From Cellulomonas sp. PhB150 (GTDB taxonomy: Bacteria; Actinomycetota; Actinomycetes; Actinomycetales; Cellulomonadaceae), in contig NZ_RKHX01000001.1 of assembly GCF_003755175.1 (NCBI RefSeq), positions 558,001 to 622,000 of the forward strand: 64,000 bases of DNA. Direction: 5' to 3'. The notes beneath the pieces are model-generated. The model saw only the letters and a list, made by a program, of their open reading frames with translations. It made no database searches and was not told the origin of the DNA. Positions 1-64,000 of the stretch are shown here, in pieces. Made by a program: the position numbers and the translations under genes. Positions within the stretch are counted from its first letter, which is position 1. The number at the start of each line of letters is the position of its first letter.

Positions 1-1084
1 CGTCGTGCCCGATCACACCGGACTCGCCGCGCAGGGCGCACTCGACCGCGAGGTCGGTCATCGACTTGATGAGGCGCAGGTCCTCGGCGTTCGCCGCCGC
101 AGCGCGCGAGTAGTAGCCGGACTTCTGCACCATGGTCTTCTCGGCGCCGAGCTTCTCGCCGAACTGCTTGGCGAACCACTGGCCGGGGTTGACGGTGTCG
201 AGCTTGACGTGGCCGAACGGGTCGCGCTCCACGGGCGTGCCCGCGGCCTCGAGCTGCTCGACGATCTCGTGCATGCCGGCGCCCTCGGACAGGAAGATGT
301 TGACGTTGCCCTGGCTGTCCATGATGCCCTTGAGCCGCTCGGCCTCGGCGTCGATGTCGAGCGCGAGCTCGGGCACGAAGACCGCGTGGATGTCCCAGCG
401 CTCGCGCGTCAGGCCGATCCCCGGGACCCACTCCTGCTGGTCGAGCCACTTGCGGTACTCGACGGCCGCGGCGGCGGTCAGCCACCCGCAGTGCCGACCC
501 ATGACCTCGTGGACGATGAGCATGCGCGGGCCCGAGCGGTGCTCGCCGATGATGTTCGCGGCGAAGCCTGCGGCCTCCTCGGCGGCGGTCCAGGCGCCGA
601 GCGACTGACGGATCGGGATCACGTCGTTGTCGATCGTCTTGGGCAGGCCGACGACGGTCAGGTCGTAGCCGTTCTCGTGCAGGTAGGCGGCCAGGTCGGC
701 GGCGGTCGTGTTCGTGTCGTCGCCACCGATGGTGTGCAGCACGTCGACGCCGTCGGCCTTGAGACGCTCGGCGGCGACCTTCAGGGGGTCCTCACCCTCG
801 GCGACCAGGCCACGCTTGACGCAGTCCTTGGCGTTGGTGAGCTTGACGCGCGAGTTGCCGATGGGCGAGCCGCCGAAGCGGTGCAGGATGCCGGCGTGCG
901 CGCGGACCTCGTCGTCGATGACGATCTTGTCGCCGCGCAGGAGGCCGTAGTAGCCGTGCTCGTACGCGATGATCTCGACGTCCGGGGCGATCTCGGTGTA
1001 GCGCTCGATGAGGCCACCGACGGCGGACGACAGGCACGGAGCGAAGCCACCCGCGGTCAGGAGAGCGACGCGACGAACCGACAT
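1..1084 (-). CDS. pfkA: PPi-type 6-phosphofructokinase, 3' part missing
   Basis: Phosphorylates fructose 6-phosphate to the 1,6-bisphosphate in glycolysis. The reading frame opens with ATG (MSVRRVALLTAGGFAPCLSS) and runs off the left edge after about 361 codons. Visible family motifs are GGDDTNTTAADL, GLPKTIDNDVIP and MGRHCGWLTAAAA. In PfkA enzymes GGDG with PGTIDND marks ATP users, while GGDD with PKTIDND marks pyrophosphate users. Both diagnostic positions (second D of GGDD, K of PKTIDND) are present here, so PPi is the expected phosphoryl donor; this is family knowledge, not shown directly. A GAGAGG ribosome site lies about 10 nt upstream of the ATG. The C-terminus is outside the window. 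Confidence 0.93.
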   Translation of the reverse strand, partial: MSVRRVALLTAGGFAPCLSSAVGGLIERYTEIAPDVEIIAYEHGYYGLLRGDKIVIDDEVRAHAGILHRFGGSPIGNSRVKLTNAKDCVKRGLVAEGEDPLKVAAERLKADGVDVLHTIGGDDTNTTAADLAAYLHENGYDLTVVGLPKTIDNDVIPIRQSLGAWTAAEEAAGFAANIIGEHRSGPRMLIVHEVMGRHCGWLTAAAAVEYRKWLDQQEWVPGIGLTRERWDIHAVFVPELALDIDAEAERLKGIMDSQGNVNIFLSEGAGMHEIVEQLEAAGTPVERDPFGHVKLDTVNPGQWFAKQFGEKLGAEKTMVQKSGYYSRAAAANAEDLRLIKSMTDLAVECALRGESGVIGHD

Positions 1085-1201
1085 GAGACACACCTCTCGT
1101 AGAACTGCACTGTTGGACCTGCTCGCGCAGGGGTTCGAACGTATGACGGCGGCCCGTGCCCGGACCGGGACCGAGGTCCGATCAGCGCGGGTGCGACGCG
1201 G

Positions 1202-2002
1202 TCATCCTACTGACGCGGCGTCCTCGTCCTGCGGGGGGACCGGAACCTGGACGTCCGGCACGGGGCGCCCGCCCGGCGCGGCCGGGAGCTGGTCGGGAGC
1301 GTCGCCCGTCACGGCCGGGTGGCCGGTCGCGATGCGCGCCTTCTGGGTCGCGGCGTAGACGTCCACGTACTCCTGGCCGGACAGGCTCATGATCGCGTAC
1401 ATGATCTCGTCGGTGACCGACCGCAGGATGAACCGGTCGTTCTCCATGCCCTGGTACCGGCTGAAGTCGAGGGGCTCGCCGACGACCATCCCGATCCGCA
1501 TGACCTTCGGGATCGTGCGGCCGAGCGGCTGCGCGACGTTCGTGTCCACCATGGCGACGGGCACGACGGGCGCTCCCGACTCGATCGCGAGCCGCGCGAT
1601 GCCGGTCTTGCCGCGGTAGAGGCGGCCGTCGGGGCTGCGGGTGCCCTCGGGGTAGATCCCGAACAGGCCACCCTCCTCCAGACGCCGCAGGCCGGTGCGC
1701 AGTGCGGCCTCGCTGGCCTTGCCGCCCCCACGGTCGACCGGGATGGTCCCGACGCCGCGGAAGAACCCGGCCTGGAGGCGGCCCTTGAGGCCCTGGCCGG
1801 TGAAGTACTCCTGCTTGCCGATGAACACCAGCTCGCGGTCGAGCATCAGCGGCAGGAAGAAGGAGTCGATGACGGCGAGGTGGTTGCTCGCGAGGATCGC
1901 CGCGCCCTCGGCGGGGATGTTCTGGGCACCACGGATCCACGGTCGGTAGACCAGGTGCAGGAGCGGACCCACGAAGACCCGCTTCATCAACCAGTAGAAC
2001 AC
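1202..2002 (-). CDS. plsC: 1-acylglycerol-3-phosphate O-acyltransferase family protein
   Basis: A 266-residue PlsC-type lysophospholipid acyltransferase, expected at the inner face of the membrane in phospholipid synthesis. The catalytic HX4D block is NHLAVIDS (H41, D46) and the glycerophosphate-binding block is YPEGTRSPDG (E120). An N-terminal hydrophobic stretch (MFYWLMKRVFVGPLLHLVY) fits membrane association. The C-terminal ~45 residues are Pro/Ala/Asp rich and probably disordered. GTG is taken as start because a GAGAGG site lies just upstream; an ATG six codons in is possible. It lies downstream of the phosphofructokinase region on the opposite side of no other gene, so it may be transcribed alone. 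The exact acyl acceptor cannot be read from sequence. Confidence 0.88.
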   Translation of the reverse strand: MFYWLMKRVFVGPLLHLVYRPWIRGAQNIPAEGAAILASNHLAVIDSFFLPLMLDRELVFIGKQEYFTGQGLKGRLQAGFFRGVGTIPVDRGGGKASEAALRTGLRRLEEGGLFGIYPEGTRSPDGRLYRGKTGIARLAIESGAPVVPVAMVDTNVAQPLGRTIPKVMRIGMVVGEPLDFSRYQGMENDRFILRSVTDEIMYAIMSLSGQEYVDVYAATQKARIATGHPAVTGDAPDQLPAAPGGRPVPDVQVPVPPQDEDAASVG

Positions 2003-2079
2003 GTGCTCACCTCTCCAGCCGGCCTGCTCGGCAGCATGCCGCGACGCGGGCCGGACACCTCGACCGCACCGTCCGACTC

Positions 2080-2085
2080 TAGAGT
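2080..2085 (+). promoter_or_regulatory. -10 box for leaderless start of the 2092 gene
   Basis: TAGAGT followed by 6 nt and then the ATG at 2092. This is the TANNNT-N6-start arrangement of leaderless actinobacterial genes, and no ribosome site is present. Confidence 0.55.
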
Positions 2086-2091
2086 GCTCTC

Positions 2092-2661
2092 ATGGCTCCT
2101 CGCCCCGACGACCCGGACGAGCCGACCCTCGGTCCTGACGCAGACGTCCCCGAACCCGAGGACGACGGCTCGCGCGACAGCGCGTCCACACCCGCCGACG
2201 ACGAACCGGTCGACGACGAGCAGTGGGCCGCCATCGTGGCCCAGCTCGGCGAGATCGACAGCGGCGACGCGCCGGACAGGGCCGCGCTCGACTTCCCCGT
2301 CGCGCCCTGGGTGGGCACCGCGCACGTCGTGCGGCCCGCCGACGAGGCGCCCGCGGCCGCCCGCGACTGGGACGGCACCGACCAGTACGACGAGGCCGAG
2401 GCGCAGGTCGACGAGGCCGACGGCTTCGTGCCGCCCGACCCCGGACCCGTGATGGGCGGCGACCCGCTGCTGACGATGGCGTGGCTGGCCGCGGCGGGCA
2501 TGCCCGTGTTCCTGCTCGTCGTGCTCGTCACGTGGCGCGGCGCACCGGCCGCGCTCGTGCAGGCGGCGTGCGCGGTGTTCGTGCTCGGCGTGGCCGTGCT
2601 CGTCTGGCGCATGCCGGGCCGTCGCGACCCGGGCGACGACGACACGGGCGCCGTGGTCTGA
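2092..2661 (+). CDS. Small membrane protein with acidic N-terminal region, unknown function
   Basis: A 189-residue protein I do not recognise as a named family. Residues 1-120 are very rich in Asp, Glu, Pro and Ala and look disordered. Two hydrophobic segments follow (around LLTMAWLAAAGMPVFLLVVLV and ALVQAACAVFVLGVAVLVW), separated by a short polar turn, and the protein ends in a charged tail. That layout suggests a two-helix membrane protein with a long soluble N-terminus. The ATG directly follows a TAGAGT box, which supports this start. Its stop lies 2 bp from the stop of the convergent glucokinase gene. Confidence 0.75.
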   Translation: MAPRPDDPDEPTLGPDADVPEPEDDGSRDSASTPADDEPVDDEQWAAIVAQLGEIDSGDAPDRAALDFPVAPWVGTAHVVRPADEAPAAARDWDGTDQYDEAEAQVDEADGFVPPDPGPVMGGDPLLTMAWLAAAGMPVFLLVVLVTWRGAPAALVQAACAVFVLGVAVLVWRMPGRRDPGDDDTGAVV

Positions 2662-2663
2662 CG

Positions 2664-3608
2664 TCAGAGCCGCGCCAGGTCCGCAGCGCCGACCATGCCG
2701 GCGTCGTTGCCCATCGCGGCGACCACGAAGGTCGCCTCGGGGCGGTGCCCGCGGCCGGACAGCTGCTCGCTGAACGCCTTGCGCGCCGGGACGAGCAGCA
2801 GGTCACCCGCGGCGGCCACGCCACCGCCGACGACGATGAGCGCGGGGTCGAGCAGCGCCGTCGCGGACGCGGCGCCCTCGCCGAGCCAGCGGCCGAGCTC
2901 GGCCAGCAGCTCGACGGCGAGCGGGTCGCCCTCGACCGCGGCCTTCGTCACGTGCGGACCGGCGATCTTCTCCGGCGTGCCGCCGGCGAGCTCGAGGATG
3001 CGCGCGGCGCGGTCGGGCTGCGTGATGGCGGCGGCCTGGGCGTCCCGCACGAGCGCGCTGCCCGACGTGTACTGCTCCCAGCAGCCCTCGTGGCCGCAGC
3101 CGCAGTAGTGCCCACCGGGCACGACGCGCATGTGGCCGATCTCGGACGCCACGCCCCACGCACCGCGCAGCAGCTCGCCGTTGGTGACGATCGCGCCGCC
3201 GAGGCCGGTGCCGACCGTGAGCGTGAGCATGTCGTCGACGTCCTGCGCCGCGCCGAACCGGAACTCGGCCCACCCCGCGGCGTTCGCGTCGTTCTCGACG
3301 ACGATCGTCACCTTGTCGTCGATGAGCGCGGCGACGTTGTCGCGCAGGGGGTAGTCGCGCCACGCGATGTTCGGGGCGAACAGGACGCCCGAGCGGTCCG
3401 CGGCGACGAACCCGGCGGCGGCGAGGCCGATCGCCGAGATCTCGTGCTCGGCGCTCAGCTCGGCGTAGACGTCGGCGATCGCGCGGTCGATGCTCGCGGC
3501 GTCGTCGGGCTCCGTCTCGCGTCGCGTCTGGGCCAGGATCTTGCCCTCGTCGTCCACGACGCCGGCCGCGATCTTGGTCCCGCCGATGTCCACACCGATG
3601 GCGTGCAT
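2664..3608 (-). CDS. glkA: ROK-family glucokinase
   Basis: A 314-residue sugar kinase expected to phosphorylate glucose to glucose 6-phosphate, feeding the phosphofructokinase encoded nearby. The N-terminal phosphate-binding loop is DIGGTK (residues 7-12), and the ROK zinc signature CGCGHEGCWEQ lies near residues 166-176. ENDANAAGWAEF and GTGLGGAIV are the substrate and second phosphate motifs. Length and motifs fit actinobacterial ROK glucokinases rather than the shorter polyphosphate glucokinases, but the phosphoryl donor cannot be settled by eye. Start ATG is preceded by a TAGGAG site. It diverges from the acyl-CoA ligase gene across a ~200 bp gap. Confidence 0.88.
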   Translation of the reverse strand: MHAIGVDIGGTKIAAGVVDDEGKILAQTRRETEPDDAASIDRAIADVYAELSAEHEISAIGLAAAGFVAADRSGVLFAPNIAWRDYPLRDNVAALIDDKVTIVVENDANAAGWAEFRFGAAQDVDDMLTLTVGTGLGGAIVTNGELLRGAWGVASEIGHMRVVPGGHYCGCGHEGCWEQYTSGSALVRDAQAAAITQPDRAARILELAGGTPEKIAGPHVTKAAVEGDPLAVELLAELGRWLGEGAASATALLDPALIVVGGGVAAAGDLLLVPARKAFSEQLSGRGHRPEATFVVAAMGNDAGMVGAADLARL

Positions 3609-3766
3609 GTGTGAGTACTCCTACGCGATCGTCACTGGGGGCGCCGCATCCGCTGCGGCACGGGTGCCAACGCTAGCGGTCCCGCAAGGGTGCGGGGGAC
3701 GACCTTGGTCCGGGCAGGGGCCATGACACCCGGACGGGCGCTGGCGTACTCCTCGGTAACGTCCCG

Positions 3767-3772
3767 TATCCT
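3767..3772 (+). promoter_or_regulatory. Possible -10 box upstream of acyl-CoA ligase
   Basis: TATCCT lies about 35 nt before the ATG at 3808, with a TGGAG-like ribosome site between. No convincing -35 hexamer is seen, so this is a weak call. Confidence 0.3.
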
Positions 3773-3807
3773 CGTCGCACACTTCGCCACCTGCCACTGG
3801 AGCCAGC

Positions 3808-5619
3808 ATGGACGAGTTCAGCACGCCCCTGCTCATCGAGGTCGATCCGTCGAGCAACCTCAACGCCTTGTTCGCCGCCCGCGTGCAGTCCGACCCGGAC
3901 TCCCCCGTCGTCGAGCACAAGACCCAGGCCGACGGACCGTGGATCCCGCTCACCGGACGCGAGCTCGACGCCGAGGTCGTCGCCGTCGCGAAGGGCCTCG
4001 TCGCCCGCGGCGTGGAGCCCGGCGACCGCGTCGGCATCATGTCCCGGACGCGGTACGAGTGGTCGCTGCTCGACTGGGCCGCGTGGGCCGCCGGCGCCGT
4101 CCCCGTCCCGCTGTACGAGACGTCGTCGGCCGAGCAGGTCGCCTGGATCCTCACCGACGCGGACGTGTCCCTCCTGGTCGTCGAGAGCACGGAGCACGCC
4201 GCGACGGTCGACGAGGTCCGCCCGGACGCCCCGAACCTGCGCGAGGTGCTCGTCCTCGACGGCGGCGCGATCGACGAGCTCGTCGCGGCAGGTGTGGACG
4301 TCGGCGACGACGAGATCGCGCGTCGCCGCGCCCTGGCCTCGCTCGCCGACACCGCCACCGTCATCTACACGTCGGGCACGACCGGACGGCCGAAGGGTGT
4401 CGAGCTCACGCACGGCAACTTCTACGAGCTCACGGTCAACGCGGTCGCCGACCTGCACGAGGTCGTCTCGGAGCCCGGCGCCCGGACGCTGCTGTTCATG
4501 CCCCTGGCGCACGTGTTCGCCCGGTTCATCCACGTGCTCGTCATGCCCGCCGGCGCGGTGCTGGGCCACACCCCCGACACGCGCACGCTGATCGACGACC
4601 TCGCGTCCTTCAAGCCGACGTTCATCCTCGCCGTCCCGCGCGTGTTCGAGAAGGTCTACAACTCGGCCGAGCAGAAGGCCGTGGCGGGCGGCAAGGGCGC
4701 GATCTTCCAGCGCGCCGCCAAGACCTCGATCGTCTACTCCCGCGCGCTCGACACCCCGCGCGGCCCGAGCCCGTGGCTGCGCCTGCAGCACAAGGTCGCG
4801 GACGTGCTCGTGCTCAAGCGCCTGCGGGCCGCTCTCGGGGGCCAGGCCCGCTGGGCGATCTCGGGCGGCGCGCCGCTCGGCGAGCGCCTCGGGCACTTCT
4901 ACCGGGGTCTCGGGCTCAACGTGCTGGAGGGCTACGGCCTGACCGAGACGACCGCGCCCGCCACCGTGAACCGCCCGGGCAGGACCAAGATCGGCTCGGT
5001 CGGCCTCCCGCTGCCCGGCTCGTCGGTGCGCATCGCCGCCGACGGCGAGATCGAGGTCAAGGGCATCCAGGTCTTCCGGGGCTACCACTCCAACGAGGCG
5101 GCCACCGACGAGTCACTCACGGACGGCTGGTTCCGCACGGGCGACCTCGGCGCGATCGACGACGAGGGCTACCTGTCGATCACCGGCCGCAAGAAGGAGA
5201 TCATCGTCACCGCGGGCGGCAAGAACGTCGCGCCCGCAGTCCTCGAGGACCGGCTGCGCGGCCACCCGCTGATCAGCCAGGTCGTCGTCGTCGGCGACGC
5301 GCAGCCGTTCATCGCCGCGCTCGTGACGCTCGACCCCGAGGGCGTGCCCGGCTGGCTCGCGGCGCACAGCAAGCCGGCGCTGTCCATGGCCGAGGCGGCT
5401 GCCGACCCCGACGTGCTCGCGTCGATCGACAAGGCGGTCGAGCGAGCCAACAAGGCCGTCTCGCGGGCCGAGTCGATCCGGAAGTACGCGATCCTCGACA
5501 CGGACCTGACCATCGCGAACGGCTACCTCACGCCGAAGCTCAGCGTGAAGCGCTCGCTCGTGCTCAAGGACTTCTCCGCCGAGGTCGACGCGCTCTACGC
5601 GGGCAAGCGCGAGGACTGA
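3808..5619 (+). CDS. fadD: Long-chain fatty acid--CoA ligase (FadD15-like)
   Basis: A 603-residue ANL-superfamily adenylate-forming enzyme that activates fatty acids to acyl-CoA with ATP. The phosphate-binding P-loop YTSGTTGRPKG begins at about residue 187. GYGLTETTAP is the central adenylate motif, and DGWFRTGDLGAIDDEGYLSITGR plus GRKKEIIVTAGGKN form the hinge and C-terminal motifs. Length and order match the ~600-residue actinobacterial FadD15 type, which has an N-terminal extension relative to other ANL members. A TGGAG site precedes the ATG. It ends head-to-head with a small cysteine-rich gene across a hairpin. Substrate chain length is inferred from family only. Confidence 0.9.
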   Translation: MDEFSTPLLIEVDPSSNLNALFAARVQSDPDSPVVEHKTQADGPWIPLTGRELDAEVVAVAKGLVARGVEPGDRVGIMSRTRYEWSLLDWAAWAAGAVPVPLYETSSAEQVAWILTDADVSLLVVESTEHAATVDEVRPDAPNLREVLVLDGGAIDELVAAGVDVGDDEIARRRALASLADTATVIYTSGTTGRPKGVELTHGNFYELTVNAVADLHEVVSEPGARTLLFMPLAHVFARFIHVLVMPAGAVLGHTPDTRTLIDDLASFKPTFILAVPRVFEKVYNSAEQKAVAGGKGAIFQRAAKTSIVYSRALDTPRGPSPWLRLQHKVADVLVLKRLRAALGGQARWAISGGAPLGERLGHFYRGLGLNVLEGYGLTETTAPATVNRPGRTKIGSVGLPLPGSSVRIAADGEIEVKGIQVFRGYHSNEAATDESLTDGWFRTGDLGAIDDEGYLSITGRKKEIIVTAGGKNVAPAVLEDRLRGHPLISQVVVVGDAQPFIAALVTLDPEGVPGWLAAHSKPALSMAEAAADPDVLASIDKAVERANKAVSRAESIRKYAILDTDLTIANGYLTPKLSVKRSLVLKDFSAEVDALYAGKRED

Positions 5620-5625
5620 CGTCCC

Positions 5626-5665
5626 CTGCGGACGGGCCCCGTCACACGGCGGGGTCCATCCGCAG
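5626..5665. terminator. Hairpin between fadD and the small Cys-rich gene
   Basis: CTGCGGA at 5626-5632 pairs with TCCGCAG at 5659-5665, with an inner CCCCG/CGGGG stem. It lies just after the fadD stop and overlaps the last codons of the convergent small gene, so it could serve both. There is no U-tract, as is usual in this GC range. Confidence 0.5.
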
Positions 5666-5842
5666 CGGGGGCACGAGCCCCGACGCCGCCAGCACGCCGA
5701 TCGCGTGCTGCTCGGCCACGTCGAGGTCGACCCCGTCCGAGGCGCCGACCGCAGCGCGGGGGCTGCCGATCGTCAGGAAGGTCACCACGCAGTCACCGCA
5801 CGCGACGGGGCGTGCGGTGCAGCTCTCGCAGTCGATGATCAT
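5642..5842 (-). CDS. Small cysteine-rich conserved protein, unknown function
   Basis: A 66-residue protein beginning MIIDCESCTARPVACGDCVV. The two CXXC pairs (C5/C8 and C15/C18) could bind zinc or another metal. I recall short actinobacterial proteins with the same MIIDC..C......CGDCVV start but know no assigned function. A longer upstream reading exists, but the start at 5842 is favoured because it begins with the conserved MIIDC and a TAGCGT box sits exactly 7 nt upstream. The C-terminal half is a plain soluble stretch with no membrane segment. Confidence 0.7.
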   Translation of the reverse strand: MIIDCESCTARPVACGDCVVTFLTIGSPRAAVGASDGVDLDVAEQHAIGVLAASGLVPPLRMDPAV

Positions 5843-5849
5843 GCGCCGG

Positions 5850-5855
5850 ACGCTA
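5850..5855 (-). promoter_or_regulatory. -10 box for leaderless start at 5842
   Basis: On the minus strand TAGCGT is followed by 7 nt and the ATG at 5842. It supports the short 66-residue reading over longer ones. Confidence 0.5.
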
Positions 5856-5888
5856 ACGGCGCCCTCCGACACGACCTCCCCCGCGGGT

Positions 5889-7130
5889 CTACACGCGGTT
5901 GAGCCGGGCGACCAGCGTCGCCGCGGGCACCACCCACGCACCCGTCGCCTCGACGTCCCGCGCCACGGCCTGGTCGCTCGTCACGACCACGACGACGCGA
6001 CCTGCGGGCTCGGCGCGCACGAGCCGCCGGATGAGGTCGTCGGCGATCTCACCGACCGAGAACCGCACCCGGACGCCGCGAGCGAGGCCGCCGGAGGGCA
6101 TCGACCCCTCCTGGCCGTCGAAGCAGCAGGTGACCTCGGCGCCGGTGCGCGCGGCGACCACCGCGAGCCCGTCGACGAGCCGCCGCCGCTGCTCGTCGAG
6201 GGCCAGGGTGCCGAAGCCGGTCTTCGAGACGTTGTAGCCGTCGACGACGAGATGCGCCCACGGCTGGCGCAGGACCTCGTCGAGCAGCGCCGGGTCGTCC
6301 AGCGACCGGCCGCGCGACCCGCCCCGCTGCCCCGCGACGCGCTCGGGCTCGGGGGCGACGAGGTCGGCCGGCAGGTCGGCCACGGGCGCGAGGGCGAGCT
6401 CGGCGCGCAGCCCGCTGGCGGCGTCGACGACGGTGTCGAGCAGGAGCCGGACGCGTGCGTCGGCGAGCTTGCGCGCGACCCGCGACTCGGCGCGCGCGGC
6501 GGTGCGCACGGCCTCCGCCTCGCCGCGGTCCTCGGCCGCCCGGTCGCGCTCGGCGCGCGCCACCTCCCGGTCGGCCCGTGCCGCCTCCAGTGCGGCGCGC
6601 GCCTCGTCGGCGGCCCTGCGGCCCTCGCTGCGCGCCCGGTCGGCGTCCGAGCGCAGGCGGCGCATCTCGCGCTGGCTGCCGGCGAGCTCGTCGCGGGCGG
6701 CCCGGGCGTCCGCGACCGCCGCGTCGGCACGGGCCTGGGCGCGGGCCAGCTCCTCGCGCGTGCGTTCCAGGCGCTCGTCGACCGGCGGGGCGGGCGGCTG
6801 CTCGTCGACCACCAGGCCCCGCCACTCGTCTGTCCCCCGCAGCCATGCGCCCACCGCGACCACGAGCGAGGTCGGCTCCTCGTCGCCTGCCGCCGCCCGC
6901 CCCGTGGCCCACTCGCGCGCGACCCGCGCACGGAACGGCTCGTCGTGCAGGGCGGACCACAGCGGCGCGGCGCCCGTTGCCGCGCGCTTGCGGGGCGTGA
7001 ACTTCGCGACCGCGCGCAAGGACGTGGGCACCTCGACCGGCTCCATCCGGCCGAGCACCTCGGAGGCCGCCTGCACGAGGGCTGCACGCAGGACGTCGGG
7101 GACGTCCCGACCGTCGTGGGCTGCGCTCAT
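5889..7130 (-). CDS. NYN-domain (PIN-like) putative RNase
   Basis: A 413-residue protein. The C-terminal third is a NYN domain: AHLVVDGYNVSKTGFG begins it, TCCFDGQEG follows, and VVVVTSDQAVARDVEATGAWVV carries the conserved SD. NYN domains are PIN-like nucleases that cut RNA, using acidic residues such as the D of VDGYN and of SDQ. The middle (roughly residues 135-230) is a long Arg/Ala/Glu heptad-like region that looks like a coiled coil. The N-terminus contains an all-helical stretch near PLWSALHDEPFRARVAREWA. The start follows a TAGGGT box with a 6-nt gap. It diverges from the exonuclease gene at 7200. RNA target unknown. Confidence 0.82.
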   Translation of the reverse strand: MSAAHDGRDVPDVLRAALVQAASEVLGRMEPVEVPTSLRAVAKFTPRKRAATGAAPLWSALHDEPFRARVAREWATGRAAAGDEEPTSLVVAVGAWLRGTDEWRGLVVDEQPPAPPVDERLERTREELARAQARADAAVADARAARDELAGSQREMRRLRSDADRARSEGRRAADEARAALEAARADREVARAERDRAAEDRGEAEAVRTAARAESRVARKLADARVRLLLDTVVDAASGLRAELALAPVADLPADLVAPEPERVAGQRGGSRGRSLDDPALLDEVLRQPWAHLVVDGYNVSKTGFGTLALDEQRRRLVDGLAVVAARTGAEVTCCFDGQEGSMPSGGLARGVRVRFSVGEIADDLIRRLVRAEPAGRVVVVVTSDQAVARDVEATGAWVVPAATLVARLNRV

Positions 7131-7136
7131 CCGCCC

Positions 7137-7142
7137 ACCCTA
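7137..7142 (-). promoter_or_regulatory. -10 box for leaderless start of the NYN gene
   Basis: Minus-strand TAGGGT is followed by 6 nt and the ATG at 7130. No ribosome site is present. Confidence 0.55.
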
Positions 7143-7186
7143 GGGGCGCCCCCAGCGCGCCTGCAGGTCGTGTCGGCGGTCGTGGG

Positions 7187-7192
7187 TAGCGT
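7187..7192 (+). promoter_or_regulatory. -10 box for leaderless start at 7200
   Basis: TAGCGT is followed by 7 nt and the ATG at 7200, selecting this ATG within a much longer open frame. Confidence 0.5.
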
Positions 7193-7199
7193 CCCTGCC

Positions 7200-9038
7200 A
7201 TGTCGACCGTCCGCCGCCTGCGCCCCGTGTGGGCGGACGCGTCCGTCGACGTGTCGGGCACCCCGGTGCAGCCGAGCCTGGACGAGGTGGGGACCCCGCT
7301 GTCCGACGTGACGTTCGTCGTCGTCGACCTCGAGACCACGGGCGGCACGCCGGCCGACTGCGCGATCACCGAGATCGGCGCGGTGAAGGTGCGCGGCGGC
7401 GAGGTTCTCGGGGAGTTCCAGACGCTGGTCGACCCCGGCGGGCCCGTGCCGCCGTTCATCCAGGTGCTCACAGGCATCACGACGACGATGCTCGTCGGCG
7501 CCCCGCGCATCGAGGAGGTGCTGCCGGCGTTCCTCGAGTTCTCGCGGGACGCCGTGCTCGTCGCGCACAACGCGCCGTTCGACATCGGCTTCCTCAAGGC
7601 CGCCGCGGCGCGCACGGGACACCCGTGGCCCGGCAACAGGGTCGTCGACACCGTGCGCCTGGCCCGGCGGGTCGTGACGCGGGACGAGGCCCCGAACCAC
7701 AAGCTCTCGTCGCTCGCGGCACTGTTCGGCGCGAGCGTCACGCCCAACCACCGCGCGCTGTCCGACGCGCGCGCCACGGTCGACGTCCTGCACGCGCTGC
7801 TGTCGCGGATGGCGCCGCTGGGGATCACGCACCTCGAGGACCTCGCCACGGCGACCGACCCCGTGCCCGGCGAGGTGCGCCGCAAGCGCACGCTGGCCGA
7901 CCACCTGCCCGACTCCCCCGGCGTCTACCTGTTCCGCGGCCCGGGCGACGAGGTGCTGTACGTCGGGACCTCGACGACGTCGCTGCGCCGCCGCGTACGG
8001 TCCTACTTCACGTCGGCGGAGAAGCGCGGCCGGATCCTCGAGATGGTGCGGATCGCCGAGCGCGTCGACCCCGTGCCGTGCGCGACCCCGCTCGAGGCAC
8101 GCGTGCGAGAGTTGCGGCTGATCGCCGAGCACGCGCCGCGCTACAACCGCCGCTCGCGCAACCCCGAGCGGATGCCCTGGGTGCGCCTGACCTCCGAGCC
8201 GTTCCCGCGGCTCTCGGTCGTGCGCGAGGTCCGCGACGAGGAGGGCGCCGCCTACCTGGGGCCGTTCGGCACGTCGCGCAGCGCGACCCTGGCCGTCGAG
8301 GCGCTGCACGAGGCCTTCGAGATCCGGCAGTGCACGCGCCGGCTCCCGCTCGTCGCGCCCGCGGGCTCGTCGGCGTGCGTGCTCGCCGACATGGGCCGGT
8401 GCGGCGCGCCCTGCATCGGTGGGCAGTCGGTGCCCGACTACGCCGACGTGGTGGCGCGCGTGCGCGCCGCGATGCTCGCCGACCCAGCGCCCGTGGTCGC
8501 CGCTCACGCAGCCCGGCTCGAGGCGCTCGTCGACCAGCAGCGGTACGAGGAGGCCGGCACGGTGCGGGACCGTCTCGGTGCCTACCTGCGGGGCGCCGCG
8601 CGCGCCCAGCGGATGGACCCGCTGGCCCGCTGCCCCGAGCTCGTCGCCGCGGGACGCACGCTCGACGGCGGGTGGGAGCTCGTGCTCGTGCGGCACGGGC
8701 GGCTCGCCGCGACCGCCCGGGTCGACCGGCGCACCGACCCGCGCCCGGTCATCGAGACGCTTCGCGCGACCGCCGAGCACGTGCCGGCGCCGGTCGCCCC
8801 GGCGACGGCGGCGCACCCCGAGGAGACCGACCTCATCGCGGACTGGCTCGACCGACCGGGGGTCCGGCTCGTCGAGGTGGTGGGCACGCTGGCCTACCCG
8901 GTGCGCTCCGCACTGTCCGACGTCGACCCGGCCGCGGCCGTCGCCTCGCACGCCCGCCTGCTCGTGGGCGCTCCGCCTCGACCGCTGTCGACCCTTCCCG
9001 CGCCGGTGAGCGGCACGGCGGTCGGTCGCACGGCATGA
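7200..9038 (+). CDS. DEDDh exonuclease / GIY-YIG (UvrC-like) fusion
   Basis: A 612-residue two-nuclease protein. Residues ~38-205 form a DnaQ-type 3'-5' exonuclease: VVDLETTGG (D43, E45), HNAPFDIGFLK, and HRALSDARATVDVL, the ExoIII block with H and D. From about residue 237 a GIY-YIG nuclease follows (SPGVYLFRGPGDEVLYVGTS), then a UvrC-like region with a CVLADMGRCGAPCIG cysteine cluster and a QRYEEAGTVRDRL UvrB-contact-like helix. This order matches the actinobacterial DEDD exonuclease/UvrC-like family, thought to act in DNA repair; its exact role is not established here. The frame is open far upstream, but homology and the TAGCGT box fix the start at 7200. Confidence 0.88.
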   Translation: MSTVRRLRPVWADASVDVSGTPVQPSLDEVGTPLSDVTFVVVDLETTGGTPADCAITEIGAVKVRGGEVLGEFQTLVDPGGPVPPFIQVLTGITTTMLVGAPRIEEVLPAFLEFSRDAVLVAHNAPFDIGFLKAAAARTGHPWPGNRVVDTVRLARRVVTRDEAPNHKLSSLAALFGASVTPNHRALSDARATVDVLHALLSRMAPLGITHLEDLATATDPVPGEVRRKRTLADHLPDSPGVYLFRGPGDEVLYVGTSTTSLRRRVRSYFTSAEKRGRILEMVRIAERVDPVPCATPLEARVRELRLIAEHAPRYNRRSRNPERMPWVRLTSEPFPRLSVVREVRDEEGAAYLGPFGTSRSATLAVEALHEAFEIRQCTRRLPLVAPAGSSACVLADMGRCGAPCIGGQSVPDYADVVARVRAAMLADPAPVVAAHAARLEALVDQQRYEEAGTVRDRLGAYLRGAARAQRMDPLARCPELVAAGRTLDGGWELVLVRHGRLAATARVDRRTDPRPVIETLRATAEHVPAPVAPATAAHPEETDLIADWLDRPGVRLVEVVGTLAYPVRSALSDVDPAAAVASHARLLVGAPPRPLSTLPAPVSGTAVGRTA

Positions 9039-9045
9039 TGGCGAC

Positions 9046-9327
9046 ATGCTGACTGCGATCGTGCTCATCGACACCGACGCCGCCCGGATCCCCGAGGTCG
9101 CCGCGGCCATCGCGGACATCCCGGGCGTGAGCGAGGTCTACTCCGTGACCGGCGAGGTCGACCTGATCGCCATGGTGCGCGTGCGCGAGCACGACGGCCT
9201 GGCCGACGTCATCGCCGACAAGGTGAGCAAGATCGAGGGCGTCCAGCGCACCCAGACGTACATCGCGTTCCGCACCTACTCCCAGCACGACCTGGAGCAG
9301 GCGTTCGCCCTGGGGCTCGAGGACTGA
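9046..9327 (+). CDS. Lrp/AsnC ligand-binding (RAM) domain protein
   Basis: A 93-residue stand-alone RAM domain, the effector-binding half of Lrp/AsnC regulators, without the helix-turn-helix. It shows the beta-alpha-beta pattern with GVSEVYSVTGEVDLIAMVRV and GVQRTQTYIAFRTYS. Such solitary domains oligomerise and bind amino acids; without a DNA-binding domain it probably acts as a sensor or partner protein. It starts 8 bp after the exonuclease stop, with CATGAT 6 nt before its ATG as a weak -10 candidate. No ligand can be inferred. Confidence 0.85.
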   Translation: MLTAIVLIDTDAARIPEVAAAIADIPGVSEVYSVTGEVDLIAMVRVREHDGLADVIADKVSKIEGVQRTQTYIAFRTYSQHDLEQAFALGLED

Positions 9328-9364
9328 GACGCGGCACCGCGTACGCCGGGGAAGCGCTGAAGTC

Positions 9365-9769
9365 GTGCAGATCGGATCGAGCGCCGCGCACCTCGACCTC
9401 GCCACGCGTGACGGCGAGCTTGTCGCCACGATTCGCTCGCATGGCTTGAGCGCCCGGCGTCGCGTCGGCCCGCACTACGCCGACGACGGTTTCGGTGACC
9501 TCGTCGACTATCTCGCCGACCTCGCCGCGAACTGGCGCGGCTGGTCGGGAGGAATGGCGTGGACGTCTCTCGACGGAGATCTCACGCTGCTCGCGCACCA
9601 CACGGGCAGCCACGTCGTCCTCTTGGCCACCCTGCAGAACGACGATCCGAGCCGGTCCACTCGCCATGGCACGTGGTCCGCGAGCGCCCACCTCGTGCTC
9701 GATGCAGGTGAGGAGCTCGCCCGTGCGTCCGCCGACGCACGCGAGGAGCTGGCGAACGCCCAGGTCTGA
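9365..9769 (+). CDS. DUF6228 family protein
   Basis: A 134-residue protein beginning at GTG (MQIGSSAAHLDLATRDGEL). The central LAANWRGWSGGMAWTSLDGDLTL and the closing LVLDAGEELARASADAREEL match what I know of DUF6228, a family without known function, often encoded singly in actinobacteria and sometimes near toxin or immunity genes. No membrane segment or signal peptide. Its codon use is a little less GC-biased than its neighbours, which hints at later acquisition (inference, not computed). A 103 bp gap without features separates it from convergent trpD. Confidence 0.72.
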   Translation: MQIGSSAAHLDLATRDGELVATIRSHGLSARRRVGPHYADDGFGDLVDYLADLAANWRGWSGGMAWTSLDGDLTLLAHHTGSHVVLLATLQNDDPSRSTRHGTWSASAHLVLDAGEELARASADAREELANAQV

Positions 9770-9872
9770 GCCCGGCAGCCTCACGGCAGCAGCGCACGCG
9801 CGATGGATGCAGGGATCGTCGCAGCGACCACGACCCGCCGGGTCCACGACACCGCGACCTCCCCGCCCACCA

Positions 9873-10916
9873 TCAGGCGCTGGCGGCCTGCCAGCGCGCA
9901 AGCGCGGCGGAGGCCGCACCGGAGTCGAGCGCGGTGCGCGCGTGCTCGGCGCCGGCCAGCAGGCGCTCCACCAGGGAGCCCTCTGCCGTGCCGGGCAGGG
10001 TGCCGTCCGCGATGAGCGCCGCCGCGACGTTGAGCACGACGGTCTCGCGCACGGCACCGGGCTCGCCGGCGAGCAGGCGGCGTGCGACGTCGGCGTTGTA
10101 GGCCGCGTCCGCTCCGCGCAGCTCGGCCAGCGTCACCGGAGCGACGCCGAGCTCGGACCAGTCGACGACGCTCTCGGTGACCGCACCGTCGCGGACCTCC
10201 CAGAGCCGGGTCGGACCGGTGGCGGCGATCTCGTCGAGGCCGTCCTCCCCGCGGAACACGACAGCGCTCTTGCCCCGGCCCGCCAGCACGCCGGCGACGA
10301 GCGGAGCCATGCGCGCGTCGGCCACACCGATCGCGGCCGAGTCCGGCTGGGCGGGGTTGGTCAGCGGGCCGAGGAAGTTGAACGCCGTGGCGATGCCGAG
10401 CCCGGCGCGGGCCGCTGCCGTGTGCCGGAACGAGGGGTGGAACACCTGCGCGAAGCAAAACGTGATGCCCGCCTCGGTCGCGATCTGCGCGACCCGCTCG
10501 GGCGTGTGGTCCAGCCGGATGCCGAGCTCCTCGAGCACGTCGGCGCTGCCCGACGACGAGGACGCCGCGCGGTTGCCGTGCTTGACGACGTGGATGCCCG
10601 CGCCGGCGATCACCAGGGCGGACATCGTCGAGATGTTCACCGTGTGCGCCCTGTCCCCGCCGGTGCCGACGATGTCGAGCGTGCGACCCGGCACGGAGAT
10701 CCGCTTGGCGTGGGAGAGCATCGTGTCGGCCAGGCCGGTGAGCTCCTCGACCGTCTCGCCCTTGGCGCGCAGGGCGACGAGGAAGCCGGCGATCCGGATG
10801 GGCGAGGCCTCGCCGCTCATGATCTCGTCCATGGCCCACGAGGCCTGGGACGTGGTGAGGTCCTGGCGCGCGACCAGCGACGTGAGCAGGTCCGGCCAGG
10901 TGGGTGCGTCGGTCAT
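9873..10916 (-). CDS. trpD: Anthranilate phosphoribosyltransferase
   Basis: A 347-residue enzyme that joins anthranilate and phosphoribosyl pyrophosphate in tryptophan synthesis. PRPP and metal motifs are visible: [36 protein letters not shown] and [13 protein letters not shown]. The ATG at 10916 overlaps the TGA of the upstream receiver gene (ATGA), so the two are translationally coupled. Other trp genes are not in the window, so trpD stands apart from a trp operon here. Length is typical for the family. The N-terminal helical domain ([20 protein letters not shown]) is complete. Confidence 0.93.
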
Positions 10917-11335
10917 CCGGCGACGGCCCGCGTCTCGAGGACGGCGGCGACGGCGGCCTGCAGCTCGATCGGGTCGAGCGGGCGGCTGACCACGGCGTCC
11001 GCGTTCGACCAGGACGCGAGCCACGCGTCCTGCGGGCGGCCGGTCAGCACGAGGGTGGGCGGGCAGTCGTAGACCTCGTCCTTGAGCTGGCGCGCCAGGC
11101 CCATGCCGCCGACCTTGTCGGCCTCGCCGTCGAGGATGAGCAGGTCGAGGCCGCCGCTCTCCGTGGAGGCGATGACGGCCGGCGCGGTGGCGACCTCGAG
11201 CCACTCGATCTCCGGGGCGTCGTGCCGCAGCCGACGGCCGACGGCGAGGCGCACCTGGGCGCGCGCGTCCACGTCGTCGCTGTACAGCAGGATCCGCGGA
11301 CCGGTGGCCTGCTCGCTGGCGTGCGCCGTGCTCAT
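10913..11335 (-). CDS. Atypical response-regulator receiver protein
   Basis: A 140-residue single receiver domain with no output domain. The acidic pair (LLYSDD), the phosphoacceptor region (LLILDGEAD) and the conserved T (LVLTGRP) are in place, but the usual K of the KP motif is R (AVVSRPLDP). A receiver without this lysine may be phosphorylated poorly or signal differently. It is the first gene of a two-gene unit with trpD through a 4-base overlap. No histidine kinase lies nearby. A GAGTGAGGAC ribosome site precedes the ATG. Function beyond a receiver fold is not inferable. Confidence 0.8.
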
Positions 11336-11596
11336 GGGTCGTCCTCACTCGTCGTCGACGTGCGTCCGAACGCATCTTGGCACGACCCGCGCGCGCGTTG
11401 TCGCACCGCCCGGCGAGCCATAGCACGGACAGGCTGGTGGGCCCGGCGTGTCGGCTCCTCGGAACCGGTCTCGAAGGGCCGCGCGAGCGCGTCCTCGCGC
11501 GAAAAATCGGGCCCGGTGGAGCCCAGATCCTGACGGTGTGACATTTACCGCGCGCCACGGCCTGGGTCCAACGGCCCACGCGGGCCCGAGATCAGC

Positions 11597-11602
11597 CATA
11601 AT
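11597..11602 (+). promoter_or_regulatory. Possible -10 box overlapping the ctaE start
   Basis: CATAAT ends 7 nt before the in-frame GTG at 11610. If used, ctaE would begin leaderless at 11610 rather than at the ATG at 11601, which lies inside this box. Confidence 0.35.
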
Positions 11603-12248
11603 GGCGAACGTGTCGACCGCAACGGCTGCCCCTCGCACCGCCCCCCACGTGAGTGTCAACCGACCCAATCCGGTGTCGGTGGGAACCATCGTGTGGCTCG
11701 CCAGCGAGCTCATGTTCTTCGCTGGCCTCTTCGCCATGTACTTCACGCTCCGTGCCGCGGTGCCGGACGAGTGGGCGGAGCAGACCGCCAAGCTCAACGT
11801 GACGTTCGCGGCGATCAACACCACGGTGCTGGTCCTGTCCTCCGTCACGTGCCAGATGGGCGTGTGGGCGGCGGAGCGGTTCCAGCCCGTGCGCTCCGGC
11901 TCGCTGCTCCAGGTCAACCGCTGGGGCATGAACGAGTGGATGACCCTCACCTACGTCATGGGCGCCTTCTTCATCGGCGGCCAGGTGTTCGAGTACGCCG
12001 CGCTGGTGCACGAGGGCCTGACCATCTCGTCGAGCCCGTACGGCTCGGTCTTCTACCTGACGACCGGCTTCCACGGCCTGCACGTCATCGGCGGACTCAT
12101 CGCCTTCATGTTCCTGCTCGGCCGCTCGTTCTCGGCCAAGCGCTTCGGCCACCACGAGGCCACGACGGCGATCGTCACGTCGTACTACTGGCACTTCGTG
12201 GACGTCGTCTGGATCGCGCTGTTCGCGATCATCTACCTGCTCAAGTAG
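11601..12248 (+). CDS. ctaE: Cytochrome c oxidase subunit III
   Basis: Subunit III of the aa3-type terminal oxidase, about 215 residues with five or more hydrophobic helices. Characteristic stretches are [51 protein letters not shown] and [15 protein letters not shown]. It is the first gene of ctaE-qcrC-qcrA-qcrB, the usual actinobacterial arrangement linking oxidase and bc1 complex. The start may be ATG 11601 or GTG 11610: a CATAAT box lies 7 nt before the latter, and neither has a strong ribosome site. The 265 bp upstream gap, shared with the divergent receiver gene, must hold the promoter. Confidence 0.93.
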
Positions 12249-12318
12249 CCCGTCGTCGCGCGAAGTCGCGCACCGACCACCGCCCCCCACCCCCCATGTG
12301 CGAGACGAGGATCGATCC

Positions 12319-13104
12319 GTGAAGGCACTCGCAGCCCGCAGGCACGATCGGCGAGCGCCGATCGTCCTGCTCCTGCTGGCGCTGCTGCTCACCGGCGGCC
12401 TGTACGCCGTCCTGGCCCCCACGTCCGCTGACGCCGCTCCGGCCGCAGTCAGCACCGACGACGTGAAGGCCGGCGAGAAGCTGTTCCAGGCCAACTGCGC
12501 GACGTGCCACGGCCCGTCGGCCGCCGGGACCCAGAGCGCGCCGTCGCTCATCGGTGTCGGCGCCGCCGCAGTGGACTTCCAGGTCGGCACCGGCCGCATG
12601 CCGATGCAGATGAACGGCCCGCAGGCGCAGGTCAAGCCCGTCCAGTTCGACGACGAGCAGATCACCCAGCTGGCGGCCTACGTCGCAAGCCTGGGCGCCG
12701 GTCCGGCCATCCCCACCGCCGACCAGGTCGACCCGGCCCAGGGTGACGCCGCCAACGGCATGGCCCTGTTCCGCACCAACTGCGCCATGTGCCACAACGC
12801 GGTCGGCGCCGGCGGTGCCCTCTCGCGCGGGAAGTTCGCCCCGAACCTGTGGGAGACCAGCCCGACGCACCTCTACGAGGCGATGCTGACGGGCCCGCAG
12901 TCCATGCCCGTCTTCGGCGACACGAACCTCGACTCCGTGGAGAAGCGCGACATCATCGCGTTCATCGACCAGCAGGGTGAGGCCACCCCGGGCGGCCTCG
13001 ACCTCGGCTCGCTCGGCCCCGTCAGCGAGGGCCTGTGGGCCTGGGTCGTCGGCATGGGCCTGCTCATCGGTGCCGCAGTCTGGATCGGAGCGAAGTCCTC
13101 GTGA
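12319..13104 (+). CDS. qcrC: Cytochrome bc1 complex diheme cytochrome c subunit
   Basis: A diheme c-type cytochrome that carries electrons from the bc1 complex to the aa3 oxidase within the actinobacterial supercomplex. Two CXXCH haem sites are present (CATCH and CAMCH), each followed by a distal methionine region (GRMPMQM, QSMPVFG). One hydrophobic segment at the N-terminus (APIVLLLLALLLTGGLYAVL) and one at the C-terminus (LWAWVVGMGLLIGAAVWIG) anchor it. GTG 12319 is chosen because GAGG lies 8 nt upstream; an in-frame GTG seven codons earlier is less likely. Its stop overlaps the qcrA GTG. Confidence 0.93.
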   Translation: MKALAARRHDRRAPIVLLLLALLLTGGLYAVLAPTSADAAPAAVSTDDVKAGEKLFQANCATCHGPSAAGTQSAPSLIGVGAAAVDFQVGTGRMPMQMNGPQAQVKPVQFDDEQITQLAAYVASLGAGPAIPTADQVDPAQGDAANGMALFRTNCAMCHNAVGAGGALSRGKFAPNLWETSPTHLYEAMLTGPQSMPVFGDTNLDSVEKRDIIAFIDQQGEATPGGLDLGSLGPVSEGLWAWVVGMGLLIGAAVWIGAKSS

Positions 13105-14126
13105 GCACGCACGACAACACCCCCCACGACCTCGAGGTCCGCGACGGTCACACGTCCCTGGGCCGCTTCGAGGACCCGGGTCACCCCGAGCACAAGCCTC
13201 GGCTGGGCGACCTGGACCCCAAGGCGAACAAGAAGGCCGAGCGCCAGGTCCTCGTCCTGTTCGGCATCTCGGTCCTGGGCACGATCGGCTTCGTCATCGC
13301 CTACTTCGCGCTCCCGCCCGGCGACAGCGCCGAGTCGATGCGCACGTCCAACCTCGCACTGGGCGGCGCCCTCGCGTTCGCGCTCCTCGGTATCGGGACG
13401 GGCGCCATCCACTGGGCCAAGGCCCTGATGAACGACCACGAGAAGTCCGAGGAGCGCCACCTGCAGGCCAGCGACGCGGAGACGCGCGAGGCCGCGGTCA
13501 ACGCGCTCAAGGACGGTGCCGACGACTCGGGCATCAGCCGGCGCGGCGCGCTCCAGGGCGCGGTCGTCACGGCGGTCGCGCTGTTCCCCCTCACCATCGC
13601 CCTGCCGCTCATCGGCAACATCGGCGAGGACTGGAACGTCGGCAAGCTCAAGCACACGATGTGGAAGAAGGGCACCAAGCTGGCCCGCGACCCCTCCGGT
13701 CGCCCCATCAAGGCGTCCGACGTCACCATCGGCTCGGTCTTCCACGTCATCCCGGAGGACCTCGAGGAGGCCCAGCACCCGCTCGACGAGAAGGCCAAGG
13801 CCGTCGTCCTGCTGGTCCGGCTCGACCCCCGCGACATCAAGTCGGAGCAGGGCGAGGGCTGGTCGTACGATGGCATCGTCGCGTTCTCGAAGATCTGCAC
13901 CCACGTCGGCTGCCCGGTGGCCCTGTACGAGCAGCAGACGCACCACCTGCTCTGCCCGTGCCACCAGTCCACGTTCGACGTCTCCGACGGGGCCAAGGTC
14001 GTCTTCGGTCCCGCCAAGCGTCCACTGCCCCAGCTGCCGATCACGGTCGACGACGAGGGCTACCTCATCGCACAGAGTGATTTCCATGAGCCGGTCGGCC
14101 CGAGCTTCTGGGAGCGTGAGAAGTGA
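13101..14126 (+). CDS. qcrA: Cytochrome bc1 complex Rieske iron-sulfur subunit
   Basis: The 2Fe-2S Rieske protein of the bc1 complex, 341 residues. The cluster ligands are in CTHVGC and CPCHQS, with the usual surrounding loop FSKICTHVGCPVALY. Three hydrophobic segments precede the soluble domain (VLVLFGISVLGTIGFVIAYF; LALGGALAFALLGIGTGAI; GAVVTAVALFPLTIALPL), as in actinobacterial QcrA. A twin-arginine pair (SGISRRGALQGA) sits before the third, which fits Tat-dependent insertion known for this family. The GTG overlaps the qcrC stop (GTGA), and its own stop overlaps the qcrB start the same way. Confidence 0.95.
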   Translation: MSTHDNTPHDLEVRDGHTSLGRFEDPGHPEHKPRLGDLDPKANKKAERQVLVLFGISVLGTIGFVIAYFALPPGDSAESMRTSNLALGGALAFALLGIGTGAIHWAKALMNDHEKSEERHLQASDAETREAAVNALKDGADDSGISRRGALQGAVVTAVALFPLTIALPLIGNIGEDWNVGKLKHTMWKKGTKLARDPSGRPIKASDVTIGSVFHVIPEDLEEAQHPLDEKAKAVVLLVRLDPRDIKSEQGEGWSYDGIVAFSKICTHVGCPVALYEQQTHHLLCPCHQSTFDVSDGAKVVFGPAKRPLPQLPITVDDEGYLIAQSDFHEPVGPSFWEREK

Positions 14127-15856
14127 GCACCACCACCTCGACCCCCACCCCTTTGGGTCGTGCCGCCGCCGGCACGGCGGACTACCTCGACCAGCGCACC
14201 GGACTCGGCGTCGCGGTCAAGACGTTCGCGCGCAAGATCTTCCCCGACCACTGGTCGTTCCTGCTCGGTGAGATCGCGCTGTTCAGCTTCGTCACGATCC
14301 TCATCTCGGGTGTCTTCCTGACGATGTTCTTCGTGCCGAGCATGGCCGAGACGCACTACAACGGCCCCTGGGACTCCCTCAACGGCGTGCAGATGTCCGA
14401 GGCCTTCTCCTCGACGCTGCGCCTGTCGTTCGAGGTCCGCGGCGGGCTGCTGATGCGTCAGATCCACCACTGGGCGGCCCTGATCTTCATGGCGTCGATC
14501 GTGACGCACATGATGCGCGTGTTCTTCACGGGCGCGTTCCGCAAGCCCCGCGAGCTCAACTGGGTCGTCGGCTTCACGCTGCTGATCCTGGGCCTGCTCG
14601 CCGGCTTCTCGGGCTACTCGCTCCCGGACGACGTCCTGTCCGGCAACGGCCTGCGCATCACGGACGGCGTCATCAAGGCCGTCCCGATCATCGGCTCCTA
14701 CGCCTCGTACTTCGTCTTCGGCGGCGAGTTCCCGGGCCAGGACCTGATCCCCCGCCTGTTCACCGTGCACGTGCTGCTGGTGCCGGCGTTGATCCTCGCG
14801 CTCATCGGCCTGCACCTGCTGTTCGTCGTGCTGCACAAGCACACGCAGTACCCGGGCTCGGGCCGCAAGGACACGAACGTCGTCGGCTTCCCGCTGTTCC
14901 CGATCTACGTCGCCAAGGCCGGTGGCTACTTCTTCACCGTGTTCGGCGTGATCGCGCTCATGGCGGCGACCATGTCGATCAACCCGGTCTGGAACTACGG
15001 CCCCTACGACCCGTCACCGGTGTCCGCGGGAGCCCAGCCGGACTGGTACATGCTGTTCCTCGAAGGCTCGCTGCGGCTCATGCCCGGTGGCGCCGAGTTC
15101 GTCACCTGGGGCGGCTACACCGTCAGCATGAACGTGATCGTCCCGGCGATGATCGTACCGGGCATCCTGTTCACGCTGCTCGCGATCTACCCGTTCGTCG
15201 AGGCAGCCGTCACCGGCGACAAGCGCGAGCACCACGTCCTCGACCGCCCGCGCAACCGGCCGTTCCGGACGTCGTTCGGCGTCTCGATCCTCGTGGCGTT
15301 CTTCATCCTGGTCCTGGCCGGGTCGAACGACCTCATCGCGACGCACTTCCACCTGTCGATCAACGACATCACGTGGGTGTTCCGCGTGCTGATCTTCGTC
15401 GGCCCGTGGCTGGCGTTCCTCATCACCAAGCGCATCTGCCTCGGGCTGCAGCGCAAGGACCGCGAGCTGGTCCTGCACGGCCACGAGACCGGCCGCATCG
15501 TGCGGTTCGCGAGCGGTGAGTACATCGAGGTGCACAAGCCGCTGGACGCTCACGAGCGCTGGCTGCGGGTGCAGCACGACAACATCCGCCCGCTCGAGAT
15601 CGAGCCGGCCGAGGACGCGCGTGGCGTGCGACGCAAGGGCTACCAGCTCGACCGCGTGCGCCAGCGCCTCTCGCAGGTCTTCTACGAGGACCGCGTCGAG
15701 CCCGTGACCCCGGCCGAGCTGGCCGCGGCGCACTCGCACGGCGAGCACGACGAGATCGCGGCGGACTCCCACGAGCCGGCCCAGGTCGGCGGCGGGACCC
15801 ACCTGGTCGAACCAGAGAGTGAGACGACGGCCGACGGGCGGAATCCCCAGGTCTGA
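14123..15856 (+). CDS. qcrB: Cytochrome bc1 complex cytochrome b subunit
   Basis: The membrane quinol-oxidising subunit with two b haems, 577 residues. RGGLLMRQIHHWAALIFMASIVTHMMRVF and FTVHVLLVPALILALIGLHLLFVVLHKH contain the haem-ligating histidine pairs. The PDWYMLFLEG segment corresponds to the PEWY-type quinol site, with D in place of E as in other actinobacteria. About eight transmembrane helices are seen, then a long charged C-terminal tail of ~130 residues, usual for actinobacterial QcrB. GTG overlaps the qcrA stop. A strong hairpin 18 nt after the stop ends the operon. Confidence 0.95.
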   Translation: MSTTTSTPTPLGRAAAGTADYLDQRTGLGVAVKTFARKIFPDHWSFLLGEIALFSFVTILISGVFLTMFFVPSMAETHYNGPWDSLNGVQMSEAFSSTLRLSFEVRGGLLMRQIHHWAALIFMASIVTHMMRVFFTGAFRKPRELNWVVGFTLLILGLLAGFSGYSLPDDVLSGNGLRITDGVIKAVPIIGSYASYFVFGGEFPGQDLIPRLFTVHVLLVPALILALIGLHLLFVVLHKHTQYPGSGRKDTNVVGFPLFPIYVAKAGGYFFTVFGVIALMAATMSINPVWNYGPYDPSPVSAGAQPDWYMLFLEGSLRLMPGGAEFVTWGGYTVSMNVIVPAMIVPGILFTLLAIYPFVEAAVTGDKREHHVLDRPRNRPFRTSFGVSILVAFFILVLAGSNDLIATHFHLSINDITWVFRVLIFVGPWLAFLITKRICLGLQRKDRELVLHGHETGRIVRFASGEYIEVHKPLDAHERWLRVQHDNIRPLEIEPAEDARGVRRKGYQLDRVRQRLSQVFYEDRVEPVTPAELAAAHSHGEHDEIAADSHEPAQVGGGTHLVEPESETTADGRNPQV

Positions 15857-15873
15857 GCAAGAGTTGGATGAGT

Positions 15874-15904
15874 CGGGCGGCTCGCCGTAGCGGCGGGTCG
15901 CCCG
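15874..15904 (+). terminator. Terminator of the ctaE-qcrCAB operon
   Basis: A 14-bp stem, CGGGCGGCTCGCCG at 15874-15887 with CGGCGGGTCGCCCG at 15891-15904, has two G-U pairs and a 3-nt loop and is followed by TTCTCGTTC. Confidence 0.7.
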
Positions 15905-15988
15905 TTCTCGTTCGTCGATGTCCCGTCGAATACACCGTGGGCCCGGATTCAGTACGGCCCGCACCGACCGCAGGAGAGGTACTCACGC

Positions 15989-16618
15989 ATGGCTGACTAC
16001 ACGCTTCCGGATCTGGCCTACGACTACGCAGCCCTCGAGCCGCACATCTCCGGCCGCATCATGGAGCTGCACCACGACAAGCACCACGCGGCCTACGTCA
16101 CGGGTGCGAACACGGCGCTGGAGAAGCTCGCCGAGGCCCGCGAGAAGGACGACTTCGCCGCGGTCAACCTGCACGAGAAGAACCTCGCGTTCAACCTCGG
16201 TGGCCACGTGAACCACTCGGCCTTCTGGGCCAACCTCTCCCCCGAGGGCGGCGACAGGCCCGAGGGTGAGCTGGCCGCCGCCATCGACGAGAACTTCGGC
16301 TCGTTCGAGGCGTTCCAGAAGCACTTCGCCGCCAACGCGCTGGGCATCCAGGGCTCCGGCTGGTCGATCCTCGCCTGGGACTCGATCGGCTCGAAGCTCG
16401 TCATCGTGCAGCTCTACGACCAGCAGAGCAACATCGCGCTCGGCCTCGTGCCGATCGTCCTGCTGGACATGTGGGAGCATGCCTTCTACCTCGACTACGT
16501 CAACGTCAAGGCCGACTACGTCAAGGCGTGGTGGAACATCGTCTCCTGGGCCGACGCTGCCGCCCGCTTCGACCGCGCGCGCACCCAGACGGCCGGGCTC
16601 ATCGTCCCGTCGCTCTGA
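15989..16618 (+). CDS. sodA: Superoxide dismutase, Fe/Mn type
   Basis: Converts superoxide to oxygen and hydrogen peroxide in the cytoplasm; 209 residues, the standard length. Metal ligands lie in [19 protein letters not shown] and [11 protein letters not shown] (Asp and His). The sequence is close to the Mn or cambialistic actinobacterial type, but metal choice cannot be read with certainty. A GGAGAGG ribosome site sits about 10 nt before the ATG. It lies between the two strands of respiratory genes, a sensible place for protection against respiratory superoxide. A strong hairpin follows the stop. Confidence 0.95.
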
Positions 16619-16633
16619 CACCACCGCACGAGC

Positions 16634-16670
16634 CCGAGGGCCGGCTCCCCGCTCGGGGGCCGGCCCTCGG
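16634..16670 (+). terminator. Terminator after sodA
   Basis: A perfect 12-bp stem, CCGAGGGCCGGC (16634-16645) with GCCGGCCCTCGG (16659-16670), starts 15 nt after the sodA stop. Confidence 0.72.
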
Positions 16671-16690
16671 CGTACCCGGGAGGCACGACG

Positions 16691-17200
16691 ATGAGGTCCC
16701 GCTTCGAGCACGTGGAGCGCGAGCGACGGTTCCTGGCGCCCGGTCCTCCCCCGCCGGAGGACGTCGTCGTGCGGCGGACGATCCACGACGTGTACGTCGA
16801 CGGGACGCGGATCCGGCTCCGGCTGATGGTGCCGGGCCGCGACGGCAGCACGGCGGAGCGCAAGCTCACCCAGAAGGTGCCGGGCACACCCTGAGGAACC
16901 CTCACGACGTTCTACCTGTCCGAGGCCGAGCACGCTGCGCTGTCGTCCCTCCCGGGCGCGACGCTCAGCAAGACCCGGCTGAGCGTCCCGCCGCTCGGCT
17001 ACGACGTCTTCACCGGCCACCTCGACGGCCTCGTCCTCGCCGAGGTGGAGTTCGGCTCCGACGAGGAAGCTGCGGCCTTCGTCCCGCCGCCCGAGCTCGT
17101 CGAGGTGACCCACGACCGCCGCTTCACGGGCGGCACGCTGGTCCGGGCCACGTCCGACGAGGTGCACGCGTGGAGGCGTGAGCTCATGCCCCCGTCGTGA
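16691..17200 (+). pseudogene. CYTH-domain protein interrupted by an in-frame TGA
   Basis: The frame starts MRSRFEHVERERRFLA, with the CYTH ERERR signature, then TRIRLRLMVP and ERKLTQKVPGTP, where a TGA at 16892-16894 stops it after 67 codons. The same frame continues without shift to a stop at 17198: GTLTTFYLSEAEHAAL, LSKTRLSVPPLGYDVFTG, LDGLVLAEVEFGSDEEAAAF and EVTHDRRFTGG, which are the rest of a CYTH fold. CYTH enzymes act on triphosphates or organic phosphates through Glu/Arg/Lys-lined tunnels. A single nonsense change has therefore split the gene, unless it is a sequencing error or is read through. The truncated 67-residue product would lack most of the barrel. Confidence 0.82.
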
Positions 17201-17204
17201 GACG

Positions 17205-17241
17205 ACGAAGGCCCCCACCGTCGTGCGGTCGGGGCCTTCGT
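17205..17241. terminator. Bidirectional terminator between CYTH gene and ctaF
   Basis: A perfect 11-bp stem, ACGAAGGCCCC (17205-17215) with GGGGCCTTCGT (17231-17241), lies between two convergent transcription units. It has a weak T-rich flank on either side. Confidence 0.75.
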
Positions 17242-17252
17242 GGAACGTGCGA

Positions 17253-17651
17253 TCAGTGCGCGTGCTGCCCGCGGGAGTACTCGAACACCCAGCCGACGAG
17301 CGCGATGAGCCCGAGCACCACTCCGATGCCCGAGAGCCAGAAGCCCACGGCGAAGCCGAGGAACGTGATGGCGGCGGCCACGCCGATGGCGAGCGGCCAC
17401 CAGCTCCACGGCGAGTAGACGCCCTGGTCGCCGGCGCCCTGCTCGATCTCGCCGTGCTCGTCGTCCTCGGGGCGCGGGTCGATGCGGCGCGACAGGAGCG
17501 CGAAGTACGCGCCGATCATGCCGACCATGCCGCCCACGAGCGGGATGCCGAGCATGCCCACGGCCTCGCCGTCGCTCCACACGCCGTAGATCAGACCGAC
17601 GGGGATGAAGAACAGGACCCCGTAGAGGAAGAGCTTGGTCTCGAGCTTCAC
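17253..17651 (-). CDS. ctaF: Cytochrome c oxidase subunit IV, actinobacterial type
   Basis: A 132-residue small subunit of the aa3 oxidase found in actinobacteria. It has four hydrophobic segments: [57 protein letters not shown] and [18 protein letters not shown]. The conserved SPWSWWPL motif lies just before the third. The ATG overlaps the ctaD stop by 4 bases, so ctaC-ctaD-ctaF form one translationally coupled unit. The strong hairpin after it ends the transcript. Confidence 0.93.
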
Positions 17652-19468
17652 TTCTCGCCCCCCTCGTCACGACGGTCGGCCGGGCGGTCCTCGATGATCG
17701 TCGTCGTCGACTGCTCCGACTCGTCGGTCCCGTTGGCCACGCGGTCCTGCGCCAGCTCGGTCTCGCCGCGCCGGTCCGCCTCCCAGTCCAGCGGGCCCTT
17801 GGAGGGTTCCGGCTCGACGAAGTCCATCGCGGCGACCTCGGGGTGGTGCAGGTCGAACGCGGGGCGCTCCGAGCGGATGCGAGGCAGCGAGGTGAAGTTG
17901 TGCCGCGGCGGCGGGCAGCTCGTCGCCCACTCGAGCGAGGCGCCGTAGCCCCACGGGTCGTCGACCTGCACGAGCGGGGCGTTGCGCCACGTGGTGTAGA
18001 CGTTCCAGAGGAACGGCAGCGTCGAGGCCGCGAGGATGAAGGCACCCACCGTGGACAGCTGGTTCATCCAGGTGAAGCCCTCGTCCGGCGAGTAGTCCGC
18101 GTAGCGGCGCGGGAAGCCGATGACGCCGAGCCAGTGCTGGATGAGGAACGTCGTGTGGAAGCCGATGAACAGCAGCCAGAAGTGCCACTTGCCGAGCCGC
18201 TCGTCGAGCATCCGGCCGGTCATCTTGGGCCACCAGAAGTAGAACCCCGCGAACATCGCGAACACGACGGTGCCGAAGACGACGTAGTGGAAGTGCGCCA
18301 CCACGAAGTAGGAGTCGGAGAGCTGGAAGTCGAGCGCCGGGCTGGACAGGATGATGCCCGTCAGGCCACCGAAGAGGAACGTGATCAGGAAGCCGATCGT
18401 CCACAGCATCGGGGTCTCGAACGTGAGCTTCCCTCGCCACATCGTGCCGATCCAGTTGAAGAACTTCACACCGGTCGGCACCGCGATAAGCATCGTCATG
18501 AAGGCGAAGAACGGCAGCAGCACCGAGCCCGTGACGTACATGTGGTGGGCCCACACCGTGACGGACAGGGCCGCGATCGCGATCGTCGCGTAGACGAGGC
18601 CCTTGTAGCCGAAGATCGGCTTGCGGCTGAAGACCGGCAGGATCTCGGTGATGATGCCGAAGAACGGCAACGCGATGATGTAGACCTCGGGGTGCCCGAA
18701 GAACCAGAACAGGTGCTGCCAGAGGATGGCGCCCCCGTTCTCGGGGTTGAAGACCTGCGCGCCGAGGCGGCGGTCGGCACCCAGCGCGAACAGCGCGGCG
18801 GCCAGCGGCGGGAACGCCATGAGCACCAGCAGCGACGTCACCAGGATGTTCCAGGTGAAGATCGGCATGCGGAACATCGTCATGCCGGGCGCGCGCATGG
18901 TGACCACGGTGGTGATGAAGTTGACCGCACCGAGGATCGTGCCGAAGCCGGCGAGCGCGAGGCCGAAGACCCACAGGTCACCGCCGAGCCCGGGCGAGTA
19001 GACGGTGTTCGACAGCGGGGCGTAGGCGAACCAGCCGAACGACGCGGCGCCCTGCGGCGTGAGGAAGCCGGCGGCGGCGATGAGGCCGCCGAAGAAGAAC
19101 AGCCAGTACGCGAACATGTTCAGCCGGGGGAACGCCACGTCGGGCGCGCCGATCTGCAGCGGCATGATCACGTTCGCGAAGCCGGCGAACAGGGGCGTCG
19201 CGAAGAGCAGCAGCATGATCGTGCCGTGCATCGTGAACGCCTGGTTGTACTGCTCCTTGGACTGGAACACGTCCATGCCCGGCGTGAAGAGCTCGGCGCG
19301 GATCAGCAGCGCGAGGATGCCGCCCACCGCGAACCACACGAAGGACGTGATCAGGTACATGTACCCGATCGTCTTGTGGTCGGTGGAGGTGATCCACTTG
19401 ATGACGGTGCGGCCGAGCGTCTGGCGCGAGGGCGCCAGCCCGGGGATCGTCTCAACGGCGTACGCCAT
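17648..19468 (-). CDS. ctaD: Cytochrome c oxidase subunit I
   Basis: The catalytic haem-copper subunit, 606 residues with about twelve helices. Ligand blocks include [13 protein letters not shown] (haem a), [19 protein letters not shown] (Cu_B histidine and cross-linked tyrosine; proton channel), [10 protein letters not shown] (Cu_B histidine pair) and [11 protein letters not shown] (haem a3 and haem a). The C-terminal ~80 residues are polar and acidic and specific to this lineage. Its ATG shares one base with the ctaC stop (TGATG). Together with ctaC, ctaE and ctaF it makes a complete aa3 oxidase. Confidence 0.96.
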
Positions 19469-20349
19469 CAGTCGTTGCCTTCCTGCGTGGCGCTCTCGAG
19501 GTCCTGCAGGCGGCTGTACTCGAGCCCGAGGGAACCCTCCTGACCCTTGGCCTTGAGGTCCGCGATGTGCTTGTCGTAGTCCTCACGGGACACGACGTTG
19601 ACGTTGAACAGCATCGACGAGTGGTACTCGCCGCAGAGCTCGGCGCACTTGCCCTCGTAGTTGCCGATCACCTTGGGCGTCAGCTGGAACGAGTTCGTCT
19701 TGCCCGGGATCATGTCCATCTTGTAGAGGAAGGACGGGATCCAGAACGAGTGGATGACGTCGCGCGACTCGAGCGTGAACCGCGTGCTCTCGTTCACGGG
19801 GAGCCAGAGCGTGACCTGGTCCTTGAGCACGCCGGTGCCGGCGGAGCCGACGTCCTGCGCGTGCTGGCCGGTCTCGTAGGCGTCGTCGTCGAGGTAGTTG
19901 AAGTCCCAGCTCCACTGCTTGCCGATGACCTCGACGTGGTTCTTGGCGGGCGTCGAGGTGTCCTGGATCGCCGTCACGTCGCGGTTCGTGTAGTAGAAGA
20001 GCACGCCGACCATGACGATCGGCAGCACCACGTACATGAACTCGAGCGGCACGTGGTAGCGCAGCTGCACGGGCAGGACGTTGTCGTCCTTGCGCTTGCG
20101 GTAGACGGCGACGCACCAGAGCATCAGGCCCCACGTGATGAGGCCGACGATGAGCGCGGCGATCCACGAGCCGACCCACAGGTTGACGATGCGACCCGTC
20201 TGGTCCGTGATCTCGTTGTCGGAGTTGCCGGGCAGCCAGCCGCGCTGCACCTCGGCGGAACATCCGCTGAGGGCGACCGCGACGACGGCTGCGAGGCCGG
20301 CCATTTTCAGGGCCGTGCGCCGCTTCCGGCGGGGGGTGTCCGGGTGCAC
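19468..20349 (-). CDS. ctaC: Cytochrome c oxidase subunit II
   Basis: Carries the Cu_A centre that accepts electrons from the diheme cytochrome; about 293 residues. A lipoprotein signal ([14 protein letters not shown]) opens it, two transmembrane helices follow ([39 protein letters not shown]), then the periplasmic cupredoxin with [10 protein letters not shown] and the Cu_A motif [12 protein letters not shown]. The frame is open further upstream, but GTG 20349 is chosen because GAGAGG lies 6-7 nt before it and it gives a normal signal peptide ([18 protein letters not shown]). First gene of the ctaC-ctaD-ctaF operon. Confidence 0.94.
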
Positions 20350-20569
20350 TGGGGACCTCTCACTCGCGTCCCGTTGGCGCGCCACCCAAGGCAGGCAGCC
20401 GTCACCCGGGACCTTCGTCCTCGACCTGTGCAGCCTAGCGCGCCGACCAGCCGGTTTCGCCCCGAGGACACGACTTCGCGACACCGTGTCAGCACCGTCA
20501 CACCGGTCCGCCCAGGCGTGGCGCAGCGCGGCACCGGGCACTCGCGCGTGCTCATGCGGCCCTGCGGGC

Positions 20570-20575
20570 TAGCGT
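20570..20575 (+). promoter_or_regulatory. -10 box for leaderless start at 20582
   Basis: TAGCGT is followed by 6 nt and the GTG at 20582. It lies in the 232 bp divergent gap with ctaC, which otherwise shows no clear feature. Confidence 0.5.
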
Positions 20576-20581
20576 TCCTCC

Positions 20582-21784
20582 GTGAGCTCCCCTGCCGACG
20601 ACGCCCGTGTGAGTGCCGATGTGACGGACGCCACTACGCCTCCGGGCCCGGCGGGGCGCGTGATCCTCGACGCCGGTGGCCGAGCGCCGTTGCTGCCCGA
20701 GGCACGGGCCGCCTTCCTCGAGGCTCTCGACCAGGGGTGGGCGGACCCGCGCCGCCTGTTCTCCGAGGGGCGCCGGGCCCGGATGCTGCTCGACGGCGCG
20801 CGTGAGGCGATCGCCGCCGTCGTGGGTGCGCGCACCGAGGAGATCGACCTCGCTCCGTCGCACGTGGCCGCACTGCACACCGCGGTGCGCTCGGTGGCCC
20901 GCGGCCGACGACGGGTCGGTGCGGCCGTGGTCGTGAGCGCCGTCGAGCGCGCCGCGGTCCTCAACGCCGCCGCGTTCGTCGCGGGCGACGCGCGCGCGGT
21001 CGTCCCCGTCGACGCCGCCGGACGCGTCGACCCGGCGGCCTTCGCCGCCGCCCTGGCCGTGCCCGGTGTCGCGCTCGCCGCGCTGCAGCACGCGAACGGC
21101 GAGGTCGGCACGCTCCAGCCGCTCGACGAGGTCCACGCCGCCGCCCGCGTGGCAGGCGTCCCGCTGCTCGTCGACGCGGGCGCGAGCCTCGGGCACGTCG
21201 AGCCCTCGTCGACCTGGGACGTCCTGGCCGCGGACGCGGGCGACTGGGGCGGCCCCGCGGGCATCGGCGTCCTGGCCACCCGGCGCGGCGTGCGCCGCTC
21301 CCCCGACGGGCCCGAGGACGACGACCGCTGGTTCCCCGGCGGTGTGAGCGTGCCCGCCGCCCTCGCGGCGGCCGTCGCGCTCCAGGTCGCCGAGCAGCGG
21401 CGTGCTGCCGAGGCGCAGCGGCTGCACGCGCTCGTCGACCGCGTCCGCGAGCGGGTCGCGGCCGAGGTGCCCGACGTCGAGGTCGTCGGCGACCCACACC
21501 GCCGCCTCCCCCACGTCGTGACGTTCTCCTGCCTGTACGTCGACGGCGAGGCGCTCGTCACGGCGCTCGACGCCGAGGGCTTCGCGGTCGGCTCGGGGTC
21601 GGCCTGCACGTCGAGCGCGCTCGAGCCGAGCCACGTGCTCGCCGCGATGGGCGTGCTCACGCACGGCAACGTGCGCCTCGCCCTCCCACCCGGGACGACC
21701 GAGCAGGACGTCGACGCGTTCTGCGACGCGCTGCCGCGCCTGGTCGCCCGTGTCCGGTCCGCGCTCGGGGTGGAGGGCCTGTGA
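20582..21784 (+). CDS. Cysteine desulfurase-like protein lacking all lysines
   Basis: A 400-residue aminotransferase class V homologue. The IscS-like landmarks are QHANGEVGTLQP (NNEIGTIQP in IscS), LLVDAGASLGH (the PLP-ring Asp region) and GSGSACTSSALEPSHVL with the sulfur-accepting cysteine at C342. The segment that should carry the PLP-binding lysine, SAHKFGGPKG-like in true enzymes, reads DAGDWGGPAGIG here, and the whole protein contains no lysine. It therefore cannot form the PLP Schiff base and is unlikely to be a normal desulfurase, yet the cysteine loop is kept. Its stop overlaps a TusA-like gene start (GTGA), and erpA is next. A sulfur-relay or regulatory role is inference. Confidence 0.8.
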   Translation: MSSPADDARVSADVTDATTPPGPAGRVILDAGGRAPLLPEARAAFLEALDQGWADPRRLFSEGRRARMLLDGAREAIAAVVGARTEEIDLAPSHVAALHTAVRSVARGRRRVGAAVVVSAVERAAVLNAAAFVAGDARAVVPVDAAGRVDPAAFAAALAVPGVALAALQHANGEVGTLQPLDEVHAAARVAGVPLLVDAGASLGHVEPSSTWDVLAADAGDWGGPAGIGVLATRRGVRRSPDGPEDDDRWFPGGVSVPAALAAAVALQVAEQRRAAEAQRLHALVDRVRERVAAEVPDVEVVGDPHRRLPHVVTFSCLYVDGEALVTALDAEGFAVGSGSACTSSALEPSHVLAAMGVLTHGNVRLALPPGTTEQDVDAFCDALPRLVARVRSALGVEGL

Positions 21785-21999
21785 CCGTCGTCGACGCGCG
21801 CGGGCTGCGCTGCCCCGCGCCGGTCATCCGGATCGCGCGCGCCGCTCGCGACGCCGCCCCCGGGACGCGCATCACCGTCCTGGCCACCGACCCGGCGGCC
21901 GTGCACGACGTGCCCGCGTGGGCACGGATGCGCGGTCACGTCATGGTCGAGAGCACGGAGACCGACGGGGAGTACGCACTCACGGTCGAGGTCGGCTGA
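21781..21999 (+). CDS. TusA/SirA-family sulfur carrier protein
   Basis: A 72-residue TusA-like protein. It opens MTVVDARGLRCPAPVIRIARAA, with the family CPxP motif whose cysteine carries persulfide sulfur, and ends in the usual beta strand (GEYALTVEVG). Its GTG overlaps the stop of the desulfurase-like gene, so the two are coupled. In established TusA systems a desulfurase loads sulfur on this cysteine. Here the partner lacks a PLP lysine, so another sulfur donor would be needed. A strong hairpin follows the stop. Confidence 0.88.
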   Translation: MTVVDARGLRCPAPVIRIARAARDAAPGTRITVLATDPAAVHDVPAWARMRGHVMVESTETDGEYALTVEVG

Positions 22000-22004
22000 C
22001 ACGA

Positions 22005-22041
22005 CGAAGGCCCGGTCACCGTGACGGTGGCCGGGCCTTCG
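22005..22041. terminator. Bidirectional terminator between tusA-like gene and erpA
   Basis: A perfect 11-bp stem, CGAAGGCCCGG (22005-22015) with CCGGGCCTTCG (22031-22041), has an internal TCACCGTGACGGTG mini-hairpin and lies between convergent genes. Confidence 0.75.
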
Positions 22042-22054
22042 CGGGTGCTGGAAG

Positions 22055-22405
22055 TCAGCTGAACGAGCCGCCGCACGCGCAGGCGCTGCCGGCGTTCGGG
22101 TTGTCGATCGTGAACCCCTGCTTCTCGATCGTGTCGGCGAAGTCGATCGTCGCGCCCTCGAGGTACGGGACGCTCATGCGGTCGACGATGACCTCGACGC
22201 CGTCGTAGTCCTTGGTGACGTCGCCGTCGAGGTAGCGCTCGTCGAAGTACAGCTGGTAGATCAGGCCCGAGCAGCCACCGGGCTGCACGGCGACGCGGAG
22301 ACGAAGGTCGTCGCGGCCCTCCTGCTCGAGGAGGCTGCGCACCTTGTCCGCGGCGAAGTCGGTGAGCAGGACGCCGTGCGTCGCAGTCTCGGTGGTCTCG
22401 CTCAT
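22055..22405 (-). CDS. erpA: Iron-sulfur cluster insertion protein (A-type carrier)
   Basis: A 116-residue HesB/IscA-family carrier that delivers Fe-S clusters to apoproteins. Ligand cysteines are in QPGGCSGLIYQLYFDE and near the end in GSACACGGSF (CxC). A longer open frame exists upstream, but the ATG at 22405 (MSETTETATHGVLLTDFAADKV) matches the family and has an AGGAG site 6-7 nt before it. In this window it could serve LipA, NadA, the Rieske protein or others, all of which need clusters. It converges on the TusA-like gene across a shared hairpin. Confidence 0.93.
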   Translation of the reverse strand: MSETTETATHGVLLTDFAADKVRSLLEQEGRDDLRLRVAVQPGGCSGLIYQLYFDERYLDGDVTKDYDGVEVIVDRMSVPYLEGATIDFADTIEKQGFTIDNPNAGSACACGGSFS

Positions 22406-22589
22406 GGGTATCTCCTGGGTGCTGGCGGGCGGTGCTCGGGCCCGGGTCCCGCGATGCAGCGACCGCCGACCCGTTCTTGGTCGGCAACACCCGTGCTCGC
22501 GCGGTTGTTCCCGGCCGTTCGTTCCGATCCAGCGTACGTCTCCGGGGCCGGATCGCCGCATGACGTCCGCCACACCACGCCGGTGCGCG

Positions 22590-23774
22590 TCAGCGCGACC
22601 AGGTGCGAGCGACCCGTTCCGCACGCCGCTCGAGCGACCCTCCGGCGTCGGCGAGGGCGACCTCCACCTCGTCGGGACCCTCCGCGACCGCGTAGGCAGC
22701 GGTCACCCCCGCGGCCGAGAGCTCGCGGCGACCGACGAGCACCTCTCCGGCCAGGACGACGGCCGGCACCGCGTGCGCGAGCGCCCGGGCGGCGACACCG
22801 GTCGTCACCTTGCCGTGCAGCGACTGCCAGTCGAACCGCCCCTCACCGGTCACGACGACGTCCGTCGCCGCGAGCCGGTCGTCGAGCCCGACCGCGTCCG
22901 CCACGAGCGTCGCGCCCGGCACCAGGCGCCCGCCGAGCAGCGAGAGCCCGAACCCGAGCCCGCCCGCAGCGCCGGCACCGGGAGCCGTGAGCAGCCGCCG
23001 CCCGGCGCCCCCGCCGGGGCCGGCGAGCAGGTCGGGGCGCAGGGCGTCGCCGAGCGCGTCGATCGCGGCGTGCGCGAACGTCGCGAGCGCGCGCTCGAGG
23101 TCCTGCGCCTGCTCGGGTGTCGCACCCTTCTGCGGTGCGAACCCGGCCGACGCACCCTGCAGCCCGAGCAGGGGGACGTCGACGTCCGTCGCGACGACGA
23201 GCTCGACGCCCCGCAGCCGCTCCCGCAGGTCACGCAGCCCGACGAGGTCCGCCGCCGTGACCTGGGCGAGCGCCCCACCGCCCGCGGCGAGGGCCGGTAG
23301 GTCCAGGCCCAGCCCGACGAGCGCGCCAGCGCCCGCGTCGTTCGTCGACGACCCTCCCAGGCCGACGACGACCCGTCGGGCACCGGCCCCGATCGCCGAC
23401 GCGATCAGCTCGCCGACGCCACGCGTCGAGGTGAGCGTGGGATCGCGACGGTCGGGGGGCACGAGCGACAGGCCCAGCGCGTGCGCTGTCTCGACGTAGG
23501 CCGTGTCGCCGACGAGCAGGATCGCGGCAGGCACCGGGGTGCCCAGCGGACCGGCCACCGTCGCGGCCACGAGCGACCCGCCGAGCGAGGCGTGCAGCGT
23601 CTCGACGAAGCCGGGTCCCCCGTCGGACAGCGGGCACACGGTCACCTCGTCGTGCGGCGCGGCCCGCCGCCACCCCGCGGCGATGCGGTCGGCGGCCTCG
23701 CGGGCCGTCAGAGCGGTGCCGAAGGAGTCCGGAGCGATGAGCACGTCCACGCCGGAGATCGTGACATGCGCCAC
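22590..23774 (-). CDS. glxK: Glycerate kinase
   Basis: A 394-residue member of the glycerate kinase (type 1, GckA/GlxK) family, phosphorylating glycerate with ATP. Landmarks are VLIAPDSFGTALTAREAADRIAAGW at the N-terminus, CPLSDGGPGFVETL (usual DGGEGT), VVGLGGSSTNDAGAGALVGLG and VVTGEGRFDWQSLHGK. The start is uncertain: GTG 23774 is annotated, while an internal GTG just before DVLIAPDS is also possible; the ribosome site GAGG is too close to the first. It diverges from nadA with only ~50 bp between starts. Confidence 0.88.
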   Translation of the reverse strand: MAHVTISGVDVLIAPDSFGTALTAREAADRIAAGWRRAAPHDEVTVCPLSDGGPGFVETLHASLGGSLVAATVAGPLGTPVPAAILLVGDTAYVETAHALGLSLVPPDRRDPTLTSTRGVGELIASAIGAGARRVVVGLGGSSTNDAGAGALVGLGLDLPALAAGGGALAQVTAADLVGLRDLRERLRGVELVVATDVDVPLLGLQGASAGFAPQKGATPEQAQDLERALATFAHAAIDALGDALRPDLLAGPGGGAGRRLLTAPGAGAAGGLGFGLSLLGGRLVPGATLVADAVGLDDRLAATDVVVTGEGRFDWQSLHGKVTTGVAARALAHAVPAVVLAGEVLVGRRELSAAGVTAAYAVAEGPDEVEVALADAGGSLERRAERVARTWSR

Positions 23775-23824
23775 CCTCGACCGAGGCCCATGGCGCGGGG
23801 GTCACCGTGTGGGAAGATCGCGCC

Positions 23825-25036
23825 GTGAGCATCGCGACCTCCGCTCCCTCCCCCGTCGGCTTCCCCGAGCCCGCCCCGTCGGCCCTGCTGCTGCTGGGCC
23901 GCGGCGTCGACCTGGCCTCCGAACGTGGCGTCGAGTGCGTCGGCGACCTGCCGTCCCCGAGCGACCCCGACCTGGTCGAGCGCGCCCGCGCGGCGCGAGC
24001 CGCACTGGGCGACCGGGCGTTCATCCTCGGCCACCACTACCAGCGCGACGAGGTCATCGACTTCGCCGACGTCACGGGCGACTCGTTCAAGCTCGCGCGC
24101 GAGGCGGCTGCCCGGCCCGACGCCGAGTTCGTCATCTTCTGCGGCGTGCACTTCATGGCGGAGTCCGCGGACATCCTCACGTCCGACACGCAGCAGGTGA
24201 TCCTCCCGGACCTGGCGGCCGGCTGCTCGATGGCCGACATGGCCGCGATCGACCAGGTCGAGGACGCGTGGGACGTGCTCGTGGACGCGGGCGTGGCCGA
24301 GCGGACCGTGCCCGTCACGTACATGAACTCGACCGCCGCGATCAAGGCGTTCACCGGCCGGCACGGCGGCACGATCTGCACGTCCTCGAACGCGCACGTC
24401 GCGCTGCGTTGGGCGTTCGACCAGGTAGGCGGGGTGGACGGCACGGGCAAGGTCCTGTTCATGCCCGACCAGCACCTCGGCCGCAACACCGCGGTCCGCG
24501 AGCTCGGTCTCTCCCTCGAGGACTGCGTGGTCTTCGACCCGCGCAAGCCGAACGGAGGGCTGACGACCGAGGAGCTCGAGGCCGCGCGGATGATCCTGTG
24601 GCGCGGGCACTGCTCGGTGCACGGCCGCTTCTCGGAGCGCAACGTCACCGACATCCGCGCCGCCGCCCCGGGCGTCACCGTCCTGGTGCACCCGGAGTGC
24701 AAGAACGAGGTGGTCGAGGCGGCCGACATGGTCGGCTCGACGGAGTACATCATCAAGGCGCTCGACGCCGCCCCCGCCGGCTCGGTCTGGGCGATCGGCA
24801 CCGAGCTCAACCTCGTGCGCCGCCTCGCCGCCGCGCACCCGGACAAGCAGGTGCACTACCTCGACTCCACGGTGTGCTTCTGCTCGACCATGAACCGCAT
24901 CGACCTGCCGCACCTGGTGTGGGCCATGGAGTCGCTGGTCGCCGGGCGGACGGTCAACAGGATCGTGGTGGACGCCGACGACGCGCACTGGGCCCGCGTC
25001 GCGCTGGACCAGATGCTCGCCCTGCCCGGGTACTGA
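23825..25036 (+). CDS. nadA: Quinolinate synthase
   Basis: Makes quinolinate from iminoaspartate and dihydroxyacetone phosphate, the first committed steps of de novo NAD synthesis, using a 4Fe-4S cluster. Visible motifs are FILGHHYQRDEVIDFAD, FCGVHFMAESADIL, CTSSNAH, MPDQHLGRNT, VLVHPECKNEV and VCFCSTMNRIDL, containing the three cluster cysteines. GTG 23825 is taken as start because GGAAGA lies ~7 nt upstream; an in-frame GTG at 23807 would add six residues. nadB and nadC are not nearby. It links functionally with nadE at the right edge. Confidence 0.95.
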   Translation: MSIATSAPSPVGFPEPAPSALLLLGRGVDLASERGVECVGDLPSPSDPDLVERARAARAALGDRAFILGHHYQRDEVIDFADVTGDSFKLAREAAARPDAEFVIFCGVHFMAESADILTSDTQQVILPDLAAGCSMADMAAIDQVEDAWDVLVDAGVAERTVPVTYMNSTAAIKAFTGRHGGTICTSSNAHVALRWAFDQVGGVDGTGKVLFMPDQHLGRNTAVRELGLSLEDCVVFDPRKPNGGLTTEELEAARMILWRGHCSVHGRFSERNVTDIRAAAPGVTVLVHPECKNEVVEAADMVGSTEYIIKALDAAPAGSVWAIGTELNLVRRLAAAHPDKQVHYLDSTVCFCSTMNRIDLPHLVWAMESLVAGRTVNRIVVDADDAHWARVALDQMLALPGY

Positions 25037-25046
25037 TGAGCCGCTC

Positions 25047-25646
25047 ATGAGCACCGGGAACGCGCTGCGCGTCGGCATCTTCGTGTTCGACGGCGCCGAG
25101 GAGCTCGACGTCGTCGGCCCCTACGAGGTCCTGGCGGCGTGGAGCAAGATCTCCCCCCTGCACCCGGAGGTCGTGACCTTCTCCTGGGACGGCGGGGGCA
25201 TCCGCTGCGCGAAGGGGCTGTGCCTCGTCCCCGACCTGGCCGCGCCCGAGGTCGGCCCGCTGCACGTGCTCGTGTACCCGGGCGGCCACGGCACCCGCGC
25301 CCTGGCGGCGGACCCCGAGCACCTCGCCTGGGTGCGGGAGATGCGCGAGCAGACCCCGCTCATGACCAGCGTCTGCACGGGCGCCCTCGTCTACGCGGCC
25401 GCCGGTCTGCTGTCCGGCCGCACGGCGACCACGCACTGGAGCGCGTTCGACGAGCTCGTCGCGTTCGACCCGAGCGTCCTGGCCGACGACGAGTCGCGCT
25501 ACGTCGACGACGGCGACGTCGTGACCTCGGCGGGCGTCTCGGCCGGCATCGACATGGCGCTGCACCTCGTCGCGCGGCTCGACTCGGTCGACGTCGCCCG
25601 CGCCGTGCGCCGCGAGATCCAGTACGACCCGGCTCCCCCGATCTGA
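25047..25646 (+). CDS. DJ-1/PfpI family protein
   Basis: A 199-residue class I glutamine amidotransferase-like protein. The nucleophile-elbow cysteine is in LMTSVCTGALVYAAAGLL, the conserved glutamate in the N-terminal DGAEELDVVGPYEVL, and AGVSAGIDMALHLV closes the fold. This pattern resembles the isocyanide hydratase and PfpI-like subgroup. The substrate is unknown, and such proteins also act as chaperones or glyoxalases. It starts 10 bp after nadA, and its TGA overlaps the next ATG (TGATG), so nadA, this gene and the monooxygenase-like gene may share one transcript. Confidence 0.87.
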   Translation: MSTGNALRVGIFVFDGAEELDVVGPYEVLAAWSKISPLHPEVVTFSWDGGGIRCAKGLCLVPDLAAPEVGPLHVLVYPGGHGTRALAADPEHLAWVREMREQTPLMTSVCTGALVYAAAGLLSGRTATTHWSAFDELVAFDPSVLADDESRYVDDGDVVTSAGVSAGIDMALHLVARLDSVDVARAVRREIQYDPAPPI

Positions 25647-25960
25647 TGCTGGACGCGCCCGTCCTGGAGCACGCGCTGCTCCCCGTACGTGCCGGCATGT
25701 CCGCCGAGTTCGAGGCCGCCATGGCCGACGCGCTGCCGATCATCGAGGCGGTGCCCGGCTGCCGCGGCGCTCGCGTGAGCCGCTGCCTCGAGCGGGCGGA
25801 CGCCTACCTGCTGCTGGTCGGCTGGGACTCGGTCGAGGCGCACACCGACGGCTTCCGCGGGTCGCCGGCCTACGAGCGCTGGCGTGCGCTCCTGCACCAC
25901 TTCTACGAGCCGTTCCCGGTGGTCGAGCACTTCGTCGACCTCGAACGTACCCGTGAGTAA
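25646..25960 (+). CDS. ABM (antibiotic biosynthesis monooxygenase-like) domain protein
   Basis: A 104-residue ferredoxin-like alpha-beta barrel protein. Features are the LEHALLPVRAGMSAEFEAAMADALPII strand-helix, GCRGARVSRCLERADAYLLLVGWDS and the C-terminal YERWRALLHHFYEPFPVVEHF, typical for ABM dimers. Members range from quinol monooxygenases to haem-degrading enzymes, and nothing here fixes a substrate. ATG overlaps the preceding TGA. Its TAA stop also forms part of the TAACAT box of the next gene. Confidence 0.83.
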   Translation: MLDAPVLEHALLPVRAGMSAEFEAAMADALPIIEAVPGCRGARVSRCLERADAYLLLVGWDSVEAHTDGFRGSPAYERWRALLHHFYEPFPVVEHFVDLERTRE

Positions 25961-25963
25961 CAT
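25958..25963 (+). promoter_or_regulatory. -10 box for leaderless start at 25970
   Basis: TAACAT, whose first three bases are the stop codon of the preceding gene, is followed by 6 nt and the GTG at 25970. Confidence 0.5.
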
Positions 25964-25969
25964 CGCCTC

Positions 25970-26497
25970 GTGACCCGTACCCTGCAGCTGGCGCTCGCCA
26001 CCTACCGCCCTCGCAAGGCCGTGCCCGGCCAGGGCCTGCTCGACCCGTCGGTGACGCGCATGCGCGTCTGGCCGACCGACCTGGACCTCTACCGGCACGT
26101 GAACAACGGCGTGTACCTGCAGTGCATGGACGTGGGACGTAGCAACTTCCTCGCGGACCTCGGCTCGTTCACGGCGCTCAACGAGAAGCACTGGTACCCC
26201 GTCGTCGCCGCGCAGACCATCAAGTACCGCCGGTCCCTCACGCTCGGCCAGCGCTTCGAGCTCACGACGACCGTCCTGGGCTGGGACGCGCGCGTGGTCT
26301 ACCTCGAGCAGTCCTTCTCCCGCAACGGCGAGCACGTCGCGCGGGGCGTCGTCGCGGGCCGCTTCCTGGGGCGCGGCGGCGAGCGGGTCGCCGCGCCGGA
26401 CGTCGTCGCGCTGATCACGGGCGGAACTGCGGAGAGCCCCGCGCTGCCCGACGACGTGGCCGCCTGGGCGCGGGCCGTGGATGTCGCCGCGCGCTAG
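25970..26497 (+). CDS. Acyl-CoA thioesterase, hotdog fold (4-HBT like)
   Basis: A 175-residue hotdog-fold protein. TDLDLYRHVNNGVYLQCMDVGRSNFL is the conserved 4HBT region, where the D/N-H-x-N-N pattern lies at the active site, and AAQTIKYRRSLTLGQRFELTT is the central strand. Related proteins hydrolyse acyl-CoA thioesters. GTG start follows a TAACAT box with a 6-nt gap. Its TAG stop overlaps the TAG of the convergent dipeptidase in a shared CTAG. Confidence 0.85.
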   Translation: MTRTLQLALATYRPRKAVPGQGLLDPSVTRMRVWPTDLDLYRHVNNGVYLQCMDVGRSNFLADLGSFTALNEKHWYPVVAAQTIKYRRSLTLGQRFELTTTVLGWDARVVYLEQSFSRNGEHVARGVVAGRFLGRGGERVAAPDVVALITGGTAESPALPDDVAAWARAVDVAAR

Positions 26498-27849
26498 CTG
26501 CCCGCGAGCCGCTCGAGCAGGAGGGCCTCGGCCAGCACGACCTTCTCCAGCTCGGCGAGGTGCACCGACTCGTCGGCCCCGTGCGCGCGGCTGTCCGGGT
26601 CCTCGACCCCGGTGACGAGGATCGAGGCCGACGGGTAGACGTCGAGCAGGTCGGCGATGAACGGGATCGACCCGCCGATGCCGATGTCGACCGGCTCGGT
26701 CCCCCACGACTGCGCGAACGCCCAGCGTGCCGTCTGCATCGCGGGCGAGTCGGCGGGCGCGAGGAACGGCTTGCCGGCCTCCCCGTCGCGGACGGTGACC
26801 TGAGCCCCGAACGGCGCGTGCTCAAGCAGGTGGGCGCGCAGGGCGTCCATCGCCGCAGCCGGGTCCTGCCCGGGCGCGAGGCGCACCGAGAGCTTGGCGG
26901 TGGCGCGCGGGGTGATCGTGTTGGAGGCGCTCGCCACCCGCGGCGCGTCGAACCCGATGACGCCGATCGCGGGGCGCGTCCACAGCCGCGCCGTGAGCGG
27001 GCCGGTACCCGCGAGCCGCACCCCGTCGAGCACACCGGCGTCGGCGCGGAACGCCGCCTCGTCGTAGTCGACGGTCGGGTCGGGCGCGTGCACCAGTCCC
27101 GCGACGGCCACGTCCCCCGCGTCGTCGTGCAGCGTGGTGATCAGCCGCGCCAGGAGCGTGGGCGCGTCGAGGACCGCGCCGCCGAACATCCCGGAGTGGA
27201 CCGCGTGGTCGAGCACGGCGACCTCGACCTCGCAGTCGACGAGCCCCCGCAGCGACGTGGTCAGGGCGGGCGTGCCGACGGCCCAGTTGGCGGAGTCGGC
27301 GACGACGATGACGTCGGCCTCGAGCTCCTCGCGGTGCGCGTGCAAGAACTCGACGAACGTGGGCGAGCCGATCTCCTCCTCGCCCTCGACGAAGACGGTC
27401 ACGCCGACCGCGAGGTCCTGGGCGAGCACCCGGAGGGCGCCGACGTGGGCGATCACGCCCGCCTTGTCGTCGGCCGCACCGCGTCCGTACAGGCGCCCGT
27501 CGCGCTCGGTGGGCTCGAACGGGGGCGTGTGCCAGTGGGCGTCGTCGCCCGGGGGCTGGACGTCGTGGTGGGCGTAGAGCAGGACGGTCGGCGCGCCGGC
27601 CGGTGCGGGGCGCCGCGCGATGACCGCCGGCCTGCCCGTGCCGACGCGGGTGATCTGCACGTCGTCGATGCCGGCTCCGCGCAGCAGGTCGGCCACCGCC
27701 TGCGCGCTGGCAGCGACGTGCGCCTGGTCGAACTCGGCGTTCGAGACGCTGGGGATCCGGACGAGGTCCTCGAGGTCGGCGCGCAGCGCGGGGAACGCGG
27801 CGGAGGTGCGGGTACGGAGCTCGGCGGTGCGGGAGTCGTCGGTGGTCAC
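26494..27849 (-). CDS. M20-family dipeptidase
   Basis: A 451-residue zinc peptidase of the M20A/CNDP-like group. Metal and catalytic residues lie in VLLYAHHDVQPPG (His and Asp), GRGAADDKAGVIAH (bridging Asp), FVEGEEEIGSP (catalytic and ligand Glu), and the C-terminal VHLAEL region preceded by AHGADESVH. A dimerisation insert sits in the middle. Specificity (dipeptides or other N-acyl amino acids) is not decided by sequence. The GTG start has TACCGT 8 nt upstream. It diverges from the DUF3043 gene with about 30 bp between starts. Confidence 0.88.
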   Translation of the reverse strand: MTTDDSRTAELRTRTSAAFPALRADLEDLVRIPSVSNAEFDQAHVAASAQAVADLLRGAGIDDVQITRVGTGRPAVIARRPAPAGAPTVLLYAHHDVQPPGDDAHWHTPPFEPTERDGRLYGRGAADDKAGVIAHVGALRVLAQDLAVGVTVFVEGEEEIGSPTFVEFLHAHREELEADVIVVADSANWAVGTPALTTSLRGLVDCEVEVAVLDHAVHSGMFGGAVLDAPTLLARLITTLHDDAGDVAVAGLVHAPDPTVDYDEAAFRADAGVLDGVRLAGTGPLTARLWTRPAIGVIGFDAPRVASASNTITPRATAKLSVRLAPGQDPAAAMDALRAHLLEHAPFGAQVTVRDGEAGKPFLAPADSPAMQTARWAFAQSWGTEPVDIGIGGSIPFIADLLDVYPSASILVTGVEDPDSRAHGADESVHLAELEKVVLAEALLLERLAGS

Positions 27850-27857
27850 GCTTCGTC

Positions 27858-27863
27858 ACGGTA
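27858..27863 (-). promoter_or_regulatory. -10 box for the dipeptidase gene
   Basis: Minus-strand TACCGT is followed by 8 nt and the GTG at 27849. It lies 7 bp from the opposing TACCCT box, forming a compact divergent promoter. Confidence 0.42.
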
Positions 27864-27869
27864 CTCGAC

Positions 27870-27875
27870 TACCCT
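27870..27875 (+). promoter_or_regulatory. -10 box for leaderless start of the DUF3043 gene
   Basis: TACCCT is followed by 6 nt and the GTG at 27882. Confidence 0.55.
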
Positions 27876-27881
27876 GGCGGG

Positions 27882-28484
27882 GTGTTCGGACGTGACAAGG
27901 ACCCCGTGACCGCTCTCTCGACCCCCTCGACGGGCGACGAGTCGAACCCGACCGAGGTGTCGGGCAAGGGCCGTCCCACGCCCAAGCGCAAGGTCGCCGA
28001 GGCCGCGAACAAGCGCCCGCTGGTGCCAACCGACCGCAAGACGGCCGGCAAGGCGAACAAGAGCGCGTCGCGCGAGGCCCGCAACCGCGAGTACGCCGCC
28101 ATGCAGACCGGCGACGAGCGCGCGATGCCGCCGAACCACCGCGGCCCCGTCCGCAGGTACATCCGCGACTACGTCGACGGCCGCTGGAACCTGGGCGAGT
28201 TCTTCCTGCCCATCGCCGCCGTCTTCCTGGTCCTGCAGATCAGCCTCGCGAAGTCGGCGCCCAGCCTGGCCGCGCTCGCCGTCATGATCCTGTACGTCTA
28301 CGTGATCTTCGCGATCGTCGACGGCTTCATTATGTGGCGCGGCCTGCGCAAGCGCCTGCGCGCCAAGTTCGGCGAGGACAAGCTCGGCCGCGGCCTGGTC
28401 ATGTACTCCCTGATGCGCTCGTTCCAGCTGCGTCCGACGCGTCTGCCCAAGGCCCAGGTCAAGCGGGGCACCAAGCCCGAGTGA
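27882..28484 (+). CDS. DUF3043 family membrane protein
   Basis: A 200-residue actinobacterial membrane protein of unknown function. The N-terminal ~95 residues are basic and hydrophilic (GKGRPTPKRKVAEAANKRPL, SREARNREYAAMQTGDE). Two hydrophobic helices follow (FFLPIAAVFLVLQISL; LAALAVMILYVYVIFAIVDGFIM), separated by a short turn, then a basic C-terminus with MYSLMRSFQLRPTRLPK, which is typical of DUF3043. The GTG follows TACCCT with a 6-nt gap. A hairpin follows the stop. Confidence 0.88.
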   Translation: MFGRDKDPVTALSTPSTGDESNPTEVSGKGRPTPKRKVAEAANKRPLVPTDRKTAGKANKSASREARNREYAAMQTGDERAMPPNHRGPVRRYIRDYVDGRWNLGEFFLPIAAVFLVLQISLAKSAPSLAALAVMILYVYVIFAIVDGFIMWRGLRKRLRAKFGEDKLGRGLVMYSLMRSFQLRPTRLPKAQVKRGTKPE

Positions 28485-28489
28485 CGCAG

Positions 28490-28519
28490 CCGGTCGGGGC
28501 GCGCGCGCCGTCCGACCGG
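28490..28519 (+). terminator. Hairpin after the DUF3043 gene
   Basis: CCGGTCGG (28490-28497) pairs with CCGACCGG (28512-28519), and the loop is GC-rich. It lies between two genes on the same strand. Confidence 0.5.
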
Positions 28520-28522
28520 ACG

Positions 28523-28528
28523 TAGGGT
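28523..28528 (+). promoter_or_regulatory. -10 box for leaderless start at 28535
   Basis: TAGGGT is followed by 6 nt and the ATG at 28535. Confidence 0.55.
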
Positions 28529-28534
28529 CGTTGC

Positions 28535-29542
28535 ATGGTCAACTACCGAAACCTGGGCCGCTCCGGCCTCAAGGTCACCGAGATCACCTACGGCAACTGG
28601 CTCACGCACGGCTCGCAGGTCGAGAACGAGCAGGCCACCGCGTGCGTGCGCGCCGCGCTCGACGCGGGGATCACCACGTTCGACACCGCCGACGTCTACG
28701 CGAACACCAAGGCCGAGTCGGTCCTGGGCGAGGCCCTCAAGGGCGAGCGCCGCCAGAGCCTCGAGATCTTCACGAAGGTCTTCTGGCCCACCGGCCCCAA
28801 GGGCGCGAACGACTCCGGCCTGTCCCGCAAGCACATCCTCGAGTCCATCGACGGCTCGCTCGAGCGGCTGCAGACCGACTACGTCGACCTTTACCAGGCC
28901 CACCGCTACGACCACGTCACGCCTCTCGAGGAGACGATCCAGGCGTTCGCCGACGTCGTCCGCCAGGGCAAGGCGCTCTACATCGGCGTCTCCGAGTGGA
29001 CCGCGGACCAGATCCGCGCGGGCCAGGAGCTCGCGACCCAGCTCGGCTTCCGCCTGGTCTCGAGCCAGCCGCAGTACTCGATGCTCTGGCGCGTCATCGA
29101 GGCCGAGGTGGTCCCGACCTCCGAGGAGCTCGGCCTGTCGCAGGTCGTCTGGTCCCCCGTGGCCCAGGGCGTGCTCACGGGCAAGTACCTGCCCGGCCAG
29201 CCGGCACCCGAGGGCTCGCGCGGCACGGACGACAAGGGTGGCGCGCAGATGATCAGCCGCTTCCTGTCGCAGGAGGAGACGCTGCGCCGCGTGCAGGACC
29301 TGCGGCCGATCGCCGACGAGCTCGGCCTGTCGATGGCCCAGCTCGCCGTCGCCTGGGTCCTGCAGAACCCGAACGTCGCCTCGGCGATCATCGGCGCCTC
29401 GCGGCCCGAGCAGGTCGCCGAGAACGTCAAGGCGTCCGGCGTCACCATCCCGGCAGAGCTGCTGGCCCGGATCGACTCGGTGCTCGGCGACTCGGTCGTG
29501 ACCGACCCGCGCGAGACCGAGAAGAGCTCGCCGCGCCTCTGA
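28535..29542 (+). CDS. Aldo/keto reductase family protein
   Basis: A 335-residue NADPH-dependent oxidoreductase of the AKR superfamily, close to the potassium-channel beta-subunit-like group. The catalytic tetrad positions are visible: TFDTADVYANTKAE (Asp, Tyr), EIFTKVFWPTG (Lys) and VDLYQAHRYD (His). The cofactor end has AIIGASRPEQVAENVKA. The barrel start MVNYRNLGRSGLKVTEITYGNW is complete. Physiological substrate unknown; such enzymes reduce aldehydes. Start follows TAGGGT with a 6-nt gap. Confidence 0.88.
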   Translation: MVNYRNLGRSGLKVTEITYGNWLTHGSQVENEQATACVRAALDAGITTFDTADVYANTKAESVLGEALKGERRQSLEIFTKVFWPTGPKGANDSGLSRKHILESIDGSLERLQTDYVDLYQAHRYDHVTPLEETIQAFADVVRQGKALYIGVSEWTADQIRAGQELATQLGFRLVSSQPQYSMLWRVIEAEVVPTSEELGLSQVVWSPVAQGVLTGKYLPGQPAPEGSRGTDDKGGAQMISRFLSQEETLRRVQDLRPIADELGLSMAQLAVAWVLQNPNVASAIIGASRPEQVAENVKASGVTIPAELLARIDSVLGDSVVTDPRETEKSSPRL

Positions 29543-29546
29543 GGCG

Positions 29547-29741
29547 TCAGTCGGCCCCGTCGGTGCGCTCCACCAGGAACTCGCGGCCGTCGGGGCCGAC
29601 GACCCGCTCGAAGCCCGCGACGAGCTCGGCCTCGCGCTCGCGCTGGTCGGACGTCGTCGGCCGACGGCGGGAGCGCACGTTGCCCACCTGGGCCGGACCC
29701 ATGTAGGTCAGCAGGAAGTCCGTCAGGCCGCGCTTGGGCAT
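29547..29741 (-). CDS. Small conserved hypothetical protein
   Basis: A 64-residue soluble protein beginning MPKRGLTDFLLTYMGPAQVGN, then a basic stretch (VRSRRRPTTSDQRERE) and FERVVGPDGREFLVERTD. I do not recognise a family with a known role. The ATG at 29741 is chosen over an upstream one because AGGAG lies 7 nt before it. It is transcribed divergently from the MarR regulator, so it may be a target of that regulator; a TATAGT box lies between them. Confidence 0.65.
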   Translation of the reverse strand: MPKRGLTDFLLTYMGPAQVGNVRSRRRPTTSDQREREAELVAGFERVVGPDGREFLVERTDGAD

Positions 29742-29769
29742 CGTCGTCTCCTCAGTAGTTCGTGCCCTC

Positions 29770-29775
29770 ACTATA
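29770..29775 (-). promoter_or_regulatory. -10 box for the small gene divergent from MarR
   Basis: Minus-strand TATAGT (5 of 6 to consensus) with TTCACG 18 nt upstream as a weak -35. The AT-rich CACTATATGCAC stands out here and may also be an operator for the adjacent MarR protein. Confidence 0.4.
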
Positions 29776-29782
29776 TGCACGC

Positions 29783-29788
29783 TAACCT
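29783..29788 (+). promoter_or_regulatory. -10 box for leaderless start of the MarR gene
   Basis: TAACCT is followed by 6 nt and the GTG at 29795. Confidence 0.5.
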
Positions 29789-29794
29789 GATGAC

Positions 29795-30247
29795 GTGAAC
29801 CAGCCCGCCGATCCCCTCGCCGTCGAGGCGCAGGTCTGCCTGACGGTGTCCGCGGCAGCGCGCAGCCTCGTGGCCTTCTACCGCCCGCTGCTCGAGCCGC
29901 TCGGCCTCACGCACCCGCAGTACCTCGCGATGCTCGCGCTGTGGCAGTACGGCCCGCTCGGCCTCAAGGACGTCGCCGCGCTCCTGCACCTCGAGGCGGC
30001 CACGACCTCGCCGCTGGTCAAGCGGCTCGAGGCGATGGGCCTGGTCCGGCGCGAGCGCGACCCGCACGACGAGCGGGCGTTGCTCATCGCCCTCACCGAG
30101 GAGGGTCGCGCGATGCGCGCGCAGGCGGTGGGGATCCCGGCGTCGATGGTCGACGGCCTGGGCCTGGAGCGCGAGGAGATCGAGCAGATCCGCGCCGCCG
30201 CGGAGCTGCTCTACGTCGCGGCGACGAGGGCGACCGGCTCGGACTGA
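29795..30247 (+). CDS. MarR-family transcriptional regulator
   Basis: A 150-residue winged helix-turn-helix protein. The DNA-binding part is LGLKDVAALLHLEAATTSPLVKRLEAMGLV followed by the wing RRERDPHDERALLIALTEEGR, the classic MarR signature. Flanking helices would form the dimer interface. No conserved cysteine suited to redox sensing is evident apart from one near the N-terminus (AQVCLTVS). It probably regulates itself and the divergent small gene; the ligand is unknown. Its 3' end overlaps the convergent YczE-type gene by 37 bp. Confidence 0.9.
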   Translation: MNQPADPLAVEAQVCLTVSAAARSLVAFYRPLLEPLGLTHPQYLAMLALWQYGPLGLKDVAALLHLEAATTSPLVKRLEAMGLVRRERDPHDERALLIALTEEGRAMRAQAVGIPASMVDGLGLEREEIEQIRAAAELLYVAATRATGSD

Positions 30248-30870
30248 CGAACCCGCACCGTCAGCCGCGGCAGGAAGACGTGCACCAGCGGCCCGACCAG
30301 CAGCGCGTACGCCAGCGTCGCGAAGCCGACCGTGCCGCCCAGGGCCCACCCCGCGGCCACGACGACCACCTCGATCGACGTCCGGACCGGCGCGACCGGC
30401 CAGCCCGTGCGCCCGACGAGTCCCGTCATGAGGCCGTCGCGCGGGCCCGGGCCCAGCTGCGCTCCGACGTAGAGACCGGTGGCCAGCGCGTTGAGCACGA
30501 TGCCGCTCACGGCCATGGCTACGCGCGCGGCCATAGGGAGAGGATCGGGCAGCTGGTCGAGGGCCGCGAGGAACGGGTCGACGAGCACGCCGATGACCAG
30601 CACGTTCGCCACCGTGCCGACGCCGGGGCGCTGCCGCAGCGGGATCCAGCACAGGAGGACCAGCACGCTGACGGCGACAGTGATCGTGCCGAACGAGGCA
30701 CCCGTGCGGCGCGAGATCCCCTGCGTGAGCACGTCCCAGGGCATGTTGCCCAGGCCGGAGTGGACGAGCAGCGCCATCGACGCGGCGTAGAGCACGAGTC
30801 CGACGAGGAGCTGCACGGACCGTCGACCGACGGGGGCGGGGATGCGGAAGGAGGCCACAGGAGACTGCAT
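30211..30870 (-). CDS. yczE: YczE/YitT-type integral membrane protein
   Basis: A 219-residue protein with about five hydrophobic helices. The family signature is SVQLLVGLVLYAASMALLVHSGLGNMPWDVLTQGIS, and YVGAQLGPGPRDGLMTGLVGRTGWPVAPVRTSIEVVVVAAGW follows in two parts. B. subtilis YczE-type proteins are of unclear function, and several are predicted targets of MocR-type YczR regulators. Here it is divergent from a MocR gene, with palindromic sites between. The ATG at 30870 has GGAGAG upstream; longer open frames upstream are not used. Confidence 0.82.
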   Translation of the reverse strand: MQSPVASFRIPAPVGRRSVQLLVGLVLYAASMALLVHSGLGNMPWDVLTQGISRRTGASFGTITVAVSVLVLLCWIPLRQRPGVGTVANVLVIGVLVDPFLAALDQLPDPLPMAARVAMAVSGIVLNALATGLYVGAQLGPGPRDGLMTGLVGRTGWPVAPVRTSIEVVVVAAGWALGGTVGFATLAYALLVGPLVHVFLPRLTVRVRQSEPVALVAAT

Positions 30871-30884
30871 GGTCCAATTCTCTC

Positions 30885-30910
30885 CATAGTGGCTATGCAA
30901 TCCATAGCCA
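30885..30910. promoter_or_regulatory. Palindromic operator between yczE and the MocR gene
   Basis: CATAG at 30885-30889, CTATG at 30893-30897 and CATAG at 30903-30907 alternate in orientation. TGGCTATG (30890-30897) and CATAGCCA (30903-30910) form a perfect 8-bp inverted repeat with a 5-nt spacer. In an otherwise GC-rich region this AT-rich symmetric site is the likely binding place of the adjacent MocR regulator, placed to control both genes. Confidence 0.65.
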
Positions 30911-30929
30911 GTTCTGCGATGGTGGCATC

Positions 30930-32384
30930 GTGACGATCCACGACCTGCCGACCGATCGACGGATCTCCGGGACCCGACTGCGCGCCGTCCTCGGTGCCTG
31001 GCAGCGCTCCGGCCCACAGTACGTCGCACTCGCTGACGCGCTGCGGGCGGCGGTCCTGTCCGGCGCGATCCCCCTGAGCACGCGCCTGCCCAGCGAGCGC
31101 GAGTTCGCAGAAGCCGTCGCCGTCTCGCGCACGACCACCACCGCGACCTACGGGCTGCTGCGCGACGAGGGCTACGTGGTCAGCCGCCGCGGCTCGGGCA
31201 CCGTCACGACCCTGCCGGACGGGCCGGGGCAGAGCGCGCGCTTCGCGTCGCTGGGCTCCACCGAGGACCTCGTCGACCTGACGATCGCGGCTCCGTCTGC
31301 CCCGTCCAGCCTGCACGGCGCCTACCTCGCCGCGCTCGACTGCCTGCCCCGGCACCTGGAGTCCAACGGCTACGCCTCGACCGGGCTGCCCGCGCTCCGC
31401 GAGGCGATCGCTGCCTGGTACGCGCGACGCGGCACGCCCACGACCCCCGACCAGATCCTGGTGACCACGGGAGCGCAGCAGGCCATCCACCTGCTCACCT
31501 CCGCGCACGCCGGGCCGGGCGACCGCGTCGTCGTCGAGCACCCGACCTACCCGCACGCGATCGAGGCGGTCCGTGCGACCGGCGCCCGGCCGGTTCCCGT
31601 GCCGTCGGGGCTGGACGGGCTCGACGTGGACCTGCTCGAGTCGACGCTGCGGCAGTCCGCGCCGCGCATGGTCTACCTCATCCCCGACCACCGGAACCCG
31701 ACGGGCACGAGCCTGTCGGACGACGAGCGCGAGCGCGTGCGCGCGCTCGCCCGCCGGCACCGCACGCTCGTCGTCGGCGACGAGGTGCTGACGGAGCTCA
31801 CGCTCGACGGGCCCGTGCCCGCACCGTTCGCGGGCGACGGCTCGGCGAGCGGGCACGTCGTGTCGATCGGGTCGGCCTCCAAGGCGTTCTGGGGCGGGCT
31901 CCGCGTCGGCTGGGTCCGCGCGCACCCCGACCTCGTCGCCCGGCTCGCAACGACGCGCGGCTACATGGACATCGCCACCGCGCTGCTCGAGCAGCTCGTG
32001 GTGCTGCAGCTGCTGACCACCCAGGACGGCACGCTCGACCGTCGTCGCGCCGAGCTGCGCACGCGCCGTGACCTGCTCGTCGGCCTGCTGCACGAGCGGC
32101 TGCCGGAGTGGGACGTCCCGGTTCCCCGTGGCGGTCTGGCGCTGTGGGTGGACCTCGGCGCGCCGGTCTCGTCGGCGCTGGCCGCGCTGGCCCCGCGGCA
32201 CGGCGTGCGGATCGCGCCGGGGCCGGCGTTCGCGGTCGACGGCAGCTTCGAGCGCAACGTCCGGATCCCCTTCAGCGAGACGCCCGAGACGCTCGCGCGT
32301 GCGGTGGACGGGCTCGCCGAGGCGTGGGCGTCCCTGGGCGCCGTCGTCCCGGGCGCCACGTTCCCCAGCAGGATGGTCGTCTGA
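30930..32384 (+). CDS. MocR-family regulator (GntR HTH fused to aminotransferase domain), YczR-like
   Basis: A 484-residue PLP-binding transcription factor. The N-terminal winged HTH spans about residues 28-95 (LADALRAAVLSGAIPLSTRLPSEREFAEAV, SRTTTTATYGLLRDEGYVVSRRGSGTVTT). The rest is a fold-type I aminotransferase domain with TTGAQQAIHLL, YLIPDHRNPTG and SIGSASKAFWGGLRVGWVR, where K318 would bind PLP. Such proteins regulate vitamin B6, GABA or transporter genes. Divergence from a YczE gene and the shared palindrome suggest a YczR-type role. Start GTG 30930; a GATGGT six nt upstream is a weak -10 candidate. Confidence 0.9.
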   Translation: MTIHDLPTDRRISGTRLRAVLGAWQRSGPQYVALADALRAAVLSGAIPLSTRLPSEREFAEAVAVSRTTTTATYGLLRDEGYVVSRRGSGTVTTLPDGPGQSARFASLGSTEDLVDLTIAAPSAPSSLHGAYLAALDCLPRHLESNGYASTGLPALREAIAAWYARRGTPTTPDQILVTTGAQQAIHLLTSAHAGPGDRVVVEHPTYPHAIEAVRATGARPVPVPSGLDGLDVDLLESTLRQSAPRMVYLIPDHRNPTGTSLSDDERERVRALARRHRTLVVGDEVLTELTLDGPVPAPFAGDGSASGHVVSIGSASKAFWGGLRVGWVRAHPDLVARLATTRGYMDIATALLEQLVVLQLLTTQDGTLDRRRAELRTRRDLLVGLLHERLPEWDVPVPRGGLALWVDLGAPVSSALAALAPRHGVRIAPGPAFAVDGSFERNVRIPFSETPETLARAVDGLAEAWASLGAVVPGATFPSRMVV

Positions 32385-32394
32385 CGCGCGGCGC

Positions 32395-32598
32395 TCAGAC
32401 GGCGGGAGGCAGGTCCAACGGCGCCGTGACCGGCTCGCCGTGGTGCAGCAGGGTGGCACGGGTGACGCCCTGCGCGGCCAGCGCCCGCCAGTGCTCGCCG
32501 ACCCACTGCTCGGCGTCGTACTGCGTGGTGAAGACCGGGCTGACGGCGGGCTCCTTGCCGCCGTCGAGCGCCCACTCCCACTGCGGCCGCAGCACCAT
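32395..32598 (-). CDS. Small hypothetical protein coupled to pyrD
   Basis: A 67-residue protein, MVLRPQWEWALDGGKEPAVS at the start and FTTQYDAEQWVGEHWRALAAQGV in the middle. Short actinobacterial proteins of this style are known to me only as hypothetical. Its ATG shares a base with the pyrD stop (TGATG), so it is translated with pyrD. The Trp-rich sequence is soluble. It ends 11 bp from the convergent MocR gene. No function is suggested beyond co-expression with pyrimidine synthesis. Confidence 0.68.
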   Translation of the reverse strand: MVLRPQWEWALDGGKEPAVSPVFTTQYDAEQWVGEHWRALAAQGVTRATLLHHGEPVTAPLDLPPAV

Positions 32599-33632
32599 CA
32601 CGCCACCTCGGCCTTCGCCAGCGCGCGGCCGATGCGCGCGGCCCACAGCGGACCGCGGTAGATGAAGCCGGTGTAGCCCTGCACGAGCGTGGCGCCGACG
32701 GCCAGGTACTCGAGCGCGTCGGCCGGCGAGCTCACGCCGCCCACGCCGATGATCACCACGTCCGGACCGAGCCGGTTGCGCAGCCGCGCGACGACGTCGA
32801 GGCCACGAGCCAGCACCGGGGGGCCCGACACGCCGCCGGGGCCCAGGTCGTGCGCGATCGTCGTGTTGACGGCGACGACACCCTCGAGCCCGAGCTCGGC
32901 CGCGAGCTCGGCGACGGCGTCCACGTCCTCGTCGGACAGGTCCGGGGCGATCTTCACGAGCAGGGGCACCGGGCGACGACCGGCGACCGTGGTGGCCTCG
33001 TCGGCCGCGACGCGCGTCGCCTGCAGGATCGGGCGCAGGGCCTCGACCGACTGCAGGTCGCGCAGGCCCGGCGTGTTGGGCGAGGAGACGTTGACGACGA
33101 GGTAGTCGGCGTAGGGAGCCAGGCGCGCGGCACTCGTCGCGTAGTCGTCGGGCGCCTGCTCCGCCGGCGTGACCTTCGTCTTGCCGATGTTGACGCCGAT
33201 GACGAGCCGCCGCCCGCGCTTCGTCGAGCGCAGGTGGCGCAGGCGCTCGGCGACGACGGCCGAACCCTCGTTGTTGAAGCCCATCCGGTTGCGCAGGGCG
33301 CGCTGGTCGAGCACCCGCCAGAGGCGGGGCTGCTCGTTCCCTGGCTGGCCGTGCGCCGTGACGGTGCCGACCTCGACGAAGCCGAACCCGAGCATCGTCA
33401 GTCCCTCGACCCCGCGGGCGTCCTTGTCGAAGCCGGCGGCGACGCCGAACCGCGAGGGGAAGCCGCGGCCCAGCACGCGGACGCCGCCCGAGGCAGGGGG
33501 CGCCAGCGTGCCGGCGATGACGTCGCGCAGCACCGGCGTCCGGCCGACGCCGCGGATCAGGCCGAACGCGACCTCGTGGGCGCGCTCGGGGTCCATGCGG
33601 CGGAAGACGAGGTCGAACAGGAGGCGGTACAC
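32598..33632 (-). CDS. pyrD: Quinone-dependent dihydroorotate dehydrogenase
   Basis: Oxidises dihydroorotate to orotate in pyrimidine synthesis and passes electrons through FMN to the quinone pool that the bc1 complex draws on; 344 residues. Class 2 features are the N-terminal membrane-contact helices (MYRLLFDLVFRRMDPERAHEVAF), NRMGFNNEGS, VVNVSSPNTPGLRDLQ with the catalytic serine, and GVGGVSSPADALEYLAVGATLVQGYTGFIY. GTG start follows TAGGGT by 6 nt. The following small gene overlaps its stop. Confidence 0.94.
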   Translation of the reverse strand: MYRLLFDLVFRRMDPERAHEVAFGLIRGVGRTPVLRDVIAGTLAPPASGGVRVLGRGFPSRFGVAAGFDKDARGVEGLTMLGFGFVEVGTVTAHGQPGNEQPRLWRVLDQRALRNRMGFNNEGSAVVAERLRHLRSTKRGRRLVIGVNIGKTKVTPAEQAPDDYATSAARLAPYADYLVVNVSSPNTPGLRDLQSVEALRPILQATRVAADEATTVAGRRPVPLLVKIAPDLSDEDVDAVAELAAELGLEGVVAVNTTIAHDLGPGGVSGPPVLARGLDVVARLRNRLGPDVVIIGVGGVSSPADALEYLAVGATLVQGYTGFIYRGPLWAARIGRALAKAEVA

Positions 33633-33636
33633 GGAT

Positions 33637-34083
33637 TCACCCTACGGGCGGGGGCCCGGCAACCGCCTTCGCGTCCGCGTGCGCACGGCCCGTGGACCAC
33701 AGCCACCAGATGCCGAGGAACGGCAGCACGAGCGGGATGTACCCGTAGCCGGCGCCGAAGCCGGACCAGACGGTCTCGTCGGGGAACTCCCCCACGTCGA
33801 CCAGCGACAACGTGCCGACCGTCAGGACGCCCACGAGCTCGACCAGCACGGCGGGCCACGCGATCGAGCGTCGGTTCGTCGCCAGCGCGTACGTGGCCAC
33901 GCAGTAGACCAGGCCGGCGAGCAGCGAGAGCAGGTACGCCAGCGGCGCCTCGGAGAGCTTGGTGGTCACCTGGTAGATCCCGCGGGCCGTCGCGGCGAGC
34001 GCCAGGATCCCGTAGATCGCGACGAGCAGGCGGCCGGGGCCGCTGCCGGTGGGGCGGGTGGCGCCGGTCGGGGTGGTGGTCAC
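33637..34083 (-). CDS. Four-helix membrane protein, unknown function
   Basis: A 148-residue protein with four hydrophobic segments: LLVAIYGILALAATARGIYQV, LAYLLSLLAGLVYCVATYALA, IAWPAVLVELVGVLTVGTLSLV and YGYIPLVLPFLGIWWLW. It resembles a conserved actinobacterial integral membrane family without assigned role. The GTG (GTGACCACCACC) overlaps the TGA of the upstream membrane gene, so the two are a coupled pair. The C-terminal tail is short and polar. Confidence 0.75.
   Translation of the reverse strand: MTTTPTGATRPTGSGPGRLLVAIYGILALAATARGIYQVTTKLSEAPLAYLLSLLAGLVYCVATYALATNRRSIAWPAVLVELVGVLTVGTLSLVDVGEFPDETVWSGFGAGYGYIPLVLPFLGIWWLWSTGRAHADAKAVAGPPPVG
33639..33644 (-). promoter_or_regulatory. 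-10 box for leaderless start of pyrD
   Basis: Minus-strand TAGGGT is followed by 6 nt and the GTG at 33632. It overlaps the end of the upstream membrane-protein gene. Confidence 0.5.
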
Positions 34084-34439
34084 GAGTTCTCCCAGATCTG
34101 CCAGAGCCGGTACTCGAGGAAGCCGACGGTCAGTGCCGCGACGAGCAGCACGACCGAGCTCCAGCGGGTCCGCTCGGCGAACGCCCACGCCGCGGCGATG
34201 GGCAGGACGATGAGCTGCGTGATGACGTAGCCCCAGAACAGCGCGGCATCCACGTCGTGGTCGCCGACGACCAGGACGACGCCGGCGACGACCGCCTGGA
34301 CCACGAGCGCGGCCTCGATCACGGCCCCGCCCCACAGCTGGCGCAGGATCACCGCGCGGTCGACGACGACGAACCACGTCGCCCAACCGGCGAGCGCGAG
34401 GCACAGGACGCCGACCAGCAGCGCGACGGGCACGATCAC
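34080..34439 (-). CDS. Four-helix membrane protein, partner of the downstream gene
   Basis: About 119 residues with four hydrophobic stretches (VIVPVALLVGVLCLALAGWATWFVVV, AVIEAALVVQAVVAGVVLVVG, ALFWGYVITQLIVLPIAAAWAF, SVVLLVAALTVGFLEYRLWQIW). It matches a conserved actinobacterial membrane protein type of unknown function. GTG 34439 is chosen because TAGGTT lies 8 nt upstream; an in-frame GTG at 34472 would add 11 residues but has no signal. The stop overlaps the next gene's GTG. Confidence 0.72.
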   Translation of the reverse strand: MIVPVALLVGVLCLALAGWATWFVVVDRAVILRQLWGGAVIEAALVVQAVVAGVVLVVGDHDVDAALFWGYVITQLIVLPIAAAWAFAERTRWSSVVLLVAALTVGFLEYRLWQIWENS

Positions 34440-34447
34440 GAGGCCCC

Positions 34448-34453
34448 AACCTA
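34448..34453 (-). promoter_or_regulatory. -10 box supporting start at 34439
   Basis: Minus-strand TAGGTT is followed by 8 nt and the GTG at 34439. Confidence 0.4.
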
Positions 34454-34486
34454 CCGGCGACGCACAGGGCACCGGGACGTCCGGAC

Positions 34487-34492
34487 TACCAT
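34487..34492 (+). promoter_or_regulatory. -10 box for leaderless start of pepA
   Basis: TACCAT is followed by 6 nt and the GTG at 34499. Confidence 0.55.
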
Positions 34493-34498
34493 CGAGGC

Positions 34499-35962
34499 GT
34501 GATCTCGCTGACGTCGAAGAACCCTGCCCGCCTGTCCGTCGACGCCGTGGTGGTCGCGGTCGCCCAGTCCGGCGACACCGTGGTCCCCCTGGCCGCCGAC
34601 TGGCTCCCCGCTGAGCTCGCCACCCTGATCAGCCGCGACGCGAGGGCGCTGGGCATCACGGGCGCGGCCGACGAGGTCCGCCGCGTGCCCGGGCTCGGCC
34701 TGTCGGCCGCCGTCCTGGTCGTCACCGGCGTCGGACCGGTCGCCGCCGTCGACGCCGAGGTGCTGCGGCGTGCCGCCGGTGCCGCGACGCGCGAGCTCGC
34801 CGGCTCGTCGTCCGTCGCCCTGGCCCTGCCGGCGTCCGACGCCGCCGAGGTGGGTGCCGTCGCGGAGGGCGCACTGCTCGGTGCGTACTCCTTCACGCGC
34901 TACCGCGACGCCCCGGCCGCCGTGACCACGTTCGAGCTGGTCACCGACCGCGTGCGTGACCGCGGCGCCAAGGAGGCCGTCGCCCGCGCCGAGGTCGTCG
35001 CCACCGCCGTGCACGCGACGCGCGACCTGGTCAACGCCGCCCCGAACGACCTGTACCCCGCCGCCTTCGCCGACCTGGCGAAGGCAGCAGCCAAGGACGC
35101 CAAGGGCGTCAAGGTCTCCGTGCTCGACGAGAAGGCCCTCGTCTCGGGCGGCTACGGCGGCCTGGTGGGCGTCGGCCAGGGCTCGGTGCGCGGCCCGCGG
35201 CTCGTCAAGGTCTCCTACTCCCCCTCGCGGCCGACGGCCTCGATCGCGCTCGTCGGCAAGGGCATCACCTTCGACTCGGGTGGCATCAGCATCAAGCCCG
35301 CCGCCGGCATGGAGGCGATGAAGTCCGACATGGCCGGTGCCGCCGCCGTGCTGCACACCGTCGTCGCCGCCGCGCGCCTCGAGCTGCCGGTCGCGGTGAC
35401 CGGCTGGCTCTGCCTCGCCGAGAACATGCCGTCGGGCACCGCACAGCGCCCGTCGGACGTCATCACGATCCGCGGCGGCAAGACGGTCGAGGTGCTCAAC
35501 ACCGACGCCGAGGGCCGCCTGGTCATGGCCGACGGCCTCGTCGCGGCCGTCGAGGAGAAGCCCGACGTCGTCCTCGACATCGCGACGCTCACCGGCGCGC
35601 AGATGGTGGCGCTCGGCTACCGCGTCTCGGCGGTCATGGGGTCCGACGACGTGCGCGCGGAGATCGTCGACGCGGCGGGTGCCACCGGCGAGCAGTTCTG
35701 GCCGATGCCGCTGCCCGCCGAGCTGCTCGGCGGCCTGAAGTCGAAGGTCGCCGACCTGGCGAACATCGGCGACCGCTTCGGCGGGATGCTCACCGCGGGC
35801 GTGTTCCTGCGCGAGTTCGTCGGCTCGACCCCCTGGGCGCACCTGGACATCGCCGGGCCGTCCTTCAACGAGAAGTCCGCGCACGGGTACACCCCCGTGG
35901 GCGGCACGGGCGTCGGTGTGCGCACCCTGCTCGGCTTCATCGAGGCCCGCGCCGGCCGCTGA
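34499..35962 (+). CDS. pepA: Leucyl aminopeptidase, M17 family
   Basis: A 487-residue cytosolic aminopeptidase with two metal ions. The C-terminal catalytic domain shows GKGITFDSGGISIKPAAGM (ligand Asp and catalytic Lys), KSDMAGAAAVL, the M17 signature NTDAEGRLVMADGL with metal-binding Asp/Glu and catalytic Arg, and LDIATLTGAQ. The N-terminal ~160 residues form the M17 regulatory domain. It would release N-terminal residues during peptide turnover. GTG start follows TACCAT by 6 nt. A hairpin follows the stop. Confidence 0.94.
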   Translation: MISLTSKNPARLSVDAVVVAVAQSGDTVVPLAADWLPAELATLISRDARALGITGAADEVRRVPGLGLSAAVLVVTGVGPVAAVDAEVLRRAAGAATRELAGSSSVALALPASDAAEVGAVAEGALLGAYSFTRYRDAPAAVTTFELVTDRVRDRGAKEAVARAEVVATAVHATRDLVNAAPNDLYPAAFADLAKAAAKDAKGVKVSVLDEKALVSGGYGGLVGVGQGSVRGPRLVKVSYSPSRPTASIALVGKGITFDSGGISIKPAAGMEAMKSDMAGAAAVLHTVVAAARLELPVAVTGWLCLAENMPSGTAQRPSDVITIRGGKTVEVLNTDAEGRLVMADGLVAAVEEKPDVVLDIATLTGAQMVALGYRVSAVMGSDDVRAEIVDAAGATGEQFWPMPLPAELLGGLKSKVADLANIGDRFGGMLTAGVFLREFVGSTPWAHLDIAGPSFNEKSAHGYTPVGGTGVGVRTLLGFIEARAGR

Positions 35963-35980
35963 CTCCAGCGCCCACCGCCA

Positions 35981-36021
35981 CGAGCCCTCTTCCCCGGCTG
36001 ACCGCCGGGGACGGGGGCTCG
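35981..36021 (+). terminator. Terminator after pepA
   Basis: CGAGCCC (35981-35987) pairs with GGGCTCG (36015-36021), and CCCCGGC (35992-35998) with GCCGGGG (36004-36010). TTCGCTCTC follows. Confidence 0.62.
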
Positions 36022-36070
36022 TTCGCTCTCCCACCGCGCTCACCGCCCCTGCTCAGCCGCCGATGGCTTC

Positions 36071-36094
36071 AGGGTTGGTTGCAGGGTTGGTTGC
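36071..36094. repeat. 12-bp tandem repeat, two units
   Basis: AGGGTTGGTTGC occurs twice head to tail at 36071-36082 and 36083-36094. The second unit runs into the left arm of the palindromic element at 36089. Confidence 0.75.
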
Positions 36095-36142
36095 AGGACA
36101 CGCCGTGCGCGGGGGCGGTTGCGCGTGGCGTGTCGTTCAACC
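36089..36142. repeat. Palindromic element copy A
   Basis: GGTTGCAGGACACGCC (36089-36104) is an inverted repeat of GGCGTGTCGTTCAACC (36127-36142), matching at 14 of 16 positions around a 22-nt GC-rich loop. The core GACACGC/GCGTGTC and outer GGTTG/CAACC are shared with copies at 61502 and 62658. Confidence 0.75.
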
Positions 36143-36166
36143 ATCCCTGCAACCACCCCGGTGAGT

Positions 36167-36221
36167 GCGCGTGGGTGTGCGCCACGCCGCGCGCTGTGCC
36201 GCGTGTCGCACACCCACGCGC
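36167..36221. repeat. Inverted repeat with perfect 15-bp arms
   Basis: GCGCGTGGGTGTGCG (36167-36181) and CGCACACCCACGCGC (36207-36221) are perfect complements with a 25-nt spacer. It lies just after palindrome copy A and is not related to it in sequence. Confidence 0.72.
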
Positions 36222-36283
36222 GCACCGCCTCGCATCACCGCCGTCGCACGTGCCGCGGGCGGCGCTGGTGGTTGCAGGGGCGG

Positions 36284-36628
36284 TCAGACGATCTTGCGGC
36301 GGCGCTCGATCTTCTGGCGGGCGTTGTAGTCCCGGACGCGCTGGGGGTAGCCCGTGCGCTGGACGTCGTACGCAGGGATGCCGAGCTTCTCGGCGAGCTG
36401 GGCCGCGGTGCGGCCGTCCGGCACCCGGCGGCGGGTCCACTCGCCGTCGGTCGCGACGAGCATCACCGTCGTCTGGGTGACGTTCGTGACCGGCTCGATG
36501 TAGGCCTCGACCCCCACCCGGGTGCGGACGAAGTCGGTCAGGTGCGCGAGGGTCGCGTCGCGCGCCGCCTTGTCGCTCACGGCGGGGTCGGCGGCCGGCG
36601 CGGAGCGGCGGCGGGAGAACAGGCCCAT
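36284..36628 (-). CDS. Conserved hypothetical basic protein
   Basis: A 114-residue soluble protein starting MGLFSRRRSAPAADPA, with VRTRVGVEAYIEPVTNVTQTTVMLVATDGEWTRR in two strands, then LAEKLGIPAYDVQRTGYPQRVRDYN and a basic end (RQKIERRRKIV). I recall similar actinobacterial proteins but no function. The ATG at 36628 is chosen since TAATCT sits 8 nt upstream. The gene faces the repeat-rich gap downstream and diverges from lpdA upstream. Confidence 0.7.
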   Translation of the reverse strand: MGLFSRRRSAPAADPAVSDKAARDATLAHLTDFVRTRVGVEAYIEPVTNVTQTTVMLVATDGEWTRRRVPDGRTAAQLAEKLGIPAYDVQRTGYPQRVRDYNARQKIERRRKIV

Positions 36629-36636
36629 GCGCACCG

Positions 36637-36642
36637 AGATTA
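36637..36642 (-). promoter_or_regulatory. -10 box supporting start at 36628
   Basis: Minus-strand TAATCT (5 of 6 to TATAAT by pattern TAnnnT) is followed by 8 nt and the ATG at 36628. Confidence 0.42.
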
Positions 36643-36820
36643 GCTGCACGACCCGGGCCTGGGCGGGGAAATGGCTGACCGGGCCCAGTCATGGGACGAC
36701 TGTTCCGAGAGTCACACGTCCCGAGGCGCGGTCCGGTTCGTTGCGAGCGGGCTGTGATGACAAGATGGTTGGCGAACTCCAGACCACACGTCTGTTCGCC
36801 TGCGCACGAGGAGCCTGCAC

Positions 36821-38206
36821 GTGGCCGACACCAACGGCACCGCTTTCGACATCATCGTCCTGGGAGCGGGCAGCGGCGGTTACGCCGCCGCCCTGCGCGC
36901 CGCCCAGCTCGGCAAGAACGTCGCCCTGATCGAGGCCGACAAGGTGGGAGGGACCTGCCTGCACAGCGGCTGCATCCCCACCAAGGCCCTGCTGCACGCG
37001 GCAGAGCTGGCCGACAACGCTCGCGACGGTGAGCACTTCGGTGTGCACACGACGCTCGAGCGCATCGACATGGCCGGCGTCAACCAGTACAAGGACACCG
37101 TGATCGGCGGCCTCTACAAGGGCCTGCAGGGGCTGATCAAGTCCCGCAAGATCACCGTGATCGAGGGCTACGGCAAGCTCGTCGGCCAGAACGCGGTCGA
37201 GGTGAACGGCCAGACGTACACGGGTGAGCACATCATCCTGGCGACCGGCTCGTACGCCCGCTCGCTGCCCGGCCTGGACATCGGCGGCCGCGTCATCACC
37301 TCCGACCAGGCGCTGCAGCTCGACTGGGTCCCCCAGTCCGCGATCATCCTGGGCGGCGGCGTCATCGGCTCCGAGTTCGCCAGCGTCTGGAAGTCCTTCG
37401 GCGCGGGCGTCACGATCATCGAGGCGCTCCCCCACCTGGTCCCCAACGAGGACGAGGCGCTGTCCAAGGCGTTCGAGCGCGCGTTCCGCAAGCGCGGCAT
37501 CAAGTTCAACCTCGGCGTCCGGTTCTCCGGCGTGACGCAGGACGACAACGGCGTGCACGTCACGCTCGAGGACGGCAAGACGTTCGACGCCGACCTGCTG
37601 CTCGTCGCCGTGGGCCGTGGCCCGAGCACGAACGGCATCGGCTACGAGGAGCAGGGCGTCACGCTGGACCGCGGCTTCGTCATCACCGACGAGAAGCTGC
37701 ACACCGGCGTGGGCAACATCTGGGCCGTCGGCGACATCGTCCCCGGCCTGCAGCTCGCCCACCGCGGCTTCGCGCAGGGCATCTTCGTCGCCGAGCAGAT
37801 CGCGGGCCTCAACCCGGCGCCGATCGTCGAGTCCGGCATCCCCCGCGTGACGTACTCCGAGCCCGAGGTCGCCTCGGTCGGCCTCACGGAGGCGCGCGCC
37901 AAGGAGGTCCACGGCGAGGACGGCGTCGAGACGCTCGAGTACAACCTGGGCGGCAACGGCAAGTCGAAGATCCTCGGCACGCAGGGCTTCATCAAGCTCG
38001 TGCGGCAGAAGGACGGCCCCGTCGTCGGCGTCCACATGATCGGCGCGCGCGTCGGCGAGCTCATCGGGGAGGGCCAGCTCATCGTGAACTGGGAGGCCTA
38101 CCCCGAGGACGTCGCCTCGCTCGTGCACGCACACCCCACGCAGAACGAGGCACTCGGAGAGGCGCACCTCGCGCTCGCCGGCAAGCCGCTGCACGCCCAC
38201 AACTGA
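36821..38206 (+). CDS. lpdA: Dihydrolipoyl dehydrogenase (E3)
   Basis: The FAD disulfide oxidoreductase that reoxidises lipoyl groups of 2-oxoacid dehydrogenase complexes; 461 residues. FAD motif IIVLGAGSGGYAAALRAA, redox disulfide in GGTCLHSGCIPTKA (C46 and C51), NAD motif AIILGGGVIGSEFASVW, second FAD motif NIWAVGDIVPG, and active-site HAHPTQNEALGEAH near the C-terminus are all present. GTG start. It is followed 27 bp later by sucB, with which it is probably co-transcribed. The upstream 190 bp lacks a clear promoter by eye. Confidence 0.96.
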   Translation: MADTNGTAFDIIVLGAGSGGYAAALRAAQLGKNVALIEADKVGGTCLHSGCIPTKALLHAAELADNARDGEHFGVHTTLERIDMAGVNQYKDTVIGGLYKGLQGLIKSRKITVIEGYGKLVGQNAVEVNGQTYTGEHIILATGSYARSLPGLDIGGRVITSDQALQLDWVPQSAIILGGGVIGSEFASVWKSFGAGVTIIEALPHLVPNEDEALSKAFERAFRKRGIKFNLGVRFSGVTQDDNGVHVTLEDGKTFDADLLLVAVGRGPSTNGIGYEEQGVTLDRGFVITDEKLHTGVGNIWAVGDIVPGLQLAHRGFAQGIFVAEQIAGLNPAPIVESGIPRVTYSEPEVASVGLTEARAKEVHGEDGVETLEYNLGGNGKSKILGTQGFIKLVRQKDGPVVGVHMIGARVGELIGEGQLIVNWEAYPEDVASLVHAHPTQNEALGEAHLALAGKPLHAHN

Positions 38207-38233
38207 CCCAGGATCAAAGGAGACGACGCGGTC

Positions 38234-40054
38234 ATGTCCGACAACGTGCAGCTTCCCGCACTCGGTGAGTCCGTCACCGAGGGCACCGTCACCCGCTGGC
38301 TGAAGAACGTGGGTGACACGGTCGAGGTCGACGAGCCCCTGCTCGAGATCTCCACCGACAAGGTCGACACCGAGATCCCCTCGCCGTTCGCCGGCGTGCT
38401 CGAGCAGATCCTGGTCCAGGAGGACGAGACCGTCGAGGTCGGCGCCACCCTGGCCGTGATCGGCTCGGGCGAGGGCTCGGGCTCCGCCGACGAGGCCCCC
38501 GCGGCCGAGCCGGAGGCGCAGGAGGCCCCGGCCGACGAGCCCGCCGCCGAGCAGGCCCCCGCCGAGGAGCCCGCCGCCGAGTCCGCTCCCGCCGAGCAGG
38601 CGCCCGAGCAGCACGAGGAGGCCGCCCCGGCCGCCGCCTCGGACGACAGCGCGGGCGTCGGCGAGAACGTCACGCTGCCCGCCCTGGGCGAGTCCGTGAC
38701 CGAGGGCACCGTCACGCGCTGGCTCAAGGCCGTCGGCGACTCGGTCGAGGTCGACGAGCCCCTGCTCGAGATCTCCACCGACAAGGTCGACACCGAGATC
38801 CCCTCGCCGTTCGCCGGCACGCTGCAGCAGATCCTGGTCGAGGAGGACGAGACCGTCGAGGTCGGCGCCGTCCTGGCCGTCATCGGGTCGGGCTCCGCCC
38901 CCGCCGCCAAGGCAGAGTCGAAGCCGGAGCCCGACGCGGCGCCCGAGCCCGAGGCGAAGCCCGAGCCCGTCGCCGAGGAGAAGGCCGAGGACAAGCCCGA
39001 GCCGCAGTCCGCGCCCGAGCCGTCCGCGGAGCAGGAGTCGGCCAAGGCCGCCCCGGCGCCCGTGCCGGCCACGCCCACGCCGGCCCCGGTCGCCGCCACC
39101 CCGGCGCCCGCACCGGCAGCCTCGGGCTCCTACCTCACCCCGCTCGTCCGCAAGCTCGCGGCCGACAAGGGCGTGGACGTCGCGAGCCTGACCGGCTCGG
39201 GCGTCGGCGGTCGCATCCGCAAGGAGGACGTGCTGGAGGCAGCGGCCAAGGCCGAGGCCGCCAAGGCGGAGGCCGCCAAGCCGGCTGCGTCCGCTCCGGC
39301 AGCCGCCAAGCCCGCCGCGGTCCCCTCGGTCTCGCCGCTGCGCGGTACGACCGAGAAGGCCAGCCGCCTGCGCCAGATCATCGCCGAGCGCATGGTCGAC
39401 GCCCTGCACACGCAGGCGCAGCTGACCACCGTGATCGAGGTGGACGTCACGAAGATCGCCCGCCTGCGCGCCCGCGCCAAGAGCGACTTCTCGGCACGCG
39501 AGGGCGTCAACCTCACGTTCCTGCCGTTCTTCGTGCTCGCCGCGATCGAGGGCCTGAAGGCCTTCCCGAAGATCAACGGCGTGCTCGAGGGCAATCAGAT
39601 CACGTACCACGGCCAGGAGAACGTCGGCATCGCGGTCGACACCGAGCGCGGCCTGCTCGTGCCGGTCATCCGCGACGCGGGCGACCTCAACCTCGCCGGC
39701 ATCTCCCGCAAGATCGTCGACCTCGCAGGCCGCACGCGCGGCAACAAGGTCACCCCCGACGAGCTGAGCGGCGCCACCTTCACGGTGACGAACACCGGCT
39801 CGGGCGGCGCGATCATCGACACGCCCATCGTGCCCGGCGGCACCTCGGCGATCCTCGGCACGGGCGCGATCGTCAAGCGCCCCGTCGTGATCTCCGACGG
39901 TGACGGCGGCGAGGTCATCGCGATCCGCTCGATGTGCTACCTGTCGCTGTCCTACGACCACCGCCTCGTGGACGGCGCCGACGCGTCGCGCTACCTGTCG
40001 GCGCTGAAGGCACGGCTCGAGGAGGGCGCGTTCGAGGCCGAGGTCGGCCTCTGA
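38234..40054 (+). CDS. sucB: 2-oxoacid dehydrogenase E2 with two lipoyl domains (sucB/dlaT type)
   Basis: The dihydrolipoamide acyltransferase core, 606 residues. Two N-terminal lipoyl domains (about 1-78 and 142-219) carry lipoyl-lysines K43 and K184 in [12 protein letters not shown]. Long Ala/Pro/Glu linkers join them to an E3/E1-binding domain ([33 protein letters not shown]) and a catalytic domain ending in [12 protein letters not shown] (H576, D580). The family serves pyruvate and 2-oxoglutarate dehydrogenases in actinobacteria, so succinyl versus acetyl specificity is open. AAAGGAGA precedes the ATG. Within the lipoyl domains a 77-nt stretch is duplicated exactly. Confidence 0.93.
38319..38395 (+). 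repeat. Exact 77-nt repeat in first lipoyl domain of sucB
   Basis: Identical base for base to 38742-38818, including wobble positions, while flanking lipoyl sequence has diverged. It spans the lipoyl-lysine K43. Confidence 0.85.
38742..38818 (+). repeat. Exact 77-nt repeat in second lipoyl domain of sucB
   Basis: Second copy of 38319-38395, around K184, 423 nt downstream in the same frame. Confidence 0.85.
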
Positions 40055-40070
40055 CCTGCTCACCAGCGCA

Positions 40071-40106
40071 GACGCCCCCGGAACCGCTCGTCGGTCCGGG
40101 GGCGTC
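40071..40106 (+). terminator. Terminator after lpdA-sucB
   Basis: A perfect 12-bp stem, GACGCCCCCGGA (40071-40082) with TCCGGGGGCGTC (40095-40106), starts 17 nt after the sucB stop. Confidence 0.72.
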
Positions 40107-40122
40107 CTGCGTCCGGCGACCG

Positions 40123-40128
40123 TAGTGT
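40123..40128 (+). promoter_or_regulatory. -10 box for leaderless start at 40135
   Basis: TAGTGT is followed by 6 nt and the ATG at 40135. Confidence 0.5.
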
Positions 40129-40134
40129 GGCGGC

Positions 40135-41025
40135 ATGCGCGTGGTCGTCGGCGGTTCGAGCGGGTTCATCGGCAGCGCCCTGCTGCCCCTGCTGCGCGAG
40201 AGCGGGCACGAGGTCCTCACGCTGGTGCGCAGGCACCCACGCATGCACGACGAGATCTCCTGGGACCCGGACGCCGGCGAGCTCGACCCCCGGGCGCTCG
40301 ACGGCGTCGACGCGGTGATCAACCTCGCCGGCGTGAACCCAGGCTCGCGCCCGCTGACTGCGGCGCGCAAGCGCCTCGTGCTGTCGTCGCGCCTGCGCAG
40401 CACCCGTCTCCTCGCCGAGCGGCTGGCCGACAACGAGAACGGCCCACGGATCTGGCTGCAGGCCTCGGGGATCGGCGCCTACGGGTCCCGCGGCGACGCG
40501 GTGCTCGACGAGAGCGAGCCGCTGGGCACCACGTTCTTCGCGCACGTCGTGCAGCAGTGGGAGGCCGCGACCGCCCCCGCGCAGGCCGCGGGCGTCCGGG
40601 TGGCCCACCTGCGCACGGGCATCGTGCTGGGCCCGGGAGGGGGCGCCCTGGGCCGCCTCCTGCCGGTGCTGAGGCTCGGCCTCGGCGGCCGGCTCGGGTC
40701 CGGTCAGCAGTTCTGGCCCTGGATCAGCCTGCTCGACGAGGTCCGGGCCATGGAGCACCTGCTGACGGCCGACGTCCACGGCCCCGTGAACCTCGTGACC
40801 GAGCCGCGGCGCAACATCGAGGTCGTCCGTGCGCTCGCCGACGCGATGCACCGGCCCGCAGCCGTGCCCGTCCCCGCGTTCGCGCTCAAGCTGGCGCTCG
40901 GCGACTTCTCCTCCGAGGTGCTCGGCTCGATCCGTGCGGTGCCGAAGGCCCTGGCCGCCTCGGGTTTCGTGCCGGCGCACCCCGACCTCGACGAGGCCGC
41001 ACGCTGGGTCGTCACGAAGGGCTGA
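40135..41025 (+). CDS. TIGR01777-type NAD(P)-binding epimerase-like protein
   Basis: A 296-residue SDR-family protein of the SulA/SDR39U1 group. It begins MRVVVGGSSGFIGSALLPLL with the Rossmann glycine pattern, then VDAVINLAGVNPGSRPLTAARKR, LQASGIGAYGSRGD and LRTGIVLGPGGGALGRLLPVLRLGLGGRLGSG, and ends in the usual DUF1731-like region FALKLALGDFSSEVLGS. Function is unknown; a dehydrogenase or epimerase activity is plausible. It overlaps the convergent pseudokinase gene by 14 bp. Confidence 0.87.
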   Translation: MRVVVGGSSGFIGSALLPLLRESGHEVLTLVRRHPRMHDEISWDPDAGELDPRALDGVDAVINLAGVNPGSRPLTAARKRLVLSSRLRSTRLLAERLADNENGPRIWLQASGIGAYGSRGDAVLDESEPLGTTFFAHVVQQWEAATAPAQAAGVRVAHLRTGIVLGPGGGALGRLLPVLRLGLGGRLGSGQQFWPWISLLDEVRAMEHLLTADVHGPVNLVTEPRRNIEVVRALADAMHRPAAVPVPAFALKLALGDFSSEVLGSIRAVPKALAASGFVPAHPDLDEAARWVVTKG

Positions 41026-42259
41026 CCTTCCACACCCGCCACCCCTGGTCCGTCCAGCGCAGCTCGAGGACCACGACGCTCTCGGGGCTCGCCGGCACCC
41101 GTGTGCGCGTGCCGTCGGGGTCCACCACGACGTGCGACGTCACCGCCGACCTCACCTCGACGCGCGCGGCGTCCGCCCGCCCGGGATCGCTCGCCGGAGT
41201 GGCGGACCGCACCGCGATGTCCAGCCCCTCGACCGATCGACCCTGGAACGAGCTCAGCAGGTCCACGTCGGCACGGTGCGCCGGGCCGCCGGGCACCTCG
41301 ACGTCGTCGAGCGCCGCGACCTCCCCCGCGCCGATCACCTCGCTGCGCGCGTGGCTCAGCGCGACGGCCGCGGCCACCGGGTCGGGTCGCTCGACCGCGC
41401 CCGCGGTCCGGTGCGACACCCCCCAGCCGCCGACAGCGAGGGCGAGCGCACCGCCCGCCGCGACCGCCCAGGTCCGCGCCCCTCGTGGCGCGCGGGTCGC
41501 CGGCCGCGCCGGCAGCGCGCGTCGCCCGGCCGCGCGCGCCAGGTCGGCACCCGCGAGGGTGCCCGCGTCGGGCAGGTGCAGCGCCTCGGGATCTGCGACC
41601 TCGAAGCACGCGGCGACCAGCGTCGGCACGTCGACGTCGGCTCGCAGCGCGTCCTCGAGGAGCTCGCGCAGCGAGCGGCCACCCGGCGGCACGACCAGCC
41701 GGTCGACGTCGGCCGCAGGGAGCTGGGCGATCACGGTGGACAGCCACCGGCGCACGTCGCCGTCCACCGACCCGGTCCCGAGCACGGCTCCGCGCAGGTC
41801 GACCAGGACCGGACGGCCGTCGGGCCGGACCACGACCGAGGAGGCCGTCACCGGCCCGTGCACGAGCCCCGCGTCGTGCAGCGCCGTCAGCGCCTGCAGC
41901 ACCGGCACCGCGAGCGTGACACCCTCCCCGTCGGTGAGCGCCACGCGCGCGGCGCGGAGCTCCGCGACGGTCAGGCCCGGCACGTGCTCGACCAGGAGCG
42001 CGACGCGGCCGGGCGCGATCTCGGTGGCGTCGAGGAGCTGGCTCAGGTGGGGGTGCCGCACGGCGCGCAGCACGTCGAGGCGGCGCGCGAGCTCGTCGTC
42101 GAGCACGGCGGGCAGCACGTGCAGCTCGACGTACCGCGAGGCGTCGTCGCGGGACGCCGCGAGCCACCCGCCGCCCTCCGGACCCGCCGGGGCGACGGCC
42201 ACCAGGCCGAGGGCGGCCAACGCCCGGTCGACGTCCTCCGGCACCAGGTAGGGGTCCAT
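41012..42259 (-). CDS. Membrane-anchored pseudokinase (Ser/Thr kinase-like fold)
   Basis: About 415 residues. The first ~240 resemble a protein kinase fold: RHPHLSQLLDATEIAPGRVALLVEHVPG looks like the alphaC-hinge region, and LTALHDAGLVHGPVTASSVVV aligns with the catalytic loop. But HRD is HGP (residues 134-136), DFG is DLR (154-156), and the strand that should carry VAIK reads RYVELHVLP without lysine, so catalysis is not expected. A single hydrophobic helix (WAVAAGGALALAVGGWGV) follows, then an extracytoplasmic domain ending LELRWTDQGWRVWKVSPS. A scaffold or regulatory role is inference. The ATG at 42259 is likely; one three codons upstream is possible. Confidence 0.75.
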   Translation of the reverse strand: MDPYLVPEDVDRALAALGLVAVAPAGPEGGGWLAASRDDASRYVELHVLPAVLDDELARRLDVLRAVRHPHLSQLLDATEIAPGRVALLVEHVPGLTVAELRAARVALTDGEGVTLAVPVLQALTALHDAGLVHGPVTASSVVVRPDGRPVLVDLRGAVLGTGSVDGDVRRWLSTVIAQLPAADVDRLVVPPGGRSLRELLEDALRADVDVPTLVAACFEVADPEALHLPDAGTLAGADLARAAGRRALPARPATRAPRGARTWAVAAGGALALAVGGWGVSHRTAGAVERPDPVAAAVALSHARSEVIGAGEVAALDDVEVPGGPAHRADVDLLSSFQGRSVEGLDIAVRSATPASDPGRADAARVEVRSAVTSHVVVDPDGTRTRVPASPESVVVLELRWTDQGWRVWKVSPS

Positions 42260-42315
42260 GACCCCCATCGAACCCGCGGACGGCGCTCCGCGTCGGTGGT
42301 TGTCCACAGGCCCGG

Positions 42316-43323
42316 TCAGAGCGTGACGACGCGCCCCTCGTCGGCGGACACGCGCGCGGCGTCGAGCACGCGCGCCGTCGCCACCGCGTCCGCCGGGTCG
42401 ACGGGCAGCGGCCCGCCGTCGACCCACCGCGCGAGCGCGGGGTAGATGTCGTGGTGGCCACCGCTCGGACGCGGCACGGGGGTGCGCTCGGAGCCGCGCA
42501 CGAGCCAGCCCTCGTGCTCGGGCTCCCCCGGGCGCCGGCCCTCCTCGTAGGCGTCGTCGAGCACCGCGAACGGGGTCGGCTCGCCCTCGTAGCTCGTCAC
42601 CAGGTAGGCGCCGCCCGCGCCCAGGACGCGCGTGCGCGGGCCCGGCGCACCGGTCAGCCCACCGGCCTGCAGGTGGCTGATCACGCCGTCGTCGTGGGTG
42701 ACGGCCAGGAAGACGTCGTCGACCGCGGGGGTGGTCAGCGCCTGCAGCTCGGCGTACACCGACCGGACGGGGCCGAACAGCTGCACCGCGGAGTCGACGA
42801 GGTGGGCACCCAGGTCGAGCAGCAGCCCGCCAGCCTCGACGTCGTTCTCCTTCCAGCGGTCCTGCGGCTGGGGCCGGTACCTCTCCCAGCGGCGCTCGAA
42901 GCGGTGCACCCGTCCCAGGTCGCCGGCGTCCAGCAGCGCGCGCAGGGCGAGCTGCTCGGGGTCCCACCGGCGGTTCTGGAAGACGGTGAGGCGGCCGTCG
43001 GCGGCGTCGACCAGGCGCTGGGCGTCGGCCGTCCGCGTCGCGAGCGGCTTGTCGACGAGCACGTGCGCGCCGGCCGTTAGCGCGGCCAGGGCGTGCGCGG
43101 CGTGGTCCCCGCTGGGGCTCGCGACGACGACCAGGTCGAGCTCGTCGGCGTGGCCGAGCAGCGCGTCGACGTCCGGCACGACGACCGCACCCGGCCAGTC
43201 CTCCTCGACCTGGTCCGCGCGGCGGCCGGTGACCACGTGCGTCACCTGCTGCCCGGCCGCGCGGGCCAGCCGCGCATGGATCCCGCGTCCCGCTCCCCCG
43301 TACCCGACCAGTCCGATCCGCAT
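42316..43323 (-). CDS. Gfo/Idh/MocA-family oxidoreductase
   Basis: A 335-residue NAD(P)-dependent oxidoreductase. The Rossmann start is MRIGLVGYGGAGRGIHARLARAAG. The family signature follows in VASPSGDHAAHALAALTAGAHVLVDKPLATRTADA, where DKP corresponds to the conserved EKP with catalytic lysine, and GGLLLDLGAHLVDSAVQLFG carries the active-site Asp/His region. Likely acts on a sugar or inositol-like substrate, but nothing specifies which. The ATG lies 10 bp after the MMPL stop with TAGAGT between, the TAG being the MMPL stop. Confidence 0.88.
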   Translation of the reverse strand: MRIGLVGYGGAGRGIHARLARAAGQQVTHVVTGRRADQVEEDWPGAVVVPDVDALLGHADELDLVVVASPSGDHAAHALAALTAGAHVLVDKPLATRTADAQRLVDAADGRLTVFQNRRWDPEQLALRALLDAGDLGRVHRFERRWERYRPQPQDRWKENDVEAGGLLLDLGAHLVDSAVQLFGPVRSVYAELQALTTPAVDDVFLAVTHDDGVISHLQAGGLTGAPGPRTRVLGAGGAYLVTSYEGEPTPFAVLDDAYEEGRRPGEPEHEGWLVRGSERTPVPRPSGGHHDIYPALARWVDGGPLPVDPADAVATARVLDAARVSADEGRVVTL

Positions 43324-43330
43324 GCCAGCC

Positions 43331-43336
43331 ACTCTA
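43331..43336 (-). promoter_or_regulatory. -10 box overlapping the MMPL stop
   Basis: Minus-strand TAGAGT is followed by 7 nt and the ATG at 43323; its TAG is the stop codon of the upstream transporter gene. Confidence 0.45.
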
Positions 43337-45535
43337 GGAGCGCGCGCGGCCGAGCGCGCTGGGCCACCAGGTCCGGCGATCGAGGTCGTGCACCAGCGCG
43401 GGCACCAGCAGGCTGCGCACGACGAGCGTGTCGAGGAGCACGCCGAACGCGACGATGAACGCGATCTGCGCCAGGAACAGCAGCGGGATGATCCCGAGCG
43501 CCGCGAACGTCGTCGCGAGCACGACACCGGCAGAGGTGATGACGCCGCCCGTCACCGCCAGCGCGCGCACCACGCCCAGACGCGTCCCGGAGACGACCGA
43601 CTCCTCGCGCACGCGCGTCATGAGGAAGATCGAGTAGTCCACGCCGAGCGCCACGAGGAAGACGAACGCGAACAGCGGCACCGTCGGGTCCGCGCCCGGG
43701 TACCCGAGCACGTGGTTGAACACCACCGCAGAGACTCCGAGGGCCGCCGCGAAGGACAGCACGTTGGCGACGAGCAGCAGCAGCGCTGCGACGACCGAGC
43801 GCAGCAGCAGCATGAGGATCAGCCCGATGACCAGCAGCACCACGGGCACGATGACGCGGATGTCGTGCTCTCCCGCGAGCTGGGTGTCGAGGGACTCGGC
43901 CGCCGTCCCGCCGACGAGGGCGTCGGGCGCGACCTCGTGGACCGCGTCCCGCAGCGCCTCGACGGTCCGCACCGCCTCCTGCGAGTCGGACACCGCTGTG
44001 GTCGAGACGTCGAGACGGACGTTGCCGTCGACGACCTTCGGCTCGGCGTCCGGGGCGCCGGGCGCGCCGGTCGCCGAGCCGGTGTAGGGCGCGACCGAGG
44101 CGACGCCGTCGACGGCCTGGGCGGCCGCGGTGACGTCGGCGGCCTGGTCCTGCGCGACGATGACGATCGCCGGCTGCACCGAGCCGGCCGGGAAGTGGGC
44201 CGAGAGGACCTCCTCGCCCGCCACGGCGTCCACGTCGGTGCGGAAGACGTCGGCCTGGCTCGTGCCGGACGCCTTGAGCGTCGGGACGAACGCGGCCCCC
44301 ACGGCGAGCAGCACGGCGGTGACGATCCAGACCACGCGCGCGTGCGCGCCGACGAAGCGAGCCAGGCGGGCCCACACGCCCGTGCCCTCGGCGGGGTCGG
44401 GGTGCGTCGCGCCCTCGACCGGCCGCGGCGTCCTGGGCCAGAAGAAGACGCGCGAGCGCTTGCCCGCCACGAGCAGCAGCGCGGGCAGCAGCGTGAGGGC
44501 GCCCAGCAGGGCCGAGGCGATGCCGATCGCCGCGACCGGTCCGAGGCTGCGGTTCGAGCCGAGGTCCGACAGCAGCAGGCACAGGACGCCCGCGATGACG
44601 GTGCCGGCGCTGGCCGCGATCGGCTCGAGGCAGGCGCGCCACGCGCGCTTCATCGCCGCGAACGGGTCCTCCACCTCGCGCAGCTCCTCGCGGTAGCGCG
44701 AGACGAGCAGGAGCGCGTAGTCGACCGACGCGCCGACCACGAGGATCGACAGGATGCCCTGCGCCTGGCCGTTGAGCTTGATCGTCCCGGCGTCGGCGAG
44801 GTGGTAGACCACGAGGCCCGCCAGCGAGAGCGCGAACACGGCCGTGAGCAGCACCGCGACGGGCAGCAGCGGCGAGCGGTAGACGAGCACGAGGATGAGG
44901 AAGACGGCGCCGAGCGCGACGAGCAGGAGCACGCCGTCGATGCCGCCGAACGCGGTCACCAGGTCGGCGACGAACCCGGCCGGGCCGGTGACCCACGCGT
45001 GCAGACCCAGCTCGCCGGCGGTGTCCGCCGTGGCACCGAGGTCGTCGGCCAGGCCTGCGCGCAGGTCGGCGACGAACGCCTCGGTCACCGACTCCTCGTC
45101 GGGCAGCAGCTCCTCGGCGCCCTCCGCGTCCAACGAGTACGCGACCAGCAGCGCCTGCCCGTCCTCGGACGGCACGACCGCCACCTCGCCGACCAGGTAG
45201 TCCGACCAGGTGCCGCCGCCGGGGACCGCGCGGTCGGGCACCGACTGCGCGAACTGCGTCACCGCGGCGGTCTGCGCCTCCGTCACGTCCGAGCCGTCCG
45301 CGGGCGCGAGCACGATGAGCGCGGGCAGCGTCGGGGACTCGACGAACGCGCGGCTCGCCTCGGCGGCGCGGGTCGACTCCGCCGACGAGGGCAGGAACGC
45401 GCCCGCGTCGTTCGTCTGGACCTGGGACAGCTTGCCCTGCGCCATCCCGCCGACCGACCCGACAGCGAGCCAGGCCACCAGGACGAGGAGCAGCGCCAGG
45501 GCGCGGAGGATCACGGAACGGCGTGTGGAAGGCAT
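43334..45535 (-). CDS. MMPL/RND-family transporter
   Basis: A 733-residue inner-membrane transporter with the duplicated RND layout. Each half has one helix, a large extracytoplasmic loop and five clustered helices (for example [23 protein letters not shown] and [18 protein letters not shown]). Proton-relay Asp/Tyr positions appear in [19 protein letters not shown] and [22 protein letters not shown] proteins export lipids, siderophores or drugs in actinobacteria; the cargo is unknown here. [13 protein letters not shown] is the likely start, with AGGA upstream. Divergent from lipB. Confidence 0.88.
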
Positions 45536-45596
45536 GGCTACATCCTGGTCGACGTCGGGGTGATCCGCTCGCACCCACGCGCGCTTCCAGGCGAGC

Positions 45597-45602
45597 TAGC
45601 CT
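45597..45602 (+). promoter_or_regulatory. -10 box for leaderless start of lipB
   Basis: TAGCCT is followed by 7 nt and the ATG at 45610. Confidence 0.5.
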
Positions 45603-45609
45603 GACGAGC

Positions 45610-46287
45610 ATGCGGTTCGACGAGCTGGACCTCGGCACACGCCTCCTTCCCTACGAGCCCACCTGGCAGATGCAGCGGGACGTGCACGCTGCCGTCGTCG
45701 CGGGCGAGGCGCCCGACACGGTCCTGCTGTGCGAGCACGAGGACGTCTACACCGCGGGTCGTCGCACGGCGTCGTGGGACCGCCCCGTCGACGGGACCCC
45801 GGTGGTCGACGTGGACCGCGGCGGCCGGATCACCTGGCACGGCCCGGGCCAGCTCGTCGGGTACCCGATCGTGCGGCTGGCCCAGCCGATCGACGTCGTG
45901 CGCTACGTCCGCGCCCTCGAGGAGGCGCTGATCCGCACGTGCGCCGACCTGGGGCTGTCGGCCATCCGGGTGGAGGGTCGCAGCGGCGTGTGGTTCGCGG
46001 CGGACGTCGTCGACGGCGTGCCGCGGCGCGAGCGCAAGGTGGCCGCGATCGGTGTGCGCGTGAGCCGCGGCGTCACGATGCACGGCTTCGCGCTCAACTG
46101 CGAGCCCGACCTGTCCGCGTTCTCGCGGATCGTGCCGTGCGGGATCGCCGACGCCGACGTGACGTCGCTGTCGGTCGAGACCGGCCGACGAGTGACGATC
46201 GCCGAGATCACCCCGCTGGTCCGCGGGCACCTGGACGCGACGCTGCGCCCGGTGCTCGCGTCCTTCGCGCCGGCCGTCGCCTCGTGA
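45610..46287 (+). CDS. lipB: Lipoyl(octanoyl) transferase
   Basis: Moves octanoyl from acyl carrier protein to the lysine of lipoyl domains, the first step of lipoate assembly; 225 residues. Motifs are [54 protein letters not shown] with the catalytic lysine, and [16 protein letters not shown] with catalytic C177. The frame opens upstream, but [19 protein letters not shown] at 45610 is the family start and a TAGCCT box is 7 nt before it. Together with lipA it would modify the E2 encoded at 38.2 kb. Confidence 0.94.
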
Positions 46288-46306
46288 CGACGCGACCGAC
46301 CGCTGA

Positions 46307-46356
46307 GCGTGACGGGCCCGGAACCGCCCTCGTCGCCGTACCCGGGACCGTCACGC
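46307..46356. terminator. Hairpin between lipB and the flavodoxin gene
   Basis: GCGTGACGG (46307-46315) pairs perfectly with CCGTCACGC (46348-46356), with an inner CCCGG/CCGGG stem, between convergent genes. Confidence 0.55.
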
Positions 46357-46368
46357 GTTCGTGAGCCG

Positions 46369-46857
46369 TCAGGCGGCCAGCCCTTCCGCGACGGTGCTCG
46401 CCCAGGCGCGCACGTCGTCGAAGTCACGGAAGTCGCCGTCCTCGGCGTCGGTGAGCGCCACGAGGGCTCGCTCGTTCAGGCCCAGGGCCGAGCGATCCAG
46501 GCTCCCCACGAAGCACCGCGCCTCGCGCGCGGCGACGGCCCCGGCGATCGTGGCGACGTCGTCGGGCGGCGTGACCGGCATCGGCGGGTCGCCGACCGGG
46601 CCCGACCAGAACAGCCACACGGGCCGCTCGCGCAGCTCGCCGGCCTGTCGCTGGACGAGCGCACGCAAGGAGACGGCGAGCCGCCCCACGTACACCGCGG
46701 ACCCGAGCACGACCGCGTCGAACGACGCGACGCGGTCGACCTCCTCGGGCGGGATGACGTCGACGAAGTGGCCCGCCCGCGCCAGCTCGAGCGCGATCGC
46801 CTCGCCGATCTCTGCGGTCGCGCCGTGACGCGACGCCACACTCACGAGCACATGCAT
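46369..46857 (-). CDS. Flavodoxin domain protein
   Basis: A 162-residue flavodoxin-like FMN protein. It starts MHVLVSVASRHGATAEIGEAIALELARAG, the FMN phosphate loop region, followed by FDAVVLGSAVYVGRLAVSLRALV and VWLFWSGPVGDPP. It resembles the menaquinone-dependent protoporphyrinogen oxidase (HemG)-like and general flavodoxin group. It lies between lipB and lipA on the opposite strand. Radical-SAM enzymes such as LipA need reducing electrons, so a link is possible but not shown. GGAGGAG is 6 nt before the ATG. Confidence 0.83.
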   Translation of the reverse strand: MHVLVSVASRHGATAEIGEAIALELARAGHFVDVIPPEEVDRVASFDAVVLGSAVYVGRLAVSLRALVQRQAGELRERPVWLFWSGPVGDPPMPVTPPDDVATIAGAVAAREARCFVGSLDRSALGLNERALVALTDAEDGDFRDFDDVRAWASTVAEGLAA

Positions 46858-46979
46858 GTCGGGCTCCTCCGGTGGTCTTCCCCCTGCTGCCACCTTCGTC
46901 CCGCGAAGTCTCCAGCACCCGGGACTCAGGTCCCGGTCGGTGTGACGCGCACCGCAGCGGCAATTCCCGCGGCGGCGGT

Positions 46980-46985
46980 TAGGGT
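46980..46985 (+). promoter_or_regulatory. -10 box for leaderless start of lipA
   Basis: TAGGGT is followed by 6 nt and the GTG at 46992. Confidence 0.55.
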
Positions 46986-46991
46986 GACGAG

Positions 46992-47993
46992 GTGACCACC
47001 GCACCCGAGGGGCGCCGGATGCTCCGCGTCGAGGCCCGCAACTCCGCCACGCCCATCGAGAAGAAGCCCGAGTGGATCCGCACCCGCGCCACGATGGGCC
47101 CCGAGTACACCGAGCTCAAGAGCCTCGTGAAGCGCGAGAGCCTGAACACGGTGTGCGAGGAGGCCGGCTGCCCCAACATCTTCGAGTGCTGGGAGGACCG
47201 CGAGGCCACGTTCCTCATCGGTGGCGACCAGTGCACCCGGCGCTGCGACTTCTGCCAGATCGACACGGGCAAGCCCGCGGACTTCGACGCCGACGAGCCG
47301 CGCCGCGTGGCCGCCTCCGTCCAGGCGATGGGTCTGAAGTACTCGACCGTCACGGGCGTCGCGCGCGACGACCTGGCCGACGGCGGCGCGTGGCTCTACG
47401 CCGAGACCGTGCGCCAGATCCACGCCATCAACCCCGGCACGGGCGTCGAGCTGCTGATCCCCGACTTCAACGCCGTCCCCGAGCTGCTCGACGAGGTCTA
47501 CTCCTCGCGGCCCGAGGTGCTGGCGCACAACCTCGAGACCGTGCCGCGCATCTTCAAGCAGATCCGCCCCGGCTTCCGCTACGACCGCTCGCTCTCGGTC
47601 ATCACCCGTGCCCGCGAGGCCGGCCTGGTCACCAAGTCGAACCTCATCCTCGGCATGGGCGAGACCACCGAGGAGATCGTCGAGGCGCTCGAGCAGTTGC
47701 ACGAGGCAGGCTGCGACCTCATCACGATCACGCAGTACCTGCGCCCGTCGCTGCGTCACCACCCGGTGGACCGCTGGGTGCGGCCCGAGGAGTTCGTCGC
47801 ACTGTCCGACGAGGCCACCCGGCTCGGGTTCCTCGGCGTGATGAGCGGCCCGCTGGTGCGCTCGTCGTACCGCGCCGGTCGGCTGTGGGGCCAGGCGATG
47901 CGCCGCCGCGGCCTGCCGATCCCGGAGTCGCTCGCGCACCTCGGCGAGCCGACGACCGCACGCCAGGAGGCTGCGAGCCTGCTCGCTCGCTGA
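46992..47993 (+). CDS. lipA: Lipoyl synthase
   Basis: Radical SAM enzyme that inserts two sulfurs into octanoyl-lysine of lipoyl domains; 333 residues. The auxiliary sacrificial cluster is held by [13 protein letters not shown] and the SAM cluster by [32 protein letters not shown] and [20 protein letters not shown] are family blocks, and the C-terminal RSSYRAG serine ligand is present. GTG start after TAGGGT. It forms with lipB a split lipoate-synthesis pair. Confidence 0.96.
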
Positions 47994-48048
47994 GTCAGCC
48001 GGCAGTCAGCCCTGAGCGGACGCGTCCGCCGAGGCCCCCCGCGCTCGG

Positions 48049-48054
48049 TAGACT
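48049..48054 (+). promoter_or_regulatory. -10 box upstream of the DUF4191 gene
   Basis: TAGACT is followed by 8 nt and the ATG at 48063. Confidence 0.45.
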
Positions 48055-48062
48055 CCCGACCC

Positions 48063-48791
48063 ATGGCCCGTGACTCATCCGCCTCTGCTGCGCCCGCCGG
48101 ATCCACGCCCGCGAAGGTGAAGAAGCCTCGCTGGTACACCCAGATCTGGCAGGCGTACCAGATGACCCGCAAGAACGACCCTGCGGTCACCTGGATCGTG
48201 CTCGGCACGTTCGTCGGCATCATCGCGCTCGGCGTGCTCGTCGGCCTGCTCATCCACCACACGATCTACATGACGCTGCTGAGCATCCCGTTCGCGGTGC
48301 TCGGTGCGATGTTCCTGCTCGCCCGCCGCGCGGAGAGCTCCGCGTACGCGAACATCGAGGGCCAGCCCGGCGCCTCGCGGGCCGCGCTCGGCACCATCCG
48401 CCGCGGCTGGACGTTCGGCGAGGAGCCCGTCGCCGTCGACCCCCGCACGCAGGACATGGTCTTCCGCGGTCTCGGCCGCGCGGGCGTCGTTCTCGTCAGC
48501 GAGGGCCCGGCCAACCGCGTGGGCCGTCTGCTCGAGGCCGAGCGCAAGCGCACCGCCCGCGTCATCTCCGGCGCGCCCGTCACGATCATCCAGAGCGGCA
48601 ACGAGGAGGGTCAGGTCGCGCTGCGCAGCCTGCCCCGCGCCGTCCAGCGCCTCAAGCCGAAGCTGACCAAGCAGGAGGTCGCCGAGGTCAGCAAGCGCCT
48701 CACCGCCCTCGGCGGCGTGCGGATGCCCGTGCCGAAGGGCGTCGACCCGCTGCGCGCGCGCCCGGACCGCAAGGGCATGCGCGGGCGCTGA
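48063..48791 (+). CDS. DUF4191 family membrane protein
   Basis: A 242-residue actinobacterial membrane protein of unknown function. A basic N-terminus (AKVKKPRWYTQIWQAYQMTRKNDP) is followed by two helices (VTWIVLGTFVGIIALGVLVGLLI and IYMTLLSIPFAVLGAMFLLARR), then a soluble domain (QPGASRAALGTIRRGWTFGEEPVAVDPRTQDMVFR, split here only by convention; GRAGVVLVSEG) ending in a basic tail. This order is typical for DUF4191. It commonly sits between lipA and the RDD/glnA region in this phylum, as here. Confidence 0.9.
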   Translation: MARDSSASAAPAGSTPAKVKKPRWYTQIWQAYQMTRKNDPAVTWIVLGTFVGIIALGVLVGLLIHHTIYMTLLSIPFAVLGAMFLLARRAESSAYANIEGQPGASRAALGTIRRGWTFGEEPVAVDPRTQDMVFRGLGRAGVVLVSEGPANRVGRLLEAERKRTARVISGAPVTIIQSGNEEGQVALRSLPRAVQRLKPKLTKQEVAEVSKRLTALGGVRMPVPKGVDPLRARPDRKGMRGR

Positions 48792-48813
48792 CGCCCGGTC
48801 GGCGGCGGACCGC

Positions 48814-49332
48814 TCAGCGGCGGACGATCGCCGTCCCCGCGAAGCGGTCGTGCAGGCCACGACCGTCCCCGTCCCACACGGCGGCGGGGATGACGAGGCA
48901 GAGCAGCACGGTCCGCCCGAGCGCGGCCAGGAAGCCCGGGGCGCCGACGGCGAGCAGCGGCTGGTCCTTGGTCGGCGCGGTCGGGATGACGCGGCGGACG
49001 CGCAGCCCCAGCAGCCGGTGTCCGAGGGTGTGCCCGATCGAGCCGACGAGCAGGACGTTCTCCAGGGCGAAGATGCCGAGCGTCGCCAGGCCGTTGCCGC
49101 GCGACAGGATGAACGCGTCGGGGCTCGAGACGAAGAACCACCCCGAGATCAGCAGGCAGGCGACCCAGTCGATCGCCAGCGCCGCGAACCGGCGACCGAG
49201 CGGTGCCATCGACCCCGGGCCGTCGGCCGGGAGCCCGAGCCGGACGCCGCGCGCCTCGTCGGGGCCGCGCGACGGGTCCGGCTCCGAGGAGCCGCCGTCG
49301 AGCCAGGAGCTGAGGTCACGCCGATCTGCCAC
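48814..49332 (-). CDS. RDD-family membrane protein
   Basis: A 172-residue membrane protein. After a disordered N-terminus, the RDD motif appears in PLGRRFAALAIDWVACLLISGWFF, with the conserved Arg and Asp, then NVLLVGSIGHTLGHRLLGLRV and FLAALGRTVLLCLVIPAAVW, and the terminal DGRGLHDRFAGTAIVRR. RDD proteins are possibly ion or small-molecule transporters; a role here is unknown. GTG start follows TAGGCT by 6 nt. It diverges from the glutamine synthetase III gene. Confidence 0.85.
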   Translation of the reverse strand: MADRRDLSSWLDGGSSEPDPSRGPDEARGVRLGLPADGPGSMAPLGRRFAALAIDWVACLLISGWFFVSSPDAFILSRGNGLATLGIFALENVLLVGSIGHTLGHRLLGLRVRRVIPTAPTKDQPLLAVGAPGFLAALGRTVLLCLVIPAAVWDGDGRGLHDRFAGTAIVRR

Positions 49333-49338
49333 CCCGCA

Positions 49339-49344
49339 AGCCTA
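49339..49344 (-). promoter_or_regulatory. -10 box for leaderless start of the RDD gene
   Basis: Minus-strand TAGGCT is followed by 6 nt and the GTG at 49332. Confidence 0.48.
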
Positions 49345-49472
49345 GGCGCACCGCGAGGACGAGCGAGAGGGCAATGCCCCGGAAACACCGTCGCCACAGC
49401 GCCTCCCTAGGTTGACCCTGACCGACTCCGCTGAGCACACCGGAGTGACGAGTCGTACCTGAGGGGTACTCC

Positions 49473-51647
49473 ATGAGCGGAAACGCCGTCCGTCGCGAAG
49501 CCATCTGGAACGTCGAGGCCTACGTCCCTCCCGCCGTCAGCTTCAACGGCGCCGAGGCACCCGGTGAGATCTTCGGCCAGAACGTGTTCAGCAAGGCGGT
49601 CATGCAGAAGCGGCTGCCGAAGTCGGTCTACAAGTCCGTCACCGCCACGATCGAGCACGGCGCCACGCTGGACCCGGCCGTCGCCGACGCCGTCGCGTCG
49701 GCGATGAAGGACTGGGCGCTCGAGAAGGGCGCGACGCACTACGCGCACGTCTTCTACCCGCTGACCGGGCTGACGGCCGAGAAGCACGACAGCTTCTTCG
49801 AGCCGGTCGGCGATGGGACGTCGCTGGCCGAGTTCGCCGGCAAGACCCTCGTGCAGGGCGAGCCGGACGCCTCCAGCTTCCCCAACGGCGGTCTGCGGAA
49901 CACGTTCGAGGCGCGCGGCTACACCGGCTGGGACGTCACGAGCCCCGCGTACATCCTCGAGAACCCGAACGGCAACACGCTGTGCATCCCGACGGTGTTC
50001 GTCTCGATGACCGGCGAGGCCCTCGACCACAAGACGCCGCTGCTGCGCTCGCAGCAGGCGATGGGCGAGCACGCCGCGCGCATCCTGGCCCTCTTCGGGC
50101 ACGAGGACCAGAAGGTCGTCGCGTTCTGCGGTCCCGAGCAGGAGTACTTCCTCGTCGACCGGCACTTCTTCCTGTCCCGCCCGGACCTGCTCAACGCGGG
50201 CCGCACCCTGTTCGGCACCAAGCCGCCCAAGGGCCAGGAGTTCGACGACCACTACTTCGGGGCCATCCCGGACCGCGTGCTCGGCTTCATGATGGACACC
50301 GAGCGGGAGCTGTTCAAGCTCGGCATCCCCGCCAAGACCCGGCACAACGAGGTCGCGCCCGGGCAGTTCGAGATCGCGCCGATGTTCGAGCGCGGCAACC
50401 TCGCGGCCGACCACCAGCAGCTGCTCATGACCACGTTCAAGACCGTGGCCAAGAAGCACGGCATGGAGTGCCTGTTCCACGAGAAGCCGTTCGCGGGCGT
50501 CAACGGCTCCGGCAAGCACGTGAACTTCTCGCTCGGCAACGCCGAGCTCGGCTCGCTGCTCGTGCCCGGCGACACCCCGCACGACAACGCGCAGTTCCTC
50601 GTCTTCTGCGCCGCGGTCATCCGCGCGGTCCACACCTACGCGGGCCTGCTGCGCGCGTCGGTCGCCTCGGCGACGAACGACCACCGCCTCGGCGCGAACG
50701 AGGCGCCCCCGGCGATCATCTCCATCTTCCTCGGCGACCAGCTGGCCGACGTGTTCGAGCAGATCGCCAAGGGTGCAGCCAGCTCGTCCAAGGGCAAGGG
50801 CGTCATGCACATCGGCGTCGACACGCTGCCCGTGCTGCCGACCGACCCGGGCGACCGCAACCGCACGAGCCCGTTCGCCTTCACCGGGAACCGGTTCGAG
50901 TTCCGGGCGCCGGGTTCCATGCAGACGGTCGCGGGACCGATGACCACGATCAACACGATCATGGCCGACTCGCTCGACTACGCCGCCACCGAGCTCGAGG
51001 CCGCGATCGCCGCCGGCACGGAGTTCGACACCGCGGTGCAGAACCTGCTCACCGAGATCATCACGGACCACGGCGACGTCGTGTTCAACGGGGACGGGTA
51101 CTCCGCGGAGTGGCCGATCGAGGCGGAGCAGCGCGGGCTGGCGAACCTCAGGACCACGCTCGACGCGCTGCCGGAGCTCATCACCGACTCGGCGATGGAG
51201 CTGTTCGAGAAGTACGGCGTGTTCAACCACCGCGAGATGCACAGCCGCTACGAGATCGGCCTCGAGCAGTACGCCCTGACCATCGGGGTGGAGGCGCGCC
51301 TCGCGCTCGAGATCGGCACCACGGCGATCCTGCCGGCGGCGGTCAAGCACCAGACGGAGATCGCCCTCAACATCGGCGCGCTGAAGGCCGCCGGCGTCGA
51401 GGCGGACACGGCGCCGCTCGACGAGGTCACGGCGCCCATCACGGCGCTGCGGGCCGGTCTGGCGACGCTCCGAGCCGCGGTGAAGGCCGACGTGGGGCAC
51501 TCGGCGCTGGCCGAGGCCGAGCACGCCCGGGACGCGCTGCTGCCCGCGATGACCGAGGTCAGGGCGGCCGCGGACGCGCTGGAGGAGCTCGTGGCCGACG
51601 AGCTGTGGCCGCTGCCGACGTACCAGGAGATGCTCTTCATCCTGTGA
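49473..51647 (+). CDS. glnN: Glutamine synthetase type III
   Basis: ATP-dependent synthesis of glutamine from glutamate and ammonium; 724 residues, the large type III class that forms double hexamers. GSIII-specific N-terminus [21 protein letters not shown] is present, with the catalytic core motifs [39 protein letters not shown] and [20 protein letters not shown]. The helical C-terminal region ([27 protein letters not shown]) is typical. GAGGGG lies 9 nt before the ATG. It directly precedes the type I enzyme gene; type III is less common in actinobacteria than type I. Confidence 0.93.
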
Positions 51648-51653
51648 GTCCGG

Positions 51654-51699
51654 CCGTCGGGCGCCTCGTCGGGCTGCTCCCCGGCCGGGCGTCCGACGG
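51654..51699 (+). terminator. Possible terminator after glutamine synthetase III
   Basis: CCGTCGGGCG (51654-51663) pairs with CGTCCGACGG (51690-51699) with one G-U pair. A 13-nt direct repeat CGCCTCGTCGGGC at 51662 and 51708 overlaps it. Weak call. Confidence 0.4.
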
Positions 51700-51770
51700 T
51701 CCGCGGACGCCTCGTCGGGCACCCCGGCGCAGGGTCTAGGGTCAGCAATCGTCACACCGGGCTCGCCGTC

Positions 51771-51808
51771 GTAACGCCGTCGAAACATTCGGTACACGGC
51801 AAAGAAAC
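51771..51808 (+). promoter_or_regulatory. GlnR-type operator upstream of glnA
   Basis: GTAAC at 51771, GAAAC at 51782, TACAC at 51793 and GAAAC at 51804 are each separated by exactly 6 nt. This matches the actinobacterial GlnR pattern gTnAC-N6-GaAAC repeated twice, with one imperfect box (TACAC). It ends 61 bp before the glnA ATG, suitable for nitrogen-dependent activation. The GlnR gene is not in the window. Confidence 0.7.
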
Positions 51809-51869
51809 GGCCCACTCGTAGCCTCACCTTGCCCGACCCCACGGGTACGACCCAACCGAGGAGCAGCGG

Positions 51870-53294
51870 ATGTTCAGCAAGCCAGAGGAAGTCCTGGCGT
51901 TCATCAAGAGCGAGGACGTCAAGTTCGTCGACGTCCGGTTCTGTGACCTGCCCGGCACGATGCAGCACTTCAACGTCCCGGCCCCCACGCTGGACGCCGC
52001 GTTCTTCACCGAGGGCCAGATGTTCGACGGCTCGTCGATCCGCGGCTTCCAGGCGATCCACGAGTCGGACATGAAGCTCCTGCCCGACGTCACGTCCGCG
52101 TACGTCGACCCGTTCCGGGTCGAGAAGACGCTGAACATCAACATGCACATCGTCGACCCGTACACCGACGAGCCCTACAGCCGCGACCCGCGACAGGTCG
52201 CCGCGAAGGCCGAGGCGTACCTGGCGTCGACCGGCATCGCCGACACCGCCTTCTTCGCCCCCGAGGCGGAGTTCTACATCTTCGACGACGTGCGCTTCAA
52301 GACCGCGCAGAACGAGTCGTTCTACAAGATCGACTCCTTCGAGGCCGCCTGGAACTCGGGCCGCGAGGAGGAGGGTGGCAACCTCGGCCACAAGATCCCC
52401 TACAAGGGTGGCTACTTCCCGGTTCCGCCGGTGGACGGCTTCGCCGACATCCGCGACCAGATCTCGCTGCAGCTGGACGCGCTGGGCCTCGGCGTCGAGC
52501 GCGCCCACCACGAGGTCGGCACCGCCGGCCAGCAGGAGATCAACTACCGCTTCGACAAGCTGTCGATCTCCGGTGACAAGGTCATGCTCTTCAAGTACGT
52601 CGTGAAGAACGTGGCGCACAACAACGGCAAGTCGGCGACCTTCATGCCGAAGCCGCTGTTCGGCGACAACGGCTCGGGCATGCACGTGCACCAGTCCCTG
52701 TGGAAGGACGGCGAGCCGCTGTTCTTCGACGAGAAGGGCTACGGCGGTCTGTCCGACGTCGCGCGCTGGTACATCGGCGGCCTGCTCAAGCACGCGCCCT
52801 CGCTGCTGGCGTTCACCAACCCGACGGTGAACTCCTACCACCGCCTCGTCCCCGGCTACGAGGCCCCCGTCAACCTGGTCTACTCGGCCCGCAACCGCTC
52901 CGCGTGCATCCGCATCCCGGTCACCGGTTCGAACCCGAAGGCCAAGCGCATCGAGTTCCGCGTGCCGGACCCGTCGGCGAACCCGTACCTGGCGTTCGCG
53001 GCCATGCTGATGGCCGGCATCGACGGCATCCAGAACCGCATCGAGCCGCCCGAGCCGGTCGACAAGGACCTGTACGAGCTGCCCCCCGAGGAGCACGCCC
53101 TCATCCAGCAGGTGCCGGGGTCGCTCGGCGAGGTGCTCGACTCCCTCGAGGCCGACCACGACTTCCTCACGGCGGGCAACGTCTTCACGCCCGACCTGAT
53201 CGCGACGTGGATCGACTACAAGCGCAACGCCGAGGTGGACCCGATCCGTCTGCGGCCGCACCCGCACGAGTTCGAGCTCTACTACGACGTGTGA
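51870..53294 (+). CDS. glnA: Glutamine synthetase type I (adenylylation-controlled)
   Basis: The main ammonium-assimilating enzyme, a dodecamer; 474 residues. Core motifs: [61 protein letters not shown] and [24 protein letters not shown]. The adenylylation tyrosine is Y402 in [12 protein letters not shown], so it is of the I-beta type controlled by GlnE, whose gene lies 3.6 kb downstream. GAGGAGC precedes the ATG. A GlnR-type box lies upstream, pointing to nitrogen control at transcription as well. Confidence 0.96.
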
Positions 53295-53300
53295 CACGTC

Positions 53301-53328
53301 CCGGCCCCCGGCTGCTCCCGGGGGCCGG
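53301..53328 (+). terminator. Terminator after glnA
   Basis: A perfect 11-bp stem, CCGGCCCCCGG (53301-53311) with CCGGGGGCCGG (53318-53328), begins 6 nt after the stop. Confidence 0.72.
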
Positions 53329-53488
53329 TGACTCGCAGTGACGGCACCCCTGACGCCCTCGTGGCGGCGGGGGTGCTGTGCGTCTGGCCCGCGATCACGG
53401 TGAGTCGAGACCATCGACCGGGCCGCGGTGGTCTACTGGGCGTGCCGTACGGACACACCACGGCACCTTCGACGAGCGGAGTCGCGAC

Positions 53489-53863
53489 ATGGTTTTCTCG
53501 GACTACTTCTGGCTGCTGCTGTGGACGTTCCTGTTCTTCGCCTACCTCATGCTGCTCGTCAACATCCTCATCGACCTGTTCCGTGACTCGGACACGGGCG
53601 GATGGGGGAAGGCGGCGTGGATCGTCGTCCTGCTGGTCTTCCCGTTCCTCGGCGCGCTCGCCTACGTGATCATGCGCGGCAGCGCGATGGCGGAACGGCG
53701 GAACGGTTCCTCGCGTCCGGGCGCGCGCGACGACGCGTACGTCCCGACTGCCCCCGGCGTGCCGGCACCCGCCGCGCAGATCGCCTCGGCCAAGGCACTG
53801 CTCGACGCGGGCGCGATCAGCCAGTCGGAGTTCGAGACGCTCAAGCAGCGCGCGCTGGCCTGA
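53489..53863 (+). CDS. Membrane protein with PLD-N-type helices and SHOCT domain
   Basis: A 124-residue protein. Two hydrophobic segments (FWLLLWTFLFFAYLMLLVNILIDLF; AAWIVVLLVFPFLGALAYVIM) resemble the phospholipase D N-terminal membrane hairpin. The C-terminus QIASAKALLDAGAISQSEFETLKQRALA is a SHOCT domain, a short oligomerisation module. ATG 53489 is chosen over the upstream open frame because GAGCGGAG lies 7 nt before it and the protein then starts at the membrane segment. Role unknown. Confidence 0.83.
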   Translation: MVFSDYFWLLLWTFLFFAYLMLLVNILIDLFRDSDTGGWGKAAWIVVLLVFPFLGALAYVIMRGSAMAERRNGSSRPGARDDAYVPTAPGVPAPAAQIASAKALLDAGAISQSEFETLKQRALA

Positions 53864-53881
53864 CGCCCTCCCCCAGCAGCG

Positions 53882-53921
53882 CACGAACGGCGCCGACCCC
53901 GCGGGGTGGGCGCCGTTCGTG
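53882..53921. terminator. Bidirectional terminator between convergent membrane-protein genes
   Basis: A perfect 13-bp stem, CACGAACGGCGCC (53882-53894) with GGCGCCGTTCGTG (53909-53921). Confidence 0.75.
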
Positions 53922-53930
53922 CCAGGAGGC

Positions 53931-55586
53931 TCAGACCGCGCGGACCTCGGGCTCCGTGGTCTCGGCGACGACTGCGGGCGAGGCGCTCAGCAGCTCGACG
54001 ATGCCGATGAGCACCACGACGCCGACCGTCGTCCAGATGACCAGGCCGGCGGTCGGGGTGTCCGCCGCGATGATGACGAGAACACCGATCGCGATCAGCA
54101 CCCACCGGATCAGCACGCGCTGCGAGCCGAGCCAGACGCCGAAGCCCCCCGTGTCGACACCCTTGCCACGACCCCAGGACTTGACCGTCTCGAACCCGCT
54201 GCCCGCCGAGCGTCGGGTCGCGAGCGCCGCGGCTGAGCCCCCGGCGATGAAGGCGAAGAAGGCGACGACGAGGCCGATGACCGCCACCATCCGCAACGCG
54301 ACCTTCATGAAGTGCACGACCGACTCGAAGATGACCGTCACGGCACCGCCCGACGCGGTGGCGGGCAGAGCGCCGAGGATGGACTCCTTGCCGATGGCCA
54401 GGCCGATCGCGAGCAGAGCCATCCCGCCGACGAGGGACAGGGCCGCGATCACCGTCATCCGCATCCGGCGCGTCGAGACGAGGACGCCGGCCGCGAGGAA
54501 GAGCAGGGCGATCCACGGCAGCCAGTCGCCGAGCGTGTCGAGGACGTTGTAGGCCGTCCGCAGCTGCGTGAGGCTGTCCGCCTGCGCGACGGGCACGGTC
54601 GGGTTGAGATCAGGGATCACGGAGGCGATGCCGAGGCCTGCGTCGACGAGCTGGGTCTTGACGATGTCGATGATCGGCCCGAGCTGCAGGCTCAGGTACC
54701 CGTCGTCGTCGAGCTGGACGACCGTGTTCGGGTCGCCGTTGAGCACCGCGACGATCTGCGTCTGCGCCGTGCGGTTGACCTGGGTCCACAAGGAGCTGAA
54801 CGCGTCCGACTCGACGAATCTGGTCACGACGCGCGTGACCAGCGTCTGCACACCGCTCGTGAGCGGTGCGTCGAGCAGCGGGATCTGGGCGGTCAACCGG
54901 TCGGGAGCACCCTGCTGGACCAGGAAGTCCTGCAGCTCGGTGGTCACGTTCGAGACGTCGATGTTGCTCATCACGGCGGTGACCGTGCGGTTGATGATCG
55001 CCTGCTGCACCTGCGGGTCGTCGGCCAGTGGTGCCACGGTCTCGAGGTAGCGATCGGTGTCCGTCAGGGTCCGCTGCGCCCAGTGCGCGACGAGCCCCAA
55101 GGGCGCCAGGAGCGCGCCGATGGCGATGAGCGCGACGGCAGCCCACATCCGCACGCGCTGGTGCGGGACCCGCGCGGCGGGCGCCGTCGCGACAGGCGTG
55201 GCGAGCTTGCTGCGCAACGCCGCGTTCTCGGCCTCGAGCCGCGCGAGCCTCGCTGTGATGTCCTCGTCGGCGACGGACGCGCCGGCGAGGCCCACAGCCT
55301 CGACGGGGACGGTCTGCGTCGAGACCGGCTCGGCTTCGACGGGCACGTCCAGGACGATCGTGTCCGCCTCGGTCGGGTGGCCGTCGGTGAGGTCGTCGAC
55401 GGTGTCCTCGACCGTGACGCGGTCGACCGGCTCGTCGACCGGCCCGGGCTCGTCGACCGGCCCGGGGTCGTCGACCGCTCCGGGCTCGTCGACCGGCGCA
55501 TCGTCGTCGGGGACCGCGGGGACCTTCTCGACCGGTGCAGTGTCGCCCGGCTCCACTCTCGGCTTGCGCTCTCTCGGCGGTGCCAC
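53931..55586 (-). CDS. Large membrane protein with acidic repeat N-terminus, unknown function
   Basis: About 551 residues. The first ~120 are acidic with a repeated P-V-D-E-P pattern (PVDEPGAVDDPGPVDEPGPV), followed by a coiled-coil-like ITARLARLEAENAALRSKLA. A first helix (MWAAVALIAIGALLAPLGLVAHW) leads into an extracytoplasmic domain with DTDRYLETVAPLADDPQVQQAI, which recalls a family of actinobacterial membrane proteins of unknown role. Three or four helices follow at the C-terminus, the last pair before EPEVRAV. GTG 55586 is chosen since AGGAGG is 5-6 nt upstream. Confidence 0.75.
   Translation of the reverse strand: MAPPRERKPRVEPGDTAPVEKVPAVPDDDAPVDEPGAVDDPGPVDEPGPVDEPVDRVTVEDTVDDLTDGHPTEADTIVLDVPVEAEPVSTQTVPVEAVGLAGASVADEDITARLARLEAENAALRSKLATPVATAPAARVPHQRVRMWAAVALIAIGALLAPLGLVAHWAQRTLTDTDRYLETVAPLADDPQVQQAIINRTVTAVMSNIDVSNVTTELQDFLVQQGAPDRLTAQIPLLDAPLTSGVQTLVTRVVTRFVESDAFSSLWTQVNRTAQTQIVAVLNGDPNTVVQLDDDGYLSLQLGPIIDIVKTQLVDAGLGIASVIPDLNPTVPVAQADSLTQLRTAYNVLDTLGDWLPWIALLFLAAGVLVSTRRMRMTVIAALSLVGGMALLAIGLAIGKESILGALPATASGGAVTVIFESVVHFMKVALRMVAVIGLVVAFFAFIAGGSAAALATRRSAGSGFETVKSWGRGKGVDTGGFGVWLGSQRVLIRWVLIAIGVLVIIAADTPTAGLVIWTTVGVVVLIGIVELLSASPAVVAETTEPEVRAV
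55429..55500. repeat. Four 18-bp tandem units
   Basis: Units start at 55429, 55447, 55465 and 55483. The first two are identical (GGCTCGTCGACCGGCCCG) and the others have small changes. On the minus strand each encodes a six-residue P-V-D-E-P-G-like unit in the membrane protein. Copy number is likely variable among strains. Confidence 0.8.
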
Positions 55587-55751
55587 GGCTGCCTCCTGCG
55601 TCTGATGACCTGCGCGAACACCTCGATCCTGGCAGGCCGGGACGTCGAGCAACACCATTTGCCGCAGTTGTGTTCGGCGTGCTCGCCGCGAGCGACTGCG
55701 ACGGGCCGATAGGTTGCCCGTCAGACGACGCACGCTGACCGAGGGACCGCC

Positions 55752-56906
55752 ATGGCCGAGCCGCAGTTCGACCCGTTCGAGACGCCGGAAGCGCACCGGC
55801 CGCCGCCGTGGCTGTGGCGGGCGCTGCTCATGGGGCTCGTCACGGTGATCGTCGGCATCTGGGTCTGGCGCTCGCTCGGCCTGCTGACCAACGTCATCAC
55901 GATCGTCGTCATCGCCTGGTTCATCGCGCTGGCCATGGAGCCCTCGATCAAGTGGCTCGTGCGGCACGGCATCCGGCGGACGCGGGCCACGGGCATCGTG
56001 ATGGCGAGCGCCCTGATCGGCGGCGCGGTGATCCTCGTCCTGTTCGGCGGGCTGTTCATCGACCAGCTCGTCCAGCTCATCGCCTCGCTGCCCGACTACT
56101 ACACGGACCTCGCGACCTGGCTCGACTCGTCGTTCGACGTCCAGATCCCCGCGGCCGACGAGGCCGTCGCGAACATCGGCGCCCACTGGCGCGACCTCGC
56201 GCCCGGCCTCGTCGGCGCGGGTGCGTCCGTCGTCAGCGGGCTCTTCACCGCCAGCGCCGTCCTGCTCGTCGTCTACTACATGGCGAGCCAGGGACCGAAG
56301 TTCCGGGCCGCTGTGCTGCGCCTGTTCGCGCCGAACCGGCAGGTCGAGGTGCTGCGCCTGTGGGAGGTCTCGCAGGCCAAGGTCGCCGACTTCATCACGT
56401 CGCGTCTCGTGCTCGCCGGGCTCTCGACAGCGTTCACGTTCGTCTTCCTGACGATCGTGCACGTCCCGTACGCGCTGCCGCTCGCGGCGTTCACGGGCAT
56501 CGTCTCGCAGTTCATCCCGACGATCGGCACCTACATCGGTGGCGCCCTGCCGGTGGCCGTCGCGCTGACCATCTCGCCCGCCAAGGGCGTCGTCGTGCTG
56601 CTGTTCATCATCGCGTACCAGCAGGTCGAGAACCTGATCTTCTCGCCCAAGGTGTCCGCGCAGTCGCTCGAGCTCAACCCGGCGGTCTCCTTCCTGGGCG
56701 TGATCGGCTTCGGTGCGCTGTTCGGGGCCATGGGCGCGTTCCTCGCGCTGCCGGTGCTCGCCACGATCCAGGCGGTCTCCCACACCTACATCCGTCGCCA
56801 CGACCTGGTCGACTCGCCCCTGCTGCAGGAGGACGTCGCCGCGCTCAAGCGGAACCGGGGCTGGAACGACCTGCCCGACGACGTCCCCGACGAGCCTCAG
56901 CCGTAG
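55752..56906 (+). CDS. AI-2E (PerM) family transporter
   Basis: A 384-residue integral membrane protein with about eight helices in the AI-2E/PerM layout. These start at PWLWRALLMGLVTVIVGIWVW and NVITIVVIAWFIALAMEPSIKWL. The conserved C-terminal part includes FTGIVSQFIPTIGTYIGGALPV, VVVLLFIIAYQQVENLIFSPKV and GALFGAMGAFLALPVLATIQAV. Members export autoinducer-2 or other small solutes or ions; the substrate is not identifiable. GAGGGACCGCC precedes the ATG. It diverges from the acidic-repeat membrane protein and converges on glnE. Confidence 0.87.
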   Translation: MAEPQFDPFETPEAHRPPPWLWRALLMGLVTVIVGIWVWRSLGLLTNVITIVVIAWFIALAMEPSIKWLVRHGIRRTRATGIVMASALIGGAVILVLFGGLFIDQLVQLIASLPDYYTDLATWLDSSFDVQIPAADEAVANIGAHWRDLAPGLVGAGASVVSGLFTASAVLLVVYYMASQGPKFRAAVLRLFAPNRQVEVLRLWEVSQAKVADFITSRLVLAGLSTAFTFVFLTIVHVPYALPLAAFTGIVSQFIPTIGTYIGGALPVAVALTISPAKGVVVLLFIIAYQQVENLIFSPKVSAQSLELNPAVSFLGVIGFGALFGAMGAFLALPVLATIQAVSHTYIRRHDLVDSPLLQEDVAALKRNRGWNDLPDDVPDEPQP

Positions 56907-59900
56907 AAGACGCGCTCCACCACCGCACGGGCCCGGCGGGCCGTGCGCAGGTAGTCCTGCTCGAGCTCACCGCCCGAGCCCGCCGGGTAGCCGACGACGC
57001 GGGCGAGCCCGGCGAGCGCCTGCCTGTCGTGCGGCAGGACGTCGACCTGGGCGCCGTCGGCCCGGCCGGTCCACAGCACGTTGGCATCGCGCAGCCGCGA
57101 CGCGAACTTCCAGGCGTCGACGAGCGCGCGACGGTCGTCCGCGGCGAGGAGACCCGCACCCTGCGCGGCGGCCAGCGCCTCGGTGGTCGAGGTGGTCCGC
57201 AGGCCGGGGACGGCGGCGGCGTGCTGGAGCTGCAGGAGCTGGGCGGTCCACTCGACGTCCGAGATCCCGCCGCGGCCCAGCTTGAGGTGCCGGGTCGGGT
57301 CGACGCCGCGTGGCAGCCGCTCGGCCTCGACGCGAGCCTTGATGCGCCGGACCTCGCGCTCGACGGACGCGTCGAGCCCGCCCGGCGGGTAGCGCAGCGG
57401 CTGGATCAGCTCGACGAAGCGGTGACCCAGCGCCTCGTCGCCGGCCACCGGTCGTGCCCGCAGCAGTGCCTGGCTCTCCCAGGGCGCCGACCAGCGGTCG
57501 TAGTACTCGGCGTACGCGTCGAAGGAGCGCACGAGCGGCCCGTTGCGGCCCTCGGGGCGCAGGTCGGCGTCGACGACGAGCGCCGGCTCCGGGCCCACCG
57601 CCCCGAGCAGCTGGCGGATCCGCGTGGCCACCGACAGCGCGAACTCCTGCGCCTGCACGGGATCCGCGCCGGGGCGCGGGTCGTGCACGAACAGGACGTC
57701 GGCGTCCGACGAGTACCCCATCTCGCCGCCCCCGAGCCGGCCCATCGCCACGACGAGCAGGCGGGTCGGCGTCTCGTCGAGCCCGCGCTCGGCCCGGGCC
57801 TCCCAGGCGGCGATGCGCAGCGCGCCGACGAGCACCGCGTCGGCCGCCCGCGTCAGGCTCGCCGCGGCGCGGGTGCCCGTGACGACGCCGAGCACGTCGG
57901 CCGCTGCCGTGCGCGCGAGCTCGCGGCGGCGCAGCCCGCGCAGGAGTCCGGTCGCCACGACAGGGTCGTCGGCGCGCGTGAGGATCGCGTCCGCCTCCGC
58001 CCACATGCGCTCGTAGGTGCGCGGCTCGAGCTCCTCGTCCTCGGCCAGCCAGCCGACCGACTCGGGCGAGCGCATCAGCGCGTCGGCGACGTAGCGGCTG
58101 GTCGACAGCACGCGCGCGAGGCGCTGGGCGGCCGCGGCCGAGTCGCGCAAGAGCTTGAGGTACCAGTGCGTGGTGCCGAGCGACTCCGAGAGCCGTCGGA
58201 ACGCGAGCAGACCGCCGTCCGGGTCCGGCCCGTCCGCGAACCAGCCGAGCATCACGGGCAGCAGCTGGCGCTGGATGGCCGCGCGGCGCGAGAGACCCCC
58301 GGTCAGCGCCGCGATGTGCCGCAGCGCGCCGGTCGGGTCGAGGTAGCCGATGGCCGCGAGGCGCGCGCGGGCGGCCTCGGGCGCCAGGCTCGCCTCCTCG
58401 GTCGAGAGCTGAGCGGTGGCGGGCAGCAGTGGGCGGTAGAACAGCTCCTCGTGCAGGCTGCGGACCTCGCGCTTGATCGAGCGCCAGCGCTCGGTCAGCC
58501 CGTCCGCTCCCTCGGCGCGCATGCCGACGGAGCGCGCCAGGCGGCGCAGGTCGGCCTCGGCGGCCGGCATGAGGTGCGTGCGGCGCAGGCGGTACAGCTG
58601 GATCCGGTGCTCGAGCAGGCGCAGGAACCGGTAGCAGACGGCGAGGCGGGCGGCGTCGTCGCGACCGACGTAACCGGCCTTCGCGAGCGCCGCCAGGGCG
58701 GTCAGCGTGCTGGGGCTGCGGATGTCCTCGTCGGCCCGTCCGTGCACGAGCTGCAGCAGCTGGACGGTGAACTCGACGTCGCGCAGGCCACCGACGCCCA
58801 GCTTGAGCTGCCGGTCGGCCTCCGCCGCGGGCACGTGCGACTCCACGCGGCGGCGCATCGCCTGCGAGTCCTCGACGAAGTTCTCCCGCTGGACCGCGGC
58901 CCAGACGAACGGCTGGGTCATCGCGACGTACTCGGCGCCGAGCGCCCGGTCCCCCGCCAGCGGCCTGGCCTTGAGCAGCGCCTGGAACTCCCACGTCTTG
59001 GCCCAGCGCTCGTAGTAGGCGCGGTGGCTCGCGAGCGTGCGGACCAGCGGCCCGTCCTTGCCCTCGGGGCGCAGCGCCGCGTCCACGGGCCACAGCGCGG
59101 GCTCCCCCGACGTCGTCGAGCACGCCCGCGCCAGGCCCGCGGCCAGCTTCGCGCCCGCGGCCAGGGCGGCGGCCTCGTCGGCGCCGTCGACGGGCTCGGC
59201 GACGTAGATGACGTCGACGTCCGAGACGTAGTTGAGCTCCCGGCCGCCGCACTTGCCCATGCCGATGACGCTGAGGCGCACGTCCCGGCCGTGGTCGTCG
59301 AGCCCCGCCCGCGCGAGGGCGAGCGACGCCTCGAGCGCGGCGGCGGCGAGGTCGGCCAGCGCGGCCGCGACGCCCGGCAGGCGGCTGAGCGGGTCGCTGG
59401 CGGTGAGGTCGGCGGCCGCGATGCGCAGCAGCCGGGTGCGGTAGGCACGGCGCATCGCGTCGACGCCGGGATTCCCGACGAGGGTGGCCACCGGCACGTC
59501 CGCGTCGGCGTCGGCCCCCACAGCCGCGAGCAGCTCGGCCCGGACCTGCTCGACCGGGACGCCGACCCCCGGCTCGTCGTCGACGAGCACGCGCAGGTTG
59601 CTCGGGTGCGCGACGAGCGTGTCCCCGAGCGCCACGGACGCGCCGACGACAGCCAGCAGCCGGTGGCGCGCGTGCCCGTCCTCGCGCAGCACGTCGCGCA
59701 GCAGAGGGCCGAGCGCCGCGTCGTCGCGCACGACGCCCGCCAGCTTCGCGAGGGTCAGCAGGGCGGCGTCCGGGTCGCCGACGTCCGCGAGCGGCCCGAC
59801 GAGCACGTCCGCGACCTCGGGCAGCACGGCCACCAGAGCGTCGTCGGCGATCAGCCGTTCGCCGCGCGGGACGTCCTCGACGCCGACGCGCGAGAGCCGC

Positions 59901-59932
59901 CCCGCCAGGGTCCCGCCGCGGGGCTCGCTCAC
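56897..59932 (-). CDS. glnE: Bifunctional glutamine synthetase adenylyltransferase/deadenylylase
   Basis: Adds and removes AMP on the regulatory tyrosine of type I glutamine synthetase, tuning it to nitrogen supply; 1011 residues, the expected size. Two nucleotidyltransferase domains are visible, each with the GS-box: GMGKCGGRELNYVSDVDVIY in the N-terminal deadenylylase half and AMGRLGGGEMGYSSDADVLF in the C-terminal adenylylase half, with helical linkers between. GTG start. It lies 37 bp downstream of glnA2 on the same strand and is likely co-transcribed. Its target, glnA with Y402, lies at 51.9 kb. Ends overlapping the AI-2E gene by 10 bp. Confidence 0.95.
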   Translation of the reverse strand: MSEPRGGTLAGRLSRVGVEDVPRGERLIADDALVAVLPEVADVLVGPLADVGDPDAALLTLAKLAGVVRDDAALGPLLRDVLREDGHARHRLLAVVGASVALGDTLVAHPSNLRVLVDDEPGVGVPVEQVRAELLAAVGADADADVPVATLVGNPGVDAMRRAYRTRLLRIAAADLTASDPLSRLPGVAAALADLAAAALEASLALARAGLDDHGRDVRLSVIGMGKCGGRELNYVSDVDVIYVAEPVDGADEAAALAAGAKLAAGLARACSTTSGEPALWPVDAALRPEGKDGPLVRTLASHRAYYERWAKTWEFQALLKARPLAGDRALGAEYVAMTQPFVWAAVQRENFVEDSQAMRRRVESHVPAAEADRQLKLGVGGLRDVEFTVQLLQLVHGRADEDIRSPSTLTALAALAKAGYVGRDDAARLAVCYRFLRLLEHRIQLYRLRRTHLMPAAEADLRRLARSVGMRAEGADGLTERWRSIKREVRSLHEELFYRPLLPATAQLSTEEASLAPEAARARLAAIGYLDPTGALRHIAALTGGLSRRAAIQRQLLPVMLGWFADGPDPDGGLLAFRRLSESLGTTHWYLKLLRDSAAAAQRLARVLSTSRYVADALMRSPESVGWLAEDEELEPRTYERMWAEADAILTRADDPVVATGLLRGLRRRELARTAAADVLGVVTGTRAAASLTRAADAVLVGALRIAAWEARAERGLDETPTRLLVVAMGRLGGGEMGYSSDADVLFVHDPRPGADPVQAQEFALSVATRIRQLLGAVGPEPALVVDADLRPEGRNGPLVRSFDAYAEYYDRWSAPWESQALLRARPVAGDEALGHRFVELIQPLRYPPGGLDASVEREVRRIKARVEAERLPRGVDPTRHLKLGRGGISDVEWTAQLLQLQHAAAVPGLRTTSTTEALAAAQGAGLLAADDRRALVDAWKFASRLRDANVLWTGRADGAQVDVLPHDRQALAGLARVVGYPAGSGGELEQDYLRTARRARAVVERVFYG

Positions 59933-59969
59933 TCCGCGTCCCTCGTCGGGCGCCGCCGCCGTGCCCGCA

Positions 59970-61307
59970 TCACAGGACCGGCAGGAACCGCTTCAGCTCG
60001 AACGGCGTGACCTGCGAGCGGTACTCCTCCCACTCCCGGCGCTTGTTGCGCAGGAAGAAGTCGAAGACGTGCTCGCCGAGCGTCTCGGCGACCAGCTCGG
60101 AGCGCTCCATGACGGAGATCGCGGCGTCCAGCGACTGCGGCAGCGGCTCGATGCCGAGCGCGCGGCGCTCGGCATCCGTGAGTTCCCACACGTCGTCCTC
60201 GGCACCGTCGGGGAGCTCGTAGCCCTCCTCGATGCCCTTGAGGCCGGCCGCGAGCATCACCGCGAACGCGAGGTACGGGTTCGTCGCGGAGTCGACCGCG
60301 CGGTACTCGATCCGGCTCGAGTTGCCCTTGCCGGGCTTGTACATCGGCACGCGGACGAGCGCGGAGCGGTTGTTGTGGCCCCAGCAGATGTAGCTCGGCG
60401 CCTCGGCGCCGCCCCACAGCCGCTTGTAGGAGTTCACGAACTGGTTGGTGACGGCGGTGATCTCCGCGGCGTGCACGAGCAGGCCCGCGATGAACGAGCG
60501 CGCGACCTTCGACAGCTCCAGCGGCGCGCCGGGCTCGTGGAACGCGTTGCGGTCACCCTCGAACAGCGACAGGTGCGTGTGCATGCCGGAGCCGGGCTGG
60601 TCGGACAGCGGCTTCGGCATGAAGCTCGCGAAGACGCCCTGCTCGAGGGCGACCTCCTTGACCACGGTGCGGAAGGTCATGATGTTGTCGGCCGTGGTCA
60701 GCGCGTCTGCGTAGCGCAGGTCGATCTCGTTCTGGCCCGGACCGGCCTCGTGGTGGGAGAACTCCACCGAGATCCCCATCGACTCGAGCATGGTGATCGC
60801 GGCGCGCCGGAAGTCGTGCGCGGTGCCGCGCGGCACGTGGTCGAAGTAGCCGCCCTGGTCCACGGGGACCAGGGGCACGTTCGGGTCGGCCGGGGCGTCG
60901 AACAGGTAGAACTCGACCTCGGGGTGCGTGTAGAACGTGAACCCCTTGTCGCTCGCGCGGCTCAGCGCACGCTTGAGCACGTTGCGGGAGTCCGCCAGGC
61001 TCGGCTCGCCGTCGGGCGTGAGCAGGTCGCAGAACATGCGCGCCGTGCCGTGCCGCTCGCCGCGCCAGGGCAGCACCTGGAACGTGGTGGGGTCCGGCTT
61101 GGCGATCATGTCCGCCTCGTAGACCCGGGTCAGGCCCTCGATCGAGCTGCCGTCGAACCCGATCCCCTCGGCGAACGCGGCCTCGAGCTCGGCGGGCGCG
61201 ACCGCCACCGACTTGAGGATCCCGAGCACGTCGGTGAACCAGAGACGGATGAAGCGGATGTCCCGCTCCTCGACCGTGCGGAGCACGAACTCCTGCTGCC
61301 TGTCCAT
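59970..61307 (-). CDS. glnA2: Glutamine synthetase GlnA2-type (non-adenylylated type I)
   Basis: A 445-residue type I glutamine synthetase of the alpha-like actinobacterial GlnA2 class. Motifs are DVLGILKSVAVAPAELEAAF, IGFDGSSIEGL, HPEVEFYLFD, GSGMHTHLSLFEG and NRSALVRVPMYKPGKGNSSR. The segment that carries the adenylylation tyrosine in GlnA reads DDVWELTDAE here, with Trp in place of Tyr, so GlnE should not modify it. ATG 61307 (MDRQQEFVLRTVEERDIRF) matches the known GlnA2 start, with AGGA upstream. It precedes glnE. Confidence 0.94.
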   Translation of the reverse strand: MDRQQEFVLRTVEERDIRFIRLWFTDVLGILKSVAVAPAELEAAFAEGIGFDGSSIEGLTRVYEADMIAKPDPTTFQVLPWRGERHGTARMFCDLLTPDGEPSLADSRNVLKRALSRASDKGFTFYTHPEVEFYLFDAPADPNVPLVPVDQGGYFDHVPRGTAHDFRRAAITMLESMGISVEFSHHEAGPGQNEIDLRYADALTTADNIMTFRTVVKEVALEQGVFASFMPKPLSDQPGSGMHTHLSLFEGDRNAFHEPGAPLELSKVARSFIAGLLVHAAEITAVTNQFVNSYKRLWGGAEAPSYICWGHNNRSALVRVPMYKPGKGNSSRIEYRAVDSATNPYLAFAVMLAAGLKGIEEGYELPDGAEDDVWELTDAERRALGIEPLPQSLDAAISVMERSELVAETLGEHVFDFFLRNKRREWEEYRSQVTPFELKRFLPVL

Positions 61308-61690
61308 GACGTACATCCTGCCTGACATCCGCCCTGTCCAGAGCAGTTGTCCGCCGCGCGTCCACCACGAACCTCCGAGCGCTCTCCGCACAACCGGCGC
61401 TCCGGCTCGGTGCACCCTCCTCTTCTCGCTGGCGCGGCCCTCGCTTGGTACCGCCACCGCCCTCCGCCGGTTGACGCCGCCCTCACGAAGCCCTGCACCC
61501 GTGGTTGCACGACACGCTGCGGAATGCCCGGCGTGTCGTGCAACCAGGCGTTCAGCCAGTGATGCAGCTGTCGGCCGGCAGCCGGCCGCGAGTCGTCGCG
61601 AGGCGTCCACAGGTCGTGCGGGCAGCCGGGTCGTCCACAACCGGCGGCGCTTCACTCCCACGAGGACGTCGGCGGGGACAGCCTCGTGCT
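61308..61690. other. 383-bp gene-free stretch containing a palindromic element
   Basis: The gap between divergent glnA2 and the AbiEi-like gene has no credible gene. It must hold the glnA2 promoter, though no clear -10/-35 pair or GlnR-type box is seen. Palindrome copy B lies at 61502-61546. Confidence 0.7.
61502..61546. repeat. Palindromic element copy B
   Basis: TGGTTGCACGACACGC (61502-61517) and GCGTGTCGTGCAACCA (61531-61546) are perfect 16-bp inverted arms around a 13-nt loop. It lies 145 bp upstream of the AbiEi-like gene and shares its core with copies A and C. Confidence 0.88.
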
Positions 61691-62659
61691 ATGACGCGAC
61701 TTGAGCTTCCGGCGGACGTCCATGCCGCCGCGCAGCGGCAGCGCCAGCTCGTCACACGCACGCAGCTGGTCGACGCCGGGGTGTCCCCGGATGTCCTCCG
61801 CCGACGCCTGGCGACGTCGTGGCGCCTCGTCCTCCCGGGCGTCGTGCTGCTCGGCCGGGGCGCGCTCGACGCCGCCCAGAAGCTCGTCGCCGCGCAGCTC
61901 CACGTAGGCGATGACGCCGTGATCACCGGCGGCGCGGCGGCCCACTGGCACGGCCTTCGGTACGCGGAGCCCGACCAGTACGTCGACGTGCTGGTCGCCT
62001 GGAGCAGGGCACAGCGCGTGACTGGCTTCGTCCGCACCCGCCGAACGGATCGACCGGTGCGGCCGATCCACGGTGGCGGCATCGTGCTCGTGGCACCGGT
62101 CGTCAGAGCGGTGGCCGATGCGTGCCGTGCGCGAAGAGACGAGCGCTACGCGACCGCGCTGGTCGTCGAGGCGGTCCAGCGCCGGAAGGCGAAGCTGGAC
62201 GCCTTCGTCGACGAGCTCAACGCCGGACCGACACGTGGCTCCGCCACGCTCCGCCGAGCAGTGGCGGCCGCCTCGACGGGAGCCTGGTCCGCACCTGAGC
62301 ACGACCTGATCGAGCTGATCACGACTAGCTCGACGCTTCCTGAGCCATGGCCCAACCCGGTGCTCTGGACGACGGACGGAACGCTGCTGCCCTCCCCGGA
62401 CCTGTGGCTCGACGATGTCGGCATAGCGATCCAGGTCCACTCGCACATGCACCATGCCGCCGGGGCCGACTGGGACAGGACCGTGCGCGCCGACAGCGCG
62501 CTCGCCGAGGCAGGTGTGCTCCGCATCTCGTTGACGCCGGCGGAGATCGCGCGGCAACCGCTGCGCACCCTGCGCCGCATCGAGGCCCTCCACGCCTCAC
62601 GCTCGCCGGCAAACCGCCCGCCGATCCACATGGAGCCCCGCGTGCCGCACTTGCGCTGA
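61691..62659 (+). CDS. AbiEi/DUF559-like protein (solitary)
   Basis: A 322-residue protein. The N-terminus (HAAAQRQRQLVTRTQLVDAGVSPDVLRRRLATSWRLVLPGVVLL) looks like the AbiEi-type winged-helix domain seen in many single actinobacterial genes. The C-terminus resembles a Vsr/DUF559-like restriction-endonuclease fold: PSPDLWLDDVGIAIQVHSHMHH, then DWDRTVRADSALAEAGVLRISLTP. The usual E-x-D of the nuclease core reads Q-V-H here, so catalysis is doubtful. No AbiEii toxin gene is adjacent. ATG 61691 is chosen by homology to such proteins; the open frame starts earlier inside palindrome B. Flanked by palindromes B and C. Confidence 0.75.
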   Translation: MTRLELPADVHAAAQRQRQLVTRTQLVDAGVSPDVLRRRLATSWRLVLPGVVLLGRGALDAAQKLVAAQLHVGDDAVITGGAAAHWHGLRYAEPDQYVDVLVAWSRAQRVTGFVRTRRTDRPVRPIHGGGIVLVAPVVRAVADACRARRDERYATALVVEAVQRRKAKLDAFVDELNAGPTRGSATLRRAVAAASTGAWSAPEHDLIELITTSSTLPEPWPNPVLWTTDGTLLPSPDLWLDDVGIAIQVHSHMHHAAGADWDRTVRADSALAEAGVLRISLTPAEIARQPLRTLRRIEALHASRSPANRPPIHMEPRVPHLR

Positions 62660-62716
62660 GTCCGTGGTTGCACGACACGCCGGGTCTTCCGCGGCGTGTC
62701 GTGCAATCACGGACTC
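62658..62716. repeat. Palindromic element copy C
   Basis: Arms at 62658-62682 and 62692-62716 are 25-bp complements with one G-T pair and a 9-nt loop. The central GGTTGCACGACACGCC matches copies A and B. It begins inside the stop codon of the AbiEi-like gene and may also terminate its transcription. Confidence 0.88.
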
Positions 62717-62854
62717 AACCGGTCGTGCGGAGCGGGGGGCGGGCGGGTCGGGCGCGCGGTGCAGCTGAGGCGCGGCGCGGTTGCGAGCGCGGGGCGGTGG
62801 GCGGCGGTGGGCGGGGTCACAGGGTGGGGGCGCGCTCGGGGGTGGGTGGGTGGA

Positions 62855-62860
62855 TAGGGT
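62855..62860 (+). promoter_or_regulatory. -10 box for leaderless start of nadE
   Basis: TAGGGT is followed by 6 nt and the ATG at 62867. Confidence 0.55.
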
Positions 62861-62866
62861 CGGGGG

Positions 62867-64000
62867 ATGGTTCGGCCGCGGATTGCGCTCGCTCAGATCG
62901 ACACGTGCGTCGGGGACGTCGAGGCGAATGCCACCGCCGTGCGGGCGTGGGCACGCAAGGCCGCGGACGCCGGCGCCGACCTCGTGGTGTTCCCCGAGAT
63001 GACGATCACCGGCTACCCCATCGAGGACCTCGCCCTGCGCGCGAGCTTCCGCCGCGGTGCCGAGGCGGCGCTGCAGGCCACGGCGAAGGCCCTGGCCGAC
63101 GAGGGGCTCGGGGAGCTCGCGGTGCTCGTCGGGACGGTCGGCGAGCGCGAGACCGCCGCCGGGACCCGCCCGACGAACCAGGCCGTGCTGATCCGGCACG
63201 GGGTCGTCGAGGCCCGGTACAACAAGCACCACCTGCCCAACTACGGCGTGTTCGACGAGTTCCGCATCTTCGCCGCGGGCGAGGACCCGCTCGTCATCGA
63301 CGTGGCCGGCGCGAGGTTCGGCGTCGTGATCTGCGAGGACATCTGGCAGGACGGCGGGCCGGTGACGCAGGTGCGTGACGTGGACGCGCTCGTCGTGCTC
63401 AACGGCTCCCCGTTCGAGGAGGGCAAGGGACACGTCCGGACCGACCTCGCCAAGCGTCGGGCCCAGCAGGTCGACGCGCCGGTCGTCTACGTCAACCTCG
63501 TCGGCGGCCAGGACGACCTGGTGTTCGACGGCGGCTCGTTCGTCGCGGGGACGGACGGCACGCTGCTCGCCACGGCACCGCAGTTCGTCGAGCACCTGCT
63601 CGTCTGGGAGCTGGGTGAGCAGGGACCGCAGGTCCCGCCGCTGGACCCTGACGAGGAGATCTACCGCGCGATCGTCACCGGCCTGGCCGGGTACGTGCGC
63701 AAGAACGGCTTCCGGTCGGTGACCCTGGGCCTCAGCGGTGGGATCGACTCCGCGCTGACCGCCGCGATCGCCGCGGACGCGATCGGCGGCGCGAACGTCG
63801 TCGGCGTCTCGATGCCCTCGCAGCACTCGTCGGGACACAGCAAGGACGACGCCGAGGACCTGGCCAAGCGGATCGGCGCCGACTACCGCGTGCAGGCGAT
63901 CAAGCCGATGGTCGACGCGTTCGAGCAGCAGATGGAGATCCACGGCGTCACGGCCGAGAACCTGCAGGCGCGCGTCCGCGGCGTGATCCTCATGGCGATC
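62867..64000 (+). CDS. nadE: Glutamine-dependent NAD+ synthase, 3' part missing
   Basis: Final step of NAD synthesis, amidating nicotinate adenine dinucleotide with ammonia drawn from glutamine. The first 378 codons are present. The N-terminal nitrilase-type glutaminase shows the catalytic triad E44 (VVFPEMTITGYP), K120 (ARYNKHHLPNYGVFDEFR) and C156 (VVICEDIWQDGGP). The synthetase domain begins with the ATP loop LGLSGGIDSALT (S290-S295) and VSMPSQHSSGHSKDDA. It continues past the right edge. ATG follows TAGGGT by 6 nt. The substrate glutamine links it to the neighbouring glutamine synthetases. Confidence 0.95.
   Translation, partial: MVRPRIALAQIDTCVGDVEANATAVRAWARKAADAGADLVVFPEMTITGYPIEDLALRASFRRGAEAALQATAKALADEGLGELAVLVGTVGERETAAGTRPTNQAVLIRHGVVEARYNKHHLPNYGVFDEFRIFAAGEDPLVIDVAGARFGVVICEDIWQDGGPVTQVRDVDALVVLNGSPFEEGKGHVRTDLAKRRAQQVDAPVVYVNLVGGQDDLVFDGGSFVAGTDGTLLATAPQFVEHLLVWELGEQGPQVPPLDPDEEIYRAIVTGLAGYVRKNGFRSVTLGLSGGIDSALTAAIAADAIGGANVVGVSMPSQHSSGHSKDDAEDLAKRIGADYRVQAIKPMVDAFEQQMEIHGVTAENLQARVRGVILMAI

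Follow-up and report, generated by a model that had tools for sequence, protein, structure and literature searches.

The window, our term for the whole 64,000-nucleotide stretch of Cellulomonas sp. PhB150 DNA that was analysed, contains a gene enclosed by two palindromes. The gene (61691..62659, + strand) runs from an ATG at 61691 to a TGA ending at 62659 and encodes 322 amino acids. Upstream lies palindrome B (61502..61546; no strand is assigned to any of the palindromes), a proposed dimer site of the encoded protein, 45 bp long with 19 of 22 positions paired. Its downstream copy, palindrome C (62657..62717), is 61 bp long with 26 of 30 positions paired, and its first base is the T of the TGA stop codon (62657-62659). 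The two align in register with 74% identity over 76 nt and have the core arm TGGTTGCACGACACGC in common. The best inverted repeat in 200 dinucleotide shuffles of the region 61308-62866 has 14 paired arm positions, and the best in five shuffles of the whole window has 16; the same scan gives 17 for B and 26 for C. Among matched palindrome pairs 0.6-2.6 kb apart, B and C are the only one in the 64 kb.

On either side of the cassette are the genes of glutamine synthetase (glnA, - strand), about 190 bp from palindrome B, and NAD synthetase (nadE, + strand). With these two as neighbours, the toxin gene AbiEii is not adjacent. A scan of 61250-62900 for intrinsic terminators (a G+C-rich hairpin with a T-run) and sigma-70 signals found nothing, and an Rfam search with the palindromes gave matches only far below the gathering scores; the c-di-AMP riboswitch found by Rfam in locus L083 is elsewhere, apart from the palindromes. 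A solo element of the B/C family lies at 36088..36143, between convergent ORFs; it is imperfect (20 of 28 positions paired) and has an arm span of 52 bp. Directly beside it, at 36167..36221, is a solo palindrome with GTGGGTGTGCGMCACG-like arms, of the type that brackets the orthologous gene of genome G034.

The protein is modelled as an AbiEi-antitoxin fold, covering the N-terminal ~195 residues, joined to the catalytic-domain fold of Vsr and the EDxHD homing endonucleases. PADLOC returned AbiEi matches (best E 6e-7), and Pfam an AbiEi_1 match under its cut-off. The acid at position 248 is one that we take to be catalytic, judging by the Vsr/EDxHD fold family. In the 66 aligned proteins of the window's clade this position is Q in 43, M in 19 and L in 4, so ordinary cleavage cannot drive anything in this clade, and binding may be all that its protein still does. 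The 41 proteins of A4 all have E at the same position and keep the nuclease residues. Values of dN/dS of 0.10-0.34 in five pairs mark purifying selection, which says that the protein is kept, not who benefits from it.

A pattern scan for named relatives of the window protein returned none, and a PDB sequence search with A3 and A1 gave nothing convincing. None of 422 matches in a viral fold library reached E ≤ 0.001; DUF559/Vsr-like phage proteins were among the best of them, all above this value. In sequence records such proteins are named "type IV toxin-antitoxin system AbiEi family antitoxin", "DUF559 domain-containing" or "hypothetical".

Most of what an earlier note had read from these letters stands: the coordinates of palindrome B, the common arms, the AbiEi-like part, the degenerate nuclease-like part (now with the loss of the acid) and the missing AbiEii partner. 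It had also correctly let palindrome C begin in the stop codon; its extent of 62658-62716 is one base short at each end.

Bracketing of the gene family by matched palindromes

We took the best 80 of 363 confirmed relatives of A1 (the named loci), chosen by protein alone, and scored a gene as bracketed when long inverted repeats on both sides had matching arms at a local score of at least 9. Eight loci had too little flank for the unshifted test; among the 72 evaluable genes, 32 are surrounded by a matched pair. All 32 fall within L055-L112 (51 evaluable). In L113-L134, mostly Mycobacterium and Bifidobacterium, none of 21 evaluable genes is bracketed, and 1 of 22 is at a relaxed threshold. When the interval was shifted by -1700, -1400, +1300 or +1600 bp, 0/76, 0/76, 0/74 and 0/74 were bracketed (0/300 in total). 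Palindromes of different loci matched in 153 of 2316 comparisons, close relatives counted in.

The relaxed threshold is passed by 38 of the 80 named loci, including one in Mycobacterium (L131), and by 7 of 14 added genus loci, which were picked partly for having looked bracketed. Pairing is not universal: 40 of the 72 evaluable loci stay below the bracketing threshold, and in the window's clade three of five tested orthologs pass the relaxed one. Several paralogous genes of the family per genome are common.

The cassettes are uniform in layout. From palindrome to palindrome they measure 1.05-1.25 kb in 40 of 45 bracketed loci, and, measured from the stop codon, the downstream copy is centred at -12 to +88 bp in 32 of 33 listed pairs (+197 in the other). 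The span from arm to arm is identical in both copies at 41 of the 45 loci. Within a locus the arms are 89% identical and the spacers 65%, the arms being ahead in 36 of 45. Elements of the window's own family in which both arms were found have spans of 41 bp (8/11) or 52 bp (3/11), a step of 11 bp, or about one helical turn.

Compensatory arm changes occur in the Oerskovia set at pairs 15, 16, 19 and 27-29; the G049 set varies too little to judge them. Paired changes of this kind would be preserved by a two-fold protein-DNA contact and by a hairpin alike, and it is the fixed span with a free spacer that favours the contact. Strand asymmetry of arm mutations gave no clear trend, and the 20 nt on each side of 29 + 33 elements contain no strongly conserved column and no GTAG tag.

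As described in PMC7319586, the AbiEi promoter has paired inverted repeats of 23 bp, separated by 3 bp, to which AbiEi binds, and the pairs of Rv2827c are 13 bp apart; the EDxHD enzyme I-Bth0305I, in the account of PMC3943268, dimerises on a target of nearly 60 bp. By analogy, the size and design of the palindromes are what one would expect from a fusion of the two kinds of protein.

Palindrome sequence goes with the protein. At a protein similarity above 0.6, 25 of 28 locus pairs share arms with a score of at least 12, and protein and arm similarity correlate with a Mantel r of 0.21, reached by 1 of 2000 permutations. Taken alone, arm sharing among similar proteins could reflect shared descent of the flanks.

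Related subfamilies and loci show further arrangements. In another AbiEi/DUF559 subfamily, L244 (G052) and L243 (G053) are bracketed by palindromes of 56-91 bp, those of L244 with internal direct repeats. In a further one (L235, L236, L238, L240, L242 and L245), palindromes whose arms resemble GAGAGNGCRATCCRG are found ~340-490 bp upstream of the match, three in tandem at L235; no matched downstream copy was found in this subfamily. At L009 (G008), positions 1309-1934, four similar palindromes instead of one follow the gene in a row; three have a length of 64 bp, and the array has the look of a local amplification.

Chromosomal place, dispersed copies and turnover

Orthologs of the window gene in G034, G058, G001, G019, G008 and G020 are likewise neighbours of nadE, and wherever the contig reaches far enough glnA is on the opposite side. 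At this place the gene therefore behaves as vertically inherited. A survey of nadE in 60 genus genomes yielded 30 loci including the window's own; three carry the gene and one (L152) has no glnA match, and in the other 26 the glnA-nadE place is empty, with a spacing of 82-277 bp. None of these 26 sites gave a clean junction, their sequences being too diverged to show one. Two gene-less intergenes, L154 (G031) and L156 (G076), contain a ~62-bp imperfect palindrome of other sequence. Across the family, 16 synteny clusters were found within 89 loci. Many close orthologs share one chromosomal place; genes of 60-70% identity occur at different places too.

We searched 81 genus genomes for dispersed copies. 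The window's own arm type has 9, 13 and 3 matches in G000, G034 and G058, three of the seven genomes with an ortholog, and none in the other 78 (reversed control: 1 match). In the remaining four ortholog genomes the palindromes are of other kinds or, at the thresholds used, absent. Matches to the G034 type are confined to G034 (6) and G000 (5), against one in the control, and the G049 type has 132 matches in 6 of the 81 genomes; the three types tested in the genus set are thus dispersed in just 2-6 of 81. The Oerskovia type has 5, 23, 31 and 9 matches (68 in total) in four Oerskovia genomes and none in six others with related genes. G049-type repeats are also present in G005, G023 and G055, yet the closest gene there is only 63, 63 and 53% identical and unbracketed by that type.

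Matches per genome number 3-13 in the clade with the lost acid and 4-46 in genomes with intact-site proteins. As these ranges overlap, we rejected copy number as evidence for a nuclease role.

The two palindrome types examined are mostly at gene 3' ends. From 62 fetched elements of the G049 and Oerskovia types we left out L281, the downstream palindrome of the L072 cassette. With ORFs called by a GC3 rule rather than annotation, 31 of the 61 solo elements are flanked by convergent ORFs and 1 by divergent ones, and 3 fall within a predicted ORF; among 31 Oerskovia elements, 10 contain the stop codon of the neighbouring ORF. Near position 1478 of L166 (G049:C1:308200-311200), a second palindrome arm, which starts with GCCGAGCGGGCA and resembles the G055 family, comes no more than ~100 bp after a G049-type palindrome, and several palindrome families seem to coexist and cluster within one genome. 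The Y1 transposase PF01797 was found in none of 18 palindrome-bearing genomes and in 5 of 14 control genomes.

Cassettes that are orthologous and share a place differ in their palindrome pairs. In 36 of 43 comparisons the two copies of a locus resemble each other more than they do their orthologous counterparts, in 6 less and in 1 equally, so the pairs of sites are replaced in concert. The orthologous 3' site E2 illustrates turnover of a dispersed copy: it holds the G049 type in G049, G065 and G005, variants of it in G030 and G012, and a longer, different sequence in G022; in G062 and G075 no palindrome is visible, and the flanks have diverged. In G055, E2 has a different palindrome, of the family found upstream of that genome's own gene, which has a palindrome on this side only. 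Since GCCGAGCGGGCA-like arms also occur in G049 (L166), this match in trans is not exclusive. No case was seen in which, at base resolution, a palindrome had entered an empty site.

In 3 of the 16 synteny clusters (26 of 113 links) the cassette is inverted at the same place. The clearest case is in Isoptericola: in L078, relative to L085 and L083, the cassette is reversed with both breakpoints at the palindromes; the flanking genes are collinear, and in the flank sequences a distance of 3-25 bp separates their stop codons from the palindromes. A recombination event with the two palindromes as partners explains this inversion; either the protein or the host may have carried it out. When L068 is compared with Oerskovia, the right boundary alone is clear, and in the first cluster no matched pair accompanies the inverted members (L066 and L070).

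These comparisons bear on what the earlier note had proposed for the surroundings of the locus. A compact cassette with palindrome ends is supported by the recurrence of matched pairs, by their even size (40 of 45 at 1.05-1.25 kb) and by the Isoptericola inversion. Other AbiEi-like genes with the same arms, for which it had proposed to search, are not the rule: members of the family are mostly flanked by arms of their own. Clean presence/absence junctions at the palindromes were not found at the own locus, where the empty sites of 26 relatives are too diverged and ~190 bp separate glnA from palindrome B. The comparison of relatives came out mixed: orthologs keep the gene at the same glnA-nadE place, and 26 others lack it. 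Solo copies of the palindromes are also scattered over the genome; matched pairs bracket members of this gene family and never shifted intervals.

A proposed protein-site system

Lone genes of this kind, enclosed by two copies of a long palindrome that recurs elsewhere in the genome, occur in a number of actinobacteria. Because different gene lineages have different palindromes, gene and palindromes together look like an undescribed system for spreading or keeping repeats. Going by sequence patterns, the palindromes most likely serve as ~60-bp sites for a dimer of the encoded protein, the whole being a REPtron-like system whose protein is unrelated. We lean, with some reserve, towards gene and palindromes being a single system in which the protein binds its own sites and acts in trans, and specificity and sites change together. 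A palindrome of ~45-70 bp would be bound by two protein molecules, one on each arm; what counts would be the arms and how far apart they are, and the spacer sequence would count for little. The upstream palindrome may serve autoregulation, as in abiE. The second one, at the stop codon, would make a palindrome-gene-palindrome cassette able to recombine or invert at its ends. In trans, the protein would spread, convert or keep palindrome copies at gene 3' ends, much as TnpA_REP is presumed to do for REPs, and a change of specificity in a lineage's protein would lead to joint replacement of the flanking pair and the dispersed sites. The sequences themselves show the pairing, the lineage-specific palindromes, the fixed spacing, the dispersal, the 3'-end location of two types, the inversion, the purifying selection and the fold match; physical binding, mobility, cutting or nicking, and the part of the protein as driver of dispersal, are what we infer from these patterns. 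The stronger statement, that AbiEi-EDxHD/Vsr proteins form a new class of repeat system, copying or converting their own ~60-bp sites with protein and site evolving in step, we put forward tentatively, at somewhat less than an even chance.

One alternative is binding without any movement. The protein would then be an AbiEi-type DNA-binding regulator or an architecture factor of 3' ends or the chromosome, with an operator upstream and, in the dispersed sites, a regulon that serves the host or insulators. The paired inverted repeats in the AbiEi promoter, as described in PMC7319586, are a precedent, and purifying selection (dN/dS 0.10-0.34 in five pairs), the many cassettes that remain at one place, the lost catalytic acid in the window's clade and the 41/52-bp spans, which differ by about one helical turn, agree with it. 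Yet the dispersed sites lie mostly past stop codons, with 1 of 61 between divergent genes, so they are not ordinary promoter operators; from one related species to the next, corresponding places show turnover of the palindrome sequence, and nuclease residues are kept in 41 of 41 A4 proteins. We consider this account rather unlikely.

A homing-type selfish gene, whose protein cuts solo palindromes so that the cassette is copied into the break, the solos being targets or deletion scars, would make use of the nuclease fold. The EDxHD/Vsr fold with the ~60-bp target precedent given in PMC3943268, the homology that the flanking copies supply, the preference of cassettes and solo sites alike for gene 3' ends and the occurrence of genes of 60-70% identity at different places are in its favour. 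However, occupation of a solo palindrome was never seen, many close orthologs sit at one shared place, and an intact nuclease next to about 30 uncut sites in G049 would need protection or nicking only; we regard homing as unlikely.

That the palindromes are ordinary terminators or REP-like repeats of other machinery, with the gene merely among them, suits their 3'-end location and hairpin-forming sequence but is highly improbable given matched pairs around this gene family and never around shifted intervals, no T-run terminators at 61250-62900, no Y1/RAYT transposase in 18 genomes, palindrome sequence that tracks the gene lineage and a fixed arm span.

If the stronger statement on a new class is true, bacteria would have evolved, in addition to REP/RAYT, a second and independent solution of this type, made out of the DNA-binding domain of an antitoxin and a nuclease of the homing type, with a private palindrome language in each lineage. 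With gene and palindromes as one system, proteins now named AbiEi family, DUF559 or hypothetical would gain DNA partners and a testable function, and long-palindrome families in genomes without a detectable RAYT would be explained. Dozens of natural protein-site pairs would further reveal how the target of a DNA-binding domain shifts.

Comparison with known systems

In the open-access literature, with most subscription papers outside its range, we found no paper that ties AbiEi/DUF559 genes to flanking or dispersed palindromes. The closest parallel is the REPtron. As presented in PMC8266576 and PMC3733652, its gene (TnpA_REP/RAYT) is flanked by its own palindromes with little sign of the gene moving, and REP palindromes are dispersed, intergenic, beside 3' ends and specific to the protein lineage. 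The palindromes described here likewise flank their gene, are dispersed in intergenic 3' regions and are lineage-specific, and mobility of the gene is little seen. In contrast to the REPtron, the protein is unrelated (AbiEi and Vsr/EDxHD folds, no Y1 domain in 18 genomes), several paralogs per genome are common, and the elements are larger (45-70 bp) and fewer, with fixed-length spacers of free sequence and without a conserved GTAG or other tag outside the palindrome.

With the AbiE type IV toxin-antitoxin systems (AbiEi; Rv2827c), the gene shares the AbiEi fold. AbiEi binds two inverted 23-bp repeats with a fixed gap in its promoter, and the palindrome upstream of the gene described here, similar in design, may be bound likewise. 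This gene differs from the AbiE systems in lacking an adjacent AbiEii nucleotidyltransferase toxin and in its added nuclease domain, and its palindromes are also found behind the gene and at other chromosomal places. The catalytic-domain fold is that of the EDxHD homing endonuclease I-Bth0305I and of Vsr; unlike in these, the nuclease half is joined to an AbiEi-type half, the window member has lost a catalytic acid, and the target that we propose lies to either side of the gene and at dispersed sites as well.
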